DNA of 64,000 nucleotides from Blastomonas sp. SL216 (GTDB taxonomy: Bacteria; Pseudomonadota; Alphaproteobacteria; Sphingomonadales; Sphingomonadaceae), in the NCBI GenBank assembly GCA_026625625.1, contig CP113055.1, positions 622,501 to 686,500 on the forward strand, written 5' to 3'. The position numbers and the translations under genes were made by a program. Shown here one piece after another: positions 1 through 64,000 of the stretch. The stretch's first letter is position 1. Each line of letters opens with the position of its first letter. A model generated the notes under the pieces. It saw only the letters and a program-made list of their open reading frames with translations. It did no database searches and was not told the origin of the DNA.

Positions 1-577
1 GGGCCAGATGCTGAACCGCATCTGCGCGGCCGATGGCGTCGAACTGGTCAATGTCGTGCGCAAGCCCGAACAGGCCGATCTGCTGCGCGGCATAGGCGCG
101 AAGCATATCATCGATTCGAGCAGCGACACCTTCATGGCCGACCTGACGGACGCGATCCACGCCACCGGCGCGACGCTGGCCTTTGACGCGACGGGTGGCG
201 GCAACCTTGCCTCGAACATCCTGACCGCAATGGAAGGTGCCGCTGCGCGCACGCCCGGCGCTTACAGCATCTATGGTTCGGTCCATCACAAGCAGGTGTA
301 TCTGTACGGCGGCCTCGATACGTCGCCGACCGTGCTGAGCCGTGGCTATGGCATGGCCTGGGGCGTGGGCGGCTGGCTGCTCCCCAATTTCCTCGCCAAG
401 GCAGGCGCGGAAGTTGCGATGCGGTTGCGCGCCCGGGTGGCCGATGAGCTCAAGACCACCTTTGCAAGCCATTATACCGACGAGCTTTCGCTGGGAGAGG
501 CGCTGCAGGCCGATGTCGTCAAGCGCTATTATGCCAAGGCAACGGGCGAAAAGTTCCTGATCTGCCCGCAGAAATAA
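1..577 (+). CDS. Zinc-binding (MDR-type) dehydrogenase, C-terminal part, truncated by window edge
   Basis: The reading frame is already open at base 2, so the start lies outside the window; about 191 residues are visible. The segment looks like the C-terminal nucleotide-binding half of medium-chain dehydrogenases: a Rossmann-like stretch (LVNVVRKPEQADLLRGIGAK, then AFDATGGG) followed by a helix-rich end. The Cys/His ligands that would prove a zinc-dependent alcohol dehydrogenase are not in the visible part, so the substrate cannot be named. No gene follows closely; a 199-bp gap precedes the next start. Family assignment is moderately sure, specific function unknown. Confidence 0.7.
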   Translation, partial: GQMLNRICAADGVELVNVVRKPEQADLLRGIGAKHIIDSSSDTFMADLTDAIHATGATLAFDATGGGNLASNILTAMEGAAARTPGAYSIYGSVHHKQVYLYGGLDTSPTVLSRGYGMAWGVGGWLLPNFLAKAGAEVAMRLRARVADELKTTFASHYTDELSLGEALQADVVKRYYAKATGEKFLICPQK

Positions 578-776
578 GCGCTTTTCGGGTGGGCGGGCAG
601 GGGATCGTTCCTTGCGCGCCCGCCCGCATTTCCCATATCGCATGGACGACGCAGGTGTTCACCCAACCCTGCTGCAAGATGAACAAGCTTCCCACGGACC
701 GTTCAGTTTCACTCCCTTAAATATGAACATAACGGATGGCGAATCGGCGCTGTCCCGGTCTCTAGGGAGACAGATT

Positions 777-1265
777 ATGAAGAAGTTCATTCTTGCTGCT
801 GCCGCTGCCGGTGCAGTCACCCTCTCGGCCGCTCCGGCCATGGCAGCCCCTCTCGCCAGCTACGCGCCCAGCGCCGAGGCTGCCTATGGCGTCGATTATC
901 GCGCCCCCATCGCGCATCAGTGGCGCGGCTATGACGACGACTGGGGTCGTCGGGGTTACGATCGTGGCTATGGCCGCGATGGCCGTGACGGTCGCTGGGA
1001 TGATCGCTACGACCGCCGGTTTGATCGTCGTCAGGCGCGTGGCTGGAACGGCCAGTCCTGGCGCGGCAATGACGGCCGCTACTATTGCCGCCGCGACAAC
1101 GGCACCACCGGTCTGCTGATCGGCGGCGCAGCTGGTGCCCTGGCTGGCAGCGAGATTGCCGGACGCGGTGACCGCACCGCAGGCGCGGTTATCGGAGGTA
1201 TTGCCGGCGCGCTGCTGGGGCGTTCGATCGACCGCAACGATGGCAACCGCTATAGCTGCCGCTAA
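777..1265 (+). CDS. Secreted glycine-zipper (2TM) protein, Arg/Asp-rich
   Basis: 162 residues. The ATG at 777 is chosen because an AGGGAGA ribosome site lies just upstream and because it gives a clean signal peptide (MKKFILAAAAAGAVTL, cleavage near APAMAAP). The middle is rich in Arg, Asp, Gly and Tyr (WGRRGYDRGYGRDGRDGR). The C-terminal third is a glycine zipper (GLLIGGAAGALAGSEIAGRG, then AVIGGIAGALLGRSID). Such domains sit in or at the outer membrane of proteobacteria. The zipper is related to the duplicated one in the gene at 24831, so the two are probably distant paralogues. Role unknown. Confidence 0.8.
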   Translation: MKKFILAAAAAGAVTLSAAPAMAAPLASYAPSAEAAYGVDYRAPIAHQWRGYDDDWGRRGYDRGYGRDGRDGRWDDRYDRRFDRRQARGWNGQSWRGNDGRYYCRRDNGTTGLLIGGAAGALAGSEIAGRGDRTAGAVIGGIAGALLGRSIDRNDGNRYSCR

Positions 1266-1307
1266 TATCGCCTGATCCGCCGTTGATGGGCGGGTCGGCA
1301 TCCAAGA

Positions 1308-1339
1308 CCCCTCTCGCCCTTCGGCGGGAGGGGTTTCTT
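1308..1339 (+). terminator. Rho-independent terminator
   Basis: An 11-bp stem (CCCCTCTCGCC with GGCGGGAGGGG, one T-G wobble) closes a 4-base loop and is followed by TTTCTT. It sits 43 bases after the stop of the glycine-zipper gene, in the direction of that gene. Confidence 0.75.
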
Positions 1340-1420
1340 GCGCCCGGGCGCAGGGCGCTTGCCAAGCGGTGGAGCGCTGCCTATCCCGGCATTCCTCAAC
1401 GAGGCGAAGGGAGCGGCGCG

Positions 1421-1975
1421 ATGATCAATGGACCCATATTGGTAACGCAGCGGCTGATCCTCCGCCCGCCCGGCCCCGAAGATTTCGAGCCCTGGGCCGA
1501 ATTCTGCGCCGATGAAGAGACGATGCGCTTTCTGGGCGGCGTCCAGCCGCGCGCCGTCGCCTGGCGCGGCCTGTGTTCCATGGCTGGCGCATGGCATATT
1601 CGCGGCTATGCGATGTTCTCGCTGATCACCCGCGATACCGGCGAATGGATCGGGCGCATCGGCCCCTGGTATCCGGATGGCTGGCCGGGGCAGGAGGTCG
1701 GCTGGGGCGTGCTGCGCAGCCATGCGGGCAAGGGCTATGCGTTGGAAGCCGCGGTCGCGACGATCGATTATGCCTTCGACCTGCTCGGCTGGGAAACGGT
1801 GATTCACACGATCGATCCGGACAACAAGGCCTCGATTGCGCTGGCGGAGCGGCTAGGCTCATACAATCAGGGGCCGACCCGATTGCCGGAACCCTATCAG
1901 GATTCGCCGGTGGACTGTTACGGCCAGACCAAGGCCGAGTGGCAGGAGAACCGGAAGAAATTTGTCCGGTTCTGA
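1421..1975 (+). CDS. GNAT family N-acetyltransferase (RimJ/RimL-like)
   Basis: 184 residues. The N-terminus (LVTQRLILRPPGPEDFEPWA) is the usual opening of RimJ/RimL-type acetyltransferases. The acetyl-CoA binding region is EVGWGVLRSHAGKGYALEAA, followed by the typical IDPDNKASIALAERLG. The reaction should be transfer of an acetyl group from acetyl-CoA to an amine; the acceptor cannot be told. ATG at 1421 is preferred over upstream in-frame starts because of the AAGGGAG site in front and because the family begins a few residues before the TxRLxLR motif. Confidence 0.85.
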   Translation: MINGPILVTQRLILRPPGPEDFEPWAEFCADEETMRFLGGVQPRAVAWRGLCSMAGAWHIRGYAMFSLITRDTGEWIGRIGPWYPDGWPGQEVGWGVLRSHAGKGYALEAAVATIDYAFDLLGWETVIHTIDPDNKASIALAERLGSYNQGPTRLPEPYQDSPVDCYGQTKAEWQENRKKFVRF

Positions 1976-2143
1976 AACGACTTAGCCGAAATTCCCGTTT
2001 TGGGACGGGCAAGATCGAGAAAGCCGCGCGGTTAACCCTCTTTCGACAGGACAGTTTCGCTGTTCGCGGGGCATGGCTAACGTAACGCTAACGCCTTCTC
2101 TGGCATGGGAAGGCATATAGCCGATCTATCGAGGATATCAGCC

Positions 2144-2899
2144 ATGGCCCGACTTTCCTTCGCGATGACGCGCAACCTGCTGGCGCTGGGCGGTGCCGCG
2201 CTGGCGCTCGCAGCCTGCCAGAATGCCGACGACAAGGCAGCGCAGAACGAGGACGCGGCATTGCTGGCCGATGCCGCCGACCCCGCGATGAAGGGTGCGC
2301 TGGAGGACCAGATCCTGGTCGATCCCGATCTGGTCGATAAATCCAACCGCAACGCCGTGCTCGGTGAAGGCAGCGACGGATCTGTGCCGTCCGCCGGCGT
2401 GCCCAAGGGTCAGCTGGCCGCTGTCGAAAAGGCCGCTACGGCTGCCATCGGCCCGCGCGGTTTGATGAAGGCACCCCAGCCGACCAAGGTCGCAGCCGAA
2501 GAGTGCAAGGATTGCAACCAGGGCAGCACCCTGGGGGCCAAGGCGGCGCAGCAGAATGGCGTGTGCCAGGGCAAGCTCGACTATGCGCTGGGCTGGGCGA
2601 GCCGCATGCCTGCCGATTTCGCGGTCTATCCGCGCGGCAATGTCAAGGAAGCCGCTGGCGTCGACAGCGGCCAGTGCAACATCCGCGTGGTCAATTTCAC
2701 CACGCCGGCAGCACTGAAGAACGTCGTCGATTTCTATTATACCAAGGCGCGGCGCGGCGGTTATTCGGCCGAATATCAGCTGCGCGGCGAAGACCATGTC
2801 CTGGGCGGCACCAAGGGCAATGCGGCCTATGTGCTGTTCCTCAAGCCCATGGCCAATGGCGGGACCGAGGTCGATATCGTCGCCAATGGCGGCCGCTGA
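2144..2899 (+). CDS. Predicted lipoprotein of unknown function
   Basis: 251 residues. The N-terminus has a lipoprotein signal (MTRNLLALGGAALALAAC, lipobox LAAC followed by Gln), so the mature protein should be lipid-anchored. The mature part has a Cys pair (CKDCNQ) and two further cysteines (GVCQGKLD, GQCNIRV) that could form disulfides in the periplasm, and a conserved-looking end (AVYPRGNVKEAAG...VDFYYTKARRGGYSAEY). ATG at 2144 has GAGGA 8 bases ahead; ATG at 2165 is an alternative that keeps the lipobox. I recognise no family. It converges on the DUF481 gene, 6 bases away. Confidence 0.75.
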   Translation: MARLSFAMTRNLLALGGAALALAACQNADDKAAQNEDAALLADAADPAMKGALEDQILVDPDLVDKSNRNAVLGEGSDGSVPSAGVPKGQLAAVEKAATAAIGPRGLMKAPQPTKVAAEECKDCNQGSTLGAKAAQQNGVCQGKLDYALGWASRMPADFAVYPRGNVKEAAGVDSGQCNIRVVNFTTPAALKNVVDFYYTKARRGGYSAEYQLRGEDHVLGGTKGNAAYVLFLKPMANGGTEVDIVANGGR

Positions 2900-2905
2900 T
2901 CGCGC

Positions 2906-3877
2906 CTAGAAGCCGTAGACGATCGTGAGCCGGCTGGTGGTATCGGTCGGCGCGCGGCCCAGCGCCGGGTTCGATTCATACTGCACGGTATAGGACAGGC
3001 GCGCCTTGAGCTTGCCGATCAGCTGCGAATCGATCGCGGCGACCGAAAACAGCGTGCTGCGCTGTTCATCGACATAGGCACTGGCGGCTTCGGTGATCTG
3101 GATCGTCGGCGTCAGCTTCAGCTTGATGTCGACCGAGGCGAGTCCGGCCAGCACCGATTCGTCCATCCCTGTCACCAGCCGGGTAAAGCGCCAGGCTGGA
3201 CCGGCCTTGACGCTCATCTGCGCATTCTCGCCGGTCAGCAGGCTGTATCCGACACCGCCCGACAGGCTGTAGCGCGCGTGGAACCCCTGGAACCGGTCCT
3301 GTTCATATTGCCCCAGGCCGTAGACATAGCCGCGCTGGTTGAACTTGTAGTTGGGCTCGGCGCTGACGCGATATTGCTCGCGCACCACCACATTGCTGGT
3401 TTCCTGATAATCCGCGCGCCCCAGCAGGCCGAGACGCCAGTCCTCGCCCTCGACCGTCAGCTTGAGTCCGGCGGCGAGGCCGATGCCCGGTGCGTTGCCG
3501 GTGGTGGTGAAGGCACCCAGCTCGCCTTCGCCTGAATATTTGACGGCGGCAGCCTGTTCCACCTTGGCCTGTTCGGTCTTCGTGTCTGCCTGCGCGGTGA
3601 CGACCGGGGCGGCGGCGGGAGCAGGCGAAGGTGCCGGCGTGGGGGCAGGCGTTGCGCTGGCGTTGCGGAATTCCGCGACCTGCGCATCGATCGCTTCGGC
3701 GGTCTGAGGATGTGCCTGCTTGGCATAGCGGACCACGGCGTCCAGCCCGGCAGCATCGCCCGAGCGCAGCGCGGCATCGATCATCTTGGTGACGGCTTCC
3801 GGCGCTTGCGCGGCCAGCGGCGTGGCAGCAAAGGTTGCCAGCATCATGGCAAAGGGCAGGGCGCTGCGGAACAGCAT
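2906..3877 (-). CDS. DUF481-type outer-membrane beta-barrel protein
   Basis: 323 residues with a signal peptide (LPFAMMLATFAATPLAAQA). Residues about 25-70 are helical, followed by a Pro/Ala-rich linker (TPAPTPAPSPAPAAAP). The remainder has alternating aromatic strands ending in Phe (LSYTVQYESNPALG... LTIVYGF), as in the YdiY/DUF481 salt-induced outer-membrane family. An outer-membrane location is inferred. The helical N-terminal extension and linker are additional to the usual barrel. Transport substrate unknown. Confidence 0.75.
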   Translation of the reverse strand: MLFRSALPFAMMLATFAATPLAAQAPEAVTKMIDAALRSGDAAGLDAVVRYAKQAHPQTAEAIDAQVAEFRNASATPAPTPAPSPAPAAAPVVTAQADTKTEQAKVEQAAAVKYSGEGELGAFTTTGNAPGIGLAAGLKLTVEGEDWRLGLLGRADYQETSNVVVREQYRVSAEPNYKFNQRGYVYGLGQYEQDRFQGFHARYSLSGGVGYSLLTGENAQMSVKAGPAWRFTRLVTGMDESVLAGLASVDIKLKLTPTIQITEAASAYVDEQRSTLFSVAAIDSQLIGKLKARLSYTVQYESNPALGRAPTDTTSRLTIVYGF

Positions 3878-3914
3878 CAGGGCTAACCTCCCATCGATGA
3901 AACGAGGGGGCAGC

Positions 3915-4391
3915 CTAGATGAGTGGACGGAACTCTTCCACCACCGCGCGGTACAACCGTCGCTTGAATGGCACGATCAGTCCCTCAAGACTGTCGGGAT
4001 CGGCCCAGCGCCAGGTGCGGAATTCCTGGTGATCGGTCTCGATATTGATGTCTGCATCGGTGCCCATGAAGCGCATCAGGAACCACATCTGGCGCTGGCC
4101 GCGATATTTGCCGCCCCAGATCTTGCCCATCAACTCGGGCGGCAGGTCATAGAGATGCTCGTCGCGCGACCGGGCGATGACTTCGGCCAGGTGCGGCGCG
4201 ATGCCGGTTTCCTCGCCCAGCTCGCGATAGGCGGCCTGTTCCGGGTCCTCGCCCGGATCGATGCCACCCTGCGGCATCTGCCAGGCCTCGACGGTGCTGT
4301 CGAGCCGCTGGCCGACGAAGACCTTGCCGTCCTGATTGACCAGCATGATGCCCGCGCAGGGGCGATAAGGGAGGCTGTCAAATTCACTCAT
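3915..4391 (-). CDS. rppH: RNA pyrophosphohydrolase RppH (Nudix hydrolase)
   Basis: 158 residues. It removes pyrophosphate from 5'-triphosphorylated mRNA and so starts RNase E-dependent decay. The full Nudix box is present: GGIDPGEDPEQAAYRELGEE followed by TGI. The N-terminal YRPCAGIMLVNQDGKVFVGQR and WQMPQGG are characteristic of RppH. The start at 4391 (MSEFDSLPYRP) matches the family; an upstream in-frame ATG would add 24 residues of unlike sequence. The gene is followed by the DUF481 gene on the same strand 37 bp later. Confidence 0.92.
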   Translation of the reverse strand: MSEFDSLPYRPCAGIMLVNQDGKVFVGQRLDSTVEAWQMPQGGIDPGEDPEQAAYRELGEETGIAPHLAEVIARSRDEHLYDLPPELMGKIWGGKYRGQRQMWFLMRFMGTDADINIETDHQEFRTWRWADPDSLEGLIVPFKRRLYRAVVEEFRPLI

Positions 4392-4408
4392 GCCTTTGGC
4401 CTTAGCTT

Positions 4409-5155
4409 TCAGGGGGCCGAAAAGGCAATGGAGCAATCGTCCGATACGGTTTTGCCCCGACAAAATGCGATGGAGCGAAAGCGGCTCATCATTGCCAGGA
4501 CCAGCGCATCGCCGACCGGCTCTTCGCGCGGGCCAAAGGATTCGCCGCGCTCGGCATATTGCAAGACCGCGACATTCTCGTCGTCACGCAGCAGCAGTGC
4601 CAGAAACTGCTCGCCGCGCCCGGTGCGCGCTCCCGGATATCCGCCCGCTGCCGTCGAGCCGCAGCCATTGCTCGACAGGTTATATTCTGTCCCGTCGGCC
4701 ATCCTGCCGCTGGCAATCACGCGGGAGAAGTTCGCAACTTCACAACCCTTTGCGGTGTTGAAGAAGCGCTGCTGCATGTCTGCGGTCGAGACTGGCGCGG
4801 TGCCTGCGCCCTTGAACGCGGAGAAGGTGATCATCCGCGTCCAGTTGTCCATCGTCTCACCCTGCGGCACGAATTCCATGATCAGCTGGCGGTCGTTTCT
4901 GGCTTCATAGGCGGGTTCGAACGTGGCGAACACCTGAAAGCGGACTTCGCGTTCGAACACCGGAGCAGAGAAGGTGCAGCAGCTGTCCGGATCGCTCGCG
5001 CGCTGCTTGCGATAGGCGGCGATCACGCCTGCAAAGTCGGGGGCGTTGCGAACTTGTGAAGGTGATTGCGCCTCAGCTGGGCCGGGCACGGCAAGGGTGA
5101 GCAGCGCCGCCGCTGCGCCACCTGTTGCCGTTGCCCAGGCCTGCGCCATGCGCAT
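4409..5155 (-). CDS. Secreted protein of unknown function, coupled to esterase
   Basis: 248 residues with a signal peptide (WATATGGAAAALLTLAVPGP, cleavage near AEA-Q). A Cys-Cys pair (DPDSCCTFSAP) and later cysteines (AKGCEVANF, SNGCGS, IAFCRGK, SDDCS) suggest disulfides after export. The start at 5155 is set by a TAATG overlap with the stop of the upstream esterase gene, which implies translational coupling. No family recognised. The pairing could mean it assists the esterase, but that is only inferred from position. Confidence 0.75.
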   Translation of the reverse strand: MRMAQAWATATGGAAAALLTLAVPGPAEAQSPSQVRNAPDFAGVIAAYRKQRASDPDSCCTFSAPVFEREVRFQVFATFEPAYEARNDRQLIMEFVPQGETMDNWTRMITFSAFKGAGTAPVSTADMQQRFFNTAKGCEVANFSRVIASGRMADGTEYNLSSNGCGSTAAGGYPGARTGRGEQFLALLLRDDENVAVLQYAERGESFGPREEPVGDALVLAMMSRFRSIAFCRGKTVSDDCSIAFSAP

Positions 5156-6132
5156 TACAGCGCCAGCATCGCCTTCATGCCGCGGAAGATCGCATCGCAA
5201 TCATCCTGCGCCGAAGGCACGCCCTTGCGCAGGCAGATAAAGCCGTGGATCGTACCGCGCATCTCCATATAGGTCACATCGACCCCGGCCTTGATCGCCC
5301 GCGCGGCAAAGTCGCGGCCCTGGTCGCGCAGCGGATCGAGCCCTGCCGTCACCAGCAGCGTCGGCGGCAGGCTGGCCAGGTCACCGTTGATGCAATCGTT
5401 GCGGATATCGCCCGGCGTCGCGGCGTAATTGTCGTTGAACCACGTCATCGCTTCCGAAGTGAGCAGGTACCCTTCGGCAAATTCAGTGAACGATCCACCG
5501 GTCTGGCTGGAATCGACTACCGGATAGAGCGGGGCCTGCGCGATTACCGGAACCGCGGCGGGGTTGGCGACCAGCGCCTGGGTGATGACGATCGTCAGAT
5601 TGCCGCCGGCGCTGTCGCCAGTGAACACCAGGCCGGTAATCTCCAGACCCAGTTCCTTGCCGTTCGCCGCGAGCCAGCGGGCTGCGGCTTCGCAATCCTC
5701 GGGTGCAGCGGGGAAGGGATGTTCGGGGGCGAGCCGGTAATCGACCGCAATCACCGGCAGGTCCAGCTTTGCCGCCAGTTCGGTGCAATAGGGGTGGTGC
5801 GTTTCCAGATCGCCGATCACGAAGCCGCCGCCATGGAAGAACATGATTGCAGGGCCCGGCTCACGCGTTTCGCGGGCATCATAATAGCGCAGCGGAATAT
5901 CGCCTGCCGGGCCGGGGCAGCTCAAGTCGCGGACAATGGCCAGCGGCGTCGGATCGGCATCGCCGACAAAGCGCATCATACGATAAGCCTCGCGCGCGTC
6001 TGCGGGGGCCATCTCGTTCATCGCAGGTGCGCCGGTTGCCGACATCATCGCCAGCATCATCGCCACATCGGGGCGCACAAAGGGCCCGCCGGCGCTGCTG
6101 GTTTCCCGCTCGATCTCGATGGTTTCGCTCAT
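5155..6132 (-). CDS. Alpha/beta hydrolase, hormone-sensitive-lipase (family IV) esterase
   Basis: 325 residues. It carries the oxyanion motif MFFHGGGFVIGD and the nucleophile elbow VFTGDSAGGN of family IV esterases; the acid is likely in LLVTAGLDPLRDQG and the His in MEMRGTIHGF. It should hydrolyse short acyl esters. The ATG at 6132 is preceded by a strong purine-rich site (AGGAGGAGGA), and the family usually starts near there. The promoter region carries a GGACAATTTGTCC palindrome. It forms a two-gene unit with the secreted protein at 5155. Confidence 0.88.
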   Translation of the reverse strand: MSETIEIERETSSAGGPFVRPDVAMMLAMMSATGAPAMNEMAPADAREAYRMMRFVGDADPTPLAIVRDLSCPGPAGDIPLRYYDARETREPGPAIMFFHGGGFVIGDLETHHPYCTELAAKLDLPVIAVDYRLAPEHPFPAAPEDCEAAARWLAANGKELGLEITGLVFTGDSAGGNLTIVITQALVANPAAVPVIAQAPLYPVVDSSQTGGSFTEFAEGYLLTSEAMTWFNDNYAATPGDIRNDCINGDLASLPPTLLVTAGLDPLRDQGRDFAARAIKAGVDVTYMEMRGTIHGFICLRKGVPSAQDDCDAIFRGMKAMLAL

Positions 6133-6191
6133 GCTCGCATCCTCCTCCTGGTATCTTTCCGGATGCAAGGTTATCCGCTGGCCTGCGCCTG

Positions 6192-6210
6192 GTCCATGGA
6201 CAATTTGTCC
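6192..6210. promoter_or_regulatory. Overlapping palindromes upstream of the esterase operon
   Basis: GTCCATGGAC (6192-6201) and GGACAATTTGTCC (6198-6210) are both perfect palindromes and overlap. They lie 60-78 bases before the esterase start and about 30 bases from the end of the next gene, where a repressor or activator site is expected. A related half-palindrome, GGACAATGTGTC, occurs at 13580-13591. The regulator is not known. Confidence 0.4.
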
Positions 6211-6238
6211 CGCGCGAGCGGAGGCGATGACCCCAACC

Positions 6239-7141
6239 TCAGGTCGCCCTCCAGAATATGCGGTTTATATAATAGTCCTTCGCTGGCTTGCCGTCCTTGT
6301 CCAGCGAGGGCGTGAACTTGGCGCGGCGCTTGATGACATCGCAGCTATAGGGTCCGATGGTCGCCGGCGTGGTGGAGCCCAGCACGAAGCAATTTGCAAC
6401 CGCACCGGTTTCGTCGATCACCAGCCTGAAATCGACGATGGCCGACGTTCCCCTGGCGAGCATGGCGTCAGGATAATCGCCAGTTTGCGCCCATTGGCCG
6501 GGCTTGCTCGCAGGTTCCGCTCGCTTCGGGCGCGCTGCGATCTCGGCTGGATCGAAGCCCCAGGAGCGGACCAGATCGTCGGTGCAGGCCCGCATCGCGG
6601 CCATCGGAGCTGCCATCGATACCAGATCGAGCGTGAAAGGCTCACGGCCCGAAAGCTTGACATAGAGCCCGCTGACCGCCTTTTCGGTGTCTGCGGTGAC
6701 CCGGGGCAGATCGGCAACGCCTGACCCTGGCGAGTCCATATTGTCCAGCCGCATCGATTCTGAAAACACCACGGGAATCTGGGCGTTTTTCGGCCCGACG
6801 CTGCCGTGGGTGACGAAAGAGAGCGCGGATTTTTCCGAGCTGGGGCGGAATTCCAGCTGCGCGCGCGAGCGCAATTCGCTCTGATAGCCCAGGCGCGATC
6901 CCATCAGGGTGACGCGCAGGCTATCCTGCGGCCCATTTCGAGTGAAGCGCGCCTTTACCTCGTTCTTGCCTTCGCCGAACGTGGCAGACAGATGGCACGC
7001 GTTGGTCGCATAATCCATATTCCAGGGGCCACTCTGTTTCAGCAGGTCGCCGGGTTGGTCCGTCGCCGAAACGGTGAGCAACGCGATCACCGGGGCCAGA
7101 GCCACTGCCCATCGTGCGCGCGCATGCGCGGCCGCTATCAT
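6239..7141 (-). CDS. Secreted protein with C-terminal TonB-like domain
   Basis: 300 residues. An N-terminal signal or anchor (ARWAVALAPVIALLTVSA) is followed by about 190 residues of unrecognised sequence. The last 80 residues look like the TonB C-terminal fold (GTSAIVDFRLVIDETGAVAN, then KRRAKFTPSLDKDGKPAKDY). There is no Pro-rich spacer as in true TonB, so it is more likely one of the stand-alone periplasmic TonB-C proteins common in sphingomonads than an energy transducer. ATG at 7141 has AGGA upstream. It is divergent from the gene at 7345. Confidence 0.7.
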   Translation of the reverse strand: MIAAAHARARWAVALAPVIALLTVSATDQPGDLLKQSGPWNMDYATNACHLSATFGEGKNEVKARFTRNGPQDSLRVTLMGSRLGYQSELRSRAQLEFRPSSEKSALSFVTHGSVGPKNAQIPVVFSESMRLDNMDSPGSGVADLPRVTADTEKAVSGLYVKLSGREPFTLDLVSMAAPMAAMRACTDDLVRSWGFDPAEIAARPKRAEPASKPGQWAQTGDYPDAMLARGTSAIVDFRLVIDETGAVANCFVLGSTTPATIGPYSCDVIKRRAKFTPSLDKDGKPAKDYYINRIFWRAT

Positions 7142-7344
7142 ATGCCCATCCTGTCTGATCCCCGATTGTGACCCCGTCGCTTCGCGCCGCAAAGCACGAT
7201 CTGGCGTTTCTGCTATGTTTTGAGGCGCGTGTCTCCCCGTTATTCAAGCAAATTGGGGCTAATACTTGGGTTGACCAGTCTACAGATGCCATTGGTCGAA
7301 TAACGATGCTGAAAACGTGCGGGTGCGACATTTGGGAAATTGTC

Positions 7345-7953
7345 ATGATGCATCACACGGTTTGCAGTGTGGTGCCGCCACATGAATTCCGGAAAATGCT
7401 TGCGTCGTTCACATTGGGCTCAATGCCGGCAACGACAGCCGTCGCGCAAATCCAAAGCCCCAGCGCCGCAGAATCCATCGTCGTCACCAGCCCGGAAGAG
7501 GTGCGCAAGCTGCGCTCGCCGGGGCTGCCGATCCGCTGGTTCTATACGCAGACGGTCGAAGGGCTGGGCGGACGCACCACGACGCGCGGCGACCAGGGGG
7601 TTGCGCTGCTCAAGAACGTCAATCCCGGCCGCATCGACAGCCCGATCCAGGTGAGCATCATCGGCTGCACGGTGGTGGTCGACATGCCGCGTGTTTCGCA
7701 TGTCTCGATCGGGGCGCTGACCGATTATCTGGCCTTCGCCATTCTCTCGCGCACGCGCATGGATGCTACGCCGAACGCGTCGAGCATCATGAACCTGTTC
7801 GAGGCGAGCCAGGACGAGCGTCCCGATGCGATGACCGACCTCGACAAGGCGATGCTGAAAGCGCTGTACCGCATTCCGATCAACCGCAACGCAGCCGTTC
7901 ACCGCGCGCAGATTGCCAGCGAGATCATCAAGGAAATTTCGGCGGTTCAGTAA
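7345..7953 (+). CDS. Predicted secreted protein, unknown function
   Basis: About 202 residues if the ATG at 7345 is used. The start is uncertain: 7345 and 7348 give an n-region with Arg-Lys before a hydrophobic stretch and an AVAQ cleavage site; 7396 would leave no positive charge. Base composition upstream of 7420 is clearly more AT-rich than the gene body, which favours a late start. The C-terminal MTDLDKAMLKALYRIP and the preceding MNLFEASQD recall DUF2927-like secreted proteins, but this is faint. Function unknown. Confidence 0.55.
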   Translation: MMHHTVCSVVPPHEFRKMLASFTLGSMPATTAVAQIQSPSAAESIVVTSPEEVRKLRSPGLPIRWFYTQTVEGLGGRTTTRGDQGVALLKNVNPGRIDSPIQVSIIGCTVVVDMPRVSHVSIGALTDYLAFAILSRTRMDATPNASSIMNLFEASQDERPDAMTDLDKAMLKALYRIPINRNAAVHRAQIASEIIKEISAVQ

Positions 7954-7980
7954 CGCGCCAGAGCCAGTTTCTGCCTGCCA

Positions 7981-8001
7981 GGGATGGATCTGGTCCATCC
8001 C
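7981..8001. terminator. Hairpin between convergent genes, possible bidirectional terminator
   Basis: GGGATGGA and TCCATCCC form a perfect 8-bp stem around a TCTGG loop in the 63-bp gap between the converging genes ending at 7953 and 8017. There is no T-run on either strand, so intrinsic termination is not proven. Confidence 0.4.
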
Positions 8002-8016
8002 CGGCGGCGATTGGCA

Positions 8017-8496
8017 TCAATCTTCAACCGCGCTCGACTGGAGCTGGATATAATTCTGGATGCCCATGCGGTCGATCAGGTCGAACTGCGCTTCCAGCGT
8101 GTCGACATGCTCTTCCTCGCTGTGGAGGATATAGGCCAGAAGGTCGCGGCTGCCATAGTCGCGGACGGTTTCGCAATAGGCGATGCCTTCCTTGAGCAGC
8201 GGAATCGCCTCGTTCTCGAGCGCGAGGTCGGCCTTGAGGATTTCCTCGACCGTCTCGCCGATCTTCAGCCGTCCGAGCAGCTGGAAATTGGGCAGGCCGT
8301 CGAGGAACAGGATGCGGTCCGCCAGCTTGTCGGCGTGCTTCATCTCGTCGATCGATTCCTCATATTCGAACTTGGCGAGCTTCTTGATGCCCCAATTGGC
8401 CAGCATCTTCGAATGCAGGAAATACTGGTTGATCGCCGTCAGCTCGTTCTTGAGCGCGTCGTTGAGATATTCGATGACCTTGGGGTCGCCCTTCAT
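8017..8496 (-). CDS. bfr: Bacterioferritin
   Basis: 159 residues, the normal length. It stores iron as a ferric mineral inside a 24-subunit shell with haem between subunits. Ferroxidase ligands are visible in [27 protein letters not shown] and [12 protein letters not shown]; the Met of DEMKH is the expected haem ligand. GGAGC precedes the ATG. It lies downstream of bfd on the same strand, with a 147-bp gap, so the two may be co-regulated by iron. Confidence 0.95.
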
Positions 8497-8643
8497 GATG
8501 ATGCTCCTGTAACCGCACGGCCTCTCTCAAGGCGCATGGGCGTGATTAGTTCAGGAGCGCACAATAGCGCCGTTTTCAGCGATTGGAAAGACTTTGCAGC
8601 GCGGGAAATACTTGATTTTTAACCGGAATTTAGCCGGCTATTG

Positions 8644-8814
8644 CTAGGCGGTCGCAGTTTCCCGGGTGATAATGCTTTGCGCAAACGACAGGCACTGGCC
8701 GCATTTGGGACGCCGACCGAGCCGAGCGTAGACCTCTGCCGGGCGGGCCGCGCCATCGCGCAGAGCGTCCTTGAGGTCCTGTTCCCGAATCGCATTGCAG
8801 ATGCAAACAACCAT
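8644..8814 (-). CDS. bfd: Bacterioferritin-associated ferredoxin
   Basis: 56 residues. A short [2Fe-2S] protein with the four Bfd ligands in CxC...CxxC arrangement: Cys4 and Cys6 (MVVCICNAI) and Cys38 and Cys41 (RPKCGQCLSF). In other bacteria Bfd docks on bacterioferritin and passes electrons to release stored iron. The ATG at 8814 is preceded by an AGGAGAG site. A Fur-box-like sequence lies about 30 bases upstream, fitting induction under iron shortage. Confidence 0.92.
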   Translation of the reverse strand: MVVCICNAIREQDLKDALRDGAARPAEVYARLGRRPKCGQCLSFAQSIITRETATA

Positions 8815-8845
8815 GCGTCTCTCCTGTGATCGCCGAGATAGCGAT

Positions 8846-8864
8846 ATTGAGAACGCATCGCAAC
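8846..8864 (-). promoter_or_regulatory. Candidate Fur box upstream of bfd
   Basis: On the minus strand the sequence GTTGCGATGCGTTCTCAAT matches, by my recollection of the proteobacterial Fur-box type ATTGCGAATCATTCTCAAT, at about 15 of 19 positions. It sits 32-50 bases before the bfd start, where it would overlap the promoter. Assignment rests on motif similarity and gene function only. Confidence 0.5.
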
Positions 8865-8870
8865 AGTCTT

Positions 8871-8889
8871 TTTGCGATTCTATCGCAAA
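8871..8889. promoter_or_regulatory. Perfect inverted repeat at the 3' end of the DUF418 gene, upstream of bfd
   Basis: TTTGCGAT and ATCGCAAA are separated by TCT. The repeat overlaps the DUF418 stop codon. It lacks a T-run, so it may be an operator for bfd or a weak hairpin at the end of the DUF418 message. Confidence 0.35.
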
Positions 8890-10118
8890 CGCATCGGCTG
8901 CAGTTTTCTGCGCGCCAGCGATCGCCACAGCCATTCGGCCGGTCCGAACCGGTACCGTTCCAGCCAGGGCTTGGACCAGGTGAGCATGATTCCCCATGCC
9001 GCGAACACGAACAGCATCGCCGTGGCGCGGTTGATCTCGCCGAACAGCCCGAGACCCCAGCCATAGAAGATGAAGGTCATCAACAGGCTGGTGCCCAGAT
9101 AATTGCTGAATGCGGCGCGGCCGGCGGCGGCGACGCGCACGACAAGCGCGCTGTCGCGATGGTCCACCACCCACCAGAGCAAGGCTGCGGCCCAGCCGAC
9201 CGTCAGCACGATGCGGAAGGGGAAGGAGAGGCTGAAGAACGCAGCAAACGTGATCACCGTGTCATAGCCGCTGGCGATGACCCAGGCGGCCAGCGCGATC
9301 ATCGGACCCAGGCCGATGGCGAACGCCCGCAGCGCAACCTTGGCGTAGATGGAAGGAGCCCACATCCCCAGGATGAAGCCGCTTTTGAGCATCGCCATGC
9401 CCAGCAGCATCATCCCCAGCGTATCGAGCGTGAAGAACATCAGGGTGTTGACGAGCGATTCCGGGAACATGCCCAGATGCTCGCGCATGATCGGCAGCCA
9501 GCCGCTGCGATACAGCTCCAGGCTTTCGGTGATCTGCTCGGTGCCCGGCTTGCCGAAGCTGGCCAGCATCTTGCGGGTGCCCTCGATCGTCTCGGCATCC
9601 GCACCGGCGGCCGAACCCTGAACCGACTGCCACCAGCCGCCGCCGACCAGCAAAAGCGTCAGCACAAAATAGAGCGTGTAGAAAATGGCCGCCCAGCGCA
9701 GCAGCTGCTTCACATCCTTGTTCACGAAGAACAGCGCGAGCGTGCCGCAGATTGCATAAGGCACCAGAATGTCGCCCCACCATATCAGGATGAAATGGGC
9801 TGACCCGATGACGAACAGCCAGGCCATGCGGTTGAGATGCACGCTGCGCGGGTTCTGCCCGGCGGCCTCGGCGCGCTGCATGACCAGCAACATGCTCGCT
9901 CCGAACAGCACGCTGAACAGGCCGCGCATCTTGCCATCGAACGCCACGAAATTGATCGCCCATACCCCGGCGTTGAGCGGATCGGTTCCGCCCCACGCTG
10001 CAGGGTTCACATAGGCCGCATCGGGCATCGCGAAGCCGATGATGTTGAGCAGCAAAATGCCCATCACCGCAAAGCCCCGAATGGCGTCGAGCGAAAGATG
10101 GCGATCGGTCTGTGTCAT
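8880..10118 (-). CDS. DUF418 family membrane protein
   Basis: 412 residues, about ten hydrophobic segments. The opening RHLSLDAIRGFAVMGILLLN and the later FSVLFGASMLL are the marks of the DUF418/YeiB family of inner-membrane proteins, often grouped with acyltransferase-3-like proteins. The C-terminal DUF418 part includes FSNYLGTSLLMTFIFYGWG and FGPAEWLWRSLARRK. The start at 10118 (MTQTDRHLSL) fits the family and has AAGGGG in front. Function in the cell is unknown. Confidence 0.88.
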   Translation of the reverse strand: MTQTDRHLSLDAIRGFAVMGILLLNIIGFAMPDAAYVNPAAWGGTDPLNAGVWAINFVAFDGKMRGLFSVLFGASMLLVMQRAEAAGQNPRSVHLNRMAWLFVIGSAHFILIWWGDILVPYAICGTLALFFVNKDVKQLLRWAAIFYTLYFVLTLLLVGGGWWQSVQGSAAGADAETIEGTRKMLASFGKPGTEQITESLELYRSGWLPIMREHLGMFPESLVNTLMFFTLDTLGMMLLGMAMLKSGFILGMWAPSIYAKVALRAFAIGLGPMIALAAWVIASGYDTVITFAAFFSLSFPFRIVLTVGWAAALLWWVVDHRDSALVVRVAAAGRAAFSNYLGTSLLMTFIFYGWGLGLFGEINRATAMLFVFAAWGIMLTWSKPWLERYRFGPAEWLWRSLARRKLQPMRLR

Positions 10119-10296
10119 AAGCCAAGCCCCTTGCGGCAGACCCGATAGGCGGTGGGCCAGGCCGAGATGGTTTTCTAACATGGTTGCCGTTCATCGCAAT
10201 GCTGGAAGCGCCAGTGGGGGGAGGGGGGAGCATCAGCGGCGCCTGCATCGAGCGAGTCTGGGGAAAAGCAATGTTTTACAGGTACTTATCTGAATT

Positions 10297-10513
10297 TAGA
10301 CCGTATGGTCTATTTGAGGACCTCTGGGCGGACCGTCCAGTCCAGCATCAGACCGCCTGGCCCATCCCAAAAGGGCGATTCTGGACCGTTCGAGAGCGAT
10401 TTGGAGGGTTGGCGGCACCTTTCTGGCATCTCAAAAGAGGGTTCAGAGACCTTCAAATGCTCGATTTGGACCGTCCGGTCGGGTAGCCAAAGGTTAATGG
10501 ACCGACCGGACCA
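10297..10513. promoter_or_regulatory. Cluster of five TetR (LmrA/YxaF)-type operator-like palindromes
   Basis: Sites: TAGACCGTATGGTCTA (10297-10312), CGGACCGTCCAGTCCA (10329-10344), CAGACCGCCTGGCCCA (10349-10364), TGGACCGTCCGGTCGG (10467-10482) and TGGACCGACCGGACCA (10498-10513). All share a GACC(G) arm and most a facing GGTC/GTCC arm. The TAGACCG...GGTCTA shape is that of operators bound by LmrA/YxaF-like TetR repressors; the neighbouring regulator is of that kind. Binding is inferred. Confidence 0.55.
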
Positions 10514-10947
10514 GAATTCTGGTGCTGCCGACATCGCTGAGAACCCCTGCAGCGCGGCATGGCCCTGGCAAGGTTTCGTCAATCTTGGTTAACGAATGAA
10601 CAGGCCAGATTTATCGTCTATTTACCTTGGTTAACGTAAAATTTAACCACGTTTTATCAGTGTGATAACCTCGCGCTCTCTTAAGAAATCGAGGTTGTTC
10701 ATCAGCCGGCCAGGATAATCCTTGCAAAAGGCTTGCTAGACCGTTCGCCCCATAGGCTGGGGTTAACCACAGATTGACCGAAGATTAAGCCGCGATCGCC
10801 ACAGGTTGCGCTGATCTTAACGTGCCAGCGCAAATGGTTAACAAAATCTTTGGCCTGTTTGTCCACTTTTCGGGGCTCGGGAGGCCAAGTGTTAACGGCT
10901 TTTCGGGGTCAAAAAGGGGTGCTGCTTGACAGCTTGCGACCCCTCGC

Positions 10948-10963
10948 TAGACTGGTTGGTCTA
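10948..10963. promoter_or_regulatory. Operator-like palindrome in front of the TetR gene
   Basis: TAGACTGGTTGGTCTA has TAGAC/GTCTA arms. It lies 60 bases upstream of the preferred tetR start (11023), as expected for autoregulation. It resembles the sites at 10297 and 11613. Confidence 0.6.
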
Positions 10964-11022
10964 TGCTGGCCTTTTTGCTCGATCCCGCCACCCTTTCGGG
11001 TCAAGGCGCGGCTTCCACCGAC

Positions 11023-11586
11023 ATGCACCCCACCCGGCTGCGGCTGATCAGTGTCGCGACCCGGCTGTTTCAGCAGCGCGGCTATCACGCGATCGGGCTG
11101 TCCGAAATTCTGGCGCTGTCAGAAACGCCCAAGGGCTCGCTCTATCATCACTTCCCCGGCGGGAAGCCTGAGCTGGCCACCGCATGCGTGGCGCGGATCG
11201 CCGATAGCTCGCTGCATGCGATCGAGCAGCTATCGGCCAGCGGGCTCGATATTGTGGGCTTTTTGCGCAATCTGTCGGAGGTCACTGCAGCCTGGTTGCA
11301 GAGGACCGACTGGCTCGACGGATCTCTGCTCGCGGTGATCGGGCAGGAGCAGGGCGGGGCCGGCGGACCATTGAGCGAGGCGGTGCGCATCGCCTATCAG
11401 CGGATCGAAATGCGGCTCGCGCGCTGGCTGATGGCCGAAGGCGTCGCGGTGACCCGGGCCAGAGACATGGCGGCCACGATCATCGCCGCGCAGGAAGGTG
11501 CGCTGGTGCTGGCGCGCAGCCGTCACGATGCCGCGCCAGTGGCGCTGGTGACTGACATGCTGTGCATGATGGTGGAGCGCGGATAG
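11023..11586 (+). CDS. TetR/AcrR family repressor (LmrA/YxaF-like)
   Basis: 187 residues. The N-terminal helix-turn-helix reads RLISVATRLFQQRGYHAIGL then SEILALSETPKGSLYHHFPG, with the GSLYHHFPGGK signature of the LmrA/YxaF-like TetR branch. The remainder is the ligand-binding domain. ATG at 11023 is preferred because the family starts about ten residues before the HTH; a longer frame from 10963 would overlap the operator at 10948 and has no ribosome site. Palindromes before this gene, before the dehalogenase and across the upstream region suggest that it represses itself and the dehalogenase operon. Confidence 0.85.
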   Translation: MHPTRLRLISVATRLFQQRGYHAIGLSEILALSETPKGSLYHHFPGGKPELATACVARIADSSLHAIEQLSASGLDIVGFLRNLSEVTAAWLQRTDWLDGSLLAVIGQEQGGAGGPLSEAVRIAYQRIEMRLARWLMAEGVAVTRARDMAATIIAAQEGALVLARSRHDAAPVALVTDMLCMMVERG

Positions 11587-11612
11587 CCCGGTTTTGCGGC
11601 GTTTCGATGCGC

Positions 11613-11628
11613 TGGACCGATCGGTCGG
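11613..11628. promoter_or_regulatory. Operator-like palindrome before the haloalkane dehalogenase gene
   Basis: TGGACCGATCGGTCGG lies between the tetR stop (11586) and the dehalogenase start (11722). It is nearly identical to the site at 10467-10482. It is likely the operator of the dehalogenase/dienelactone hydrolase operon. Confidence 0.6.
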
Positions 11629-11721
11629 GCGGGTGCCGGGCAGGCAAATAGGGGCAGGTACGGTAACGGCCGCACCAGCACCGGCGAACCGATAACAGGC
11701 CTGGACTGAGGAGAGCATGTG

Positions 11722-12639
11722 ATGACGATCGAGGCTTTGCGGACACCCGAAGCGGCTTTTTCGGCCGTGCCGGATTTCGATTATCCGGTCAGCTATGCCG
11801 ATGACCTGCCGGGTTATGAGGGGCTTCGTGCGGCCTGGATCGATACCGGGCCCGAGGATGCGGACCGCGTCTTCCTCTGCCTGCATGGCGAGCCGAGCTG
11901 GTCCTTTCTCTACCGCCGGATGATCCCGGTTTTCCTGGATAGCGGTGCGCGGGTGATCGCGCCCGATCTGTTCGGCTTCGGGCGCTCGGACAAGCCGGTG
12001 GACCGCGCTGTCTATACCTTCGACTTCCATCGCAACCATCTGCTGCGCCTGGTCGAACGGCTGGACCTCAGGAACATCACCCTGGTGGTGCAGGACTGGG
12101 GCGGTCTGCTCGGCCTGACTCTGCCGGTGGACGCGGTGTTTGCGGACCGACTGTCGCGGCTGATCGTGATGAACACCGGCCTGGGGCAGGGCGAGAGCCC
12201 GGGACCCGGCTTCGATGCCTGGAAGCATTATGCGCTGTCGACGCCCGATCTGCCGGTGGGCCGCATCATCGCGCGCGGTACGCCGCACCTCACCGAACAG
12301 GAAATCGCAGCTTATGACGCGCCCTATCCGGGGCCCGAATACAAGGCCGGTGCACAGGTGTTCCCGGCGCTGGTGCCAGTGACGCCCGACATGCCGGGGG
12401 TGGAGCATGGCAAGGCCGCTGCGCGCTTCTGGAGCGAACGCTGGTCCGGACAGAGTTTCATGGCTGTCGGCGCGGCGGACCCGGTGCTCGGCATCGCGCC
12501 GATGGCGCGGCTGCGCGCGATCATCAAGGGATGTCCCGAACCGCTGATCATCCCCGATGGCGGCCATTTCGTGCAGGAATGGGGGGAACAAATTGCCCGC
12601 GCCGCGCTTGCAGCTTTCGGGGATGTGACACCCGCCTGA
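11722..12639 (+). CDS. Haloalkane dehalogenase, subfamily I (DhlA/DhmA-like)
   Basis: 305 residues, alpha/beta hydrolase fold. Such enzymes split carbon-halogen bonds of alkyl halides to alcohol and halide. LHGEPSWSFLYRRM holds the oxyanion region; VVQDWGG gives the nucleophile Asp125 and halide-binding Trp126, matching Asp124/Trp125 of DhlA. The acid is probably in VGAADPVLG and the base His in GGHFVQEWG. At the place of the second halide Trp of DhlA (Trp175) this protein reads ARGTPHLTE, a Gly as in DhmA. GAGGAG precedes the ATG at 11722. The TetR neighbour and operator suggest induction by a substrate. Confidence 0.85.
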   Translation: MTIEALRTPEAAFSAVPDFDYPVSYADDLPGYEGLRAAWIDTGPEDADRVFLCLHGEPSWSFLYRRMIPVFLDSGARVIAPDLFGFGRSDKPVDRAVYTFDFHRNHLLRLVERLDLRNITLVVQDWGGLLGLTLPVDAVFADRLSRLIVMNTGLGQGESPGPGFDAWKHYALSTPDLPVGRIIARGTPHLTEQEIAAYDAPYPGPEYKAGAQVFPALVPVTPDMPGVEHGKAAARFWSERWSGQSFMAVGAADPVLGIAPMARLRAIIKGCPEPLIIPDGGHFVQEWGEQIARAALAAFGDVTPA

Positions 12640-12655
12640 CCTGGAGATGAGCCTG

Positions 12656-13561
12656 ATGACCGAAACCACCCCGCGCCGGATGCGCGCCAGCGACTTCCAC
12701 CCCCATATTCTCGAGATTTTCGACGGCTATGTGCACGGCAAGCTGAGCAAGCGCGAATTCATCCAGCAGGCGGGGCGCTATGCCGCCGCGGGGGTGACCG
12801 GGTTGATGATCCTCAACCAGCTGAGCCCCGATTATGCACTCGCGCAGCAGGTCGCTCCGGATGATCCGGCAATCCGTACCGAACGGGTGGAGTATCAGAG
12901 CCCCGAAGGCCATGGGACGGTCAGGGGGCTGATGGCGTGGCCCACTAACACCAAGGGCAAGCTGCCTGCGGTGCTGGTGGTGCACGAAAATCGCGGCCTC
13001 AATCCCTATATCGAGGATGTCGTCCGCAGGCTGGCCAAGGCGGGCTATCTGGCGCTGGGCCCGGATGGGCTGACATCGCTGGGCGGCTATCCCGGCACCG
13101 ACGACCAGGGTCGCACGATGCAGGCCTCGCTCGATCCGGCCAGGCTGATGGAGGATTTCTTCGCCGGGTTCGAGTTCCTCCGCGATCACAAGGCCTCGAC
13201 CGGCAAGGTCGGCGTCACCGGATTCTGCTATGGCGGCGGTGTCTGCCATGCGCTCGCGGTGGCCTATCCGGACCTGGCCGCTGCCGTGCCGTTCTACGGA
13301 CGCCAGGCCAGGCCCGAGGAGGTGCCGTCGATCAAGGCGCCTTTGCTGATCCACTTTGCCGAGAATGACGAGCGCGTGAACGCCACCTGGCCGGCCTGTG
13401 AGGCCGCGCTCAAGGCCAATGGCAAGACCTACGAAGCGCATTTCTATGCAGGGACGGCCCATGGCTTTCACAATGACACGACGCCCCGGTACGACGAGGC
13501 GGCCGCCAAGCTCGCCTGGGACAGGACGCTGGCGCATTTCGGCCGGTATCTGAAGGCCTGA
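12656..13561 (+). CDS. Dienelactone hydrolase family protein, probably exported
   Basis: 301 residues. The catalytic triad of the family is visible: Cys in GFCYGGG, Asp in HFAENDERV, His in GTAHGFHND. Residues about 30-65 (LSKREFIQQAGRYAAAGVTG and on to YALAQQ) look like a Tat-like or Sec signal of the YghX type, though the twin Arg is replaced by Lys-Arg. The ATG at 12656 has GGAG nine bases upstream; ATG at 12647 would leave no spacing. Only 16 bases separate it from the dehalogenase stop, so the two form an operon. The substrate is unknown. Confidence 0.82.
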   Translation: MTETTPRRMRASDFHPHILEIFDGYVHGKLSKREFIQQAGRYAAAGVTGLMILNQLSPDYALAQQVAPDDPAIRTERVEYQSPEGHGTVRGLMAWPTNTKGKLPAVLVVHENRGLNPYIEDVVRRLAKAGYLALGPDGLTSLGGYPGTDDQGRTMQASLDPARLMEDFFAGFEFLRDHKASTGKVGVTGFCYGGGVCHALAVAYPDLAAAVPFYGRQARPEEVPSIKAPLLIHFAENDERVNATWPACEAALKANGKTYEAHFYAGTAHGFHNDTTPRYDEAAAKLAWDRTLAHFGRYLKA

Positions 13562-13604
13562 TCCTGCCCAGCTCAGCTTGGACAATGTGTCTAATAGGGG
13601 TTAT

Positions 13605-13638
13605 CCTGCGGCTGTCCTAAACAGGTGACAGCCGCAGG
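13605..13638. promoter_or_regulatory. 12-bp perfect inverted repeat between dienelactone hydrolase and cioA
   Basis: CCTGCGGCTGTC and GACAGCCGCAGG flank a 10-base loop. It begins 44 bases after the upstream stop and ends 66 bases before the cioA ATG. No T-run follows on either strand. It may terminate the dehalogenase message by folding, or act as a leader hairpin or operator of the oxidase operon. Confidence 0.45.
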
Positions 13639-13704
13639 CTGCCGGACTGGAGCAAATACCGGCTGCCACGCACATGCGGCAATGCGAGACGGGAGATCGC
13701 GCCG

Positions 13705-15138
13705 ATGTTCGATGGTTTTGATGCGCTGCTGCTGGCGCGGATCCAGTTTGCCTTCACGGTCAGCTTCCACTTCATCTTCCCGGCCTTTTCGATAGGCCTC
13801 GCCAGCTATCTGGCGGTGCTGGAAGGGCTGTGGCTCAAGACCAGCGACCATATCTATCTCGACCTGTTCAAATACTGGCGCAAGATCTTCGCTATCGCCT
13901 TTGCCATGGGCGTCGTCTCGGGCATCGTGATGTCCTATCAGTTCGGCACCAACTGGTCGGTATTCTCGGACAGGACCGGACCGATCATCGGCCCTCTGAT
14001 GGCCTATGAGGTGCTCACCGCCTTCTTTCTGGAAGCAGGCTTTCTGGGCGTCATGCTGTTCGGCATGGACAAGGTCGGGCGCAAGCTGCACTTCACGGCC
14101 ACGCTGATGGTTGCCGTCGGCACCTTCATCTCCGCCTTCTGGATTCTCAGCGTCAACAGCTGGATGCAGACGCCGACCGGATATGAAATCGCCGCCAATG
14201 GCCAGTTCGTCCCTGGCGAAAGCTGGCTGGCGATCATCTTCAACCCCAGCTTCCCCTATCGCCTCGTCCACACGGTGATGGCCGCGTATCTGACCACCGC
14301 GTTCGTCGTCGGTGCGGTCGGCGCGTTTCACCTGCTCAAGAACAAGGCGGATCATCGCGCGCAGCGGATGTTCTCGATGGCGATGTGGATGGCGGCTCTG
14401 GTCGCTCCGCTGCAGATATTCGCAGGCGACATGCACGGCCTCAACACGCTCGAGCATCAGCCCGCCAAGGTGATGGCGATGGAAGGCCATTACCAGAGCC
14501 ATCCCGATGGCGCGCCGCTGATCCTCTTCGGCATCCCCAACAGTGCGGAAAAGCGCGTCGATTATGCCATCCAGATTCCGGACATGTCCTCGCTGATCCT
14601 CAAGCATGATCTGAACGCACCGCTCGCGGGGCTGGACAGCGTTCCGGAGGACAAGCAGCCGCCGGTGGGCATGATCTTCTGGTCGTTCCGCATCATGGTC
14701 GGCATCGGCTTTGCGATGCTGGGTATCGGGCTGTTCAGCCTGCTCGCGCGGGTGCGCGGCAGGCTTTATGACTGGCCGTGGCTGCACCGCGCCGCGATCG
14801 TCATGGGGCCGTCGGGCTTTGTTGCGGTCATCGCCGGCTGGATCACCACCGAGGTCGGCCGCCAGCCCTATACCGTCTATGGCCTGCTCACCACGGCAGA
14901 CAGTGTCTCGCCGCTTGCCGCGCCCGCGGTCGGGGCTTCCCTGGTGGCGTTCATCGTCACCTATTTCATCATGTTCGGGGCGGGCACCGCTTATATCCTG
15001 AAGCTGATGAGCAAGCCTGCCACCGGGCATGAGGAGGCGGCAGCGTCGGGCCCGCTGCGCAGCGCGGGCATCACGCCTGCAGCGGCCGACAGCACGCAGC
15101 GCGGGCGCAGCGGCACCATGATGGAGGAGGGCGCATGA
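13705..15138 (+). CDS. cioA: Cyanide-insensitive bd-type quinol oxidase, subunit I
   Basis: 477 residues. Subunit I of the haem b/d quinol oxidase in the inner membrane, which oxidises ubiquinol and reduces oxygen to water. The opening ALLLARIQFAFTVSFHFIFP contains the conserved His ligand; GFLGVMLFGMDKVG and WMQTPTGYEI are typical. The Q-loop is short, placing it in the CIO branch rather than E. coli CydA. The ATG has GGGAG nine bases ahead. It overlaps cioB by four bases (ATGA). Confidence 0.93.
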   Translation: MFDGFDALLLARIQFAFTVSFHFIFPAFSIGLASYLAVLEGLWLKTSDHIYLDLFKYWRKIFAIAFAMGVVSGIVMSYQFGTNWSVFSDRTGPIIGPLMAYEVLTAFFLEAGFLGVMLFGMDKVGRKLHFTATLMVAVGTFISAFWILSVNSWMQTPTGYEIAANGQFVPGESWLAIIFNPSFPYRLVHTVMAAYLTTAFVVGAVGAFHLLKNKADHRAQRMFSMAMWMAALVAPLQIFAGDMHGLNTLEHQPAKVMAMEGHYQSHPDGAPLILFGIPNSAEKRVDYAIQIPDMSSLILKHDLNAPLAGLDSVPEDKQPPVGMIFWSFRIMVGIGFAMLGIGLFSLLARVRGRLYDWPWLHRAAIVMGPSGFVAVIAGWITTEVGRQPYTVYGLLTTADSVSPLAAPAVGASLVAFIVTYFIMFGAGTAYILKLMSKPATGHEEAAASGPLRSAGITPAAADSTQRGRSGTMMEEGA

Positions 15139-16136
15139 ACATCGACCTGACCATTGTCTGGGCGTTCATCATTGCCTTTGCCGTGTTCGCCTATGTGGTG
15201 ATGGACGGGTTCGACTTGGGCATCGGCATCATCTTCCCGGCGCTGGGGCGCGGGGCAGAGCGCGACAAGGCGATGAATTCGGTCGCGCCCGTCTGGGACG
15301 GCAACGAGACCTGGCTGGTATTGGGCGGGGGAGGGCTGCTCGCCGCCTTCCCGCTGGCTTATGCGATCATCCTGCCCGCCATCTACCCGCCGATCATCGC
15401 GATGCTGTTGGGGCTGGTGCTGCGCGGCGTGGCCTTCGAAGGTCGCTGGCGCGACCCCAATCACCAGCCATTCTGGGATTTTGCGTTCACCGCAGGCTCG
15501 TTCGTCGCGGCCTTTGCGCAGGGCGTCACCCTGGGCGCGCTGCTGCAGGGCGTGGAGGTCGAAGGACGCGCCTATGCGGGGGGCTGGCTCGACTGGCTCA
15601 GCCTCTATTCGGTGCTGACCGGCATCGGCACCGTGATCGGCTATGGCCTGCTGGGTTCGACCTGGCTGATCATGAAGACCGAAGGGCCGGTGCAGGACCA
15701 TGCCTTTCGCATGAGCTGGAAGCTGTTCCCGGCCACTCTGGTCGCTCTCGGCGCGGTCAGTCTCTATACCCCGTTCCTCGAGGCCGAATATTTCGCGCGC
15801 TGGTTCACGTTCCCCAGCGTGCTCTTCTCGGCACAGGTGCCGCTGCTGGTCGCGCTGATCAGCTTCCTGCTGCTGCGCGCGCTGCAGAAGCGGCACGATT
15901 ATGCGCCGTTCCTGCTGACCCTGACGCTGTTCCTGCTCGGCATGATCGGGCTGGGCATCAGCATGTTCCCCTATGTGGTGCCCGATGAGGTGACGATCTG
16001 GGATGCGGCGACCCACCCCAGCAGCCAGGCGTTCATGCTGGTGGGCACGCTGTTCATCGTGCCGCTGATCATCGGTTATACGGCATGGGCCTATTGGGTG
16101 TTCCGCGGCAAGGTGGGGGATGAGGGCTATCACTGA
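15135..16136 (+). CDS. cioB: Cyanide-insensitive bd-type quinol oxidase, subunit II
   Basis: 333 residues, about eight membrane helices. YVVMDGFDLGIGIIFP and PVWDGNETWLVLGGGG are the hallmark segments of CydB/CioB. It pairs with subunit I to form the oxidase. The start overlaps the cioA stop and the stop overlaps the next small gene (TGATG), so the three genes are translationally coupled. Confidence 0.93.
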   Translation: MNIDLTIVWAFIIAFAVFAYVVMDGFDLGIGIIFPALGRGAERDKAMNSVAPVWDGNETWLVLGGGGLLAAFPLAYAIILPAIYPPIIAMLLGLVLRGVAFEGRWRDPNHQPFWDFAFTAGSFVAAFAQGVTLGALLQGVEVEGRAYAGGWLDWLSLYSVLTGIGTVIGYGLLGSTWLIMKTEGPVQDHAFRMSWKLFPATLVALGAVSLYTPFLEAEYFARWFTFPSVLFSAQVPLLVALISFLLLRALQKRHDYAPFLLTLTLFLLGMIGLGISMFPYVVPDEVTIWDAATHPSSQAFMLVGTLFIVPLIIGYTAWAYWVFRGKVGDEGYH

Positions 16137-16279
16137 TGCTGCCCGATAGCGACAATCCTGATCGCGGCGATGCCCGCCCGCTGGCCGAGCGGCTGGGCTG
16201 GATGGCCGCGCTCTGGCTGATATCGGTCGGCGTGGTGGGGGTGATCGCTTATGCCATCCGGTGGTGGATAAACGCCTGA
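16136..16279 (+). CDS. DUF2474-type small membrane protein of the bd oxidase operon
   Basis: 47 residues with one membrane helix (WMAALWLISVGVVGVIAYAI) after a polar N-terminus and RLGW. Small one-helix proteins of this type (DUF2474) lie after CIO-type oxidase genes and are thought to act like CydX, stabilising the complex. The ATG shares bases with the cioB stop (TGATG). Too short for most gene callers; position and helix make it convincing. Confidence 0.82.
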   Translation: MLPDSDNPDRGDARPLAERLGWMAALWLISVGVVGVIAYAIRWWINA

Positions 16280-16309
16280 CGCTGACCGCCCGGCATGGTA
16301 TCATGCGCC

Positions 16310-16726
16310 ATGGCAGACCCGGCCGATCCTGTAACCGACCCTGGCGCAACGCCCCGGCTTGCTGCCGACACCCTGGCGGTGCGCGGGTTCCAGCTGATCG
16401 AACACGTTCTGCTGGTGCTGGTGGCGCTGATGACATTGTTCGCGGCGGGGGTGGAGGTCTGGGGCATCATCGCCGCCCGCACGATCTCGCTGGCCGACAT
16501 CCTGCTGATGTTCCTCTATACCGAGGTGATCGGCATGATCGCGGTCTTCTATACCGGCACCGGATCGCCCTTTGTCTATCCGATCTTCATCGCCATCACC
16601 GCGCTGGCCCGGCTGATCGTGCTGCAGGGCAAGGACATGGCGCCGGACAAGATCCTGTTCGAAGCGGGCGCCATCCTGCTGCTCGCGGTGGCCGCCGTGA
16701 TCCTCACGCGCGCGGGCAGGGCTTGA
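16310..16726 (+). CDS. PsiE family phosphate-starvation-inducible membrane protein
   Basis: 138 residues, four hydrophobic segments. The pattern IEHVLLVLVALMTLFAAGVE, LLMFLYTEVIGMIAVFYTG and ARLIVLQGKDM matches the PsiE family of inner-membrane proteins, whose role is unclear. ATG at 16310 (MADPADPV) is preferred over one 15 bases upstream; neither has a strong ribosome site. It lies 31 bases after the DUF2474 gene and may be part of the same transcript. Confidence 0.8.
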   Translation: MADPADPVTDPGATPRLAADTLAVRGFQLIEHVLLVLVALMTLFAAGVEVWGIIAARTISLADILLMFLYTEVIGMIAVFYTGTGSPFVYPIFIAITALARLIVLQGKDMAPDKILFEAGAILLLAVAAVILTRAGRA

Positions 16727-16783
16727 CCAGGCCGGGCGTGCTGGCAAGAAGGCGCAACGCTCGCGCTCAGCAAGGCTCGCTTC

Positions 16784-17341
16784 ATGACCATCGAAAAGCA
16801 CTACATCTCTGCCAATAGCCTGTTGGAAGACAGCTATCGCCTGGCCATGAAGGTGATCGAAAGCGGGTATCAGCCCACGCATATCGTGGGCATCTGGCGC
16901 GGCGGCGCGCCGGTGGGCATCGCGGTGCAGGAGCTGCTCGAATATCATGGCGTGGATGCCGACCATATCGCCATCCGCACCGCCAGTTATTACGGCATCG
17001 ACCAGCAGAGCAAGGACGTGCGCGTCTATGCCCTGGGCTATCTCATCGATACGCTGAGCCCCGAGGACCGGTTGCTGGTGGTCGACGACGTGTTCGACAG
17101 CGGCAAGTCGATCCGCGCGTTCATCCATGAACTCGCCGCCAAGTGCCGCTACAACATGCCGCACGACTGGCGGATCGCGACGGTCTATTACAAGCCCTCG
17201 CGCAACCAGACCGACATGACGCCGGACTTTTTCGTCCACGAAACCGAGCAATGGCTGGTCTTCCCGCACGAGATCGTGGGGCTGAGCGTCGATGAAATCC
17301 GCGCGCACAAGCCGGGGGCGGCGATTATCCTGGGGGAATAG
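16784..17341 (+). CDS. Purine phosphoribosyltransferase (hypoxanthine/guanine type)
   Basis: 185 residues. The PRPP-binding loop LLVVDDVFDSGKSI is the type I phosphoribosyltransferase signature; IVGIWRGGAPVGIAVQELL is the N-terminal pyrophosphate loop and ASYYGIDQQSKD the flexible hood. It should join a purine base to PRPP. Base preference is not clear from sequence. The deaminase 150 bases downstream on the same strand fits a purine-salvage role, although a palindromic repeat separates the two. Confidence 0.82.
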   Translation: MTIEKHYISANSLLEDSYRLAMKVIESGYQPTHIVGIWRGGAPVGIAVQELLEYHGVDADHIAIRTASYYGIDQQSKDVRVYALGYLIDTLSPEDRLLVVDDVFDSGKSIRAFIHELAAKCRYNMPHDWRIATVYYKPSRNQTDMTPDFFVHETEQWLVFPHEIVGLSVDEIRAHKPGAAIILGE

Positions 17342-17358
17342 AAAGGCGCTCATCCAAC

Positions 17359-17440
17359 CGTCATTCCCGCGAACGCGGGAATCCCGCTTCCGTGTCGACG
17401 GTGGTGTGAATAGCGGGACCCCGCATGCGCGGGGGTGACG
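17359..17440. repeat. Dispersed palindromic repeat, copy 1
   Basis: An 82-bp element starting CGTCATTCCCGCG and ending CGCGGGGGTGACG, with internal GAACGCGGGAATCCCGCTT and AGCGGGACCC. Its ends are inverted copies of each other (CGTCA...TGACG). A second copy with the same ends and the same central AGCGGGACC word lies at 19288-19370. Both are in intergenic spaces, like REP/BIME elements. Confidence 0.85.
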
Positions 17441-17494
17441 AAAGTTGGTGATGGGAATTGCGCCCTTTAACGCCACTTGGCATAACCTCATCGC

Positions 17495-18517
17495 ATGACA
17501 CCCGATCAGCGTGACGCCTATATCGCCCGCCTGCCCAAGGCCGAACTGCACCTGCATATCGAAGGCTCGCTGGAGCCCGAGATGCTGTTCGAACTCGCAC
17601 AGCGCAACAAGGTCGCGATCCCTTTCGCCAGCGTCGAGGAAATTCGCCAGGCCTATAATTTCAGTAATTTGCAGGACTTTCTGGATATCTATTATCAGGG
17701 CATGGCGGTGCTGCTCACGCAGCAGGATTTCTACGACCTGACCTGGGCCTATCTGGAGCGCGCGCATGCCGACCATGTCCGGCATGTCGAGATTTTCTTC
17801 GACCCGCAGGGCCATACCGAGCGCGGCGTAGCCTTCGCGGATGTCATTACCGGCATTGCCGACGCGCTGGCCGATGGCGAGAAGCAATGGGGAATCACCT
17901 CGCGGCTCATCATGTGCTTCCTGCGCCATCTCGATGAGGCGGCGGCCGAAGCGACGCTGGACGAGGCGATCCCCTATCTCGACAAGATCGCGGGCGTGGG
18001 TCTCGATTCCTCCGAGGTCGGGCATCCGCCCTCGAAGTTCCGCAACGTTTTCGCGCGCGCCCGGTCGCTGGGGCTCAAGCTGGTCGCGCATGCGGGCGAG
18101 GAGGGGCCGCCCGAATATGTCCACGAGGCGCTCGACATCCTGGGTGTCGACCGGATCGACCATGGCAACCGCGCGCTGGAGGACGCAGGCCTGGTCTCGC
18201 GGATCGCGGGCGAGGGCATGACGCTCACCGTCTGCCCGCTCTCCAACCTCAAGCTGTGCGTGATCGACGAAATCGGCCAGAGCCCGGTCGCCAGGATGCT
18301 CGATGCCGGCATCCGGGCCACGGTCAATTCGGACGATCCGGCCTATTTCGGCGGTTATGTGAACGCGAATTACCGCGCCATCGCCTCAGCGCTGGACCTC
18401 AGCCGCGATCAGCTGAAAACGCTGGCGGCCAACAGTTTCATTGGCTCGTTCCTGCCCGAAGAGGCGGTTGCGCATCTGCTGGCCGAGATCGACCATCATG
18501 ATGCGCATTTCGCCTGA
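17495..18517 (+). CDS. Adenosine/adenine deaminase
   Basis: 340 residues. Metal ligands and catalytic groups of the family are present: HLHIEGS near the N-terminus, [14 protein letters not shown] and NSDDPAYFG. The stretch [18 protein letters not shown] together with [12 protein letters not shown] is closer to the adenine deaminase branch (yeast Aah1-like) than to classical adenosine deaminase, so adenine to hypoxanthine is the more likely reaction. It lies near the phosphoribosyltransferase gene and converges on gpmA, nine bases from its end. Confidence 0.85.
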
Positions 18518-18526
18518 TCGCGCGGA

Positions 18527-19213
18527 TCAGCGCTCGCTGAGATAATAGCGTTCGACTTCGGCGAGATTGTCGTCGAGCTGATAGACGATCGGCTGGCCGG
18601 TCGGGATTTCCAGGCTGGTGATCGCATCATCGGCGATGCCCGACAGATGCTTAACCAGCGCGCGCAGCGAATTGCCATGTGCCGAGATGATGACGCGCTT
18701 GCCCGCCTTCAGTTCGGGGGCGATCCGGCTTTCCCAATAGGGCAGCACGCGTTCGATGGTGTCCTTCAGGCTTTCGGTGTTGGGGATCGCGATGCCGGCA
18801 TAGCGGCGGTCCTTCGACAGATCGAATTCCGATCCGGCCTCAAGCGGCGGCGGCGGAATGTCGAAGCTGCGGCGCCAGATATGCACCTGCTCGTCGCCAT
18901 GCTTGGCTGCGGTCTCGGCCTTGTCGAGGCCGGTCAGGCCACCATAATGCCGCTCGTTGAGCCGCCAGTCCTTCTCGACCGGCAGCCATAGCCGCTGCAT
19001 TTCTTCGAGTGCCAGGTTGAGCGTCTTGATCGCGCGGGTCTGCAGCGAGGTGAAGGCGATGTCGAAATCGAGCCCCTTGTCGCGCATCAGCCGTCCGGCC
19101 GCGCGCGCTTCCTCCGCGCCCTTTTCGGTCACGTCGACATCCCACCAGCCGGTGAAGCGGTTCTCCAGATTCCATTGCGACTGGCCGTGACGGATAAGGA
19201 CAAGCTGCGGCAT
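18527..19213 (-). CDS. gpmA: 2,3-bisphosphoglycerate-dependent phosphoglycerate mutase
   Basis: 228 residues. It interconverts 3- and 2-phosphoglycerate in glycolysis. [20 protein letters not shown] holds the phosphorylated His of the RHG motif; [14 protein letters not shown] and [17 protein letters not shown] hold other active-site groups. Length and motifs are normal for dPGM. Cytosolic housekeeping enzyme. Confidence 0.95.
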
Positions 19214-19287
19214 TTCGGGGCGTCTCCTGTTGCGATTGCGTGCGCGTTTAGCGCAGAGGTCACGACAGGCAACCCCGTTTTCTTCAT

Positions 19288-19370
19288 CGTCATTCCCGCG
19301 AACGCGGGAATCCCGCTACCTTCACCGACCGTCGCGAAGAAGCGGGACCCCCGCCTTCGCGGGGGTGACG
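19288..19370. repeat. Dispersed palindromic repeat, copy 2
   Basis: An 83-bp element with the same ends as the copy at 17359 (CGTCATTCCCGCGAACGCGG... CGCGGGGGTGACG). The middle differs (TACCTTCACCGACCG against TTCCGTGTCGACGG) while both outer arms are kept. It lies between gpmA and the P450 gene, in the opposite flank of the adenine deaminase/gpmA pair. Confidence 0.85.
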
Positions 19371-19394
19371 AGGAATGCCGTCAAGCTTGAGCCG

Positions 19395-20801
19395 TCAGAT
19401 TCGCTCGAAACGCACCTTCAGGCCATCCTTGGGCTGCGGGATCGGCCAGGCCTGCCATTCGGGGGCATAGCCCGGTTCGGTCACGATGCGATGCTGGCTG
19501 AGCACGTGATGCAACAGCACCTTGATCTGCATATAGGCAAAGTGCAGCCCCAGGCACATATGCGCGCCGCCGCCGAACGGCACCCACGCATATTTGTGGC
19601 GGTTGCGGGTCGCCTCTGCGGTGAAGCGCATCGGATCGAACCGGTGCGGCTCGGGCCAGTGCTCTTCCTGCTTGTGGGTATAGGCGGCGCTGATGCTGAC
19701 CGGGGTGCCGGCCGGGATGCGATAGCCGCCGAATTCGAAATCCTTGAGCGCACGGCGCGGGGTCGAGGGCACCGGCGGGATCAGCCGCAGCGCTTCCTTG
19801 AACGCCATCTCGGTCAGCTCGAGATTGGGCAGCGAATCATAGGGCATCGGCGTGCCTGCAGGCGCATGCTCGAGCAGCTCGGCGCGGATCTTGTCCTGCC
19901 ATTCGGGATGGCGCGCGAGCAGCCAGATCAGCGAGCTGGCCGACGAGGTGATGGTGTCGTGCGCGGCCATCATCAGGAAGTTCATGTGATCGACCACCTC
20001 ATCGGTGGTGAGCAGGCTGCCATCGTCGCGGGTGGCGCGGCAGAACTGGCTGAACATGTCCGGGCCCTGCTGTTCGCGGCGCTTCTGGACCTCGGGCGTG
20101 AAATAATCGACCAGGAACTTCCGTCCGGCCACGCCCCGGCCCATCTTGGTGAAGGGCAGCGGACGGCGCACCACGCCGATCGATGCCTGGACCATGTCGA
20201 CAAAGGCCGTGTTGATCTTGTCCGCTTCGGGGCCCCAAGGGATGCCAAGGAAAGAGGTCGCGGCAAGATCAAGCGTCAACTTCTTGATTTCGCTATAGAA
20301 CAGAATGTCGCGGTTCGCCCATTCATTGACCCGCGCCGCAATCCCCTCGTTGAGCTTCTCGGCATAATGGCGCATCGGACCGGGCTTGAAGGCGATCGAC
20401 AGGGCGCGGCGGTCGGCACGGTGATGGTCGAAATCCATCAGCATCAAGCCGCGCGGGAAGAGCAGGTTGAGCACCGGACCCCAGCCCTGTTCGGAAGAGA
20501 ACACCTTGTCGCGGTCGAACAGCACCAGCTCGTTGGCTTCCGCGCCGAACAGCGCGACCTGGCGGCGGCCAAAGGCATTGGTGCGATAGACCGGGCCGTA
20601 TTTGGCGCGCATCTCGTTGCCGAACTTCTCCGGATCGGCGAGCATCTTCAGCGTCACGCCCAGGATCGGCAGGCCGTCCTCACCCGGAATATGGTCGAGC
20701 GAGCCCGGTCCCGGCATCCGGGTCCAATGCGGATTGCCGCTGTCACGCTGGATCGTGTGATCGGGGAACATTTCGCGCGGGGGAGCAATCACGGTGGCCA
20801 T
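19395..20801 (-). CDS. Cytochrome P450
   Basis: 468 residues. The haem-binding motif WVPFGGGAHMCLG contains the Cys ligand; AAHDTITSS is the oxygen-activating I-helix and KEALRLIPP the ExxR helix. No fused reductase or ferredoxin is present, so electrons must come from separate partners, none of which is nearby. The start at 20801 (MATVIAPPRE) has AGAGGA upstream. The substrate cannot be told. The promoter region is shared with the divergent lipoprotein gene at 20988. Confidence 0.92.
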   Translation of the reverse strand: MATVIAPPREMFPDHTIQRDSGNPHWTRMPGPGSLDHIPGEDGLPILGVTLKMLADPEKFGNEMRAKYGPVYRTNAFGRRQVALFGAEANELVLFDRDKVFSSEQGWGPVLNLLFPRGLMLMDFDHHRADRRALSIAFKPGPMRHYAEKLNEGIAARVNEWANRDILFYSEIKKLTLDLAATSFLGIPWGPEADKINTAFVDMVQASIGVVRRPLPFTKMGRGVAGRKFLVDYFTPEVQKRREQQGPDMFSQFCRATRDDGSLLTTDEVVDHMNFLMMAAHDTITSSASSLIWLLARHPEWQDKIRAELLEHAPAGTPMPYDSLPNLELTEMAFKEALRLIPPVPSTPRRALKDFEFGGYRIPAGTPVSISAAYTHKQEEHWPEPHRFDPMRFTAEATRNRHKYAWVPFGGGAHMCLGLHFAYMQIKVLLHHVLSQHRIVTEPGYAPEWQAWPIPQPKDGLKVRFERI

Positions 20802-20987
20802 GGGGAATCCTCTGCTCTGGTTTAATCGATCCATTAAATACCAATTGACACCAATGTTAGCAAGCGGTCTGTCGCAGCAGATTTTCCATTCATCGTTAAT
20901 TCAACTGGCCGGTTCTATGAACGAACCATCGGGGGCTTACCCCGGCGGCCCGCCGCGCCTGGCTTGCGGCGACATGGGGATGATGCG

Positions 20988-21968
20988 TTGAAACCTCTTT
21001 CCTTATTGCACAATGCCCGCCGCCAGGCGGTTCGTGTTGCGGCGCTGGCGCTTGGCGCTGCGTCACTTTCGGCGTGCGCTTACGGCTATGGTGACTATGG
21101 CGGCTATGGCGGCTATGGTGGCGTCTCGGTCGGTGTCGGCAGCGGCGGCTATGCCGGCGGCTTCGATCCCTATTGCGACGGCTTTTCCGCCTGGGACAGC
21201 TGGTATGGCTGCGATGCCGGCTATGGCTTTGGCCAGATCGGCTATGGCGGCGGCTATTGGAACAATTTCTATTATCCCGGCTATGGCCTGTGGCTCTACG
21301 ACCGGCCCGGAGGTCGGCGCTTTGCGATGGACGACCGCCAGCGCCGCTATTGGGGCCAGCGTCGTTGGGAATATCAGCAGCAGCGGCGTGCGGATCGCCG
21401 CGATCTGCACGATGATCGCCGCGACTATCGCGATGATCGCCGCGACTGGCGCAGGGATCGGCGCGAGACGCTGGACGACCGGCGCGACTGGCGGCGCGAG
21501 CGCGAAGCGAACGGTCAGGAATTCCCGCGCACCCGTCGCGGCGAGCGCGAGCGCATGGGCGGCCTGACGCCTGAAGACCGCCAGCGGCGGATGGAACGTT
21601 GGCAGCAGAGCCAGCAGGATCAGATCGGTCAGCCCCAGGATGGACGCAGCGGCTGGCAGGGTCGCGGTGAAGGCCGGGGACGTGGTGACGGGCAGTTCCG
21701 TGGGGACGGTCAGGTCCGTGGCGACGGCCAGGGCAGGGGTGCCTGGCAGGGCAGGGGCGAAGGGCGTGCCCGGCCCGAAATGCAGCAGCCCCAGCCGGGC
21801 GCGCAGCCGGGCTTCACCCCGCCGCCGCGCGCCGAACGGCCGCCCCGCATGGAGCGGCCGCCCCGGGCCGAACGTCCGCCGCAGATGATCGATCGGCCAA
21901 CGCCGCGCGGTCCGGCCAGCGTCCCTGATCGCGATGGCGTGCGTCAACAGGATGTGCGCGAGGACTGA
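20988..21968 (+). CDS. Lipoprotein with Gly/Tyr-rich and Arg/Asp-rich low-complexity repeats
   Basis: About 326 residues from a TTG at 20988, which has GGGGA upstream; an earlier TTG at 20964 is possible. The signal VAALALGAASLSAC ends in a lipobox. Then come a Gly/Tyr-rich part (YGDYGGYGGYGGVSVG), an Arg/Asp region with repeated DDRRD and DRRDW units, a part with repeated RGDGQ and QGRGEGR units, and a Pro/Arg tail (RPPRMERPPRAERPP). The highly charged, repetitive tail may bind acidic polymers. No domain recognised. Confidence 0.65.
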   Translation: MKPLSLLHNARRQAVRVAALALGAASLSACAYGYGDYGGYGGYGGVSVGVGSGGYAGGFDPYCDGFSAWDSWYGCDAGYGFGQIGYGGGYWNNFYYPGYGLWLYDRPGGRRFAMDDRQRRYWGQRRWEYQQQRRADRRDLHDDRRDYRDDRRDWRRDRRETLDDRRDWRREREANGQEFPRTRRGERERMGGLTPEDRQRRMERWQQSQQDQIGQPQDGRSGWQGRGEGRGRGDGQFRGDGQVRGDGQGRGAWQGRGEGRARPEMQQPQPGAQPGFTPPPRAERPPRMERPPRAERPPQMIDRPTPRGPASVPDRDGVRQQDVRED

Positions 21969-21974
21969 TAACAC

Positions 21975-22028
21975 GGGCTTTTGCAGGGGCGGGTGACGCC
22001 ATGGGGTTGTGACCCGCCCCGAAAGCCC
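21975..22028. terminator. Long hairpin after the low-complexity lipoprotein gene
   Basis: Outer arms GGGCTT/AAGCCC enclose inner arms GGGGCGGGT/ACCCGCCCC. It lies just after the stop at 21968 and before the gene at 22043. Only TATTCT follows, so it is a weak intrinsic terminator at best. Confidence 0.45.
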
Positions 22029-22042
22029 TATTCTAGAGAGCG

Positions 22043-23036
22043 ATGATCCGTTTTTCGCTCCTCGACCAATCGGTGCGCTTCGCCGATATTCCCGCCAGCG
22101 CCGCATTGGACGCAACGCTTGAGGCAGCGCGGCTGGCCGACCGGCTGGGCTATCACCGCCTCTGGGTGTCAGAGCATCACGCCAGCCGTTTCCTGTGCGG
22201 CAGCGCGCCCGAAATCCTGATCGCAGCGATGGGCGCGCAGACCCGCCGCATCCGGCTGGGTTCGGGCGGCGTCATGCTGCCGCACTACAGCGCCTACAAG
22301 GTCGCCGAACAGTTCTCCGTGCTGAGCAACCTGTACCCCGGACGCATCGATCTGGGCGTCGGGCGCGCGCCGGGTGGCGAAATGCGCGTCGCGGCTCGCC
22401 CTATCCGCGCCGCATCCGCCGAGCTTTCGCGAGTTCCCGCAACAGGTAGCTGAACTTGCAGGATATTTCGACGGCAGCCTGACCGAGCCGAGGCTCAGTC
22501 CCGAGCCGGCGGGCGATGTACCCATTTGGATCCTGGGCACAAGCCCGGACAGCGCGATGCTGGCTGGCGCGCTGGGGCTGCCTTATGCGCTGGCGCTGTT
22601 CATCAACCCGCATGCCGATCCCAGCCTGACCGACCTGTATCGCCGCAACTTCCGCCCCAGCGCCCAGCTCGCTGAGCCCTATGTGATGCTGGCGACCACA
22701 GCGTTCGCCTGCGACGATGCCGAACGGGCCGAGTTGCTGCGCAAGAACTATTTCCTCAACATCGCGCGCTTGCTGGGCGGGGGCACCCAACCGGCCGTGT
22801 CGCCCGAGGACAGCCGCGACATGGGCTTTACCGAGCGCGAGGCGATGATCGTCGGGGCACAGGCGCGCATTGCCGCATTCGGTACGCCCGATACGGTCCG
22901 CGCCAGGGTGCTGGCGCTGGTCGACGCTTTCGGTGCCGATGAGGTCATGATTTCGTGCAATGCCTATCACCAGCATGACCGCCTGCGCGCGATCGAGCTG
23001 TTCGCCGAGAGCCTTGCCCTGGCCGATGCGGCCTGA
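22043..23036 (+). pseudogene. LLM-class flavin-dependent oxidoreductase, frameshifted
   Basis: The first frame (22043-22453) encodes a normal N-terminal half (RFADIPASAALDATLEAARL, HRLWVSEHHASRF, GRIDLGVGRAPGGEMRVAAR) of luciferase-like monooxygenases. The family sequence then continues in the next frame (SAPHPPSFREFPQQVAELAG to the stop at 23036), about 220 residues more. Joining the two needs a shift of one base forward, or two missing bases, between about 22383 and 22425. A plausible repair in the GCTCGCCCTATCC stretch would give ARALSAPHPPSF. It is either a pseudogene or a sequencing error. Both halves otherwise look intact. Confidence 0.85.
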
Positions 23037-23040
23037 CGTC

Positions 23041-23733
23041 ATGCCGTCTGCCGTACCCGATTTCTGCGCCGCCGATGCGCTGCCGTTCATGGATGGCGAG
23101 GCGCTTGTCATCGACAAGCCAGCGGGCCTGCCGGTCAGCCAGCCCCGGCGCGGTGGCCGCAGTCTAGAGGATTTTCTGCCCACCTTGCGCTTCGGCTTTC
23201 GGCGCGAGCCACAACCCGTGCATCGGCTCGATCAGGATACGTCGGGCTGCCTGCTGCTGGCGCGCAACGTCAAGGCGCTCAAGCGCTATGGTGCAGCGTT
23301 CGAGAGCGGCGTGGTGACCAAGGTATATTGGGGGGTGGTCGAGGGGCTGGTAGCGGAGCAGGGCGGCACCATCGACCTGGCGCTCGCCAAGATCAGCAGC
23401 GCGGCCGAAGGCTGGCGGATCGTGCCCGACACTGGCGGGAAGCGCGCCGTAACGCACTGGCGGCATCTGGCGGTCGTGCAGGGCCGGACGCTGATCGAGT
23501 TCAGGCCGGAGACGGGGCGGACCCACCAGATCCGCGTGCATGCGCTGCACGGGCTGGGCCACGCTCTGGTCGGCGATCCGGTTTATGGCAAGGTCGATCC
23601 AGCCGGGCTGATGCTGCATGCCGCCAGCCTGACAATCCCGCGCGGCGGCAAGCCGGCGATCGAGGCCCGCGCGACCATGCCCGAACGCTTCCTGAAGCTG
23701 GGCTTTGCCGTGCCGGAGGATATTGATGCCTGA
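23041..23733 (+). CDS. RluA family pseudouridine synthase
   Basis: 230 residues. It converts uridine to pseudouridine in RNA; the catalytic Asp is in QPVHRLDQDTSGCLLLAR. VIDKPAGLPV near the start and ETGRTHQIRVHALHGLGHAL near the end are RluA hallmarks. No S4 domain is present, so it is a short version like RluA/TruC. The ATG at 23041 lies four bases after the upstream stop; the 3' end overlaps arfB by eight bases. Confidence 0.88.
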   Translation: MPSAVPDFCAADALPFMDGEALVIDKPAGLPVSQPRRGGRSLEDFLPTLRFGFRREPQPVHRLDQDTSGCLLLARNVKALKRYGAAFESGVVTKVYWGVVEGLVAEQGGTIDLALAKISSAAEGWRIVPDTGGKRAVTHWRHLAVVQGRTLIEFRPETGRTHQIRVHALHGLGHALVGDPVYGKVDPAGLMLHAASLTIPRGGKPAIEARATMPERFLKLGFAVPEDIDA

Positions 23734-24133
23734 TATCAATATTCCTGATCATGCCATTGTTTCAGAACGCTTCATCACCGCATCCGGTCCGGGTGGGCAG
23801 AATGTCAACAAGGTCGCGACGGCAGTTCAGCTGCACGTCAACATCTTCGCGCTGGGGCTGCCGCCTCTGGTCTATAGCCGGTTGCGGGCGCTGGCGGGCA
23901 GCCGGATCAACCAGGATGGCGAGCTGGTAATCCAGGCGCGCAGCCATCGCACGCAGGAGGCCAATCGGCGCGAGGCGCGCGAACGGCTGGCCGCCTTGCT
24001 CGCCGAGGCCTATGATCTTCCTGCCGTGCGCGCCAAATCGCGCCTCAACCGCGTCGGCAAGACCGAGCGGCTTGCGGGCAAGAAGAACCGCTCCACCATC
24101 AAGAAGAACCGCGGTCGCGTGTCCTTCGACTGA
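23726..24133 (+). CDS. arfB: Peptidyl-tRNA hydrolase ArfB (YaeJ), stalled-ribosome rescue
   Basis: 135 residues. The release-factor GGQ motif is in ITASGPGGQNVNKVAT. The C-terminal basic tail (RLAGKKNRSTIKKNRG) is the part that enters the empty mRNA channel of stalled ribosomes. It frees nascent chains without a stop codon. The ATG at 23726 has GGAGGA upstream and overlaps the pseudouridine synthase gene, so the two are coupled. Confidence 0.93.
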   Translation: MPDINIPDHAIVSERFITASGPGGQNVNKVATAVQLHVNIFALGLPPLVYSRLRALAGSRINQDGELVIQARSHRTQEANRREARERLAALLAEAYDLPAVRAKSRLNRVGKTERLAGKKNRSTIKKNRGRVSFD

Positions 24134-24157
24134 ACCTGAGATATCGGACCTAACGCC

Positions 24158-24640
24158 ATGTACGCATTTGATATTGATCCCAACGCTCCCAAGTCGCAGC
24201 TTTATGACGATCTGCATTCGGCGGCTATGGCGCTGGTCGCGGGTGAGCCTGATGGCGTTGCGAACATGGCCAATGTCGCCGCGCTGATCGGGCAATTTCT
24301 CCCCGGCCTCAATTGGGCGGGCTTTTACCGGATGGTCGATGGCGGGCTGGTACTGGGTCCGTTCGTAGGCAAGCCTGCCTGTATCCGCATCGCGCTGGGC
24401 AGCGGCGTGTGTGGTACGGCAGCGGCGAGCGGCGAGACTCAGCTTGTCGCCGATGTCCACGCCTTTCCCGGGCATATCGCCTGCGATGCTGCCAGCCAGT
24501 CCGAACTGGTGGTGCCGGTCATCCACGAGGGACAGGTGACGCATGTCATCGATCTGGACAGCCCGCATCTGTCCCGGTTCGATGAAGAGGATCGTGCGGG
24601 GATCGAACGGCTGGCGCGCAGCCTTGCGGGACGGATTTAA
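24158..24640 (+). CDS. msrC: GAF-domain free methionine-(R)-sulfoxide reductase
   Basis: 160 residues, one GAF domain. The family reduces free methionine-R-sulfoxide. Expected active cysteines appear in GKPACIRIALGSGVCGTAAA and HIACDAASQSELVVPV. NWAGFYRMVDG and VIDLDSPHLSRFDEED are also typical. It lies 24 bases after arfB on the same strand. Cytosolic repair enzyme. Confidence 0.9.
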   Translation: MYAFDIDPNAPKSQLYDDLHSAAMALVAGEPDGVANMANVAALIGQFLPGLNWAGFYRMVDGGLVLGPFVGKPACIRIALGSGVCGTAAASGETQLVADVHAFPGHIACDAASQSELVVPVIHEGQVTHVIDLDSPHLSRFDEEDRAGIERLARSLAGRI

Positions 24641-24830
24641 GCGCGGTTAACCCCGATGCGCCGGTCTGACCCATATTGAAACAGGCGGCTTGCGCACAGG
24701 CGGTTTTACATCGCTGCAATGGTGCAAACCCCCGGCAAATGCTAACAAAGCCTTAAGAAAGCGGGGCGGCATGGCGGCAAGCTGTGCGCCTCGCTTATCG
24801 GTGTCAGCGATTGCCCAAGGGGAGTTAACC

Positions 24831-26135
24831 ATGAAGAGCCGCGCCTTTGCTTCCATGCGTCACGCCGCGATGGCCGCCAGCCTGCTTGCCGTTGCCGGCA
24901 TGGCGCTGCCCGCTCAGGCCGCCGAATCGCCGATGAAAAAGACCGCTTCGGGCTGGTTCGATTTCAAGGCCGGCAGTGCGCTCAACGGCAGCACCGTGGT
25001 GCGCCCCGGCTATGGCATGCGTTTTCCCGTCGGTGCACCGGCTTATGTCCGCCCCTTCCGTGGCTTCATCCTGCCGCGCGTCTGGGTGGCCCCCAGCTAT
25101 TACATCGCCAATTGGCAGGGGTATCGCCTGCCGCGCCCGGCCCAGGGCTTTGGCTGGTCGCGCTATTATGACGATGCCGTGCTGACCGACCGCAATGGCC
25201 GGGTGTTTGACACGGTCCAGGGCGTCAACTGGCAGGCCGCGCCGGGCACCGCCACCACCGTGGTGCAGCAGACCTATTCGCCCGATTACGACCCCTATAA
25301 CTATGACAACAGCCTGTTGCTGGGTAATGACGATGTGCTCGAGGGCACGCATTGGGTGCGTGGCCCCGCCGATACCGCCGGTGTCGATTATGATCCCAGC
25401 CTTCCGCCGCCTCCGCCGCCGGCTTATTCGGGCATGGACGAGCGCGCGTTTCTGGAGGCATGCCGCCGTGACAGCGGCCTCGGTGGAGCGGCGATCGGTG
25501 CCGCTGCCGGAGGCCTTGCGGGCAACCGCATCGCCGGGCGTGGCAATCGGACTGGCGGCACGCTGATCGGCGCGGGCGTGGGTGCGCTGGCCGGTATGGT
25601 CATCGACAAGGCAGAGGATCGTGAACGCTGCAAGCGCCTGCTCGCGGCAGAGACTGCGGGCGGCTATGGCACCAGCTATGCGCCGCCGCCTCCTGTGAAC
25701 TATGCAGGCGATTATGATCCCGCCTTTCTGGAAGCCTGCCGCCGCGACAACGGTCTGGGCGGCGCAGCGGTCGGCGCAGCGGTTGGCGGTCTTGCGGGCA
25801 ACCGGATTGCCGGTCGCGGCAACCGCACCGGCGGTACGCTGATCGGCGCGGGCGTCGGGGCGATCGCCGGCATGGTGATCGACAAGGCCGAGGATCGCGA
25901 GCGCTGCAAGCGCCTGCTGGCGCAGCAGGGCGTCGCTCCGGGCCAGCCGGGGGGTTATCCGCCGCCGCCTCCGGGCTATTATTATTACTATCCGCCGCCG
26001 ATCGTCACCACCATCACGATCACGCCGGGAAGCTGCAACTGCAATGAAACGGTTGTTGTGACCGAGGACGTGCCGGTGCATCACAGCCCGGTGGTCCAGC
26101 ACCGCAGCAAGAATGTGCGCGTCTACCGCAAGTGA
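24831..26135 (+). CDS. Secreted RcnB-like protein with two tandem glycine-zipper domains
   Basis: 434 residues with a signal peptide (MAASLLAVAGMALPAQAAE). Residues about 75-130 (RGFILPRVWVAPSYYIANWQ, GFGWSRYYDDAVL) match the periplasmic RcnB-like domain. Two nearly identical 67-residue units follow, each FLEACRRD, a glycine zipper, then IDKAEDRERCKRLL; between them and after lie Pro/Tyr-rich linkers. The C-terminus has SCNCNETVVVTEDVP. AAGGGGAG precedes the ATG. The zipper suggests membrane insertion; the RcnB part hints at a link to metal stress, but no test is possible here. Confidence 0.8.
   Translation: MKSRAFASMRHAAMAASLLAVAGMALPAQAAESPMKKTASGWFDFKAGSALNGSTVVRPGYGMRFPVGAPAYVRPFRGFILPRVWVAPSYYIANWQGYRLPRPAQGFGWSRYYDDAVLTDRNGRVFDTVQGVNWQAAPGTATTVVQQTYSPDYDPYNYDNSLLLGNDDVLEGTHWVRGPADTAGVDYDPSLPPPPPPAYSGMDERAFLEACRRDSGLGGAAIGAAAGGLAGNRIAGRGNRTGGTLIGAGVGALAGMVIDKAEDRERCKRLLAAETAGGYGTSYAPPPPVNYAGDYDPAFLEACRRDNGLGGAAVGAAVGGLAGNRIAGRGNRTGGTLIGAGVGAIAGMVIDKAEDRERCKRLLAQQGVAPGQPGGYPPPPPGYYYYYPPPIVTTITITPGSCNCNETVVVTEDVPVHHSPVVQHRSKNVRVYRK
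25446..25646 (+). repeat. Tandem coding repeat, unit 1 (67 codons)
   Basis: It encodes AFLEACRRDSGLGGAAIG... CKRLLA. Unit 2 at 25722-25922 differs at only about five residues. Start-to-start distance is 276 bases. Confidence 0.9.
25722..25922 (+). repeat. Tandem coding repeat, unit 2 (67 codons)
   Basis: It encodes AFLEACRRDNGLGGAAVG... CKRLLA, a near copy of 25446-25646. Many differences are synonymous third-base changes, so the duplication is not brand new. Confidence 0.9.
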
Positions 26136-26138
26136 GGT

Positions 26139-27239
26139 TCAGCCGCTGACCGGCGTGTCGCCATAGCCGGTCAGCCCCCAGGGATCATAGGGGCCGAGCA
26201 CCAACTGCTCGAACGTGCCCAGCCCGGTCTCGCCCGCGCTGGTCGTCACGCGGCACAGGATCTGCACGTGCAGATTGCCCATGTCGGGGGCGAGCGGGTC
26301 GAGCGCGGCAAGATCGAAATCCTCGCGTTCGACCGCCAGGGCGCCATGGTTCAGCCCATGGCCCCAGCGCGCACAGGTATAGCCCAGACCGCGCATCTGG
26401 AAGCGCTGCAGTGGCGTGAAGCTGACGCTGAGGGGGCCTTGCCCGGTATCGATCACCAGGTCGCCGCCCGCAGGCCAGCGTGTGCCAGGCTGGTGCTGCG
26501 TGACCATCTCGGCGTCGGGCGTCTCGACAAATTCGTCATGTCCTGCGCCATCGGGGGCAATCACCGCGCGCGTATTCCACGGCTTGCCGCTGCGATGCGC
26601 GTTCAGGTGAAAGAACAGGCTGCGGCTTTCCAGATTGATCGGCGTCCATTGCCAGAAAAAGCTCGGCTGGCGGCTGCCCGAGTGCGGCTGGGCATCGGCC
26701 GCGCCGACCGGGCGCACACCCCAGCTGCGATCGCGGGTGCCGCTGCATCCGGGCACTACATCGATGCGCTCGCCATCAATCTCGATCCAGCCGCTATAAT
26801 GGCCGTTCTGGGTCATCCGCGTATAGTCCATGAAGGTGCGCGGGCCGTTGCGGAAGGTGAAGCGCGGCTCCTCGATCGGGAAGGCACGGCCTGTGAAGGT
26901 CAGTTCCGCCTTGATCCCTTCGCCGTCAACATGGATGCGAAGTACTTTGAGTGGCTCGATCACCTCGATCCGGATCGGGCCGACCGCCAGGTCCAGCCGC
27001 TCCATCCCGAGTTCGCGCGAGGCGTGAAGATTGTGTTGCACACCATTGCGAATGCAGCAAAAGCTGGCGTCGGCGATGTCGAGATGCGGGTATACGCCAA
27101 AGGCCAGCGCGAAAAAGCCGCTGCCATCGGGATTGTAGCCGTTGAAGAAATAGCGGTCGTAGAAATTGCGGTCGGTGCCGGAATAGGCGATCGGCTCTGG
27201 TGTCTGGTGCAGGGGATAGTCATCACCTTTGGTCAGCAT
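26139..27239 (-). CDS. Conserved protein of unknown function, possible AttH/CrtC-like fold
   Basis: 366 residues with no signal peptide. The sequence is rich in beta-strands and aromatic residues (FYDRYFFNGYNPDGSGFFAL, RTFMDYTRMTQNGHYSGWIE, SRSLFFHLNAHRSGKPWNTR). The GTRDRSWGVRPVG segment recalls the lipocalin-like AttH/hydroxyneurosporene-synthase group, but I am unsure. It overlaps the upstream kinase-like gene by seven bases, so the two proteins are made together and perhaps act in one pathway. Confidence 0.7.
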   Translation of the reverse strand: MLTKGDDYPLHQTPEPIAYSGTDRNFYDRYFFNGYNPDGSGFFALAFGVYPHLDIADASFCCIRNGVQHNLHASRELGMERLDLAVGPIRIEVIEPLKVLRIHVDGEGIKAELTFTGRAFPIEEPRFTFRNGPRTFMDYTRMTQNGHYSGWIEIDGERIDVVPGCSGTRDRSWGVRPVGAADAQPHSGSRQPSFFWQWTPINLESRSLFFHLNAHRSGKPWNTRAVIAPDGAGHDEFVETPDAEMVTQHQPGTRWPAGGDLVIDTGQGPLSVSFTPLQRFQMRGLGYTCARWGHGLNHGALAVEREDFDLAALDPLAPDMGNLHVQILCRVTTSAGETGLGTFEQLVLGPYDPWGLTGYGDTPVSG

Positions 27240-28339
27240 CCCATTGTCTCCGCTTGTTTTTCTGCATTGCGCAGCAGTGCGCCGATGCTGTCATGGTCGA
27301 TCGCCAGGCTGCACGCGCCGCGCGCCATCGACAGGAAATTGGCATCGCCGCGCTCGGTCCGCTCGACAAAGGCGGCGCTGAAAACCGCGGTCGACAGGCC
27401 AGACAGCGCGCCGATGCGATAATCGTCCCAGATCGCGGCGCGGTCGCGCGGTACCCCCAGCCGGGTCATCTCGGCGCAATACAGGTCGATCAGTGCGTCC
27501 TCATGCACGCGCCGCAATTGCGTGCCGATACCGGTACCCAGAAAATAGCCCAGATCGCTGGTGCCGCCGCCCGTGACGCAGGTCTGCCAATCGACCAGCG
27601 CGATCGGCTCAGCGCCGCCACGAATGTCGAACAGCATGTTGTCGAGCCGGAAATCACCATGCATGATGCAGCGTGTCGAGGGCGTGAAATGGAACCAGGT
27701 CGCGCAATGCTCGGCCAGCAGCTCGCACACCTCCAGATATTCGGGTTCGATCTGCCCGGCATAGCGTTCGCGGAAAACGGCCTGCGCGCCGGGATAGGCC
27801 TGGATGATCCAGTCGCGCGCGGCCGGGTCCCCTTGCAGCCAGTCCTCGTCGAGCACCGGCAGACCATCAGTCGAGGCATGCAGCAGCGCCGCCTGGCAGA
27901 TGGCGGCACGCGCCTGTTCGGGCGTGCAGGGGGCCAGCTGGTTGCCCGCCTGAGCCGGGCCGAGATCTTCGAACAGCAGGATGAAATCGCATCCGGCATC
28001 ATCGATCAGCGCGGTGAACACCTGGGGCACGCGCATCGAGATCAGCGGCGCGACACGCGCGTAAAAATTTACCTCGCGCAGGTACAGCTTGAAATGCGCT
28101 GCGGTCGTGCGGCTGGTGGCATCGCGCGAAGGCAGCTTGGCGGCAATGGAGCGCGGTGCGCCAGGGGCAGGGCGGTCGTAGCTGAGCGCGATCCGGACGG
28201 TATCGCCCACTTGTCCGGTCCCGATCGGCGTCGAGTCCATCGCCGCGATATGCGCGCCGTCCAGAACGCCCGCTGCGTCCAGCTGCCCCTGCAACCAGTC
28301 GCGGCTGATATCCTCCGCGCGCGTCGGAAATGCCTGCAT
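27233..28339 (-). CDS. Phosphotransferase family (APH/EcKinase-like) protein
   Basis: 368 residues. Protein-kinase-like small-molecule kinase: the catalytic loop CIMHGDFRLDNMLF and the metal-binding IALVDWQ are clear; FILLFEDLG marks the hinge. Such enzymes phosphorylate hydroxyl groups of small molecules or coenzyme-linked substrates. It is first gene of a two-gene unit with the gene ending at 26139. A 24-bp palindrome at 28372 lies in its promoter region. Confidence 0.82.
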   Translation of the reverse strand: MQAFPTRAEDISRDWLQGQLDAAGVLDGAHIAAMDSTPIGTGQVGDTVRIALSYDRPAPGAPRSIAAKLPSRDATSRTTAAHFKLYLREVNFYARVAPLISMRVPQVFTALIDDAGCDFILLFEDLGPAQAGNQLAPCTPEQARAAICQAALLHASTDGLPVLDEDWLQGDPAARDWIIQAYPGAQAVFRERYAGQIEPEYLEVCELLAEHCATWFHFTPSTRCIMHGDFRLDNMLFDIRGGAEPIALVDWQTCVTGGGTSDLGYFLGTGIGTQLRRVHEDALIDLYCAEMTRLGVPRDRAAIWDDYRIGALSGLSTAVFSAAFVERTERGDANFLSMARGACSLAIDHDSIGALLRNAEKQAETMGC

Positions 28340-28371
28340 GCCTGTCCTCTCCGCCGGATCGTGTCCGGTCG

Positions 28372-28395
28372 CTGTTTAATCACATGATTAAACAG
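28372..28395. promoter_or_regulatory. 24-bp palindromic operator candidate
   Basis: CTGTTTAATC and GATTAAACAG are perfect inverted arms around ACAT. It lies 33-56 bases upstream of the phosphotransferase start and is strikingly AT-rich for this genome. The shape fits a dimeric TetR- or GntR-type repressor. No regulator gene is adjacent. Confidence 0.65.
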
Positions 28396-28440
28396 GGGGT
28401 GGCAGATTGCAATCGGGCATTTGCCCTGGCGTTGCCGGGT

Positions 28441-28920
28441 TCAGGCCAGTTCGCTGGCGAGCCGGGCCTGCATCTGGTGAACCATCGGGTGCATGGCCTG
28501 CACCTCGGCAAAGCCAAGCCGGTCCGCCTCGAGCGACCGTTCCAGCCGGATCAGCCGATCCAGCAGGTGCTGGGTTTCGTGGACCAGACGCTGCGCCTCG
28601 ACGGGAAGACGCGTCACCACGAACGGATCGCTGGTGCTGCATTTGCCGAGCGAGCGGCTGCGGCTGCGGAGCTGATGTTCGGAAAGCTCGCCGGCGAAGA
28701 ACGCTTTCTGGTTCAGCAGCCAGGCGATCGAGTGCATCAGCCGGGTGGTCACGCGCAATGACTCGCATGACATGTCGATGCGGATATCGTCCTGCTCGCC
28801 CAGCCCCTGTTCGCGTGGGGTCAGCTCGAAATAGGAGCGCGCCTCGTCGGCAAGGACCATCGCCTCGATATAGAGCGACTCGACCAGCTTGGCAGTGAAG
28901 GGGGATTGAACGCTTTCCAT
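28441..28920 (-). CDS. DUF1465 family protein
   Basis: 159 residues, all helical. LVESLYIEAMVLADEARSYF and CESLRVTTRLMHSIAWLLNQ are the hallmark segments of the alphaproteobacterial DUF1465 family, whose function is not known. The start at 28920 (MESVQSPFTAKLV) fits the family; an upstream in-frame ATG at 28944 is possible. No ribosome site is strong for either. Confidence 0.85.
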   Translation of the reverse strand: MESVQSPFTAKLVESLYIEAMVLADEARSYFELTPREQGLGEQDDIRIDMSCESLRVTTRLMHSIAWLLNQKAFFAGELSEHQLRSRSRSLGKCSTSDPFVVTRLPVEAQRLVHETQHLLDRLIRLERSLEADRLGFAEVQAMHPMVHQMQARLASELA

Positions 28921-29045
28921 GTGCGATGTCTGCCAAATCCGCATGAACCTGCACAGGCCAAAGCTATGGTTAAGCCGCCATTGCGGGGCTTTGTGTCAAC
29001 TCGGAACAGTCGAACGCATACATGTGAAGCGGTTTGCGGTGCCGT

Positions 29046-29243
29046 TCAGGCGATGATGTCGGGGATCAGATAGTCTTCCAGTATCGCGATCTGGTCGCGC
29101 AGCATCAGCTTGCGCTTCTTCAGCCGGGCAAGCTGCAGCATGTCCGGCGTTCCGCCATTGCTGAGCGCGACAATGGCATGGTCGAGATCGCGATGCTCAA
29201 TGCGCAATGAGACCAGCTTCTGCCGGACTTCTTCCTCTGTCAC
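29046..29243 (-). CDS. DUF465 (YdcH-like) small protein
   Basis: 65 residues from a GTG at 29243, which has AAAGGG in front; a GTG at 29264 is an alternative. The pattern LRIEHRDLDHAIVAL and RLKKRKLMLRDQIAILED matches the short DUF465/YdcH helical proteins common in alphaproteobacteria. Function unknown. It is divergent from a second such gene at 29448. Confidence 0.8.
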   Translation of the reverse strand: MTEEEVRQKLVSLRIEHRDLDHAIVALSNGGTPDMLQLARLKKRKLMLRDQIAILEDYLIPDIIA

Positions 29244-29447
29244 GCGCGCGCCCTTTCCCACCACAGCATGGCCCGGTCAGGGCCCTGGATCGCCATAGCG
29301 CAGGCGCGAGGCCTGCCGGTTATCGCGGTTATGGAATGTTTCGCCGCATTGCAAGCGGGCCTGTGCATAACGCCACAGACAGGCCGGAAATTTTATGTTT
29401 AGATTGCTGTCCCAAGATGAGAAGGCAACGAGTCGAAGGAGACATAC

Positions 29448-29606
29448 ATGCTGAACGACAGCCATACCGAAGCCCTCAAGGCCAAGCATGCTGGTATCGA
29501 ACGGATGATCCACGACGAAGAGCGCAGGCCGGCACCCGACACTGCGCTGATCGCCAAACTCAAGAAGCAGAAACTGCGTATCAAGGAGGAAATCAGCCTG
29601 CACTGA
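29448..29606 (+). CDS. Second DUF465-like small protein
   Basis: 52 residues: AKHAGIERMIHDEERRP, then IAKLKKQKLRIKEEI. The helical layout with a basic second helix is the same as in the gene at 29046. GAAGGAG precedes the ATG. The two lie back to back with about 200 bases between them. Function unknown. Confidence 0.78.
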   Translation: MLNDSHTEALKAKHAGIERMIHDEERRPAPDTALIAKLKKQKLRIKEEISLH

Positions 29607-29749
29607 TTAGGTTGATCTGATTACCGCGGATGTCGGCCGGGGGGCCTGGCGTCCGCAAAACCGCCCGGCGCGCCTGCAAGGCCTGATACAGGCCGGGGGC
29701 AGAGCGCGCGTCGGGCAACGGGGCTGATAGTCGTTGCGTGGTCCCGGCG

Positions 29750-30868
29750 TCAGCGCAAGACCGTGTCGCTGTCGACCAGCTGCACGTCGTGCATCTGGTG
29801 CAGATACGCCTCATAATAGCCCTTGTGCGAAGCGCCGACGATCGTGAGCATCCGCGTCCCCGGATAGCGGCCCAGAACATCGCGCATATTCGCCACCATG
29901 CGCAGATTGCGCGTCTCCCAATAGCCGACATATTTCCGGCCAAAGCCTTGAGCGGATGGCTCAACCAGAGCGGCACCGAAATCTGAATGATAGGTGACCA
30001 ATTGGGTCTCGGCCGAATTATAGGCGCGATACAGGTTCAACAGGCCATCGGGTTGCGTAAGCCTGGCATTGAGCTGCTCGCTTTCGGCCCGTCGCGCATG
30101 GGATGCCGGATTGTCCCACGCCGTCATGATCGCCTGCTCGTTGGCCTTTATTTCCGCAAGGTCGGTGGGTTCGGGCGAGTCCGCCGTGTGATCGTCGACG
30201 CTCCACAGCCGCTCCAGCCCGAGCCGCGCGGCGAGCGGCGCAGCCAGCAGATCGGTCTCGTTCCGCCGCGTGCGCGCTTTTTCGAGCGTTGCGACCAGAG
30301 CCTCGGTCAGTCCATCGCCTGCCTTGCGCTCCTCGGTCGATAGCCTCAGCCATTGCACCAGGGCGGAGCCGGGTTCTCCGGCTGCCAGCAGCACGGCAGC
30401 GAGGTGACGCCGCTGGCTAGGCGTGGGGCTGGCGGGCCAGGCGGCCAGCAACCGCTCCGCCTCGGCATTGGCCTCGGGCACGCTCAGCCCCGTTGCAGCG
30501 CCCGCCGGAGCCGGATCGAAGCAATAGACCTTCACCGTTTCGGCATAGCGCGAAGGATGGCGGCGCAGGCTGTCGCATTGCAGGCCGGACAGATCCTCGG
30601 TGGCAATCGCGGTGGGCCGCCATGCCGCCAGCCGATCAAGCAACGGGGCGAGCAGGTCCGGCGTGAAACTTTCGGGCAGGCCCGACAGGTGCGGAGTGCC
30701 AAGAACCAGCACCTCGTTGGGCGTTCCCTTGGGCGGGCCCTTGAGCTCTTCGGGGTGAAAGGCGGGGCGATATGCCTGGCCCAGAGCGGGCAGCGCGGCG
30801 AGCGTCAGTCCGGCGGCCATGCAGAACTTGATCGGCGCGACGCGAATGAAGGGCAAACGAATGGACAA
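29750..30868 (-). CDS. Secreted DUF5694-like (TraB/ChaN-type fold) protein
   Basis: About 372 residues from a TTG at 30868 that has GGGAGT six bases upstream; an ATG at 30820 would start inside the signal peptide. Signal: KFCMAAGLTLAALPALGQA. The mature part opens VLVLGTPHLSGLP and ends with MLTIVGASHKGYYEAYL, the paired His-containing segments seen in erythromycin-esterase/TraB-like folds. Function unknown. A much longer open frame continues upstream antisense to ptsP but is not coding. Confidence 0.72.
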   Translation of the reverse strand: MSIRLPFIRVAPIKFCMAAGLTLAALPALGQAYRPAFHPEELKGPPKGTPNEVLVLGTPHLSGLPESFTPDLLAPLLDRLAAWRPTAIATEDLSGLQCDSLRRHPSRYAETVKVYCFDPAPAGAATGLSVPEANAEAERLLAAWPASPTPSQRRHLAAVLLAAGEPGSALVQWLRLSTEERKAGDGLTEALVATLEKARTRRNETDLLAAPLAARLGLERLWSVDDHTADSPEPTDLAEIKANEQAIMTAWDNPASHARRAESEQLNARLTQPDGLLNLYRAYNSAETQLVTYHSDFGAALVEPSAQGFGRKYVGYWETRNLRMVANMRDVLGRYPGTRMLTIVGASHKGYYEAYLHQMHDVQLVDSDTVLR

Positions 30869-31003
30869 GGCAAAACTCCCGGATCGAGGTGTGTTGCTGT
30901 ATTGATACGATAAGGAGCGGTCTGTGTCGATAGCCGGCACATCACCCCAAATCGGAGCGAAGCCCGGATGGCGCGCCGCTTTTCCGCGTGCTAGACCCAT
31001 GGC

Positions 31004-33286
31004 ATGTCCGAAGCCCAGATCAACGCCACGCTCGCCGCCCGCAACATTCTTACCCGTCTGCACGATGTCATGGCCGCCCGCACCAATGCGCAGGCCAAGC
31101 TCAACCAGGTGGTCGACATTATCGGGGATTCGCTGAACAGCGAGGTGTGTTCGATCTATCTGTTGCGCGAAGGCGTGCTGGAACTGTTCGCCACGCGCGG
31201 CCTCAACCAGGAGGCGGTGCACGTCACCAAGCTGGCGCTGGGGCAGGGGCTGACCGGCACGATCGCCAAGAATGTCGAGACGCTGAACCTGGCCGAGGCG
31301 ACCGCGCATCCGGACTTTCAGTATCGCCCCGAGACCGGCGAGGAAAAGTTCCACAGCTTTGCCGGGGTGCCGATCGTGCGGATGGAGCGCGCTGTCGGGG
31401 TGCTGTGCATCCAGCATGTCGAGCCGCGCCGCTATCTCGAGGTCGAGATCGAGGCGATGCAGACGGTGGCGATGGTGCTGTCCGAGCTGATCGCCAATGC
31501 CGGGCTGGTCGATGCGCAGGGCGCGGTCGATGGCGGCGCGGAGCTGACGCATTCGCAGCGCGAGATCGGCTTTCCGCTGGTGGCGGGGCTGGCGAGCGGC
31601 AAGGCGGTCTTCCACCAGCCGCGCATTACCATCGAGCATATCGTGGCAGAGGATGTCGAGGCGGAGCGCCAGCGCGTCTATTCCGCCTTCATCAAGATGC
31701 GCGAGCAGATCGACAAGATGGCGAGCCAGGCCGAATTCGGCAAAGGCGGCGAACATGACGAGGTGCTCGAGACCTACAAGATGTTCGCCTATGACGAGGG
31801 CTGGTCGCGGCGGATCAACGAGGCGATCGACAGCGGCCTGACCGCCGAGGCCGCGATCGAACGCGTCCAGCAGCGCACCCGCATGCGCATGCGGCAGATC
31901 GACGATCCGCTGCTCGCCGACCGGATGCACGATCTGGAGGACCTGTCCAACCGGCTGCTGCGCATCGTTTCCGGCCAGATCGGCACCGCTGCGCAAATGG
32001 GCCTGCGCCAGGACACCATCTTGATCGCGCGCAACCTGGGGCCGGCAGAGCTGCTCGAATATGACCGGCGGCGGCTCAAGGGCGTGATCCTGGAGGAGGG
32101 CTCGCTCACCGCGCACGTCACCATCGTCGCGCGGGCCATGGGCATTCCGGTGATGGGCCGGATGCGCAACATCCTGCACCAGGTGCGGCAGGATGACCAT
32201 CTGCTGATCGACACCAACGAGAATTCGGTGCTGATCCGTCCCGCGCCGCAGGTGATCGAGGCGTTCGAGGCCAAATATCTGCGCAGCCGCGAAAAGCAGG
32301 CCGCCTATGCGGCGCTGCGCGATGTCGAGCCGCGCACGAGGGATGGCCAGCGCATCGACGTGCTGATCAACGCCGGGCTTCGCGATGACATTGCCCATCT
32401 GGCGGTCACCGGCGCGGACGGCGTGGGGCTGTTCCGCACCGAGTTCCAGTTCCTCGTCTCGGCCACATTGCCGCAGCGCGAGCGGCAGTTGCGGCTCTAT
32501 CGCGACGTGCTCGACGCGGCGGGGGAAAAGCCGGTGGTATTCCGCACCGTCGATATCGGCGGCGACAAGTCGCTGCCCTATCTGCGCGAGGATGGCCCCG
32601 GTGAGGAAAACCCTGCCATGGGCTGGCGCGCGGTCCGCGTGGCGCTGGAACGTGACGGACTGCTCAAGGTGCAGGCGCGGGCGCTGATCGAGGCGGCAGC
32701 GGGGCGGACACTCAACGTCATGTTCCCGATGATCGCCGAACCCTGGGAATATGATGCCGCACGCCAGGTCTTCGAGGAGCAGCTCGCGTTCCTCAAGGGC
32801 CGCAAGAAGATGCTGCCTGATCGTATTCGCTTTGGCGCGATGCTGGAGGTGCCGGCTCTGGCCGAAACACTCGACCTGCTGGGGCCGAAGATCGATTTCC
32901 TGTCGATCGGCACCAACGACCTTACCCAGTTTCTGCTGGCGGCCGACCGGGCACATCCCAAGCTGGCGCAACGTTATGACTGGATTTCGCCGGCGATCCT
33001 GCGCTTCATCCGCCGCGTGGTGAAATCGGTCGAGCCCTATGACATCGACCTCACCGTCTGCGGCGAGATGGGCGGGCGGCAGCTCGAGGCGCTGGCACTG
33101 CTTGCCGTGGGTATCCGCCGCCTGTCGATCACGCCTGCCGCCGTCGGCCCGATCAAGGCGATGGTGCGCTCGCTCGACCTGGAAGCGGCCACGGCACGGA
33201 TGGAAGAAATGCTCGCGCATCCCCCCGCTGACATGCGCGGCGCGCTGCAGGATTGGGCGACCAATCAGGGCGTCGAGCTCGGCTGA
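31004..33286 (+). CDS. ptsP: PTS-Ntr enzyme I (phosphoenolpyruvate-protein phosphotransferase)
   Basis: 760 residues. Domains: N-terminal GAF (about 15-150; VCSIYLLREGVLELFATRGL), phospho-His domain (His371 in GSLTAHVTIVARAMG) and PEP-binding TIM barrel (VGLFRTEFQFL, FRTVDIGGDKSLPYL, SIGTNDLTQF, CGEMGG). It takes phosphate from PEP and passes it to NPr and EIIA-Ntr, a nitrogen/potassium-linked regulatory relay rather than sugar uptake. The partner genes are not in this window. Confidence 0.94.
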   Translation: MSEAQINATLAARNILTRLHDVMAARTNAQAKLNQVVDIIGDSLNSEVCSIYLLREGVLELFATRGLNQEAVHVTKLALGQGLTGTIAKNVETLNLAEATAHPDFQYRPETGEEKFHSFAGVPIVRMERAVGVLCIQHVEPRRYLEVEIEAMQTVAMVLSELIANAGLVDAQGAVDGGAELTHSQREIGFPLVAGLASGKAVFHQPRITIEHIVAEDVEAERQRVYSAFIKMREQIDKMASQAEFGKGGEHDEVLETYKMFAYDEGWSRRINEAIDSGLTAEAAIERVQQRTRMRMRQIDDPLLADRMHDLEDLSNRLLRIVSGQIGTAAQMGLRQDTILIARNLGPAELLEYDRRRLKGVILEEGSLTAHVTIVARAMGIPVMGRMRNILHQVRQDDHLLIDTNENSVLIRPAPQVIEAFEAKYLRSREKQAAYAALRDVEPRTRDGQRIDVLINAGLRDDIAHLAVTGADGVGLFRTEFQFLVSATLPQRERQLRLYRDVLDAAGEKPVVFRTVDIGGDKSLPYLREDGPGEENPAMGWRAVRVALERDGLLKVQARALIEAAAGRTLNVMFPMIAEPWEYDAARQVFEEQLAFLKGRKKMLPDRIRFGAMLEVPALAETLDLLGPKIDFLSIGTNDLTQFLLAADRAHPKLAQRYDWISPAILRFIRRVVKSVEPYDIDLTVCGEMGGRQLEALALLAVGIRRLSITPAAVGPIKAMVRSLDLEAATARMEEMLAHPPADMRGALQDWATNQGVELG

Positions 33287-33453
33287 ACCGCAAACCTTTG
33301 CGCAAAGACGCCATATGACAGTGTTTTTACATCTCCGTTCGGCCCAAACAGGGTTAAAAAAGGGCCAATAACGTTGACTTTGGGGCTGGTTCATGTTTCT
33401 CCCAATTCGGGGGCAACATCATAACCGGGCCAACCCGGATCGGGAGCGCAAAC

Positions 33454-34344
33454 GTGTCCGACACGGCAGATAAACCAGCGGCTGCGCCATCTGGAGATGG
33501 GGCGACAACCGGCGATCTTTTCCCACCTTCGCACATTGGGGAAAGCCTGGCGGCTGCCCGGCGCGCGCAGGACCTGACCCTTCAGGATATCGCCTCGCGC
33601 ACACGCATCCCGATGCGGCATCTCGAGGCAATGGAAGCGGGCAAACTGGAAAGCCTTCCCGGGCGCACCTATGCCATCGGTTTTGCCAAGGCCTATGCCC
33701 GCGCGGTCGAGCTTCCCGAAGACGAGATTGCGCAGGCGATCCGCGAGGCATTGGGCGGCGCATCGCATCAGCCGACGCGCGAAGTGACGCAGTTTGATCT
33801 GGATGAGCCCAGCAAGGTGCCTTCGGCCAAGCTCGCGCTGATGGCGGCAGTTGCAGGCGCGGTGATCCTGATCGCAGGCTTCGGCGTTTGGCGGACCTAT
33901 TTCTTCCCCGGTGCGAATGTCGAGGACCTGGCCCAGGCTGCCGATGCCGCTTCGTCCAGCGAAAGCGTGCCGGGCAAGGCCAAGCCCAAGGGCAAGCCGG
34001 TAGCTGCACCGGCGGTCGATCCCAAGGCGCAGGTCGTGTTCACCGCGACCGAGGATGACATCTGGATCAAGTTCTACGACGGCGAAGGCAAGCAGCTGAT
34101 GCAGAAGCAGATGGCGCTTGGCGAGCAATATACCATTCCTGCTGACGCCGTGGACCCTCAGGTCTGGACTGGGCGTCCCGATGCCTTCCAGATTACGGTG
34201 GGCGGGCGTAATGTGCCGCCGCTGGGCACGTCGGAAGTCGCGGTGAAGGATGTTCCGGTGACCGCCGCTGCGCTGATGGCGCGGCCCGCTGCGCCGCCTG
34301 AAACCGCATCGCAAGCCGACGCGAGCGCCGCTACGGATGGCTGA
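33454..34344 (+). CDS. RodZ-like HTH transmembrane protein
   Basis: 296 residues from GTG (GGGAG eight bases upstream). An N-terminal HTH (SLAAARRAQDLTLQDIASRT, then RHLEAMEAGKLESLPGRTYA) is followed by one membrane helix (KLALMAAVAGAVILIAGFGV), a Lys/Pro/Ala linker and a periplasmic DUF4115 domain (DDIWIKFYDGEGKQLMQKQM). This is the layout of RodZ, the MreB-linked cell-shape protein, and of similar proteins. Assignment as RodZ itself is likely but not certain. Confidence 0.8.
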   Translation: MSDTADKPAAAPSGDGATTGDLFPPSHIGESLAAARRAQDLTLQDIASRTRIPMRHLEAMEAGKLESLPGRTYAIGFAKAYARAVELPEDEIAQAIREALGGASHQPTREVTQFDLDEPSKVPSAKLALMAAVAGAVILIAGFGVWRTYFFPGANVEDLAQAADAASSSESVPGKAKPKGKPVAAPAVDPKAQVVFTATEDDIWIKFYDGEGKQLMQKQMALGEQYTIPADAVDPQVWTGRPDAFQITVGGRNVPPLGTSEVAVKDVPVTAAALMARPAAPPETASQADASAATDG

Positions 34345-34478
34345 ATATAGCCGGGCAGGTCAGTCAACTCCCGTTCAGTGACGTCATGACATCGAATTTG
34401 TGCCACGCGGCTTTGACGAACGCTGCGGGGGCCTTATAGATTTGCCACGATAACCAAAGCACCGAGCTGGAGCCCGAC

Positions 34479-35453
34479 ATGACGACCGCCCGCCTTTTCC
34501 CGGTTTTTCCGCGCCGCATCGGCCTGTCCGCGCGGCTGCTCGTCGGCACCATGGTCACGGCGCTGGTGGCGTCGGCCAGCCCGGCAGCCGCGCAGGCGGC
34601 ACCGCTGGAGCCGCGTGTGAAGAAGCTGGAATCCGAAATGCGCGCCGTGCAGCGCAAGGTCTTCCCCGGCGCATCCGACCGGTTCTTCGAGCCGGAGATC
34701 AGCGCGCCCACCGCAACGCCGACGCCGAACGGCGTTTCGGCCAGCGCGCCGCTGACCGATCTGCTGCAGCGGGTCGATACGCTGGAAACCCAGATTACCC
34801 GGCTGACCGCGCAGACCGAAGAAAATGGCTTCAAGATCGGCCAGCTTGAAAAGCGGCTGATGCAGCTGGAAGATCAGGCCAAGCAGGCGGCCGCCGCAGC
34901 CGCCGCAGCCACACCACCCGCATCCACGGTCCCCGCTGCAACGCCGGGTGGCGGTGGTGCCACGGTGCGTCCGGCAACGCCTGCTGCGGCCAGCACCGCC
35001 GCTGCTGCACCCAGTGCCGAGCGCATTGCTGCGGTCGCCAAGATCGAAAAGCCGCAGACCGCCGATGCGGGCGAGGACGCCTATCTGTACGGCTATCGGC
35101 TGTGGGAGGCCAAGTTCCTCCCCGAAGCCCAGGCGCAGCTGCGCTTCACGCTGGAGAAGCACCCCAAGCACAAGCGGTCGAGCTATACCCGCAACCTGCT
35201 GGGCCGCGCCTATCTGGACGATGGCAAGCCCAGTGCTGCGGCCAAGATGTTCGCCGAGAATTACGAGAAGGAGCCCAAGGGCGACCGTGCTCCCGAAAGC
35301 CTCTATTTCCTGGGTGAATCACTGATCAAGCTCAACGAGAAGGCCAAGGCGTGCGTCGCCTTTGCAGAGCTCGCGGAAGTCTATCCCGAGGTTGCCGCGG
35401 GCCGCCTGATCGACCGGCTGGCCACCGGGCGCCGCAATGCCGGATGCAAATGA
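34479..35453 (+). CDS. cpoB: Tol-Pal system coordinator CpoB/YbgF
   Basis: 324 residues with a signal peptide (LLVGTMVTALVASASPAAAQ). A coiled coil follows (PLTDLLQRVDTLETQITRLT to MQLEDQAKQAA), then a Pro/Ala linker, then three TPR-like repeats (DAYLYGYRLWEAKFLPEAQA, RNLLGRAYLDDGKPSAAAKM, ESLYFLGESLIKLNEKAKAC). In other bacteria CpoB links cell-wall synthesis with outer-membrane constriction. The tol-pal genes are not beside it. Its end overlaps tilS by 17 bases. Confidence 0.88.
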   Translation: MTTARLFPVFPRRIGLSARLLVGTMVTALVASASPAAAQAAPLEPRVKKLESEMRAVQRKVFPGASDRFFEPEISAPTATPTPNGVSASAPLTDLLQRVDTLETQITRLTAQTEENGFKIGQLEKRLMQLEDQAKQAAAAAAAATPPASTVPAATPGGGGATVRPATPAAASTAAAAPSAERIAAVAKIEKPQTADAGEDAYLYGYRLWEAKFLPEAQAQLRFTLEKHPKHKRSSYTRNLLGRAYLDDGKPSAAAKMFAENYEKEPKGDRAPESLYFLGESLIKLNEKAKACVAFAELAEVYPEVAAGRLIDRLATGRRNAGCK

Positions 35454-36411
35454 CGCGGCATTGACGCAGGCTACCGAGGCGCTTGCACGTCTGACCGGGA
35501 CCAGGCAGGCCAGCCTGTTGCTGGCCGTTTCGGGCGGACCGGACAGCATGGCGTTGCTCGACTGGCTGGGGCGCGGCTGGCAGGGCGCTGTATCGGCGGC
35601 GACCGTCGATCACGGATTGCGCCCCGAAAGTGCTGGCGAGGCGGCGATGGTCGCGTGTTATTGCGATGCGGCTGGCATCGCGCACACGACGCTCCAGCCC
35701 GCTGCGCCGATCACCGGCAGCCTGCAATCGGCCGCCCGCGCCGCGCGCTATGCGCTGCTGGAGGCGCATGCCGACGCTATCGGTGCGCAGTTCATCGTCA
35801 CCGCGCACCATGCCGATGACCAGCTCGAAACCGTGTTGATGCGGCTCGCCCGTGGCGGCGGTGTCGATGGGCTAGCGGGTATTCGGGCGCGCGTCGGCCG
35901 GGTGGTGCGGCCGCTGCTGGGCTTCCGCAAGGCGGATCTGCTCGGCCATTGCCAGCGTGCCGGCATTGCGTTCGTGGAGGATCCCAGCAACGCCAATCGC
36001 GATTTCGACCGGGTGCGGATGCGTGAGGCGCTGGCAGGCTTTGATGCGATCGACCCGCTCAAGGCGGCGCGATCGGCATTGGCGCTGGCCCAGGCCGCCG
36101 AAGCGCTTGACTGGATTGCGGCGCGCGAGGCGGACCATGCCATCATTATCGACGAAACCGGTGTTCGCCTCGCTTCCAGCGCGTTTCCGCCTGCCTTGCT
36201 GCGCCGCCTGGTGCTGCGCTGCATCGACCAGGTGCAGCCGGGCCTTCAGGTACGGGGCCCGGCGCTGGACCGCTTGATCGAGACGCTCCAGTCCGGCAGC
36301 CAGGCGATGATCGGGGATATGCTGTGCGGTCAGTCCCGGACCGATCCGGGCTGGCATTTTGGTCCCGCACCGCCGCGCCACGTCGCAACGGGCGAGCGTG
36401 CGGCAGAATAA
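35437..36411 (+). CDS. tilS: tRNA(Ile)-lysidine synthetase
   Basis: 324 residues. It attaches lysine to C34 of the tRNA-Ile CAU anticodon. The P-loop SLLLAVSGGPDSMALLDW and the later HHADDQLETVLMRLARG are diagnostic. It is short compared with E. coli TilS, having only a compact C-terminal part, as is common in alphaproteobacteria. It overlaps cpoB and is followed 93 bases later by ftsH, the usual order. Confidence 0.92.
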   Translation: MPDANDAALTQATEALARLTGTRQASLLLAVSGGPDSMALLDWLGRGWQGAVSAATVDHGLRPESAGEAAMVACYCDAAGIAHTTLQPAAPITGSLQSAARAARYALLEAHADAIGAQFIVTAHHADDQLETVLMRLARGGGVDGLAGIRARVGRVVRPLLGFRKADLLGHCQRAGIAFVEDPSNANRDFDRVRMREALAGFDAIDPLKAARSALALAQAAEALDWIAAREADHAIIIDETGVRLASSAFPPALLRRLVLRCIDQVQPGLQVRGPALDRLIETLQSGSQAMIGDMLCGQSRTDPGWHFGPAPPRHVATGERAAE

Positions 36412-36453
36412 TGACAATCGCAGGTCAAAGCGCGGGCGGATTATATTGTCATT
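36410..36453. promoter_or_regulatory. Spaced inverted repeat before ftsH
   Basis: AATGACAAT (36410-36418) and ATTGTCATT (36445-36453) are perfect inverted copies 26 bases apart, in the 93-bp gap between tilS and ftsH. They could loop out the promoter region or mark a two-site operator. Significance unproven. Confidence 0.35.
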
Positions 36454-36504
36454 CAGGAATAGCAGCCTATCTTGATCATGGTTTACCGCTGCAAAGGCTT
36501 TGTG

Positions 36505-38460
<1,956 letters not shown>

Positions 38461-38475
38461 TCCGGGCCCTTGCCG

Positions 38476-38874
38476 ATGCTGATGTCCGGTTTGACGATGG
38501 TGCTTCTTGCCTCGCAGGCAGCACCACCACCGGTCTTGCCTGCCCCGCCTGACACCGTTGCAGAGTTTCTGCGCCAGGTTGACGATCTGGTCGCGATCGG
38601 TGGTGACGCCGCTGTCAGCTCGCCCCAGGCCGACATCATCCGCGCCGCATTGCAGGCTTCGGCGCTGGCGTACCGTGCGAGCCTTGCCGAGGCCGCTGCC
38701 CGTGGTGAGGCCCCGCCAAGCTGTCCGCCACCGCCGGGCCAGGCGCAGCTTTCGCTCGGCGATATCACAGGCTATCTGCGGGCATTTCCCGAGGTTAACC
38801 GGGCCATGCCGCTCGAAACCGCGTTCGCGCTGGTGATGACCCTGCGCTACCCTTGCGCAGCACCATCGCAATAG
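38476..38874 (+). CDS. Small secreted protein, paralogue of the next gene
   Basis: About 132 residues (start 38476 or 38482). Short signal-like N-terminus (SGLTMVLLASQAAP). The mature part has TVAEFLRQVDDL, then SCPPPPG, then a helix pair ending LVMTLRYPC. The same skeleton (TVAEFL ... SCPP ... YL ... P ... FPC) is in the next gene. The CPP...YL..P...FPC pattern faintly recalls the Rap1a/Tai type of small disulfide-bonded periplasmic proteins, but I cannot confirm this. Confidence 0.65.
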   Translation: MLMSGLTMVLLASQAAPPPVLPAPPDTVAEFLRQVDDLVAIGGDAAVSSPQADIIRAALQASALAYRASLAEAAARGEAPPSCPPPPGQAQLSLGDITGYLRAFPEVNRAMPLETAFALVMTLRYPCAAPSQ

Positions 38875-38936
38875 GGTCATTGGCGGTTCATCTGGCGATG
38901 CTAATCCATCGGGCGATCAGTCGAGGGAGGACAGTG

Positions 38937-39314
38937 ATGAAGCGGGGCGTTCAGGCAGCCATACTTGCAGTGACGGCGGTCATTCTGACCGGGGCGGCAT
39001 CGGAAATGACCGTGGCCGAGTTTCTGGCGGGGATGAAAAAGGCCGAAACCCTGGGTCCGGCCGCCTTGCTGTCCAGCGATGTCCGCGCGCTGCGGGCGGA
39101 ATCGGACCGGGTGCGCGAAATGTATGTCGCCGATATCGCGCGGCAGAAAAAGGCAGGCGGCAAGATGCACAGCTGCCCGCCGGTGAGCGATCGCCCGAAG
39201 ATGACGGGCGAGGAATTGCGTACCTATCTGACCAGCCTGCCGCCAGCAGCGCAGAAACAGCCCTTCCGCCTCGCGGTCTACAACCTGATGAAGAAGAAAT
39301 TTCCCTGCAAGTGA
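38937..39314 (+). CDS. Small secreted protein, paralogue of the previous gene
   Basis: 125 residues with a signal peptide (VQAAILAVTAVILTGAASE) and a strong GAGGGAGGA site before the ATG. The mature part: TVAEFLAGMKKAETLG, HSCPPVSDRP, ELRTYLTSLPPAAQKQ and a final KKKFPCK. The two cysteines match those of the neighbour at 38476 and probably form a disulfide. Function unknown. Confidence 0.78.
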   Translation: MKRGVQAAILAVTAVILTGAASEMTVAEFLAGMKKAETLGPAALLSSDVRALRAESDRVREMYVADIARQKKAGGKMHSCPPVSDRPKMTGEELRTYLTSLPPAAQKQPFRLAVYNLMKKKFPCK

Positions 39315-39367
39315 TGCGCGGGCATTCGGCTGCGGGCCTCCCGCCCGAAGGCAGGAGGGCATAGCCG

Positions 39368-40345
39368 TCAGGCGGCGAGAAAGCCTTCCAGCCGGCCGCG
39401 AATGATCTGCTCGGCTTCAGTCATGATCCGGTCGATCAGTTCCTTGCAGGTCGGGATATCGTGGATCAGCCCTGCGACCATGCCGCAGCTCCACGCGCCC
39501 GCGTCCATATCGCCTTCCATCATGATTCGCGGATAGACGCCCGCAACCTGCTCGATGATATCGGTGAACTGCAGGTCCTTGCCCTTTTCACGCTCGATCA
39601 TCAGCAGTTGCTCGACGGCCTCGTTGGTCAGCACGCGCTCGGTATTGCGCAGCGGGCGCATCACCAGACGCGTGTCGAGCTCGGATGCCGCCACGATGGC
39701 CTGTTTCACATTCTCGTGCACCGGGGCTTCCTTGGTCGCGATGAAGCGGGTGCCCATGTTGATGCCGTCTGCGCCCATGGCGAGCGAGGCGACGAGTGAT
39801 CGCGCATCGGCCTGGCCGCCCGAGGCGACAAAGGGAATGTCGAGCTCATCCGCCGCGCGGGGCAGCAGGATCATGTTGGGCACGTCGTCCTCGCCAGGAT
39901 GGCCGCCACATTCAAAGCCATCGACCGAAACCGCATCGCAGCCGATCGCCTGAGCCTTGAGCGCATGGCGAACACTGGTGCACTTGTGGATCACCTTGAC
40001 GCCGGCTTCCTTGAGATAGGGCAGCACCGATTGCGGATTGTTGCCCGCGGTCTCCACTGCCTTGATGCCATTTTCGATGATCACGCGGACATAGCCGGGA
40101 TAATCGGGGGCGGTTAGAACCGGCAGGAAGGTCAGGTTCACGCCGAACGGCTTGTCGGTCATCGCCTTGCACTTCTTGATCTCCGCATCGAGATCCGCAG
40201 GCGTCTTCTGCGTCAGGCCGGTGATGATGCCGAGGCCGCCGGCATTGGATACGGCCGCTGCCAGTTCGGCAAAGCCGACATAATGCATGCCGCCCTGAAT
40301 GATCGGATGTTCGATGCCGAAAAGTTCGGTGATGCGGGTCTTCAT
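39368..40345 (-). CDS. NAD(P)H-dependent flavin oxidoreductase (nitronate monooxygenase family)
   Basis: 325 residues, FMN-binding TIM barrel. ELFGIEHPIIQGGMHYVGFA, NAGGLGIITG, DGFECGGHPGEDDV and PFVASGGQADARSLVASLAM are hallmarks of the 2-nitropropane-dioxygenase-like family. Members oxidise nitronates or reduce other substrates, and many are annotated by fold only, so the reaction is not certain. It lies 59 bases downstream of the thioesterase gene and probably shares its transcript. Confidence 0.87.
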   Translation of the reverse strand: MKTRITELFGIEHPIIQGGMHYVGFAELAAAVSNAGGLGIITGLTQKTPADLDAEIKKCKAMTDKPFGVNLTFLPVLTAPDYPGYVRVIIENGIKAVETAGNNPQSVLPYLKEAGVKVIHKCTSVRHALKAQAIGCDAVSVDGFECGGHPGEDDVPNMILLPRAADELDIPFVASGGQADARSLVASLAMGADGINMGTRFIATKEAPVHENVKQAIVAASELDTRLVMRPLRNTERVLTNEAVEQLLMIEREKGKDLQFTDIIEQVAGVYPRIMMEGDMDAGAWSCGMVAGLIHDIPTCKELIDRIMTEAEQIIRGRLEGFLAA

Positions 40346-40404
40346 GGCATTCTCTCCTGGCTTTTATGCTTCTGGATTCCCGGCGGGCGGGAAGGGGGGA
40401 CGAA

Positions 40405-41178
40405 TCAGACGAACAGCGCGACGCTCTGCATGGCGGTCATCACCGGCTCGAGGCGGCTGTTCCAGACGGTCATGTACTGGCTGGCGGCACCATGATGCGC
40501 GTGATGCGTCACCGATTCGAGCAACCACCAGCCGTTTTCGGTCTGCGGCGCGTCGGTCAGCAGGTTGACCTGCCAGTTCATGCTGCTCACTGGCCCGGCG
40601 ACATCCATCAGCCCCATGGCCGATGGCGGCAGGCCATCGCCGATGCACAGCAATTCGGTCATATGATCGAGGCCGTCGCGCGCGGCAAAGCGGTGCCAAT
40701 TGGCGAGGCGCGGGGTGTTCATGCCCAGCTCCAGCCGCTTTTCGGGATATTCCATCTGCGAGGTGAAGAATTCGGGCGGCCCACTGCGCGTGCTGCCTTC
40801 CTCGGGCGGGGGGGCGACATCGGGGCGATGGACCCCCTCGAATTCGATCTTGCTCTCGCGCTTACTCATGAAGATGAAGGTGCCGATAAAGCCCAGGCCC
40901 TCGGCGCTGCGGATCTTGACCTCGACAAAGGCAGTGTTGCGCCCGCGGCGCAGCAGTTCGGTCGAGATGGTGACCTCGCCCGCAAGCGGCCCGACAAAGG
41001 CCACCTGGGCCGAACGCAGCGGCGGTGCATCGGGCACGGCGAGCCGGGCCGCGTGATGCGCCAGCGCCGAGGAAAGGCCACCATAGGAGGTGCGCCCCTG
41101 CATCCAGCATGAGGGGATCGAAACGGTCCAGCCAGTGTCGGTCTGGACCAGCGATGCGAGGGTCTGAGCGAGATTCAT
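40405..41178 (-). CDS. Acyl-CoA thioesterase-like protein (double hotdog)
   Basis: 257 residues. MQGRTSYGGLSSALAHHAAR and RSAQVAFVGPLAGEVTISTE in the first half and PVSSMNWQVNLLTDAPQTEN with WWLLESVTHHAHHGAASQYM in the second half are the two hotdog repeats of TesB-like/4HBT_3 thioesterases. It should split acyl-CoA esters; chain length is unknown. First gene of a likely two-gene unit with the flavin oxidoreductase. Confidence 0.82.
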   Translation of the reverse strand: MNLAQTLASLVQTDTGWTVSIPSCWMQGRTSYGGLSSALAHHAARLAVPDAPPLRSAQVAFVGPLAGEVTISTELLRRGRNTAFVEVKIRSAEGLGFIGTFIFMSKRESKIEFEGVHRPDVAPPPEEGSTRSGPPEFFTSQMEYPEKRLELGMNTPRLANWHRFAARDGLDHMTELLCIGDGLPPSAMGLMDVAGPVSSMNWQVNLLTDAPQTENGWWLLESVTHHAHHGAASQYMTVWNSRLEPVMTAMQSVALFV

Positions 41179-41276
41179 CGCGCGATTAAGACCAGAGATT
41201 CTGCGGCGAATCTACCGGAAATTTGACCGGAGCGGACTGCCGCTACGGATTGCTGAACGGGTGAGAGGGGAAAGGC

Positions 41277-41351
41277 TGGTGGGCGTAGGAAGGATTGAAC
41301 TTCCGACCCCTGCGATGTCAACACAGTGCTCTACCACTGAGCTATACGCCC
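41277..41351 (-). tRNA. tRNA-Val (GAC)
   Basis: Reading the minus strand: acceptor GGGCGTA pairs with TACGCCC, D arm GCTCAGTGGTAGAGC, anticodon loop TTGACAT with anticodon GAC, T arm ending GTTCAATCC, discriminator A and an encoded CCA. 75 bases including CCA. It lies between the thioesterase gene and cpdR. Confidence 0.93.
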
Positions 41352-41459
41352 ACGCTTTGCCTTGTACGCCGGAGCCAGAAGCTGCGGCAAGGGCGGTCCA
41401 TTACAAAGAGCTTGGCGGTCGTGCAAGCCATAAATGGAGGTCGCGCAAAAGGAATCGGA

Positions 41460-41837
41460 TCAAAGGCTCTGCGCAAAGGTGCCGCGAGCGAAAACGCGGT
41501 CGACTTCGAGCACCAGATCCTTGAGGTGGAAGGGCTTGGACAGCACCCGCGCGCTGGGCGCCGCTTTTTCCGCCTTCAGCGTGACGGCGGCGAATCCGGT
41601 GATGAACATGACCTTGGTATTGGGCGAAATGCGCCCGCAATGCTGGGCCAGTTCGATGCCGTCCATCTCGGGCATGACGATGTCGGTCAGCAGCAGATCG
41701 AAATGCTCGTCCTGCAGCAGCGGCAGCGCTGCGGTGCCCCGGTCCACCGATGTCACTTCGTAATCGGCCTTTTCCAGCGCACGCTGCAAATAGGTCCGCA
41801 TGGCCGCATCATCTTCTGCCAGCAATATGCGCAACAT
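41460..41837 (-). CDS. cpdR: CpdR single-domain response regulator
   Basis: 125 residues, one receiver domain. ILLAEDDAAMRTYLQRALEK and FDLLLTDIVMPEMDGIELAQ contain the acidic pocket and phospho-acceptor Asp; VLSKPFHLKDLV holds the conserved Lys. In Caulobacter, unphosphorylated CpdR brings ClpXP to its substrates, including CtrA-pathway proteins. The divergent N-formylglutamate amidohydrolase neighbour is the usual alphaproteobacterial arrangement and supports the name. Confidence 0.9.
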   Translation of the reverse strand: MLRILLAEDDAAMRTYLQRALEKADYEVTSVDRGTAALPLLQDEHFDLLLTDIVMPEMDGIELAQHCGRISPNTKVMFITGFAAVTLKAEKAAPSARVLSKPFHLKDLVLEVDRVFARGTFAQSL

Positions 41838-42035
41838 TCGCCAATTCCTCCACCGCGTGCCTTGATGACGGTTTATGCCGGAGGCGGTTAAGATTTTCCA
41901 GCATTCCGATGACACTGATTGTGCATGCCCCGAAGCAGGACATCGGAAGGGACAGGGGTAAACCTGCGCCAGGCCCGGCGATCGCGCCCGATGCGGCTTT
42001 GACTTGACCCGTGCTTTGGCGCATGTCCGTGAGCC

Positions 42036-42932
42036 ATGGATGATGCGCCCATCGAAGCTGCGATGCCAACGCGGCTGTTCAGCCTGGAAGGGGTGGATGC
42101 AGCGCGCGTGCCCGTGCTGGTGGCCGTGCCGCATGCCGGTCGCGACTATCCCGACGCCATCCTGCAGAATGCGCGCGTTGTGCCCGAGGTGCTGGAGCGG
42201 CTCGAAGATCGCCACGCCGACATGCTGCTGCCCGAGCGGACAAGCTCTGGCTGCGCAACGCTGGTTGCGCACACGGCGCGCGCGTGGATCGATCTCAACC
42301 GCGCGCCGAGCGAGGTCGACCCGCAAATGGTCACGGATGCGCCGCGTACCGCCTTTGCCCAGCCCAGCGCCAAGGTGCGCGGCGGTCTGGGCCTGGTGCC
42401 GCGGCGTCTGGCCGATCATGGCGAGTTATGGCGCAGGCCGTTTGCGCAAGCCGATATCCAGGGGCGGATCGCGCAACTGCATGATCCCTATCACCGCGCA
42501 CTGGGCCAGGCGCTCGCGGCGCTGAAATCGCGATTCGGCTGTGCGCTGTTGATCGACCTGCATTCCATGCCGCCGCTGCGCCCGGAGGGGAGCAACCGCC
42601 CGCCGCAGATTGTGCTGGGCGACCGGTTCGGGCGATCGGCGAGCGGGCCGGTGTGCGACCTTGCGCTGCGCGTGCTCAAGAGCTCTGGGTTCGAGGTTGC
42701 GCTCAATCACCCATATGCCGGCGGCTATGTGCTCGACCGCCATGGCAGGCCGGCGCGCGGCATTCACGCGCTGCAGGTCGAGGTCGATCGCAGCCTGTAC
42801 CTCGCGTCTGATCTCAAGACCCCGGGCGAGGGACTGGGCCAGATCAGGCACGCTCTGGCGAGTCTTGTCCGGACATTGGCGGATGATCTGCTGCGCCTTG
42901 ATGGCCCTGATCTGGCCATCGCTGCGGAATAA
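42036..42932 (+). CDS. N-formylglutamate amidohydrolase
   Basis: 298 residues. VPVLVAVPHAGRDYPDAI, EDRHADMLLPE, HTARAWIDLNRAPSEVDPQM, LLIDLHSMPP and ALNHPYAGGYVLDRHGRP carry the His and acidic groups of the zinc-dependent family. Family members cleave N-formylglutamate in histidine breakdown, but here it stands beside cpdR rather than hut genes, so another role is possible. A 198-bp divergent promoter region separates it from cpdR. Confidence 0.87.
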   Translation: MDDAPIEAAMPTRLFSLEGVDAARVPVLVAVPHAGRDYPDAILQNARVVPEVLERLEDRHADMLLPERTSSGCATLVAHTARAWIDLNRAPSEVDPQMVTDAPRTAFAQPSAKVRGGLGLVPRRLADHGELWRRPFAQADIQGRIAQLHDPYHRALGQALAALKSRFGCALLIDLHSMPPLRPEGSNRPPQIVLGDRFGRSASGPVCDLALRVLKSSGFEVALNHPYAGGYVLDRHGRPARGIHALQVEVDRSLYLASDLKTPGEGLGQIRHALASLVRTLADDLLRLDGPDLAIAAE

Positions 42933-42949
42933 CCCGCGGAACCCCCAAG

Positions 42950-42981
42950 AAAAAACCGCCTCGTGACGGATCACGAGGCGG
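42950..42981 (-). terminator. Rho-independent terminator (minus strand)
   Basis: A perfect 11-bp stem, CCGCCTCGTGA with TCACGAGGCGG, closes a 4-base loop. On the minus strand it is followed by TTTTTT; on the plus strand no T-run follows, so it points to a minus-strand transcript starting near 43050. Confidence 0.82.
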
Positions 42982-43050
42982 CCAAGGTTCAGGGAGGAGG
43001 TGCACAAGTGCACCTGCCGGAACGCGAAAGGGGGGGAAGCGTCCCGACAC
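42950..43050 (-). ncRNA. Candidate small RNA with anti-Shine-Dalgarno motif
   Basis: On the minus strand a promoter-like pair (TTGAAG, 16 bases, CTAAAT) at 43056-43083 is followed by about 100 bases that end in a strong intrinsic terminator. Inside lies a hairpin GGTGCAC-TT-GTGCACC (42999-43014), directly followed by CCTCCTCCC (42992-43000), a stretch able to pair with ribosome-binding sites. This layout resembles alphaproteobacterial small RNAs of the alpha-r14 type, which display CCUCCUCCC in loops. No open frame on the minus strand fits. Inference from sequence alone. Confidence 0.55.
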
Positions 43051-43055
43051 AGTCA

Positions 43056-43083
43056 ATTTAGGGCAAAGCACGGGGCACTTCAA
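43056..43083 (-). promoter_or_regulatory. Promoter-like -35/-10 pair for the candidate small RNA
   Basis: On the minus strand TTGAAG (43083-43078) and CTAAAT (43061-43056) are spaced by 16 bases. A start near 43050 would give an RNA of about 100 bases up to the terminator. Confidence 0.45.
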
Positions 43084-43200
43084 TGGCCCCAAAGGTAAAA
43101 ATTATCGGTGCGCGAATTTTCTTGCTAATGCGATCCACTCGCAATAACGTTTGTGTGTCGGTCCCACGGGGCGCGGCAAACGGTTATGGAAGGAGTGGTC

Positions 43201-43614
43201 ATGGGCTATTGGTGGCACGACATGCTGGATCAACCAGCCGAGCTGGGATCTGCAAGTCTCGTCGAGGCGAAGCTGGTGGTGGCCATGCGGATCGCGGTGT
43301 TTGCGCACAAGTCGGGCAACGATCCGGCCCCCCATGTCGCCGCGCGGCTGGGCAGCGTGGCGCTGTCCAATCAGCTTTCGCTGGTGGTCGAGGCGATGGG
43401 GCAGGCCTGGCCAGAGCCGTTCTGCGTTTCGCGCCCGTGCTGCGGCAGATTGTCGCCCGACGAGACGATGTTTGTCGGCATGGTGCGCAGCGCGATGCGT
43501 GGCAACCGCGCCGCGTTCGACCGGCAGACCAGCGAAATGCTCGCCGAAGATGCGCGCACGCTGATCTACAACCTCATGTGGCAGATGGGCCGCATGGTGC
43601 CTGCTTCGGCGTGA
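43201..43614 (+). CDS. Conserved hypothetical protein, cysteine motif
   Basis: 137 residues from ATG 43201 (AAGGAG six bases upstream; a start at 43186 is possible). Mostly helical: KLVVAMRIAVFAHKSGND, QLSLVVEAMGQAWPEPF. The centre has CVSRPCCGRLSPDETMFV with three cysteines, perhaps a metal site. No family recognised; I believe similar proteins occur in other sphingomonads. It converges on the LysR gene. Confidence 0.7.
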   Translation: MGYWWHDMLDQPAELGSASLVEAKLVVAMRIAVFAHKSGNDPAPHVAARLGSVALSNQLSLVVEAMGQAWPEPFCVSRPCCGRLSPDETMFVGMVRSAMRGNRAAFDRQTSEMLAEDARTLIYNLMWQMGRMVPASA

Positions 43615-43635
43615 TCCGGGCGTGGTGCTTGTGCT

Positions 43636-44535
43636 TCAGGGCGTTTCGTTGACATAGGACCGGATGAATTCGGCGATGGCATGGAAGCCGTCGCTGAACG
43701 CCGCGCCGGTGCGCCACAGGGCTGCGATCGATCGGCGCGCATTCCATCCGGCAATGTCGAGCGTCGCGACAACTTCGGCCGCCTGGGTTTCGGCGGCCAT
43801 ATAGCGCTCCGGCAGCAGCGCCAGCCCGATGCCTGATCCTACCATCTGCCGGATGCTGTCGAGGCTGGTCCCTTCATAGTCATGCATGATGTGCGCGCCG
43901 AGTTGTTCGCAGATATCGCGCGTCTGGCGATGGAAATGGTGCCTGCGGTCGAGCGTGAGAAAACCCTCGCCCTTGATCGCGCTGGCGGGAATATCCTTTT
44001 GTCCGGCAAGCGGGTGATCGGGCGGTGCGATCACGAACATGCGCTCGCTGAACAGTGGTTCCACCACGATCCCGGTGGCATCGACCGGCATCGGGCACAG
44101 CATCATGTCCAGCTCGCCGCGCATCACCTGGCGGACCTGGTCATCGGGAATGCCTTCGCGGATGTGCAGCCGCAGATCGGGCTGCTCGCGGTGAAGTCCG
44201 GCGACGATGGCCGGCATCAGATAGGGGCCCAAGGTCGGCGTGACGCCAAAGCGCAAGGTCCCGCCTATGCCCTTGCCCGCGCGCCGCGCGAGGTCGGAAA
44301 GATCGCGCACCTGCACCAGAATGCCGCGTGCCCGGGCCGCGATATCCCGCCCCAGGGGGGTAAGTTGTACATCCTGGCCGCTGCGGTCGATCAGCGATGC
44401 GCCCAGCCGCGCCTCCAGCGTGCGCAGCTGCTGGCTGAGCGTGGGCTGCGATACATGCACGGCAAAGGCGGCGCGGCCGAAATGGCGATGATCGTCGAGC
44501 GCGACGAGATATTGCAATTGACGCAGGCTGGGCAT
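43636..44535 (-). CDS. LysR family regulator, OxyR-like but without the peroxidatic Cys
   Basis: 299 residues. N-terminal winged HTH (LRQLQYLVALDDHRHFGRAA, SQPTLSQQLRTLEARLG) and a substrate-binding domain of OxyR type (PYLMPAIVAGLHREQPDLRL, EPLFSERMFVIAPPDHPLA). Where E. coli OxyR has GHCLRDQ with Cys199, this protein reads HHFHRQ (about His200); the second Cys is kept (Cys209 in RDICEQLG). So it cannot form the classical disulfide switch. An ATAG-N7-CTAT site lies just upstream. Confidence 0.85.
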   Translation of the reverse strand: MPSLRQLQYLVALDDHRHFGRAAFAVHVSQPTLSQQLRTLEARLGASLIDRSGQDVQLTPLGRDIAARARGILVQVRDLSDLARRAGKGIGGTLRFGVTPTLGPYLMPAIVAGLHREQPDLRLHIREGIPDDQVRQVMRGELDMMLCPMPVDATGIVVEPLFSERMFVIAPPDHPLAGQKDIPASAIKGEGFLTLDRRHHFHRQTRDICEQLGAHIMHDYEGTSLDSIRQMVGSGIGLALLPERYMAAETQAAEVVATLDIAGWNARRSIAALWRTGAAFSDGFHAIAEFIRSYVNETP

Positions 44536-44550
44536 CGGCGACCTCCGAGG

Positions 44551-44569
44551 TGATAGAGGCTATCTATCA
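44551..44569. promoter_or_regulatory. OxyR-type binding site upstream of the LysR gene
   Basis: TGATAG-N7-CTATCA, a perfect inverted repeat containing ATAG-N7-CTAT, the spacing used by OxyR. It starts 16 bases before the LysR gene start on the opposite side, consistent with autoregulation. Confidence 0.6.
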
Positions 44570-44793
44570 ACAACCCGCGATCCTTTCAAATGGTAACAAT
44601 GATACGATGTGCCATATTGCGGTCACACCAAGCAGAGGAGCAGCCCCTCCCCGAACCGCTCCTGCCAAACTGCTTGATAGATGCCGCGGCTTGAACGGAC
44701 ACCCCAAAGCTGCGGACAGGGTGGCGCATCGGTCCGCCGAGGTCGCAGCTTAGCCTCCGGTGCGTCACCCGCCTATTTTCATGGAAAATAGAG

Positions 44794-44822
44794 AAAAAGC
44801 CGTGCTGCCCATGGGCGCACGG
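44794..44822 (-). terminator. Terminator of the ABC-HlyD-TolC operon
   Basis: On the minus strand CCGTGC...GCACGG enclose GCCCATGGGC and are followed by CTTTTTCT. It lies 44 bases beyond the stop of the tolC-like gene. Confidence 0.7.
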
Positions 44823-44824
44823 AT

Positions 44825-44845
44825 GTGCTCGGCCCCGCCGAGCAC
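44825..44845. other. Hairpin directly after the tolC-like gene
   Basis: GTGCTCGG and CCGAGCAC form a perfect 8-bp stem with a 5-base loop, next to the terminator at 44794-44822. It may help termination or protect the message end. Confidence 0.45.
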
Positions 44846-44865
44846 CCGGCATTAATGCGTGAAAA

Positions 44866-46344
44866 TCAGCGCTGAAGGCTCTCCGCGAACGCATCGCCCA
44901 ACTGCAGCGCATCAAGATCCGCAGCGACCGCAACCAGATCGGCGCGCGCCTGGGCAAGGCGGAATTCGGCGTCCAGCCTGCGGATTGCTGCGTTGGCGGC
45001 AGCATCCTCGCGCAGGTTGACCAGGAAGAAGTCGCTCGCCCCCGCCTGGAACAGCCGGCGTTCGCCCGAGGCCAGCTTTTCGGCCTGAACCTCTTCATCG
45101 CGGGCCAGAACCGCCAGCCGCTCGGCGGCGGACAGATTGTTCGAAAGCTGCTGAACCTCGGCGAGAATCTGCTCCTCGCTCTGACGGCGCTTCCATTCCA
45201 GCGCGTTGATGCTGGCCTCTGCCGCCGCGACATTGCCCTTGGCAGCCCGGTTCTGCAGCGGCATCGAGAAGGTGAAGCCGACCACCGCCTCGAACGGGTC
45301 GCGTGATCGCCCGCCCAGTCCCTGTTCGCCAAAATCCTTGCCCGCCTCTGCAAACAGGCGGAGCGAGGGCAGCAGCTTGTTCTGCTCCAGCTCCAGCTTT
45401 GCCTCGCCCTGTTCGAGCCGCTGTTCGATCAGCTTGATATCAGGGCGCTGCGCCAGAATGGCTGCAGGGTCGGTGTTGCGGACGGCGCGGATCATCGGCA
45501 GCGATGTCGGCAGGTCTGCAGGCGTGGCAACCCGGGGACGGCCGTCCCCATCGCGCCAGAACAGCGACAGGCGCTGCGCCGCATTGGCCAGATCGCGCTC
45601 GGCCGCCACCAGCAAGGACTTGCGGCGCAGCAGGTTCTGCTCGTTTTCGGTCAGCAGGATTGCGGCACGCGCGCCCAGCTGCACCTGGCGGCGAATGCCG
45701 TCCTGCCTGTCTTCCGCCAGGCCGACGAGCGAACGGTAGACGCGCACCTGCTGTCCGGCAGCCACCCATTGGCCATAGGCCTGGATCGCGCGCTGCTGCA
45801 CCCCGATCGCGATGATCAGCGCATCCAGCCCGGCAATGTCGCGCTCGATCAGCGCGTTGCGCTGGCCGAAGCGGCGGTCATCGATATAGCGGTCACGCAG
45901 CAGCGCGAACACGCCGCGCACCTTCAGTTCGCCCAGCCGGTCGGTGAAGCTGTAATCCTCGTAAACCGGAAAATCGCCGCGCGAGACGCGATAGCTGGCT
46001 TCAAGCTGACCACCATTGTTGGTCAGCGGCTGGATCGCCTTGCCCTGGACATAAGTGCCGTCATAAAATCCGGTGATCCGGGAAAAGCCCTCGCCGGTGA
46101 ACAGCAGATCGAAGGCGCCCTCGCTGGCCAGCACGCGACCATCGGCGGCGCGCGCCGTGGCCAGCGCCTCGAGGATCATCGGCGCATATTGCCGCGACGA
46201 TGCCAGCACCTCCGAAAGCTGCAGCCCCCGGGAAGAGGGGACCTGCTCCGGTGCCGCGACCGTCGCGGGCAGGGGCTGGGCGATGCCTGGCGCCGGGGCA
46301 AGCGCCAGGGCCGCCAATCCGGCAAGCAACAGCGACTTGCGCAT
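44866..46344 (-). CDS. TolC family outer-membrane factor
   Basis: 492 residues with a signal peptide (MRKSLLLAGLAALALAPAPG). Long helices with duplicated outer-membrane-efflux units (IGVQQRAIQAYGQWVAAGQQ, LEQNKLLPSLRLFAEAG, RRQSEEQILAEVQQLSNNLS, SGERRLFQAGASDFFLVNLR). It should form the outer-membrane channel for the HlyD/ABC proteins encoded just before it. The start overlaps the HlyD stop (TGATG). Last gene of the operon. Confidence 0.85.
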   Translation of the reverse strand: MRKSLLLAGLAALALAPAPGIAQPLPATVAAPEQVPSSRGLQLSEVLASSRQYAPMILEALATARAADGRVLASEGAFDLLFTGEGFSRITGFYDGTYVQGKAIQPLTNNGGQLEASYRVSRGDFPVYEDYSFTDRLGELKVRGVFALLRDRYIDDRRFGQRNALIERDIAGLDALIIAIGVQQRAIQAYGQWVAAGQQVRVYRSLVGLAEDRQDGIRRQVQLGARAAILLTENEQNLLRRKSLLVAAERDLANAAQRLSLFWRDGDGRPRVATPADLPTSLPMIRAVRNTDPAAILAQRPDIKLIEQRLEQGEAKLELEQNKLLPSLRLFAEAGKDFGEQGLGGRSRDPFEAVVGFTFSMPLQNRAAKGNVAAAEASINALEWKRRQSEEQILAEVQQLSNNLSAAERLAVLARDEEVQAEKLASGERRLFQAGASDFFLVNLREDAAANAAIRRLDAEFRLAQARADLVAVAADLDALQLGDAFAESLQR

Positions 46345-47447
46345 CACTTCTTCCCCGAGCCGCTGCTGGACGAGCTTCCCGACGATGACGATGATGTCGT
46401 CTTGCCGCCGGTCTGCGTGGTTCCGGTATCGCCCTGTTCGGTCAAGGCCGGGTTCTGCAGCGGGAAGTCGTTGAGCTGACGCCACAGTTCGAAGCCGACC
46501 GAGACCTGCTCCATCGCTACCCAGCCGCGCACATTCGCGCCCAGGCGCACATAGGGTTCGCCCGGCCAGCGCGGCTTGCCCTTGGCCTCCTGCACCAGCA
46601 CGCGGAACAGACCGTTCTGCGATGCGGCAAGGTCGACCTGCTGCACCTGTCCATCGAACAGGCCGCGCGCGACCGAGGGCCAGCCGGAGAACTGGATTGC
46701 GGGCCAGCCTTCAAACTCAAGCCGGACCTGCTGGCCGCGCTTGATCAGCGGGGCATCGCGGCCATCGACATAGACTTCTACGACGCGCTTGGCTTCGGTC
46801 GGCGCAAAGGTCGCCAGCACGTCGCCCTGCGAGACCATCGTTGCCCGATCGCCGCCGGTGATCCGCTGGATCACGCCATCACGCGGTGCGCGGACAAGCT
46901 GCAGCGACTGGCGCGCCAGATTGATGTCGATCTGCGTGATTGCGGCGCGGGCTTCGGCGAGTGTCGCTTCCATCTCCGCCACCTTGATCCGCGCCAGTTC
47001 ATTCTCGCGCCGCGACGCCAGTCCTTCGCTGAACAGCGTGCCGGTACGCCCGACATCGAGCCGCGCAGTGTTGAGCGCGCTGGCCGCCGCTGCTGCCTTG
47101 GCCTCGGCCAGGCTGCGTTCGACGCGCAGGCGCTGCAACAGCATCGGATCGTTGTCGGAAATCTGGACGATCGGATCGCCTTCCTTCACCACGGCACCGT
47201 CCTGAACGTACCAGCGTTCGATCCGGCCAGAAACCAGCGCAGTCACATTCTGCAGCCGGTCCTGCGGGTTCAGTGCAATCACCTGGCCTGCGCCATAGGC
47301 GGTCTGGATCCACGGAACGTAGATCATGAACAGCACGGCGGCGATCAGCGAGAACACCACCATCAGGGCGATGGCGCGCAAGGGGCGGGGGGTGCGCTGG
47401 GCCGCGAGCGTGCGGAAGCGGACAATGGCGCGATCACGCGTTGCCAT
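46344..47447 (-). CDS. HlyD family periplasmic adaptor
   Basis: 367 residues. One membrane helix near the N-terminus (RAIALMVVFSLIAAVLFMIY), then a biotinyl-lipoyl part (LVSGRIERWYVQDGAVVKEG), a coiled-coil hairpin and the returning half (RAPRDGVIQRITGGDRATMV). It ends with a Ser/Gly-rich, Lys-Lys tail (TTSSSSSGSSSSSGSGKK). It should bridge the ABC protein and the TolC protein. AGGAGG precedes the ATG, which lies inside the end of the ABC gene. Confidence 0.88.
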   Translation of the reverse strand: MATRDRAIVRFRTLAAQRTPRPLRAIALMVVFSLIAAVLFMIYVPWIQTAYGAGQVIALNPQDRLQNVTALVSGRIERWYVQDGAVVKEGDPIVQISDNDPMLLQRLRVERSLAEAKAAAAASALNTARLDVGRTGTLFSEGLASRRENELARIKVAEMEATLAEARAAITQIDINLARQSLQLVRAPRDGVIQRITGGDRATMVSQGDVLATFAPTEAKRVVEVYVDGRDAPLIKRGQQVRLEFEGWPAIQFSGWPSVARGLFDGQVQQVDLAASQNGLFRVLVQEAKGKPRWPGEPYVRLGANVRGWVAMEQVSVGFELWRQLNDFPLQNPALTEQGDTGTTQTGGKTTSSSSSGSSSSSGSGKK

Positions 47448-49158
47448 GGGCTGCCTCCTCTGCCTTGGTGTCGACGATCTGAAGGAACTCGTCGGGGTCG
47501 TCTATGATCCTTTGTCCATCATCGCCCAGCCACAGATAGCGGCAATCGGGCGTGACATCGGGACGATAGCTGAACTGAATCACCGTGGAGCCTTCCGCAC
47601 GCATCACCTTGCGGACATCGGCCAGGATGGCGGGGTCGATCATGTCGAACAGGCCGGTGAGAATCAGCAGCCTCGGGCATTTCAGCATCGCGCCTGCCAG
47701 CTTCAGCCGCAATGCTTCGGCATAGGATAGTGGCCAGCCGCTGGTCGAAAGCTGCGTATCCAGCCCGTCGGGCAGACGCATCACGCGGTCTTCCAACCGC
47801 ACCAGCGTCAGCGCCTTCAGCACATCGCCCGATGTGGTCTCGGGGCCTGCCAGCCGCAGATAGTCGCGGATGCTGGCCTGCACGATCGTCGGCCTGTCGA
47901 GGACGATGATCTCGCTGCGCAGGCGGAACATGTCGACCATCGCGATATCCTGCCCGCCGAGCGTGACGACGCCCGTTTCCGGCGTGAGGTAGCGCTTCAT
48001 TGCATGGGTGAACAGCCGCTGGATGCCGTGGTTCTGGGCCTGCGCGATCAACTGCGTGCCGGCGGGGATGGCGATGTCGAGCGTGATCCCGGGCGCAGTG
48101 GCGTTATGCGTCACGCGGCGCAGCACCAGATCGCTGCCGCCGATCGCATCCTGCCCCTCGCGCGCCTCTTCTTCCTGCTCGATATGGTAGATCAGGCCGA
48201 TCTCTTCGGCGGCCGCGATCAGATCATAGGTGGTATCAAGATAGGCGCCCATCTGCCCCAAGCCGAAGAACGCGGCGGAGAGAATCAGTTCGGCCGCCAC
48301 CAGCTGGCCGATCGACAGCTCGCCCTGGATGACCAGCCAGCCACCCAGCGCCAGCAGGCCGGAGCTTGCGAGGGCATAAAGCAGCAGGAACGCCACAGTC
48401 TGCGACATGGTATAGCGGAAATGCTTGGCCTTGGCGGTGACATAGGTCGCGGTCACTTCCTCAGACCCATCGAGCGCGTAATCGACATGGCGACCCGATT
48501 TGTAGAAGCCGTTCGACGCGCCGACATTCTCCAACCAGCGGGCGGCGTCATATTTGGCATGGCTGAGCGCGATGCCCGAGCGCACGGCACCGCGCGTCCA
48601 GACCAGCAGGATGAGCACCGCCAGTCCGATGACGATCAGGTTGAAGGCCAGGAAGAACGGGTGATAGAAAGCCGTGACCGCAAAGCCGACCGCCGATTGC
48701 AGGATGATGGTGAAGCCGCCGATCAGCAGGCTGGGCACGGCCTTTTGCACCGTGTTCACATCGAAATAGCGGTTGAACAGGTCCTGGCGCTTGCTGTCCT
48801 CAAAAAACGGATTGCGCGCATGGATCGAGCGTATGGTGATCTCTGCCACCTGGCGCGCATAGAAGCGGCGGGCGAACAGCTCCATCGTGTAGATGCGCAG
48901 CGCCGACAGCATCACCGCGATCAGCAGCAGGCCCAGCAAGGTGCCTGCCAGCGTCACCAGCGGCGTGACGAGCGCGGTGTTGGCGACCGAATTGATCAGC
49001 ATCTGCACCGAGATCGGTGTTGCCAGTGACAGCACGGAAATCGCCACGCCATAGACCAGCGCCAATGCGAGGAAGTTGCGTTCGCCCTTCAACAGGCTGA
49101 ACATCCAGCGGATAGCCTCGCGTGCGCCCATGATATGATGTTCGGAAGATGATGCCAT
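47434..49158 (-). CDS. ABC exporter-like protein with degenerate ATPase domain
   Basis: 574 residues. The N-terminal part has the six-helix membrane domain of type I exporters (FLALALVYGVAISVLSLATP, LVTLAGTLLGLLLIAVMLSA). The C-terminal 220 residues align to an ABC ATPase but all motifs are lost: Walker A reads AQNHGIQRLF (no Gly-Lys-Ser), the Q-loop Gln is Asp (VLDRPTIV), the signature is LSYAEALRLKL, Walker B is LLILTGLFDMID and the H-loop His is Tyr (QFSYRPD). No frameshift or stop, so it seems kept as a non-hydrolysing protein. It is encoded with HlyD and TolC partners. Confidence 0.85.
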   Translation of the reverse strand: MASSSEHHIMGAREAIRWMFSLLKGERNFLALALVYGVAISVLSLATPISVQMLINSVANTALVTPLVTLAGTLLGLLLIAVMLSALRIYTMELFARRFYARQVAEITIRSIHARNPFFEDSKRQDLFNRYFDVNTVQKAVPSLLIGGFTIILQSAVGFAVTAFYHPFFLAFNLIVIGLAVLILLVWTRGAVRSGIALSHAKYDAARWLENVGASNGFYKSGRHVDYALDGSEEVTATYVTAKAKHFRYTMSQTVAFLLLYALASSGLLALGGWLVIQGELSIGQLVAAELILSAAFFGLGQMGAYLDTTYDLIAAAEEIGLIYHIEQEEEAREGQDAIGGSDLVLRRVTHNATAPGITLDIAIPAGTQLIAQAQNHGIQRLFTHAMKRYLTPETGVVTLGGQDIAMVDMFRLRSEIIVLDRPTIVQASIRDYLRLAGPETTSGDVLKALTLVRLEDRVMRLPDGLDTQLSTSGWPLSYAEALRLKLAGAMLKCPRLLILTGLFDMIDPAILADVRKVMRAEGSTVIQFSYRPDVTPDCRYLWLGDDGQRIIDDPDEFLQIVDTKAEEAAHGNA

Positions 49159-49234
49159 TTTTTGCCTGCCAGTGAATCCAAGGTCGCCAGCGCACGAATT
49201 AGGCGACCCTGCCGATAAACCCATTCGAAAGGGT

Positions 49235-49257
49235 CTAATCGGAGCGATTGGTTTTTT
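49235..49257 (+). terminator. Terminator-like hairpin without an evident gene
   Basis: CTAATCG and CGATTGG (one wobble) around GAG, followed by TTTTTT on the plus strand. No plus-strand gene is seen upstream, so it may end an antisense or short transcript, or it may be chance within the promoter region of the ABC operon. Confidence 0.35.
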
Positions 49258-49416
49258 CTATCGGGAAGCTGCCCCCCGAACATAGTTTTCCATGATATAG
49301 GTTAACTTGCCGCAGGTCGAACGGTTCAGTGCGGCGTTTGATCCGACGGCGCGACGAAATTCAGCATCTTGGCGCAAAACAGCGTCTGTGTAGCGATGAG
49401 CACCGCCACCGCCGCC

Positions 49417-49611
49417 TTAGCGCCTCGATTCAGCCGATTCCAGCGCGGCCAGCAATGCCAGCTTGCTGGCGCTCCGATTTTTGCTGCTATTGCGCAAAAC
49501 CGTGTCTGGCGTGAGCGCGACCTGTTGCCTGCGCTCGAACAGCATCTGCTGGAATGCTGGAAAATCGATGCGGCGTCCTGCCCATTCAGTCTTGTCTGAG
49601 GATATCGACAC
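49417..49611 (-). CDS. Small protein downstream of the nucleotidyltransferase-like gene
   Basis: 64 residues from a GTG at 49611 that has AGGAG six bases upstream and overlaps the end of the preceding gene. Sequence: EWAGRRIDFPAFQQMLFERR, then VALTPDTVLRNSSKNRSASK and a helical end (LALLAALESAESRR). The basic, helical character and the coupling suggest a partner of the upstream protein. No family recognised; it is short and unproven. Confidence 0.5.
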   Translation of the reverse strand: MSISSDKTEWAGRRIDFPAFQQMLFERRQQVALTPDTVLRNSSKNRSASKLALLAALESAESRR

Positions 49612-49881
49612 CAAATTCTCCTAGGGTTTCCTCACGGAGCTGGCGATCTAGATACTCCGGATCACAGCCGGAGTTAAGCCGATAAAGTTCCCGCGCTTGA
49701 GCAAGCGTGTCATCAGCGATGCAGCATATGTCGAAATCCATCGTCGAAATTGCGCTGCCAGTGTAAAATTCGGCCGCTGCTCCACCCACCAATATGGGGC
49801 GGGTGAAGCCCCTCATAGCCATCGCCTCGCTAATCTGCGCAAACATGCGCAGCGCGGCGATGAATTCCGGCCGATACCCCA

Positions 49882-49882
<1 letters not shown>
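49586..49882 (-). CDS. Nucleotidyltransferase-like protein, apparently internally deleted
   Basis: 98 residues. The N-terminal half has the minimal nucleotidyltransferase motif ILVGGAAAEFYTGSAISTMD followed by FDI. The C-terminal half (AQARELYRLNSG, DPEYLDRQLREETLGEFGVD) looks like the end of much longer members of this group. The roughly 80 residues normally between them seem missing, in frame. The start shares bases with the uvrA stop (TGATG). It may be a relic or a reduced protein. Confidence 0.6.
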
Positions 49883-52881
<2,999 letters not shown>

Positions 52882-52893
52882 GGACGGCCTTAT

Positions 52894-52908
52894 GTTCTAT
52901 TGATGTTC
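52894..52908 (-). promoter_or_regulatory. LexA (SOS) box of uvrA
   Basis: GTTC-TATTGAT-GTTC on the plus strand is an exact copy of the alphaproteobacterial LexA box GTTC-N7-GTTC. It lies 13-27 bases before the uvrA ATG, so uvrA should be damage-inducible. Confidence 0.88.
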
Positions 52909-53080
52909 CGCTGGCAAGCGGGAGAATGCGGCTCCGGAAGCCTTGGCCAGCCGGGAGCAGCGAACATGGTGCCGCACCGGGCAAGGCGCAAGGGCTGGAC
53001 GGCGGCTGGAGGGAACGCCTTTGCGGGTGCGGCGTATGCATGTTAATCGAGATCAACTTTGGCTTGAGGGAAGCACAAAC

Positions 53081-53533
53081 ATGAAAATCCGTTCGTTCAG
53101 CACCGCGGCGCTGGCCATCTGCATGGCTGGAACTGCCTTCACCCTGCCGGCGATCGCCCAGCAGGCGAGCGCGCCCGCGTCCGAGGCACCCGATAGCGGA
53201 TCGATGGAGCCGTCGCCGGTAACGCGCAATCCCAGCACCCCCGAAGAACAGGCGCAGCGCGAGGCGGCCAATGCGGCGCAGGTCCAGGCGTCGAACGCGC
53301 AGCTCGCTCAGAATGCGGCCAATCTCGCGAATTACGAGGCGCGCCGGTCGAGCTATGAAAACCAGATGAAGCTGTACGAGAACACGGTCGAATCGCGGGC
53401 TCGCGCCGAAGCCGAATATGCCGAGGTGAAGAAGCTGTACGATGCCATCCATGCGCAGTGGGAGGCCGATGTTGCCGCCTGCACCGCCGGCGACCGCAAA
53501 CGGTGCGCGCAAGCTCCGGTGATGCCGCAATAA
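53081..53533 (+). CDS. Secreted helical protein of unknown function
   Basis: 150 residues with a signal peptide (ALAICMAGTAFTLPAIAQQ) and GAGGGAAG before the ATG. The mature part begins with a Ser/Pro/Glu-rich stretch and continues as a coiled coil rich in Ala, Gln and Asn (AANAAQVQASNAQLAQNAAN, YENQMKLYENTVESRARAEA). Two cysteines near the C-terminus (VAACTAGDRKRCAQ) may pair. Function unknown. Confidence 0.75.
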   Translation: MKIRSFSTAALAICMAGTAFTLPAIAQQASAPASEAPDSGSMEPSPVTRNPSTPEEQAQREAANAAQVQASNAQLAQNAANLANYEARRSSYENQMKLYENTVESRARAEAEYAEVKKLYDAIHAQWEADVAACTAGDRKRCAQAPVMPQ

Positions 53534-53560
53534 TCCGACGCCGCGCCTGAACTGGCGCGA

Positions 53561-54937
53561 TCATCCCGTTTTCGGAAGTACCAGTGTAAAGCGCGCCCCC
53601 TGACCGGGCGCGCTTTCGACCGTCAGGTCGCCGTCCATCGCCAGCGCCAGCCTGCGCGAGATGTACAGTCCCAGGCCGCTGCCGCCATCGCCGCTGCGGC
53701 CCAGCCGTTCCCATTTGTTGAACAGCCGCTGCTGCTCTTCATCGGTCATGCCCGGCCCCTGGTCGGCCACGGTGACGCTGGCCCAATCGGGGCCATCGTC
53801 GAGACGCAGCCAGATCATCGACCCGTCGGGTGCATAGTTGATGGCATTGCCGAGCAAGTTGAGCAGCACCTGCAGCACGCGGCGGAATTCGCCGATCGCG
53901 GGCAGGCTTTCATCCTCGGAGGGCTTGTCGATGCGGATCGAGCGGTCGGCGGCCTTGAGCGCAAGCAGCCCGGCTGCGCGGCGCGCCAGATCTGCCATAT
54001 CCACGGGTTCGCGAGCGGCACTGAAGCCGCTCGCCTCGATCGCTTCAAGGTCGGCCAGGTCGTCGATCAGCGCCAGCAGATGCCGTCCTGCCGATGCGAT
54101 ATCGCCCGCATAGCTCGCGTAATCCGCGCGCAACGGGCCCTCTAGTCGGCCACCGATGGTCTCGGCATTGGCGATGATCCGGCCGATCGGCTGGCGCAAG
54201 GCCGGGCCGATCTGGCTGCCGAACATCCGCGCGAGTCGGTCGCCGTCGAACAGCGGCGGCAGCGGCGCGGCCTGCGCGGTCTCGGTGAGCGCCGGTGCTT
54301 CGGTCAGGATCAGGTGCCAGCCCGCTGCCTGATCGTCGCGCACCCGTTGCAGCGCCCATGCGCGGTCATCGCCGACGATGCGGACGCGCGCGCCGTTCTG
54401 GCAATCGGCGAGCACCAGCGGGCCGCCGTCTTCGTGCATCAGCAGCGAACCCACGGGCTTGAGCGTGCTCTTCTCGGGCTGCCATTCGGCAGAAAGGCCC
54501 ATGGGCGTATCGACATGCAGAATACGGCCGAGCGGATCGACGCGGACCCGCAGCGCATCGGCCAAGGGTGGCAGGGGTCCTGCCAATGGTGCCGTCTCGC
54601 TCGCCGGTGCCAGCGCGCGCGCGCGCCACTGGGTGATGACCAGCGCCACACCTTCGGACTCCGGCGCGCATTCGCACCACATATCGATCAGTTCAGCCGG
54701 ACCTGCCGCAGTGACAGGGCGCGACAGGTGCATGCCGAGCCGCATCGCGTGTCGCGCCAGATCGAGCAGGGCGGGTACGGCGAGCATTTCGCCCGGGGCA
54801 CCGCCCAGGCTGGCATGCAGGTCCGCCAGTGCTCCGTCGGCGCGCAGCAGCCGACCGTCGCGGTCGACATGCGCTTTCAGCGACGCTGCGTGCGGCGTGT
54901 CTGCCAGCACGGAAGGATTGGGTTGCCGGGCGTTCAC
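53561..54937 (-). CDS. Histidine-kinase-like protein without phospho-acceptor His
   Basis: 458 residues from a GTG that overlaps the upstream stop (GTGA). The first 200 residues are PAS-like (RVRVDPLGRILHVDTPMGLS). The dimerisation helices read FGSQIGPALRQPIGRIIANA; where kinases have the His of H-E-L-R-x-P, this has Pro (about residue 245). The ATP-binding domain is intact: N box LLNLLGNAINYAPDG, G1 DQGPGM, G2 GSGLGLYIS. It may bind ATP without classical His autophosphorylation. Co-transcribed with a DUF2336 gene. Confidence 0.82.
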   Translation of the reverse strand: MNARQPNPSVLADTPHAASLKAHVDRDGRLLRADGALADLHASLGGAPGEMLAVPALLDLARHAMRLGMHLSRPVTAAGPAELIDMWCECAPESEGVALVITQWRARALAPASETAPLAGPLPPLADALRVRVDPLGRILHVDTPMGLSAEWQPEKSTLKPVGSLLMHEDGGPLVLADCQNGARVRIVGDDRAWALQRVRDDQAAGWHLILTEAPALTETAQAAPLPPLFDGDRLARMFGSQIGPALRQPIGRIIANAETIGGRLEGPLRADYASYAGDIASAGRHLLALIDDLADLEAIEASGFSAAREPVDMADLARRAAGLLALKAADRSIRIDKPSEDESLPAIGEFRRVLQVLLNLLGNAINYAPDGSMIWLRLDDGPDWASVTVADQGPGMTDEEQQRLFNKWERLGRSGDGGSGLGLYISRRLALAMDGDLTVESAPGQGARFTLVLPKTG

Positions 54938-55929
54938 CAGCCGGACCCGTGCAAAAGATCGGGCGCAAGATTGCGCCATTGCGCCAGCAACCGCGTGGCA
55001 TCCTCGGTCGTCAGCGCGCGCAGATCGGCAGATGTCGGCACGTCCTCGGGACGCAACGAGGCGAGCGTCGCCATCCCCTGCAAAAGGCGCGTGGCGATAT
55101 CCGCATCCACCCCGCAGGCCCGCAGCACGACGGCGAGACGCGCCAGATCGGCATCGCGCAGCATGTCGAACAGCAGATCGGAGGGCAGGCCGCTCACCCG
55201 TTCCAGCATCGCCATCACCAGCGACGGTCCATTGTCCGCCAGCGCCCAATCGTCGCCGGCGCGCGGCAGCGTGAACAGGTGGCAGAAGCGCATCAGCCGG
55301 TGGGGGCGTCCGCGCCGCTCGTCAAAGCCCTGCAACAGCGCATTACCCGCCTGGCCAAGCGCGACCGGATCGGTGCCGGGCTGGTCCTGCAGCCAGGCCA
55401 GTGCGAGCCGGACGAGGCCGTGCAATATCTCGGGAGGCAGTTCATCCAGGTCGATGACAAAGGCCTGAGCACGGCTGAGGAAGCGGCTCTGGGCGATGAT
55501 CAATGCCATCGCCGCTTCGGACAATTCGTCCTGCGCGTCGGCGATCTGGGTTTCGACCCGGGGCGGCAGTTCGGGAATGTTGAGGCCGACCAGACCGGTA
55601 TGGCGGCACAGCCGCGCCTCGATCGCGCGCGCGTGCAGCAGCCGGATGGTCGGGCCGTGGCTGATCACGACATGCCGCGCCATTTCGCCAGTGCGCCCTG
55701 CATCATCGCGTCCGGCAAGGGCTTCGGCGAGGCGCGCAGCGATCGATTCGGCAAACCCGCCGGTCAGGCTCAGATCGTCCTCGCGCAGCGCCTGAGCGCT
55801 TTCGGGGAGCAGATGCTGGCGCACCAAAGCGGGAACCGCCATCGCCTGCCGGGCCTGCACTTCGGCCTGACGCAGCAGCGCGCCACCATCCCGTAGGGCC
55901 GGGCGTGCAGGGGCCATGTCGGTTTTCAT
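54934..55929 (-). CDS. DUF2336-like protein
   Basis: 331 residues, all helical, repeat-like. ETQIADAQDELSEAAMALII, EILHGLVRLALAWLQDQPGT and FDMLRDADLARLAVVLRACG resemble the HEAT-like DUF2336 proteins of alphaproteobacteria, which often sit near signalling genes. Function unknown. Its stop overlaps the GTG of the kinase-like gene, so the products are probably made in fixed ratio and may bind each other. Confidence 0.7.
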   Translation of the reverse strand: MKTDMAPARPALRDGGALLRQAEVQARQAMAVPALVRQHLLPESAQALREDDLSLTGGFAESIAARLAEALAGRDDAGRTGEMARHVVISHGPTIRLLHARAIEARLCRHTGLVGLNIPELPPRVETQIADAQDELSEAAMALIIAQSRFLSRAQAFVIDLDELPPEILHGLVRLALAWLQDQPGTDPVALGQAGNALLQGFDERRGRPHRLMRFCHLFTLPRAGDDWALADNGPSLVMAMLERVSGLPSDLLFDMLRDADLARLAVVLRACGVDADIATRLLQGMATLASLRPEDVPTSADLRALTTEDATRLLAQWRNLAPDLLHGSGW

Positions 55930-55989
55930 CGCCTTGCCCTACCAATGGCTGGTTAAAATGCTGTTAGTTCAATGTCGCAGCGCACTGGC

Positions 55990-57201
55990 TCAGATATGGG
56001 GCGGGGCCTTGTCCGCCGCAAGCGCATCCGGGCGTGTCTGCCACAGCAAAAGCCCGGTGAGCGCCAGATTCCACAGCATCAGCATCGGCATCAGCCCGCC
56101 AAGTGGCAGGGCGATCAGGGCAGCCAGTGCAATCAGGCTGGGCGATCCGGCCAGCCGTCGCCACAGCCGGGGCAGGGGGCCAGGCGTCCGGCCCAACACC
56201 GTGGCCAGGCCGGGCAGCAGCAGCGCGGCAAACAGGCCCGACAGCCTGTCCGATGCCGCGACGCTGAGCACCGTCACCACGATGAAGGCGAGCGCAAAGG
56301 CAGCATTGCGTGCCGTCTGTTCCCAGCTGCCGGTGATCGTCGCTGCGAAGCGCCCGAACAGGCGATTGGCGGCATGGCCCCCGGCGCGCCCGAGGACCAG
56401 CAGGGGGAGCGCCGCGACGCTGAAGCCCGCAGCCGCCAGGCCGATGCCCATCACCGGCAGCGCGATTGCCGACAGGCGCAGCGCAGGTCGGCTCCAGCGC
56501 GCGGACCAGGCCTTGCGGGCCAGATTGCCGAACAGGCCGGTATGCACCAGCCGCCCGCCCAGCGGACCGGCCGATCCGGCCAGCTCTTCCAGCGCCAGTG
56601 TCTCGATTTCGGGGGCGTTGCGCACCATCGCGATCCGCCCGGCTTCGGCGAGCGAAAAGGGCAGGATTTCGCGTCGATAGCCTTTCTGCACCGCCAGCCG
56701 CAGCAGTGCCGACTGGATGCTCCAGTCTTCGGGCAGGTCGCGCGCCTCGACCAGATCGCGCGCGCGGACACAGGCCAGACCCGCCCAGACATGGTTGATA
56801 TCGATCCGCTCGAACCGCTCGATCAGCACCCGTGCGCCTTCGCCGGGCGCGAAGCTGGCGACGAACGTGCCCGTCTCGCGCGCCAGCCGGTGCATGACGC
56901 CGGGCGCCACATACAGGCCATCGGCAATCACCAGCAGTTCGTCCTCGCTCGCCAGCCGCACGCTGATATCGGCGATCGAGCGGACGAGCTGGCAGGGAAT
57001 GCCGCGCTGGGCTGCATAGGCCTCGATCTCTCGCGTGCGATCGTCGACCGCGCCGACCAGGCACAAAATCTCGCCCGCACCGGCATCTGCCGCCAGATCG
57101 ACATGCAGCATCGCCAGCCGACCCTGCGCGAGCGGAAGCGATCCGCGCAGCGCAGTGCCGCCGGGAACAGTCTCGATCAGCGATATCAGCGCAGCGCGCA
57201 C
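55990..57201 (-). CDS. Membrane protein of unknown function with nucleotidyltransferase-like N-terminus
   Basis: 403 residues from GTG (AGGAG about 11 bases upstream). The N-terminal 200 residues have a Rossmann-like pattern (ILCLVGAVDDRTREIEAYAA, EDELLVIADGLYVAPGVMHR) that recalls sugar-nucleotide transferases, without a clear GxG loop. The C-terminal half has about six membrane segments (ALPVMGIGLAAAGFSVAALP, NAAFALAFIVVTVLSVAAS, SLIALAALIALPLGGLMPML). I do not recognise the family. It stands between the Hpt-like and DUF2336 genes on the same strand. Confidence 0.65.
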   Translation of the reverse strand: MRAALISLIETVPGGTALRGSLPLAQGRLAMLHVDLAADAGAGEILCLVGAVDDRTREIEAYAAQRGIPCQLVRSIADISVRLASEDELLVIADGLYVAPGVMHRLARETGTFVASFAPGEGARVLIERFERIDINHVWAGLACVRARDLVEARDLPEDWSIQSALLRLAVQKGYRREILPFSLAEAGRIAMVRNAPEIETLALEELAGSAGPLGGRLVHTGLFGNLARKAWSARWSRPALRLSAIALPVMGIGLAAAGFSVAALPLLVLGRAGGHAANRLFGRFAATITGSWEQTARNAAFALAFIVVTVLSVAASDRLSGLFAALLLPGLATVLGRTPGPLPRLWRRLAGSPSLIALAALIALPLGGLMPMLMLWNLALTGLLLWQTRPDALAADKAPPHI

Positions 57202-57300
57202 GTCGGGTTCCGGCTCCTAGGTTAGAGAAGCGGTCCTCTTATCGGCTGGCTGTAGGGATGCCAACCGGTGCTGGGCGATGCCGGCGCAATATGCGCGAGT

Positions 57301-57618
57301 TTACATGGAGTTGGGTGAGATTTCGCCGAAATCGCGCATCGCGGTGGCGAGGTCACGGAGCACCACCGGATCGCCGGGAGCACCCTCCAGCGCTTGATCG
57401 GCCAGATCGACAATGCCCTGCACGCCAAAGCTGGCTGCGAGGCTCTTCAGGCGAAGGGCGGCGAAATGCCAGTTGGCATCGCATCGCGCCCGGCCCAGCA
57501 GATCGATCTGCCGCGCCGCGCTTTCGATGAACGCGCCGCGCAGTTCTGCGAGAAGGTCGGGATCGCTGCCGACGGCTGCAGCCAAGGCCGCGTTCAAAGC
57601 TCCGGATTCATACGCCAT
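57301..57618 (-). CDS. Hpt-domain-like protein without phospho-acceptor His
   Basis: 105 residues (start 57618, MAYESGALNAAL). A four-helix histidine phosphotransfer fold is suggested by DLLAELRGAFIESAARQIDL, WHFAALRLKSLAASFGVQGI and DLADQALEG. In Hpt domains the motif is A-H-x-L-K-G/S; here it is A-L-R-L-K-S, with Leu55 in place of His. It heads the minus-strand cluster and is 70 bases from the divergent coiled-coil gene. Confidence 0.7.
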   Translation of the reverse strand: MAYESGALNAALAAAVGSDPDLLAELRGAFIESAARQIDLLGRARCDANWHFAALRLKSLAASFGVQGIVDLADQALEGAPGDPVVLRDLATAMRDFGEISPNSM

Positions 57619-57688
57619 GACATATCCGAATAGACCAACCGCCTTAACTTTCGGTTTCTGGCCGGGCAAAATCTGTTAAACATGTTCC

Positions 57689-60055
57689 ATGGGCGAGGGG
57701 AAAAAGATCATAGACCTGCGGCATGGTCGCAGCGACGAAAATCCTGCGGCGCAGGAGCCGGTTCCGGACATGGCGGCACCGGTTCTGTCGGCGCGCGCGG
57801 CTTCCGGGGAGGAAGGCGATTCGCACGTTCCATGGGCCGATGAGGAGGACGCGCCGGTGATCGGGCGGTCCATCGGTCTATGGGGCTGGGTGGCGCTTGG
57901 CACTGGTATCGTCTGGACCGCGGCCTATGTCTGGGCGTCGCTGCCGATGTGGCAGGGCATGATGACCCCGGCGCTCGCCACCCAGGCGCTGGCGCAATGG
58001 GCGATGCCGATGGTGCTGATCGCGGTGCTGTACCTCGCCTTTCAGCGCAACAGCACCAGCGAGGCGCGACGCTTTGCCCAGGTGGCAGGATCGCTGCGCG
58101 CCGAGAGCGCGATGCTCGAATCGCGGCTGACGCATGTGAATGCGGAACTGTCGCTGGCGCGCGAGTTTCTCGCCAACCAGAGCCTTGAGCTGGAATCGCT
58201 CGGCCGGGTTTCGAGCGACCGGCTGCGCGGGTTCGCCGAGGAACTGCGCGCGACCATCGAGGCAAGCGATACCGGGATGCGCGCGATCGGCGAGGTCAGC
58301 GCGGCGGCATCGGGCAATATGGAAAAGCTGCGCAACCACCTGCCGGTAATCGCCAATTCCGCCAAGGACGTGACCAACCAGATCGGCAATGCCGGGCGCA
58401 CCGCGCAGGGCCAGGTCGAAAGCATGATCAATGCGTTCCAGAAGCTGAACGCATTCGGCCAGGCGGCGAGCACGCAGATCGCCGCGCTGGTGCAGGAATC
58501 GGATGCCGCGACGCAGCGGCTCGCCCAGTCGGTGGATGCCAGCGGGACCGCGCTGACCCAGCAGGTGGCTGAAGCCAGCCAGCAGATGGACCAGGCGATC
58601 GAGACGGTCGCCAGCCGCCTCGCCAACACGCGCAGCAATCTGGACCAGACCACCGAGGCTCAAGCCGAGCAGCTCCGAACGCTGATCGGCGAGCTCGAAC
58701 GTTCGTTGCTGAGCATGGCTGACGCGATGGGCCAGCGCGCGGCAGATAGCCGCCGCGAGTTGCGCGTTGCATCGGACGACATGGGCCTGACTCTGAACGC
58801 CCTGGCGACATCGACCGGCGAAAGCGAGGCGACGATCCGCCAGATCATCGGAGCGGCGGATGCCCAGATCGGCGAGGCTGAGCGGCGGCTTCAGGCGATG
58901 GAGAAACAGAGCGGCGAGGCGCTCGCGAGACTCGCGTTCGCGCTGTCCGCGCTCGACGGCAATGTCGCTGCACTGACCGAAAAGCTGGCAGCCGGCAGCG
59001 GCCATGCCGAGATATTCGATGCCAAGTCGCAACAGGTGCGCTCGGTGCTTGAAAGCATCCAGCGGCAGGTGGGCGAGGCGATCCCGCAGGCGCTGACCGT
59101 TCTTGATGATCGCGCGGGCTCCAGCCGCGAGGGCGTCGGCGCGCTGCGCGAAGGCGTCTCGCAGGTCGACGACGAGATGATCCGGCTGGGTTCGGTGCTC
59201 GGCAATTTCGAGCAGCGCATTGCCGAGCAATCGGCCGAGATTGCCCGGCTGGCGCAGAACAGCGAGAGCGGCTGGCGTGCGCGCGCGGACGAAATCGGCG
59301 CGCTGATTGCCGCGATGCGCTCGGCACGCGACGAGATCGACCAGATCAACGACCATAGCGCGATCAAGCTGGTCGAAACCATGCGCGATGTTCAGCGCGA
59401 GGCGCAGGCCGCCGGGGATGAAGCCCGCCGGGCGATGGATCATGCCATTGCCGGGGCCACCGAAAAGCTGGGCAAGGATAGCGGCGCGGCGTTGGAAAAG
59501 GTGCTGCGCGGCAAGGCCGAGGAACTGGTCGGCAAGCTCGAAAGCGCGATCAATCGCGCGGTCGGGGCCACCAGCGATGCCAGCCTGCACCTCAAGGACC
59601 AGCTGGCGCGGGTCGATGACTTGGCCACGCATCTGGAACGGCGGGTCGCCGATGCACGCGAGCTGGCCGAAGAGCGCACCGACAATGATTTCGCGCGGCG
59701 GCTCGCTTTGCTCACCGAATCGCTTAATTCGACCGCGATCGATGTCGACAAGATCCTGTCGACCGAGGTCAGCGACACCGCCTGGTCAGCCTATCTGCGC
59801 GGGGATCGCGGTGTATTCACCCGCCGCGCCGTCCGCTTGATAGACAATGGCGAGGCGAAGGACATCGCCGCAGCCTACGAGAATGACGCGGAATTCTTCG
59901 AGCTGGTGAACCGCTATATCCACGATTTCGAAAGCATGCTGCGCACCGTGCTGTCGACCCGCGACGGCGGCGTCATGGGTGTGACGCTGCTGTCGTCGGA
60001 AACCGGCAAGCTCTATGTCGCACTGGCTCAGGCAATCGAGCGTTTGCGCAACTGA
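57689..60055 (+). CDS. Large two-TM coiled-coil protein (TipN-like?)
   Basis: 788 residues. Residues about 60-120 hold two membrane helices (LWGWVALGTGIVWTAAYVWA, WAMPMVLIAVLYLAF). The following 550 residues are an almost unbroken coiled coil with apolipoprotein-like repeats (QRLAQSVDASGTALTQQVAE, MGQRAADSRRELRVASDDMG). The last 120 residues form a compact end (WSAYLRGDRGVFTRRAVRLI). The layout of two N-terminal TM segments plus a long coiled coil is that of the Caulobacter polarity factor TipN, but homology is not shown. No methyl-accepting HAMP domain is seen. Confidence 0.8.
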   Translation: MGEGKKIIDLRHGRSDENPAAQEPVPDMAAPVLSARAASGEEGDSHVPWADEEDAPVIGRSIGLWGWVALGTGIVWTAAYVWASLPMWQGMMTPALATQALAQWAMPMVLIAVLYLAFQRNSTSEARRFAQVAGSLRAESAMLESRLTHVNAELSLAREFLANQSLELESLGRVSSDRLRGFAEELRATIEASDTGMRAIGEVSAAASGNMEKLRNHLPVIANSAKDVTNQIGNAGRTAQGQVESMINAFQKLNAFGQAASTQIAALVQESDAATQRLAQSVDASGTALTQQVAEASQQMDQAIETVASRLANTRSNLDQTTEAQAEQLRTLIGELERSLLSMADAMGQRAADSRRELRVASDDMGLTLNALATSTGESEATIRQIIGAADAQIGEAERRLQAMEKQSGEALARLAFALSALDGNVAALTEKLAAGSGHAEIFDAKSQQVRSVLESIQRQVGEAIPQALTVLDDRAGSSREGVGALREGVSQVDDEMIRLGSVLGNFEQRIAEQSAEIARLAQNSESGWRARADEIGALIAAMRSARDEIDQINDHSAIKLVETMRDVQREAQAAGDEARRAMDHAIAGATEKLGKDSGAALEKVLRGKAEELVGKLESAINRAVGATSDASLHLKDQLARVDDLATHLERRVADARELAEERTDNDFARRLALLTESLNSTAIDVDKILSTEVSDTAWSAYLRGDRGVFTRRAVRLIDNGEAKDIAAAYENDAEFFELVNRYIHDFESMLRTVLSTRDGGVMGVTLLSSETGKLYVALAQAIERLRN

Positions 60056-60064
60056 TTGCGTTGG

Positions 60065-61528
60065 TCAGTCGCGCCTGGTCGCGCTGACCTCCTGAACCGG
60101 CGGAGCATTCTCCCAGCCGCCGCCCAGCGCGCGGAACAGCGATACTTCCGCCTCTGCGCGCGAGGCTGCCGCCGATCCGCTGGCGGCGCGGGCGGTCAGC
60201 AGGTTGCGTTCGACCTCGAGCAGCTGCAGCGCATTGTCGCGACCGGCACGGAAGCGGATGCGGGTGATGCGGGCGACCTCTTCAGCCGCCTTGGCAGCGG
60301 CGCTCAGCGCCGCTTCCTGTTCGACAGCCGCCTTCAGACGGGCGAGCGCCTGTTCGGTTTCCTGCAGCGCGGTCAGCACGGCACCATCAAACGCCGCGAG
60401 CCGGGCATCGGCCTGGGCCGAAGCAGCATTGACCCGTGCCCGGGCCGCGCCATCGATCGGGATCGACCATGAGATGAGCGGGCCGAGCGAAAAGCCCAGA
60501 TTGTTCGACTCGGTCAGCGCTCCGGGTGAGGTGCCGCCGATCGAGAGCGAGCCTGCCAGGCTTATCGATGGATAGAGCGCCGCCGTCGCAACGCCCACGC
60601 GTGCGGTATCGGCTGCCAGCCGGGCCTCGGCCGCGCGCACATCGGGACGGCGCGCCAGCAGCGCGGCGCCATCGCCCACCGGGATCGGGGTGCGGACCTT
60701 GGGCGGCGTGGTGCACGCGGCTGCGGCGGCATCGATGCTGCTGGGCGTGTCGCCGGTCAGCGTTGCGAGCGCATAAAGCGCCGCGCGCTGTTCGGCCTCG
60801 AACTGCGGCACCTGCGCCTGTGCCTGGGCGACCAGCAGCTCGGCATTGGCGACATCGCGCCGCTGGCCGCGGCCTGCCGTGAACAGCCGCTGGTTGAGGT
60901 CGAGCGTGCGCTGCTGGGTGGCCAGCGATTCGCGGGCGATATCGGCCTGCAGCCTGCTCGAACATGCGAGCGCATAAGTGCGCGCGACCTCTGCCGCCAC
61001 GCTGACCCGGGCCGCGTCCAGATCTGCCTGCGCCGCCAGCGCATCGCCGCGCGTCGCCTCGACCGAGCGGCGAACGCCGCCGAAAAGGTCGATTTCATAG
61101 GAGGCATCGCTGGCAAGCTGATAGAAATCAAAGGTCAACGGTTCGGGCGGGGCAAAGCCGACGCCGGCATTGGCCCCGGTGCCGACTTGGTTGGTATTGG
61201 CCGATCCGCTGGCATTGACGCTGGGCAGCTGCCGCGCCCTGGCCTCGCGGATCAGCGCGCGCGCACGGCGCAGATTGGCGCTCGCCTCACGCACGCTGGT
61301 GTTGCGGGCCAGTGCTTTGGTGACCAGTGCGTCGAGCGCCGGATCTTCGAACAGACGCCACCAACCCTCGGGCAACGGGCTCTGGGCAAAGCGCGGATCG
61401 GCGCCTTCGGCAAAGCCCTGCGCCGCTGTGGAGGGCGTGGCGGGGCGCTCGAAATCCGGGCCGACGGTGCAGGCGGCCAGGCTTGCGCTCAACGCGGCGC
61501 AGGCGAGCAGGCGGGTTTTGAACATCAT
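60065..61528 (-). CDS. Outer-membrane lipoprotein of RND efflux system (OprM/NodT family)
   Basis: 487 residues. Lipoprotein signal LACAALSASLAAC with lipobox; then the family opening TVGPDFERPATPS, GWWRLFEDPALDALVTKALA and NTSVREASANLRRARALIRE. Duplicated channel-forming units follow. It should dock on the RND pump encoded upstream and release substrates outside the cell. The ATG overlaps the pump stop (ATGA). Its end converges on the coiled-coil gene, nine bases away. Confidence 0.92.
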   Translation of the reverse strand: MMFKTRLLACAALSASLAACTVGPDFERPATPSTAAQGFAEGADPRFAQSPLPEGWWRLFEDPALDALVTKALARNTSVREASANLRRARALIREARARQLPSVNASGSANTNQVGTGANAGVGFAPPEPLTFDFYQLASDASYEIDLFGGVRRSVEATRGDALAAQADLDAARVSVAAEVARTYALACSSRLQADIARESLATQQRTLDLNQRLFTAGRGQRRDVANAELLVAQAQAQVPQFEAEQRAALYALATLTGDTPSSIDAAAAACTTPPKVRTPIPVGDGAALLARRPDVRAAEARLAADTARVGVATAALYPSISLAGSLSIGGTSPGALTESNNLGFSLGPLISWSIPIDGAARARVNAASAQADARLAAFDGAVLTALQETEQALARLKAAVEQEAALSAAAKAAEEVARITRIRFRAGRDNALQLLEVERNLLTARAASGSAAASRAEAEVSLFRALGGGWENAPPVQEVSATRRD

Positions 61529-64000
61529 GGCTGGTGGCCCTCCAGTACGGGCATTGCAGGCGGGGGCGGATCGTCCTTGCGGCGGCCCATGCGCGCTTTG
61601 ATCCGCTCCTCCAGCGTGCGCACCATCACGTAGAAGGCGGGTGTGAACAGCAGGCCGAAGATGGTGACCCCGATCATGCCGAAGAACACCGCGATGCCCA
61701 GCGCCTGACGCATTTCCGCGCCGGGACCGCTCGAGATCACCAGAGGCAGCACGCCCAGGATGAAGGCGAGCGAGGTCATCAGGATCGGGCGCAGGCGCTG
61801 GGCTGCGGCATGACGCGCCGCCTCCAGCACCGACTGGCCGTGGTCCTCGTTATGCTTGGCGAATTCGACGATCAGGATCGCATTCTTGGCGGCCAGACCG
61901 ATCAGCACGACGAGGCCGATCTGAGTCAGGATGTTGTTGTCGCGCCCCATGGCATTGACCCCCAGGATCGCGGCAAGCAGGCACATTGGCACGATCAGGA
62001 TCACCGCCAGCGGCAGCACCAGGCTTTCATACTGGGCGGCGAGCAGCAGGAAGACGAAGATCACGCCGAGCCCGAAGACGAGGATGCCGGTATTGCCCGC
62101 GGCGCGCTGCTGATAGGCGATCTCGGTCCATTCATAGTCGAAGCCCTGTGGCAGCACCTTGGCGGCGACCTGCTCCATCATGTCGAGCGACTGTCCGCTG
62201 GAATAGCCAGGAAGGGTATCGCCCTGCAGTTCGGCTGCGCGATAGAGGTTGTACCGCACCACGCGATAGGCCCCGGAATCGTTGCGCAGGCTCATCACCG
62301 CATCGAGCGGCACCATCTGCCCGGTGGACGAACGCGTGCGCAGCCGTCCGATATCGGAAACATCGTCGCGATAGGGGGCATCTGCCTGTGCGGTCACGCG
62401 GAAGGTGCGGCCCAGGAAGTTGAAGTCATTGATATAGCTGGAGCCGAGATAGGTGCCGAGCGTCGAGAAGATGTTCTCCACCGGCACGCCAAGCTGCTCC
62501 GCACGCGCGCGGTCGATATCGGCGAACAGCCGTGGGGTGCGCGTGTTGAAGGTGGTGAAGGCACCGGCGATGCCCTCGGTCTGGTTGGCCGCGCCCATCA
62601 TCGCAAAGGCCGCGCCTTCCAGCGCCTGGAGCCCTGCATTTCCGCGATCCTCGATCACCATCTTGAAGCCGCCACCTGTGCCCAGGCCCGATACGGGCGG
62701 AGGGGCGATGACCAGGATGCTGCCCGCCGTGATCTGCGACATGGCACCGCGCAGCTGGTTGGCAACCTCGTCGGCGGTGATGCGGGTACCCGCGGGCTTG
62801 AGCGTGATGAAGATCGCCGCGGCATTGGGCGCGTTGGTAAAGGTTGCACCGTCAAATCCGGCAAACGCGATTGTGCTGACGACCGTGTCGTTCTTCAGCG
62901 CGATCGCCTGCGCTTCTTCCAGCGCGGCGGTGGTCCGCTGCAAGGAGGCGCCCGGCGGCATCTGCACGACGCCGATGAGATAGCCCTGATCCTGTGCCGG
63001 GATGAAGCCCGCAGGCGTCGCGGCAAAGCGCCATCCGGCCACCGCGATCAGCGCCAGATAAGCCAGCCCCATGAACATCAGGCTGCGCACGGTGCGCGCG
63101 GTGAGGCGGCCATAGCGTTCGGACAGATTGGCAAAGGCCCGGTTGAACCCGCGCGCAAAGCGCTGGCCCCAACCGCGCCAACCGGCGGGAATTGCGTCCT
63201 CGGAATGCGCGCGCGGCCGCAGCAGCAGCGCTGCAAGGGCGGGGGAGAGCGTCAGCGACACAAAGGCGGAAACCGCCGTCGCGCCAGCGATTGTCACGGC
63301 GAACTGCTGATAGAAGGCACCGGAGATGCCCGGGATGAAGGCGGTGGGAATGAACACGCCGCACAGCACCAGCGCGATCGCGATCAGCGCGCCTGACACT
63401 TCGTCCATCGTCTTGTGCGCGGCATCGAGCGGGCTCAGCCCCTCTTCCTCCATCAGGCGTTCGACATTTTCGACCACCACGATGGCATCGTCGACAACGA
63501 TGCCGATGGCGAGCACCATGCCGAACAGCGACAGGCTGTTAAGCGAGAAACCGAGTGCTGCCAGCACCGCGATTGCGCCTGCCAGCGCAATCGGGATGGC
63601 GATGATCGGGATGATCGCCGCGCGCCAGCTCTGCAGGAACAGCAGCACCACGATCGCGACGAGGATGATCGCCTCGATCAGCGTGTCCTGCACCGCCTCA
63701 ATCGAGGCTTCGACATAGCTGGTCGGGTTATAGGGGATGCTATAGGCCATGCCCGGCGGGAAATTCGTTTCCGCGCGCTTGAGCTCGTCCTCGACCGCCT
63801 TGGCGACGGTCAGCGCGTTCGAGCCGGGAAGCTGCGAGATGGCAAGCGCGACGGTCGGCTTGCCGCTGGCAAAGGCGTTGATGCTGTAATCCTGCGCGCC
63901 AAGCTCGATCCGCGCGACATCGGCCAGCCGGGTCAGCGCCAGGCCATCGCGCTTGATGACGATCTGGCCGAATTCCTCGGGCGTGCTCAGTCGTCCCTGA
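61525..64000 (-). CDS. RND multidrug efflux permease (HAE1/AcrB type), 5' end outside window
   Basis: About 825 residues visible; the frame runs off the right edge, so the N-terminus is missing. AcrB-type features: FPPGMAYSIPYNPTSYVEAS, VLLFLQSWRAAIIPIIAIPI, SLSLFGMVLAIGIVVDDAIV with the paired Asp of the proton path, GYLIGVVQMPPGASLQRTTA and IGLVVLIGLAAKNAILIVEF. A proton-driven inner-membrane pump for drugs or solvents. The adaptor gene is expected just beyond the right edge. Confidence 0.93.
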   Translation of the reverse strand, partial: QGRLSTPEEFGQIVIKRDGLALTRLADVARIELGAQDYSINAFASGKPTVALAISQLPGSNALTVAKAVEDELKRAETNFPPGMAYSIPYNPTSYVEASIEAVQDTLIEAIILVAIVVLLFLQSWRAAIIPIIAIPIALAGAIAVLAALGFSLNSLSLFGMVLAIGIVVDDAIVVVENVERLMEEEGLSPLDAAHKTMDEVSGALIAIALVLCGVFIPTAFIPGISGAFYQQFAVTIAGATAVSAFVSLTLSPALAALLLRPRAHSEDAIPAGWRGWGQRFARGFNRAFANLSERYGRLTARTVRSLMFMGLAYLALIAVAGWRFAATPAGFIPAQDQGYLIGVVQMPPGASLQRTTAALEEAQAIALKNDTVVSTIAFAGFDGATFTNAPNAAAIFITLKPAGTRITADEVANQLRGAMSQITAGSILVIAPPPVSGLGTGGGFKMVIEDRGNAGLQALEGAAFAMMGAANQTEGIAGAFTTFNTRTPRLFADIDRARAEQLGVPVENIFSTLGTYLGSSYINDFNFLGRTFRVTAQADAPYRDDVSDIGRLRTRSSTGQMVPLDAVMSLRNDSGAYRVVRYNLYRAAELQGDTLPGYSSGQSLDMMEQVAAKVLPQGFDYEWTEIAYQQRAAGNTGILVFGLGVIFVFLLLAAQYESLVLPLAVILIVPMCLLAAILGVNAMGRDNNILTQIGLVVLIGLAAKNAILIVEFAKHNEDHGQSVLEAARHAAAQRLRPILMTSLAFILGVLPLVISSGPGAEMRQALGIAVFFGMIGVTIFGLLFTPAFYVMVRTLEERIKARMGRRKDDPPPPAMPVLEGHQP

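Follow-up and report, generated by a model that had tools for sequence, protein, structure and literature searches.

The locus described here raises the question of what a histidine-kinase-like protein (HK-P) and an Hpt-like protein do in one gene cluster when neither carries the histidine that would accept phosphate. The cluster lies at positions 53,561-57,618 of a 64,000-nt stretch of contig CP113055.1 of Blastomonas sp. SL216; this whole stretch is referred to as the window, and its features are collected in Table 1. In the following, the family is the Sphingomonadaceae and outgroups are other families in the order, while genomes and loci carry labels beginning with G and L, respectively (G000 being the window genome).

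Table 1. Features of the locus, with positions and strands in the window.
Feature	Position	Strand	Remarks
HK-P	53561..54937	-	N-terminal sensor-like region, HisKA-like DHp without acceptor His, intact HATPase_c
Codon of HK-P Pro245	54203..54205	-	Phospho-acceptor His position; GPALRQPIG vs SHELRTPLN
DUF2336-like protein	54934..55929	-	TGA stop overlaps the GTG start codon of HK-P (GTGA)
MEM, membrane protein	55990..57201	-	Nearly confined to the family
Hpt-like protein without phospho-His	57301..57618	-	Leu55 at the His position
Codon of Hpt-like Leu55	57454..57456	-	Hpt phospho-His position; AALRLKS vs LAHKLKG
TIP, long coiled-coil protein	57689..60055	+	Divergent from the Hpt-like gene

Gene content of the locus

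All five genes were found in one layout at 40 of 61 loci, a fraction that is not a family frequency, the loci having been chosen for a DUF2336-like or Hpt-like match. The divergent coiled-coil gene that an earlier note on this DNA had placed 70 bases away is indeed present: TIP starts 70 bp from the ATG of the Hpt-like gene. Near the N terminus of its product two hydrophobic segments can be seen by eye, and its C-terminal domain is conserved. We take its arrangement of a coiled coil with a hydrophobic N-terminal part to resemble TipN of Caulobacter, as a likeness of layout only, and the role in polarity or cell-cycle control suggested by the earlier note depends on this putative likeness.

The DUF2336-like protein matched PF10098 with E=1.4e-4 and 21.9 bits (gathering score 34.6), and its family profile matched DUF2336 proteins of the outgroups and of G082 at 95.3% (E=2e-8). 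G082 is a family member which its retained features suggest to be early-branching. In G082 and in the outgroup loci DUF2336 adjoins a PAS histidine kinase, and this gene pair and its order correspond to the DUF2336-HK-P pair of the window, but the kinase is complete there (SHELRTPLN or SHELKTPLN, 10/10).

MEM, which had been described as an unrecognised membrane protein, had zero Pfam matches, and its single-sequence structure model was useless (mean pLDDT 42). Over its membrane part it is faintly like 4mnd, a bifunctional inositol-phosphate cytidylyltransferase/phosphotransferase (E=0.028); the Asp motif of that enzyme, partly read by eye, is missing in MEM, and the likeness is only a lead.

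HK-P lacks an acceptor and keeps its ATP site

HK-P (458 aa) matched the Pfam HATPase_c model with E=4.8e-27 in the longer open frame and 3.7e-27 from the GTG start, and HisKA with 23.5 and 23.9 bits, under the cut-off of 26.9. Among the 21 HK-P members scanned, HATPase_c was matched in all, PAS in one (the N-terminal region is PAS-like by eye) and HPTransfase weakly in seven (best E=0.0068).

In the family alignment 71 of 72 orthologues had a residue other than His at the acceptor position (P40 R9 G7 E4 D3 K2 S2 Q2 T1 A1 H1), and the sole His, in L040, is set in an eroded box. This column ranked as the 49th most variable among 216 core columns. Kinases from the outgroups and G082 had His there in 10/10; this set includes the L162 kinase (242.8 bits), assigned to it by hand for its complete box and placed likewise by a tree computed without the acceptor column. 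The kinases of L177 and L178, which are overlapped by other ORFs, were included in the residue alignment. Eight residues of the ATP site (N360, N364, D392, G394, G396, F406, G421, G423) were invariant in 72/72 orthologues and in the 10/10 His-bearing relatives, and G419 was kept in 71/72. Both observations of the earlier note on this protein, Pro in place of the acceptor His and a full ATP-binding domain, hold for the window protein, and the missing His and the kept ATP site extend across the family. Of the features of an autophosphorylating HisKA kinase, HK-P has HATPase_c with its N, G1, F and G2 residues and is without the acceptor His of the H-box. The phosphatase motif H-E/D-x-x-N/T is also absent (the window reads PALRQ), the +1 residue being acidic in 0/72 and the +4 residue Thr in 4/72.

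Loss of the neighbouring acidic residue and, mostly, of the +4 Thr is expected of a phosphate-idle DHp, and it agrees with a DivL-like sensor: HK-P would perform no phosphate chemistry, its DHp/CA fold would bind a (possibly phosphorylated) response regulator or a kinase and alter its activity, and the Hpt-like protein would likewise only bind. We regard this as quite possible and as a close rival to the split kinase proposed below. The drifting acceptor of HK-P does not show the mark of the DivL family, Tyr or Ala replacing His in a conserved DivL protein; a separate Tyr-bearing protein of the window genome (L186:210-2558) is taken by us to be the DivL-like one. DivL (4q20, E=2.4e-24) was among the solved structures matched by the HK-P profile, as the 14th of the 22 matches listed, after canonical kinases. 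DivL of Caulobacter (PMC4211667) shares with HK-P the HisKA/HATPase fold, an acceptor His conserved as missing and an alphaproteobacterial origin, and it binds DivK~P with no kinase or phosphatase activity. It differs in having Tyr at the acceptor position, or Ala in the case of Magnetospirillum magneticum, in its several PAS domains and in binding an ATP analogue only weakly (57 uM), whereas HK-P is a 458-aa protein with a drifting acceptor and an invariant ATP site. A kinase without an active CA domain may work through other kinases, as ChrS/HrrS indicates (PMC9491836), and the conserved binding of ATP might work a switch of conformation with no phosphate passed on. Against the DivL-like sensor, the ATP site that is invariant in HK-P is eroded in the two Tyr-bearing DivL-like family proteins (n=2), partly in L186 and largely in L157. 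Because the ATP site is invariant while the acceptor drifts, a reading of HK-P as binding-only is not supported, and the earlier note's proposal of binding rather than phosphate transfer is doubtful for this protein, although it is the natural reading for the Hpt-like one.

The Hpt-like protein

The earlier note had seen Leu in place of the phospho-His, and Leu55 was confirmed at this position. Of 58 Hpt rows read, two from outside the family (L089, L096) were set aside; the His was replaced in 55 of the remaining 56, the exception being G082. The Hpts of G082 and of three loci in two other families all had the His (4/4). No locus gave more than one Hpt match (61 loci).

The Pfam Hpt match of the window protein was weak (E about 0.02, under the cut-off), and a PDB sequence profile search with its family found no Hpt. 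Aligned with hhalign against canonical Hpts at the same genomic position (outgroups and G082), the family profile matched at 96.6% (E=5e-10), with the canonical Hpt His aligned to the Leu of the Hpt-like family. This profile match and the shared genomic place support Hpt homology and an Hpt fold at the level of sequence. The structure model (pLDDT 67.8), a check that the earlier note had asked for, is only suggestive of the fold: the top Foldseek rows were Hpts (3myf, prob 1.00, E 0.21; 7c1i, 0.99, E 0.41), but the E-values were not significant, and the VIA Z of 10.8 equalled that of unrelated helical bundles.

Conservation and selection

In G082 and two other families an Hpt with His is followed by a receiver and a second Hpt beside the same divergent coiled-coil gene. 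The window locus shares that gene and has a homologous Hpt in place, but it is without the Hpt His, the receiver and the second Hpt. Of 22 family genomes checked for the receiver gene adjoining the outgroup loci, 21 were without it. For the second Hpt, the absence refers to this locus only.

The two phospho-His residues are conserved as missing in relatives (71/72 for HK-P, 55/56 for the Hpt), including all eight congeners read, none of which had either His; the refuting condition named in the earlier note, His residues in close relatives, thus did not overturn it. The view that they are two separate losses stood up as well, both being near-fixed in the family and both having His-bearing relatives.

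The loss of both His and of the receiver could also mean a relic phosphorelay whose function is fading. The Hpt-like gene, found in at least 60 of 86 family genomes (the 26 single absences, like that of HK-P in G144, may include misses), is not a constant component of the system; in L138 and L139 TIP and MEM have no Hpt-like gene between them, and the HK matches of G111 and G165 bear one internal stop each. On the other hand, the Hpt-like gene had the lowest pairwise dN/dS of the five genes, 0.04-0.07 among five congeners, against 0.19-0.25 in HK-P, and both genes are still under purifying selection. With these values, an unaltered ATP site and the five-gene layout so often kept, we consider decay highly improbable. 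The family-wide conserved absence of the His residues, the low dN/dS and the shared layout together argue that the cluster is not a product of chance.

FUS, a relative with the complementary loss

A second protein, FUS, is encoded outside the window (G000 C1, about 1429679-1431766, minus strand), not adjacent to HK-P there. Its acceptor His was present in 22/22 aligned and 14/14 further sequences (36/36) with the H-E-x-x-T box kept, while in its ATP site N360 was changed to Arg in 22/22 and D392 was gone in 22/22. Rows below 150 bits were left out of this tally; one of them, L161 of G030, likewise has HELRTP. At E<=0.1, Pfam matched HisKA in 6/6 and HATPase_c in 0/6 FUS members (set A8). FUS was the sole relative encountered with a loss complementary to that of HK-P; the ATP part and the acceptor His of a kinase are here divided between two proteins encoded in the same genome. 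When a quick tree was computed with the acceptor column removed, three groups were each set apart by a branch, namely HK-P, FUS and the His-bearing relatives (SH-aLRT 98, 99, 99), the placement of FUS being unsure owing to long branches.

Among the 86 family genomes 80 had both HK-P and FUS (a count that includes the His-bearing HK orthologue of G082), five had neither and one, G144, had FUS only. The five without both fall in four genera with clustered absences, and co-absence thus represents few events. In G144 FUS keeps its His, HK-P was not found at E<=1e-45, and neither DUF2336 nor HK was found at the locus; FUS is therefore able to exist without HK-P. In G082 FUS is already without key ATP-site residues (sub-threshold Pfam HATPase_c, 21.1 bits) while the HK retains its His, so the two losses were not a single step.

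A putative split kinase

With a probability of roughly 0.4, we read HK-P as one half of a predicted split HisKA kinase whose other half would be FUS. HK-P would (i) pair with FUS via the DHp helices and (ii) phosphorylate the FUS His in trans with its CA domain, as CheA4 does for CheA3, after which (iii) the phosphorylated His would serve a response regulator. The Hpt-like protein would have ceased to pass phosphate and become an adaptor, whose docking partner would probably be HK-P, some receiver domain or TIP; the coiled-coil protein TIP would position the complex within the cell.

A proven split kinase is CheA3/CheA4 of Rhodobacter sphaeroides, where one protein has the ATP part without a phosphorylatable His and the other has the His without the kinase part (PMC3591291). 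It differs in being CheA-type with whole domains missing, whereas HK-P and FUS are HisKA-type, keep the full outline and carry residue changes.

An active HK-P might instead phosphorylate a His in some other DHp or Hpt protein, or heterodimerise with a complete kinase. The invariant ATP site and the persistence of FUS without HK-P are equally in keeping with such a partner, and native kinases can heterodimerise (ChrS and HrrS in a two-hybrid assay, PMC9491836), but none other was seen in the cluster and FUS is the only complementary relative met; we consider this unlikely.

If the split kinase is true, the locus would be a natural case of a complete phosphorelay dismantled and rebuilt, with intermediates retained in relatives: the outgroups and G082 have a complete kinase, a His-bearing Hpt, a receiver and a second Hpt, G082 has a FUS already without key ATP-site residues, and the rest of the family then lost both His and the receiver. 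More specifically, and tentatively, two full-length kinases may have degenerated in opposite ways through residue changes, the first being retained only for its ATP domain and the second only for its His, to give a HisKA-class split kinase. This kinase would be tied to a polarity-type coiled-coil locus, where in most of the family the former Hpt relay would now be an adaptor that carries no phosphate. Such a HisKA split kinase would be tractable, and would test how 'dead' signalling proteins acquire new work; split kinases have been argued to permit switch-like responses (PMC3591291). If binding only applies, alphaproteobacteria would have arrived at a DivL-like solution a second time, here with a pseudo-Hpt adjoining.

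Further features of FUS

The N-terminal part of FUS did not match the profile of the window's DUF2336-like family; it matched DUF2336 of the outgroups and G082 at 68.6% (E=5e-5), which only suggests a common origin. No HPTransfase match at E<=0.1 was found by Pfam in the FUS proteins scanned. The outline of FUS, a DHp with His and a degenerate CA domain, is presumably like that of ChpT-type histidine phosphotransferases, from which it differs by its further N-terminal parts. FUS itself stands at the coiled-coil locus, without an Hpt-like gene in L144 and with one in L091, L092, L111, L112 and L113, in six genomes from two genera.

Gene content and distribution of the locus

The locus was fetched from eight congeneric genomes and further genomes of the Sphingomonadaceae (hereafter the family), and 61 loci including the window, chosen for a DUF2336-like or Hpt-like match, were compared. 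All five genes were present in 40 loci, where the genes for the Hpt-like protein, the membrane protein, the DUF2336-like protein and HK-P (the histidine-kinase-like protein without an acceptor His) always lay together on one strand and TIP (the long coiled-coil gene) on the other; TIP and the Hpt-like gene were divergent in 56/56 loci having both. The membrane-DUF2336-HK unit is located elsewhere in other genomes. The Hpt-like gene was found in 60 of the 147 order genomes searched, every one in the family (60/86 family genomes, two weakly), and was not found in 26 of these 86. TIP was matched in 142/147 order genomes and 85/289 class genomes (mostly via its C-terminal domain), and the membrane protein profile in 9/289 class genomes, five from the family plus four with E-values no better than 2.5e-4.

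Features of the cluster and of related loci
Feature	Position	Strand	Remarks
Small gene	52943-53533	+	convergent with HK-P
HK-P	53561-54937	-	Pfam HATPase_c E=4.8e-27; HisKA sub-threshold
DUF2336-like gene	54934-55929	-	Pfam DUF2336 sub-threshold
Membrane protein gene	55990-57201	-	
Hpt-like gene	57301-57618	-	Pfam Hpt weak
RCD(A/G)NW motif	57469-57486		Hpt-like residues 45-50
TIP	57689-60055	+	divergent from Hpt-like gene, 70 bp between
HK-like protein, same genome	L186:210-2558 (contig about 698209-700557)		782 aa; about 12 kb past window end
FUS, same genome	contig 1429691-1431619 (match)		L145
Gene after FUS	L145:2615-3655		
FUS and adjoining kinase-like protein, G031	L157:3603-5996 and 6290-8680		
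DUF2336-HK pair, G082	L162:2545-5291		

The window's genome is a single contig of 3.86 Mb. HK-P begins with a GTG that shares bases with the stop codon of the DUF2336-like gene, an arrangement suggestive of translational coupling. The DUF2336-like protein is 67% identical to that of Blastomonas sp. AAP53 (L023); a literature search found no publication on DUF2336. Over its membrane part the membrane protein aligned faintly (E=0.028) with 4mnd, a bifunctional inositol-phosphate enzyme, and lacks the Asp motif; if this likeness is real, it would be the third cluster protein to have lost catalysis. Its front was nucleotidyltransferase-like by eye, and its membrane part was faintly CDP-alcohol phosphotransferase-like, with the motif lost. 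The small gene has an in-frame signal-peptide-like start (MKIRSFSTAALAICMAGTAFTLPAIAQ) and was matched in 8/8 congeneric loci.

Acceptor histidines in orthologues and relatives

The lack of both phospho-accepting histidines, noted earlier from the window, is conserved in 71/72 HK-P orthologues and 55/56 family Hpt-like proteins. The HK-P acceptor position held P (40), R (9), G (7), E (4), D (3), K, S and Q (2 each), T, A and H (1 each), the single His (L040) lying in an eroded box, DHSFKPS. After exclusion of two rows from outside the family (L089, L096) from the 58-row Hpt alignment, the corresponding position held L (23), M (13), Q (8), W (4), E and A (2 each), R, G, S and His (1 each), the single His being that of the family genome G082 (L087). 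The Glu or Asp at the HK-P acceptor of genus g59 (L190-L194, L140) possibly mimics the phosphorylated state. Upstream of the former Hpt His, 44/58 rows share the motif RCD(A/G)NW, which may form a new binding face; it is absent from the four canonical Hpts and from the ten rows of genus g50.

In L125, L126 and L127 (two other families) and in G082, the gene divergent from TIP encodes an Hpt with a canonical box (LAHKLKG, AVHKLKG, MAHKIKG, MTHRLKG); the family's Hpt-like profile matched this group with 96.6% probability. In L125, L127 and L087 the Hpt is followed by a receiver protein and a second Hpt, and these two alone adjoin TIP in L132 and L133 (another family). Of 24 genomes tested, three gave a strong match to the receiver (>330 bits), namely G082 and two outgroups; the remaining 21 belong to the family and had only generic receivers (<=51 bits). 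In G082 and nine genomes of other families, the HK relative has the acceptor His (10/10, in SHELRTPLN, once SHELKTPLN), and a DUF2336 gene adjoins it in seven of the nine other-family loci and in G082 (DUF2336 protein, E=2e-64). In a quick tree of 111 kinases, with the acceptor column left out, HK-P, the His-bearing relatives and FUS (a second kinase relative, described below) were each set apart by a single branch (SH-aLRT 98, 99 and 99). These relatives and the tree make it most likely that the DUF2336-HK pair is ancestral; the two histidines were lost within the Sphingomonadaceae, in agreement with the two losses proposed earlier. These would postdate the branching of G082, provided that this genome is early-branching. 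In G082 the pair adjoins two genes that by eye are flagellar hook-associated-protein-like, hinting at an old motility role.

Selection on the remaining residues

Among the five genes, pairwise dN/dS against five congeners was lowest in the Hpt-like gene (0.04-0.07), compared with 0.19-0.25 in HK-P; the values are rough because synonymous distances were near 1. The ATP-site residues N360, N364, D392, G394, G396, F406, G421 and G423 of HK-P are identical in 72/72 orthologues and G419 is kept in 71/72; the acceptor column ranks 49th in variability among 216. The acidic residue at +1 to the His is lost in 72/72 and the Thr at +4 kept in 4/72, so that HK-P is expected to lack both autokinase and the usual phosphatase activity.

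FUS and a proposed split kinase

In six genomes, belonging to two genera, a His-bearing kinase lies at the TIP locus; it pointed to FUS, in which the H-E-L-R-T box is intact and the ATP domain ruined; further N-terminal parts are PAS- and HEAT-like by eye. The His was present in 22/22 sequences and 14/14 further ones; in 22/22 the ATP site has Arg in place of its first Asn and has lost the G1 Asp. Pfam searches (E<=0.1) recovered HisKA in 6/6 and HATPase_c in 0/6 members of one group of FUS proteins (A8). The FUS of the window's genome gave only HisKA, whereas that of G082 still gave a sub-threshold HATPase_c (21.1 bits). Among the 86 family genomes of the 147 searched (E<=1e-45; G082's His-bearing orthologue counted as HK-P), 80 had both proteins, five neither (G125, G027, G146, G168 and G148, whose FUS match of 7e-9 was counted as generic) and one, G144, FUS alone; these absences are confined to few genera and not independent. 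The gene after FUS is polysaccharide deacetylase-like by eye (also in L149, L091, L092, L112, L113 and L144), and in several genomes TPR-like and Lrp-like genes flank FUS on its opposite side.

Because HK-P keeps the requirements for ATP binding and phosphate transfer without an acceptor, and FUS the acceptor without an enzyme, the simplest joint account is a split kinase, one enzyme over two proteins. Homology, losses, conservation and co-presence are observed; HK-P would then pair with FUS and phosphorylate it in trans, with an output step downstream of FUS. We liken the two to CheA3/CheA4, a proven split kinase (PMC3591291); the authors of that paper counted 1556/42417 HisKA proteins (3.66%) without HATPase. 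Against this account count the loss of ATP-site residues from the FUS of G082 while its HK still had the His, the persistence of FUS without HK-P in G144, the unlinked FUS and HK-P genes in the window's genome, and the 26 family genomes without a detected Hpt-like gene.

A close alternative is that HK-P is a DivL-like sensor, DivL being a protein without the His, and without kinase or phosphatase activity, that binds DivK~P (PMC4211667). The balance is tipped to the split kinase by the ATP site, which is damaged (once badly) in two DivL-like proteins of the family, a small control, and never in HK-P. We take these two (L186, L157) to be DivL-like. Of the earlier proposal of signalling by binding rather than phosphate transfer, the part on the Hpt-like protein fits, as by known chemistry it cannot pass phosphate and most likely acts by binding; for HK-P, with its invariant ATP-site residues, the split kinase is preferred. 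The HK-like protein of L186 has an acceptor Tyr (MSYEFRTPLT), and its ATP site is damaged in part, with N360 changed to A and F406 to L. In G031, FUS directly adjoins a kinase-like protein with a Tyr acceptor, a neighbourhood that may connect FUS with the DivL pathway.
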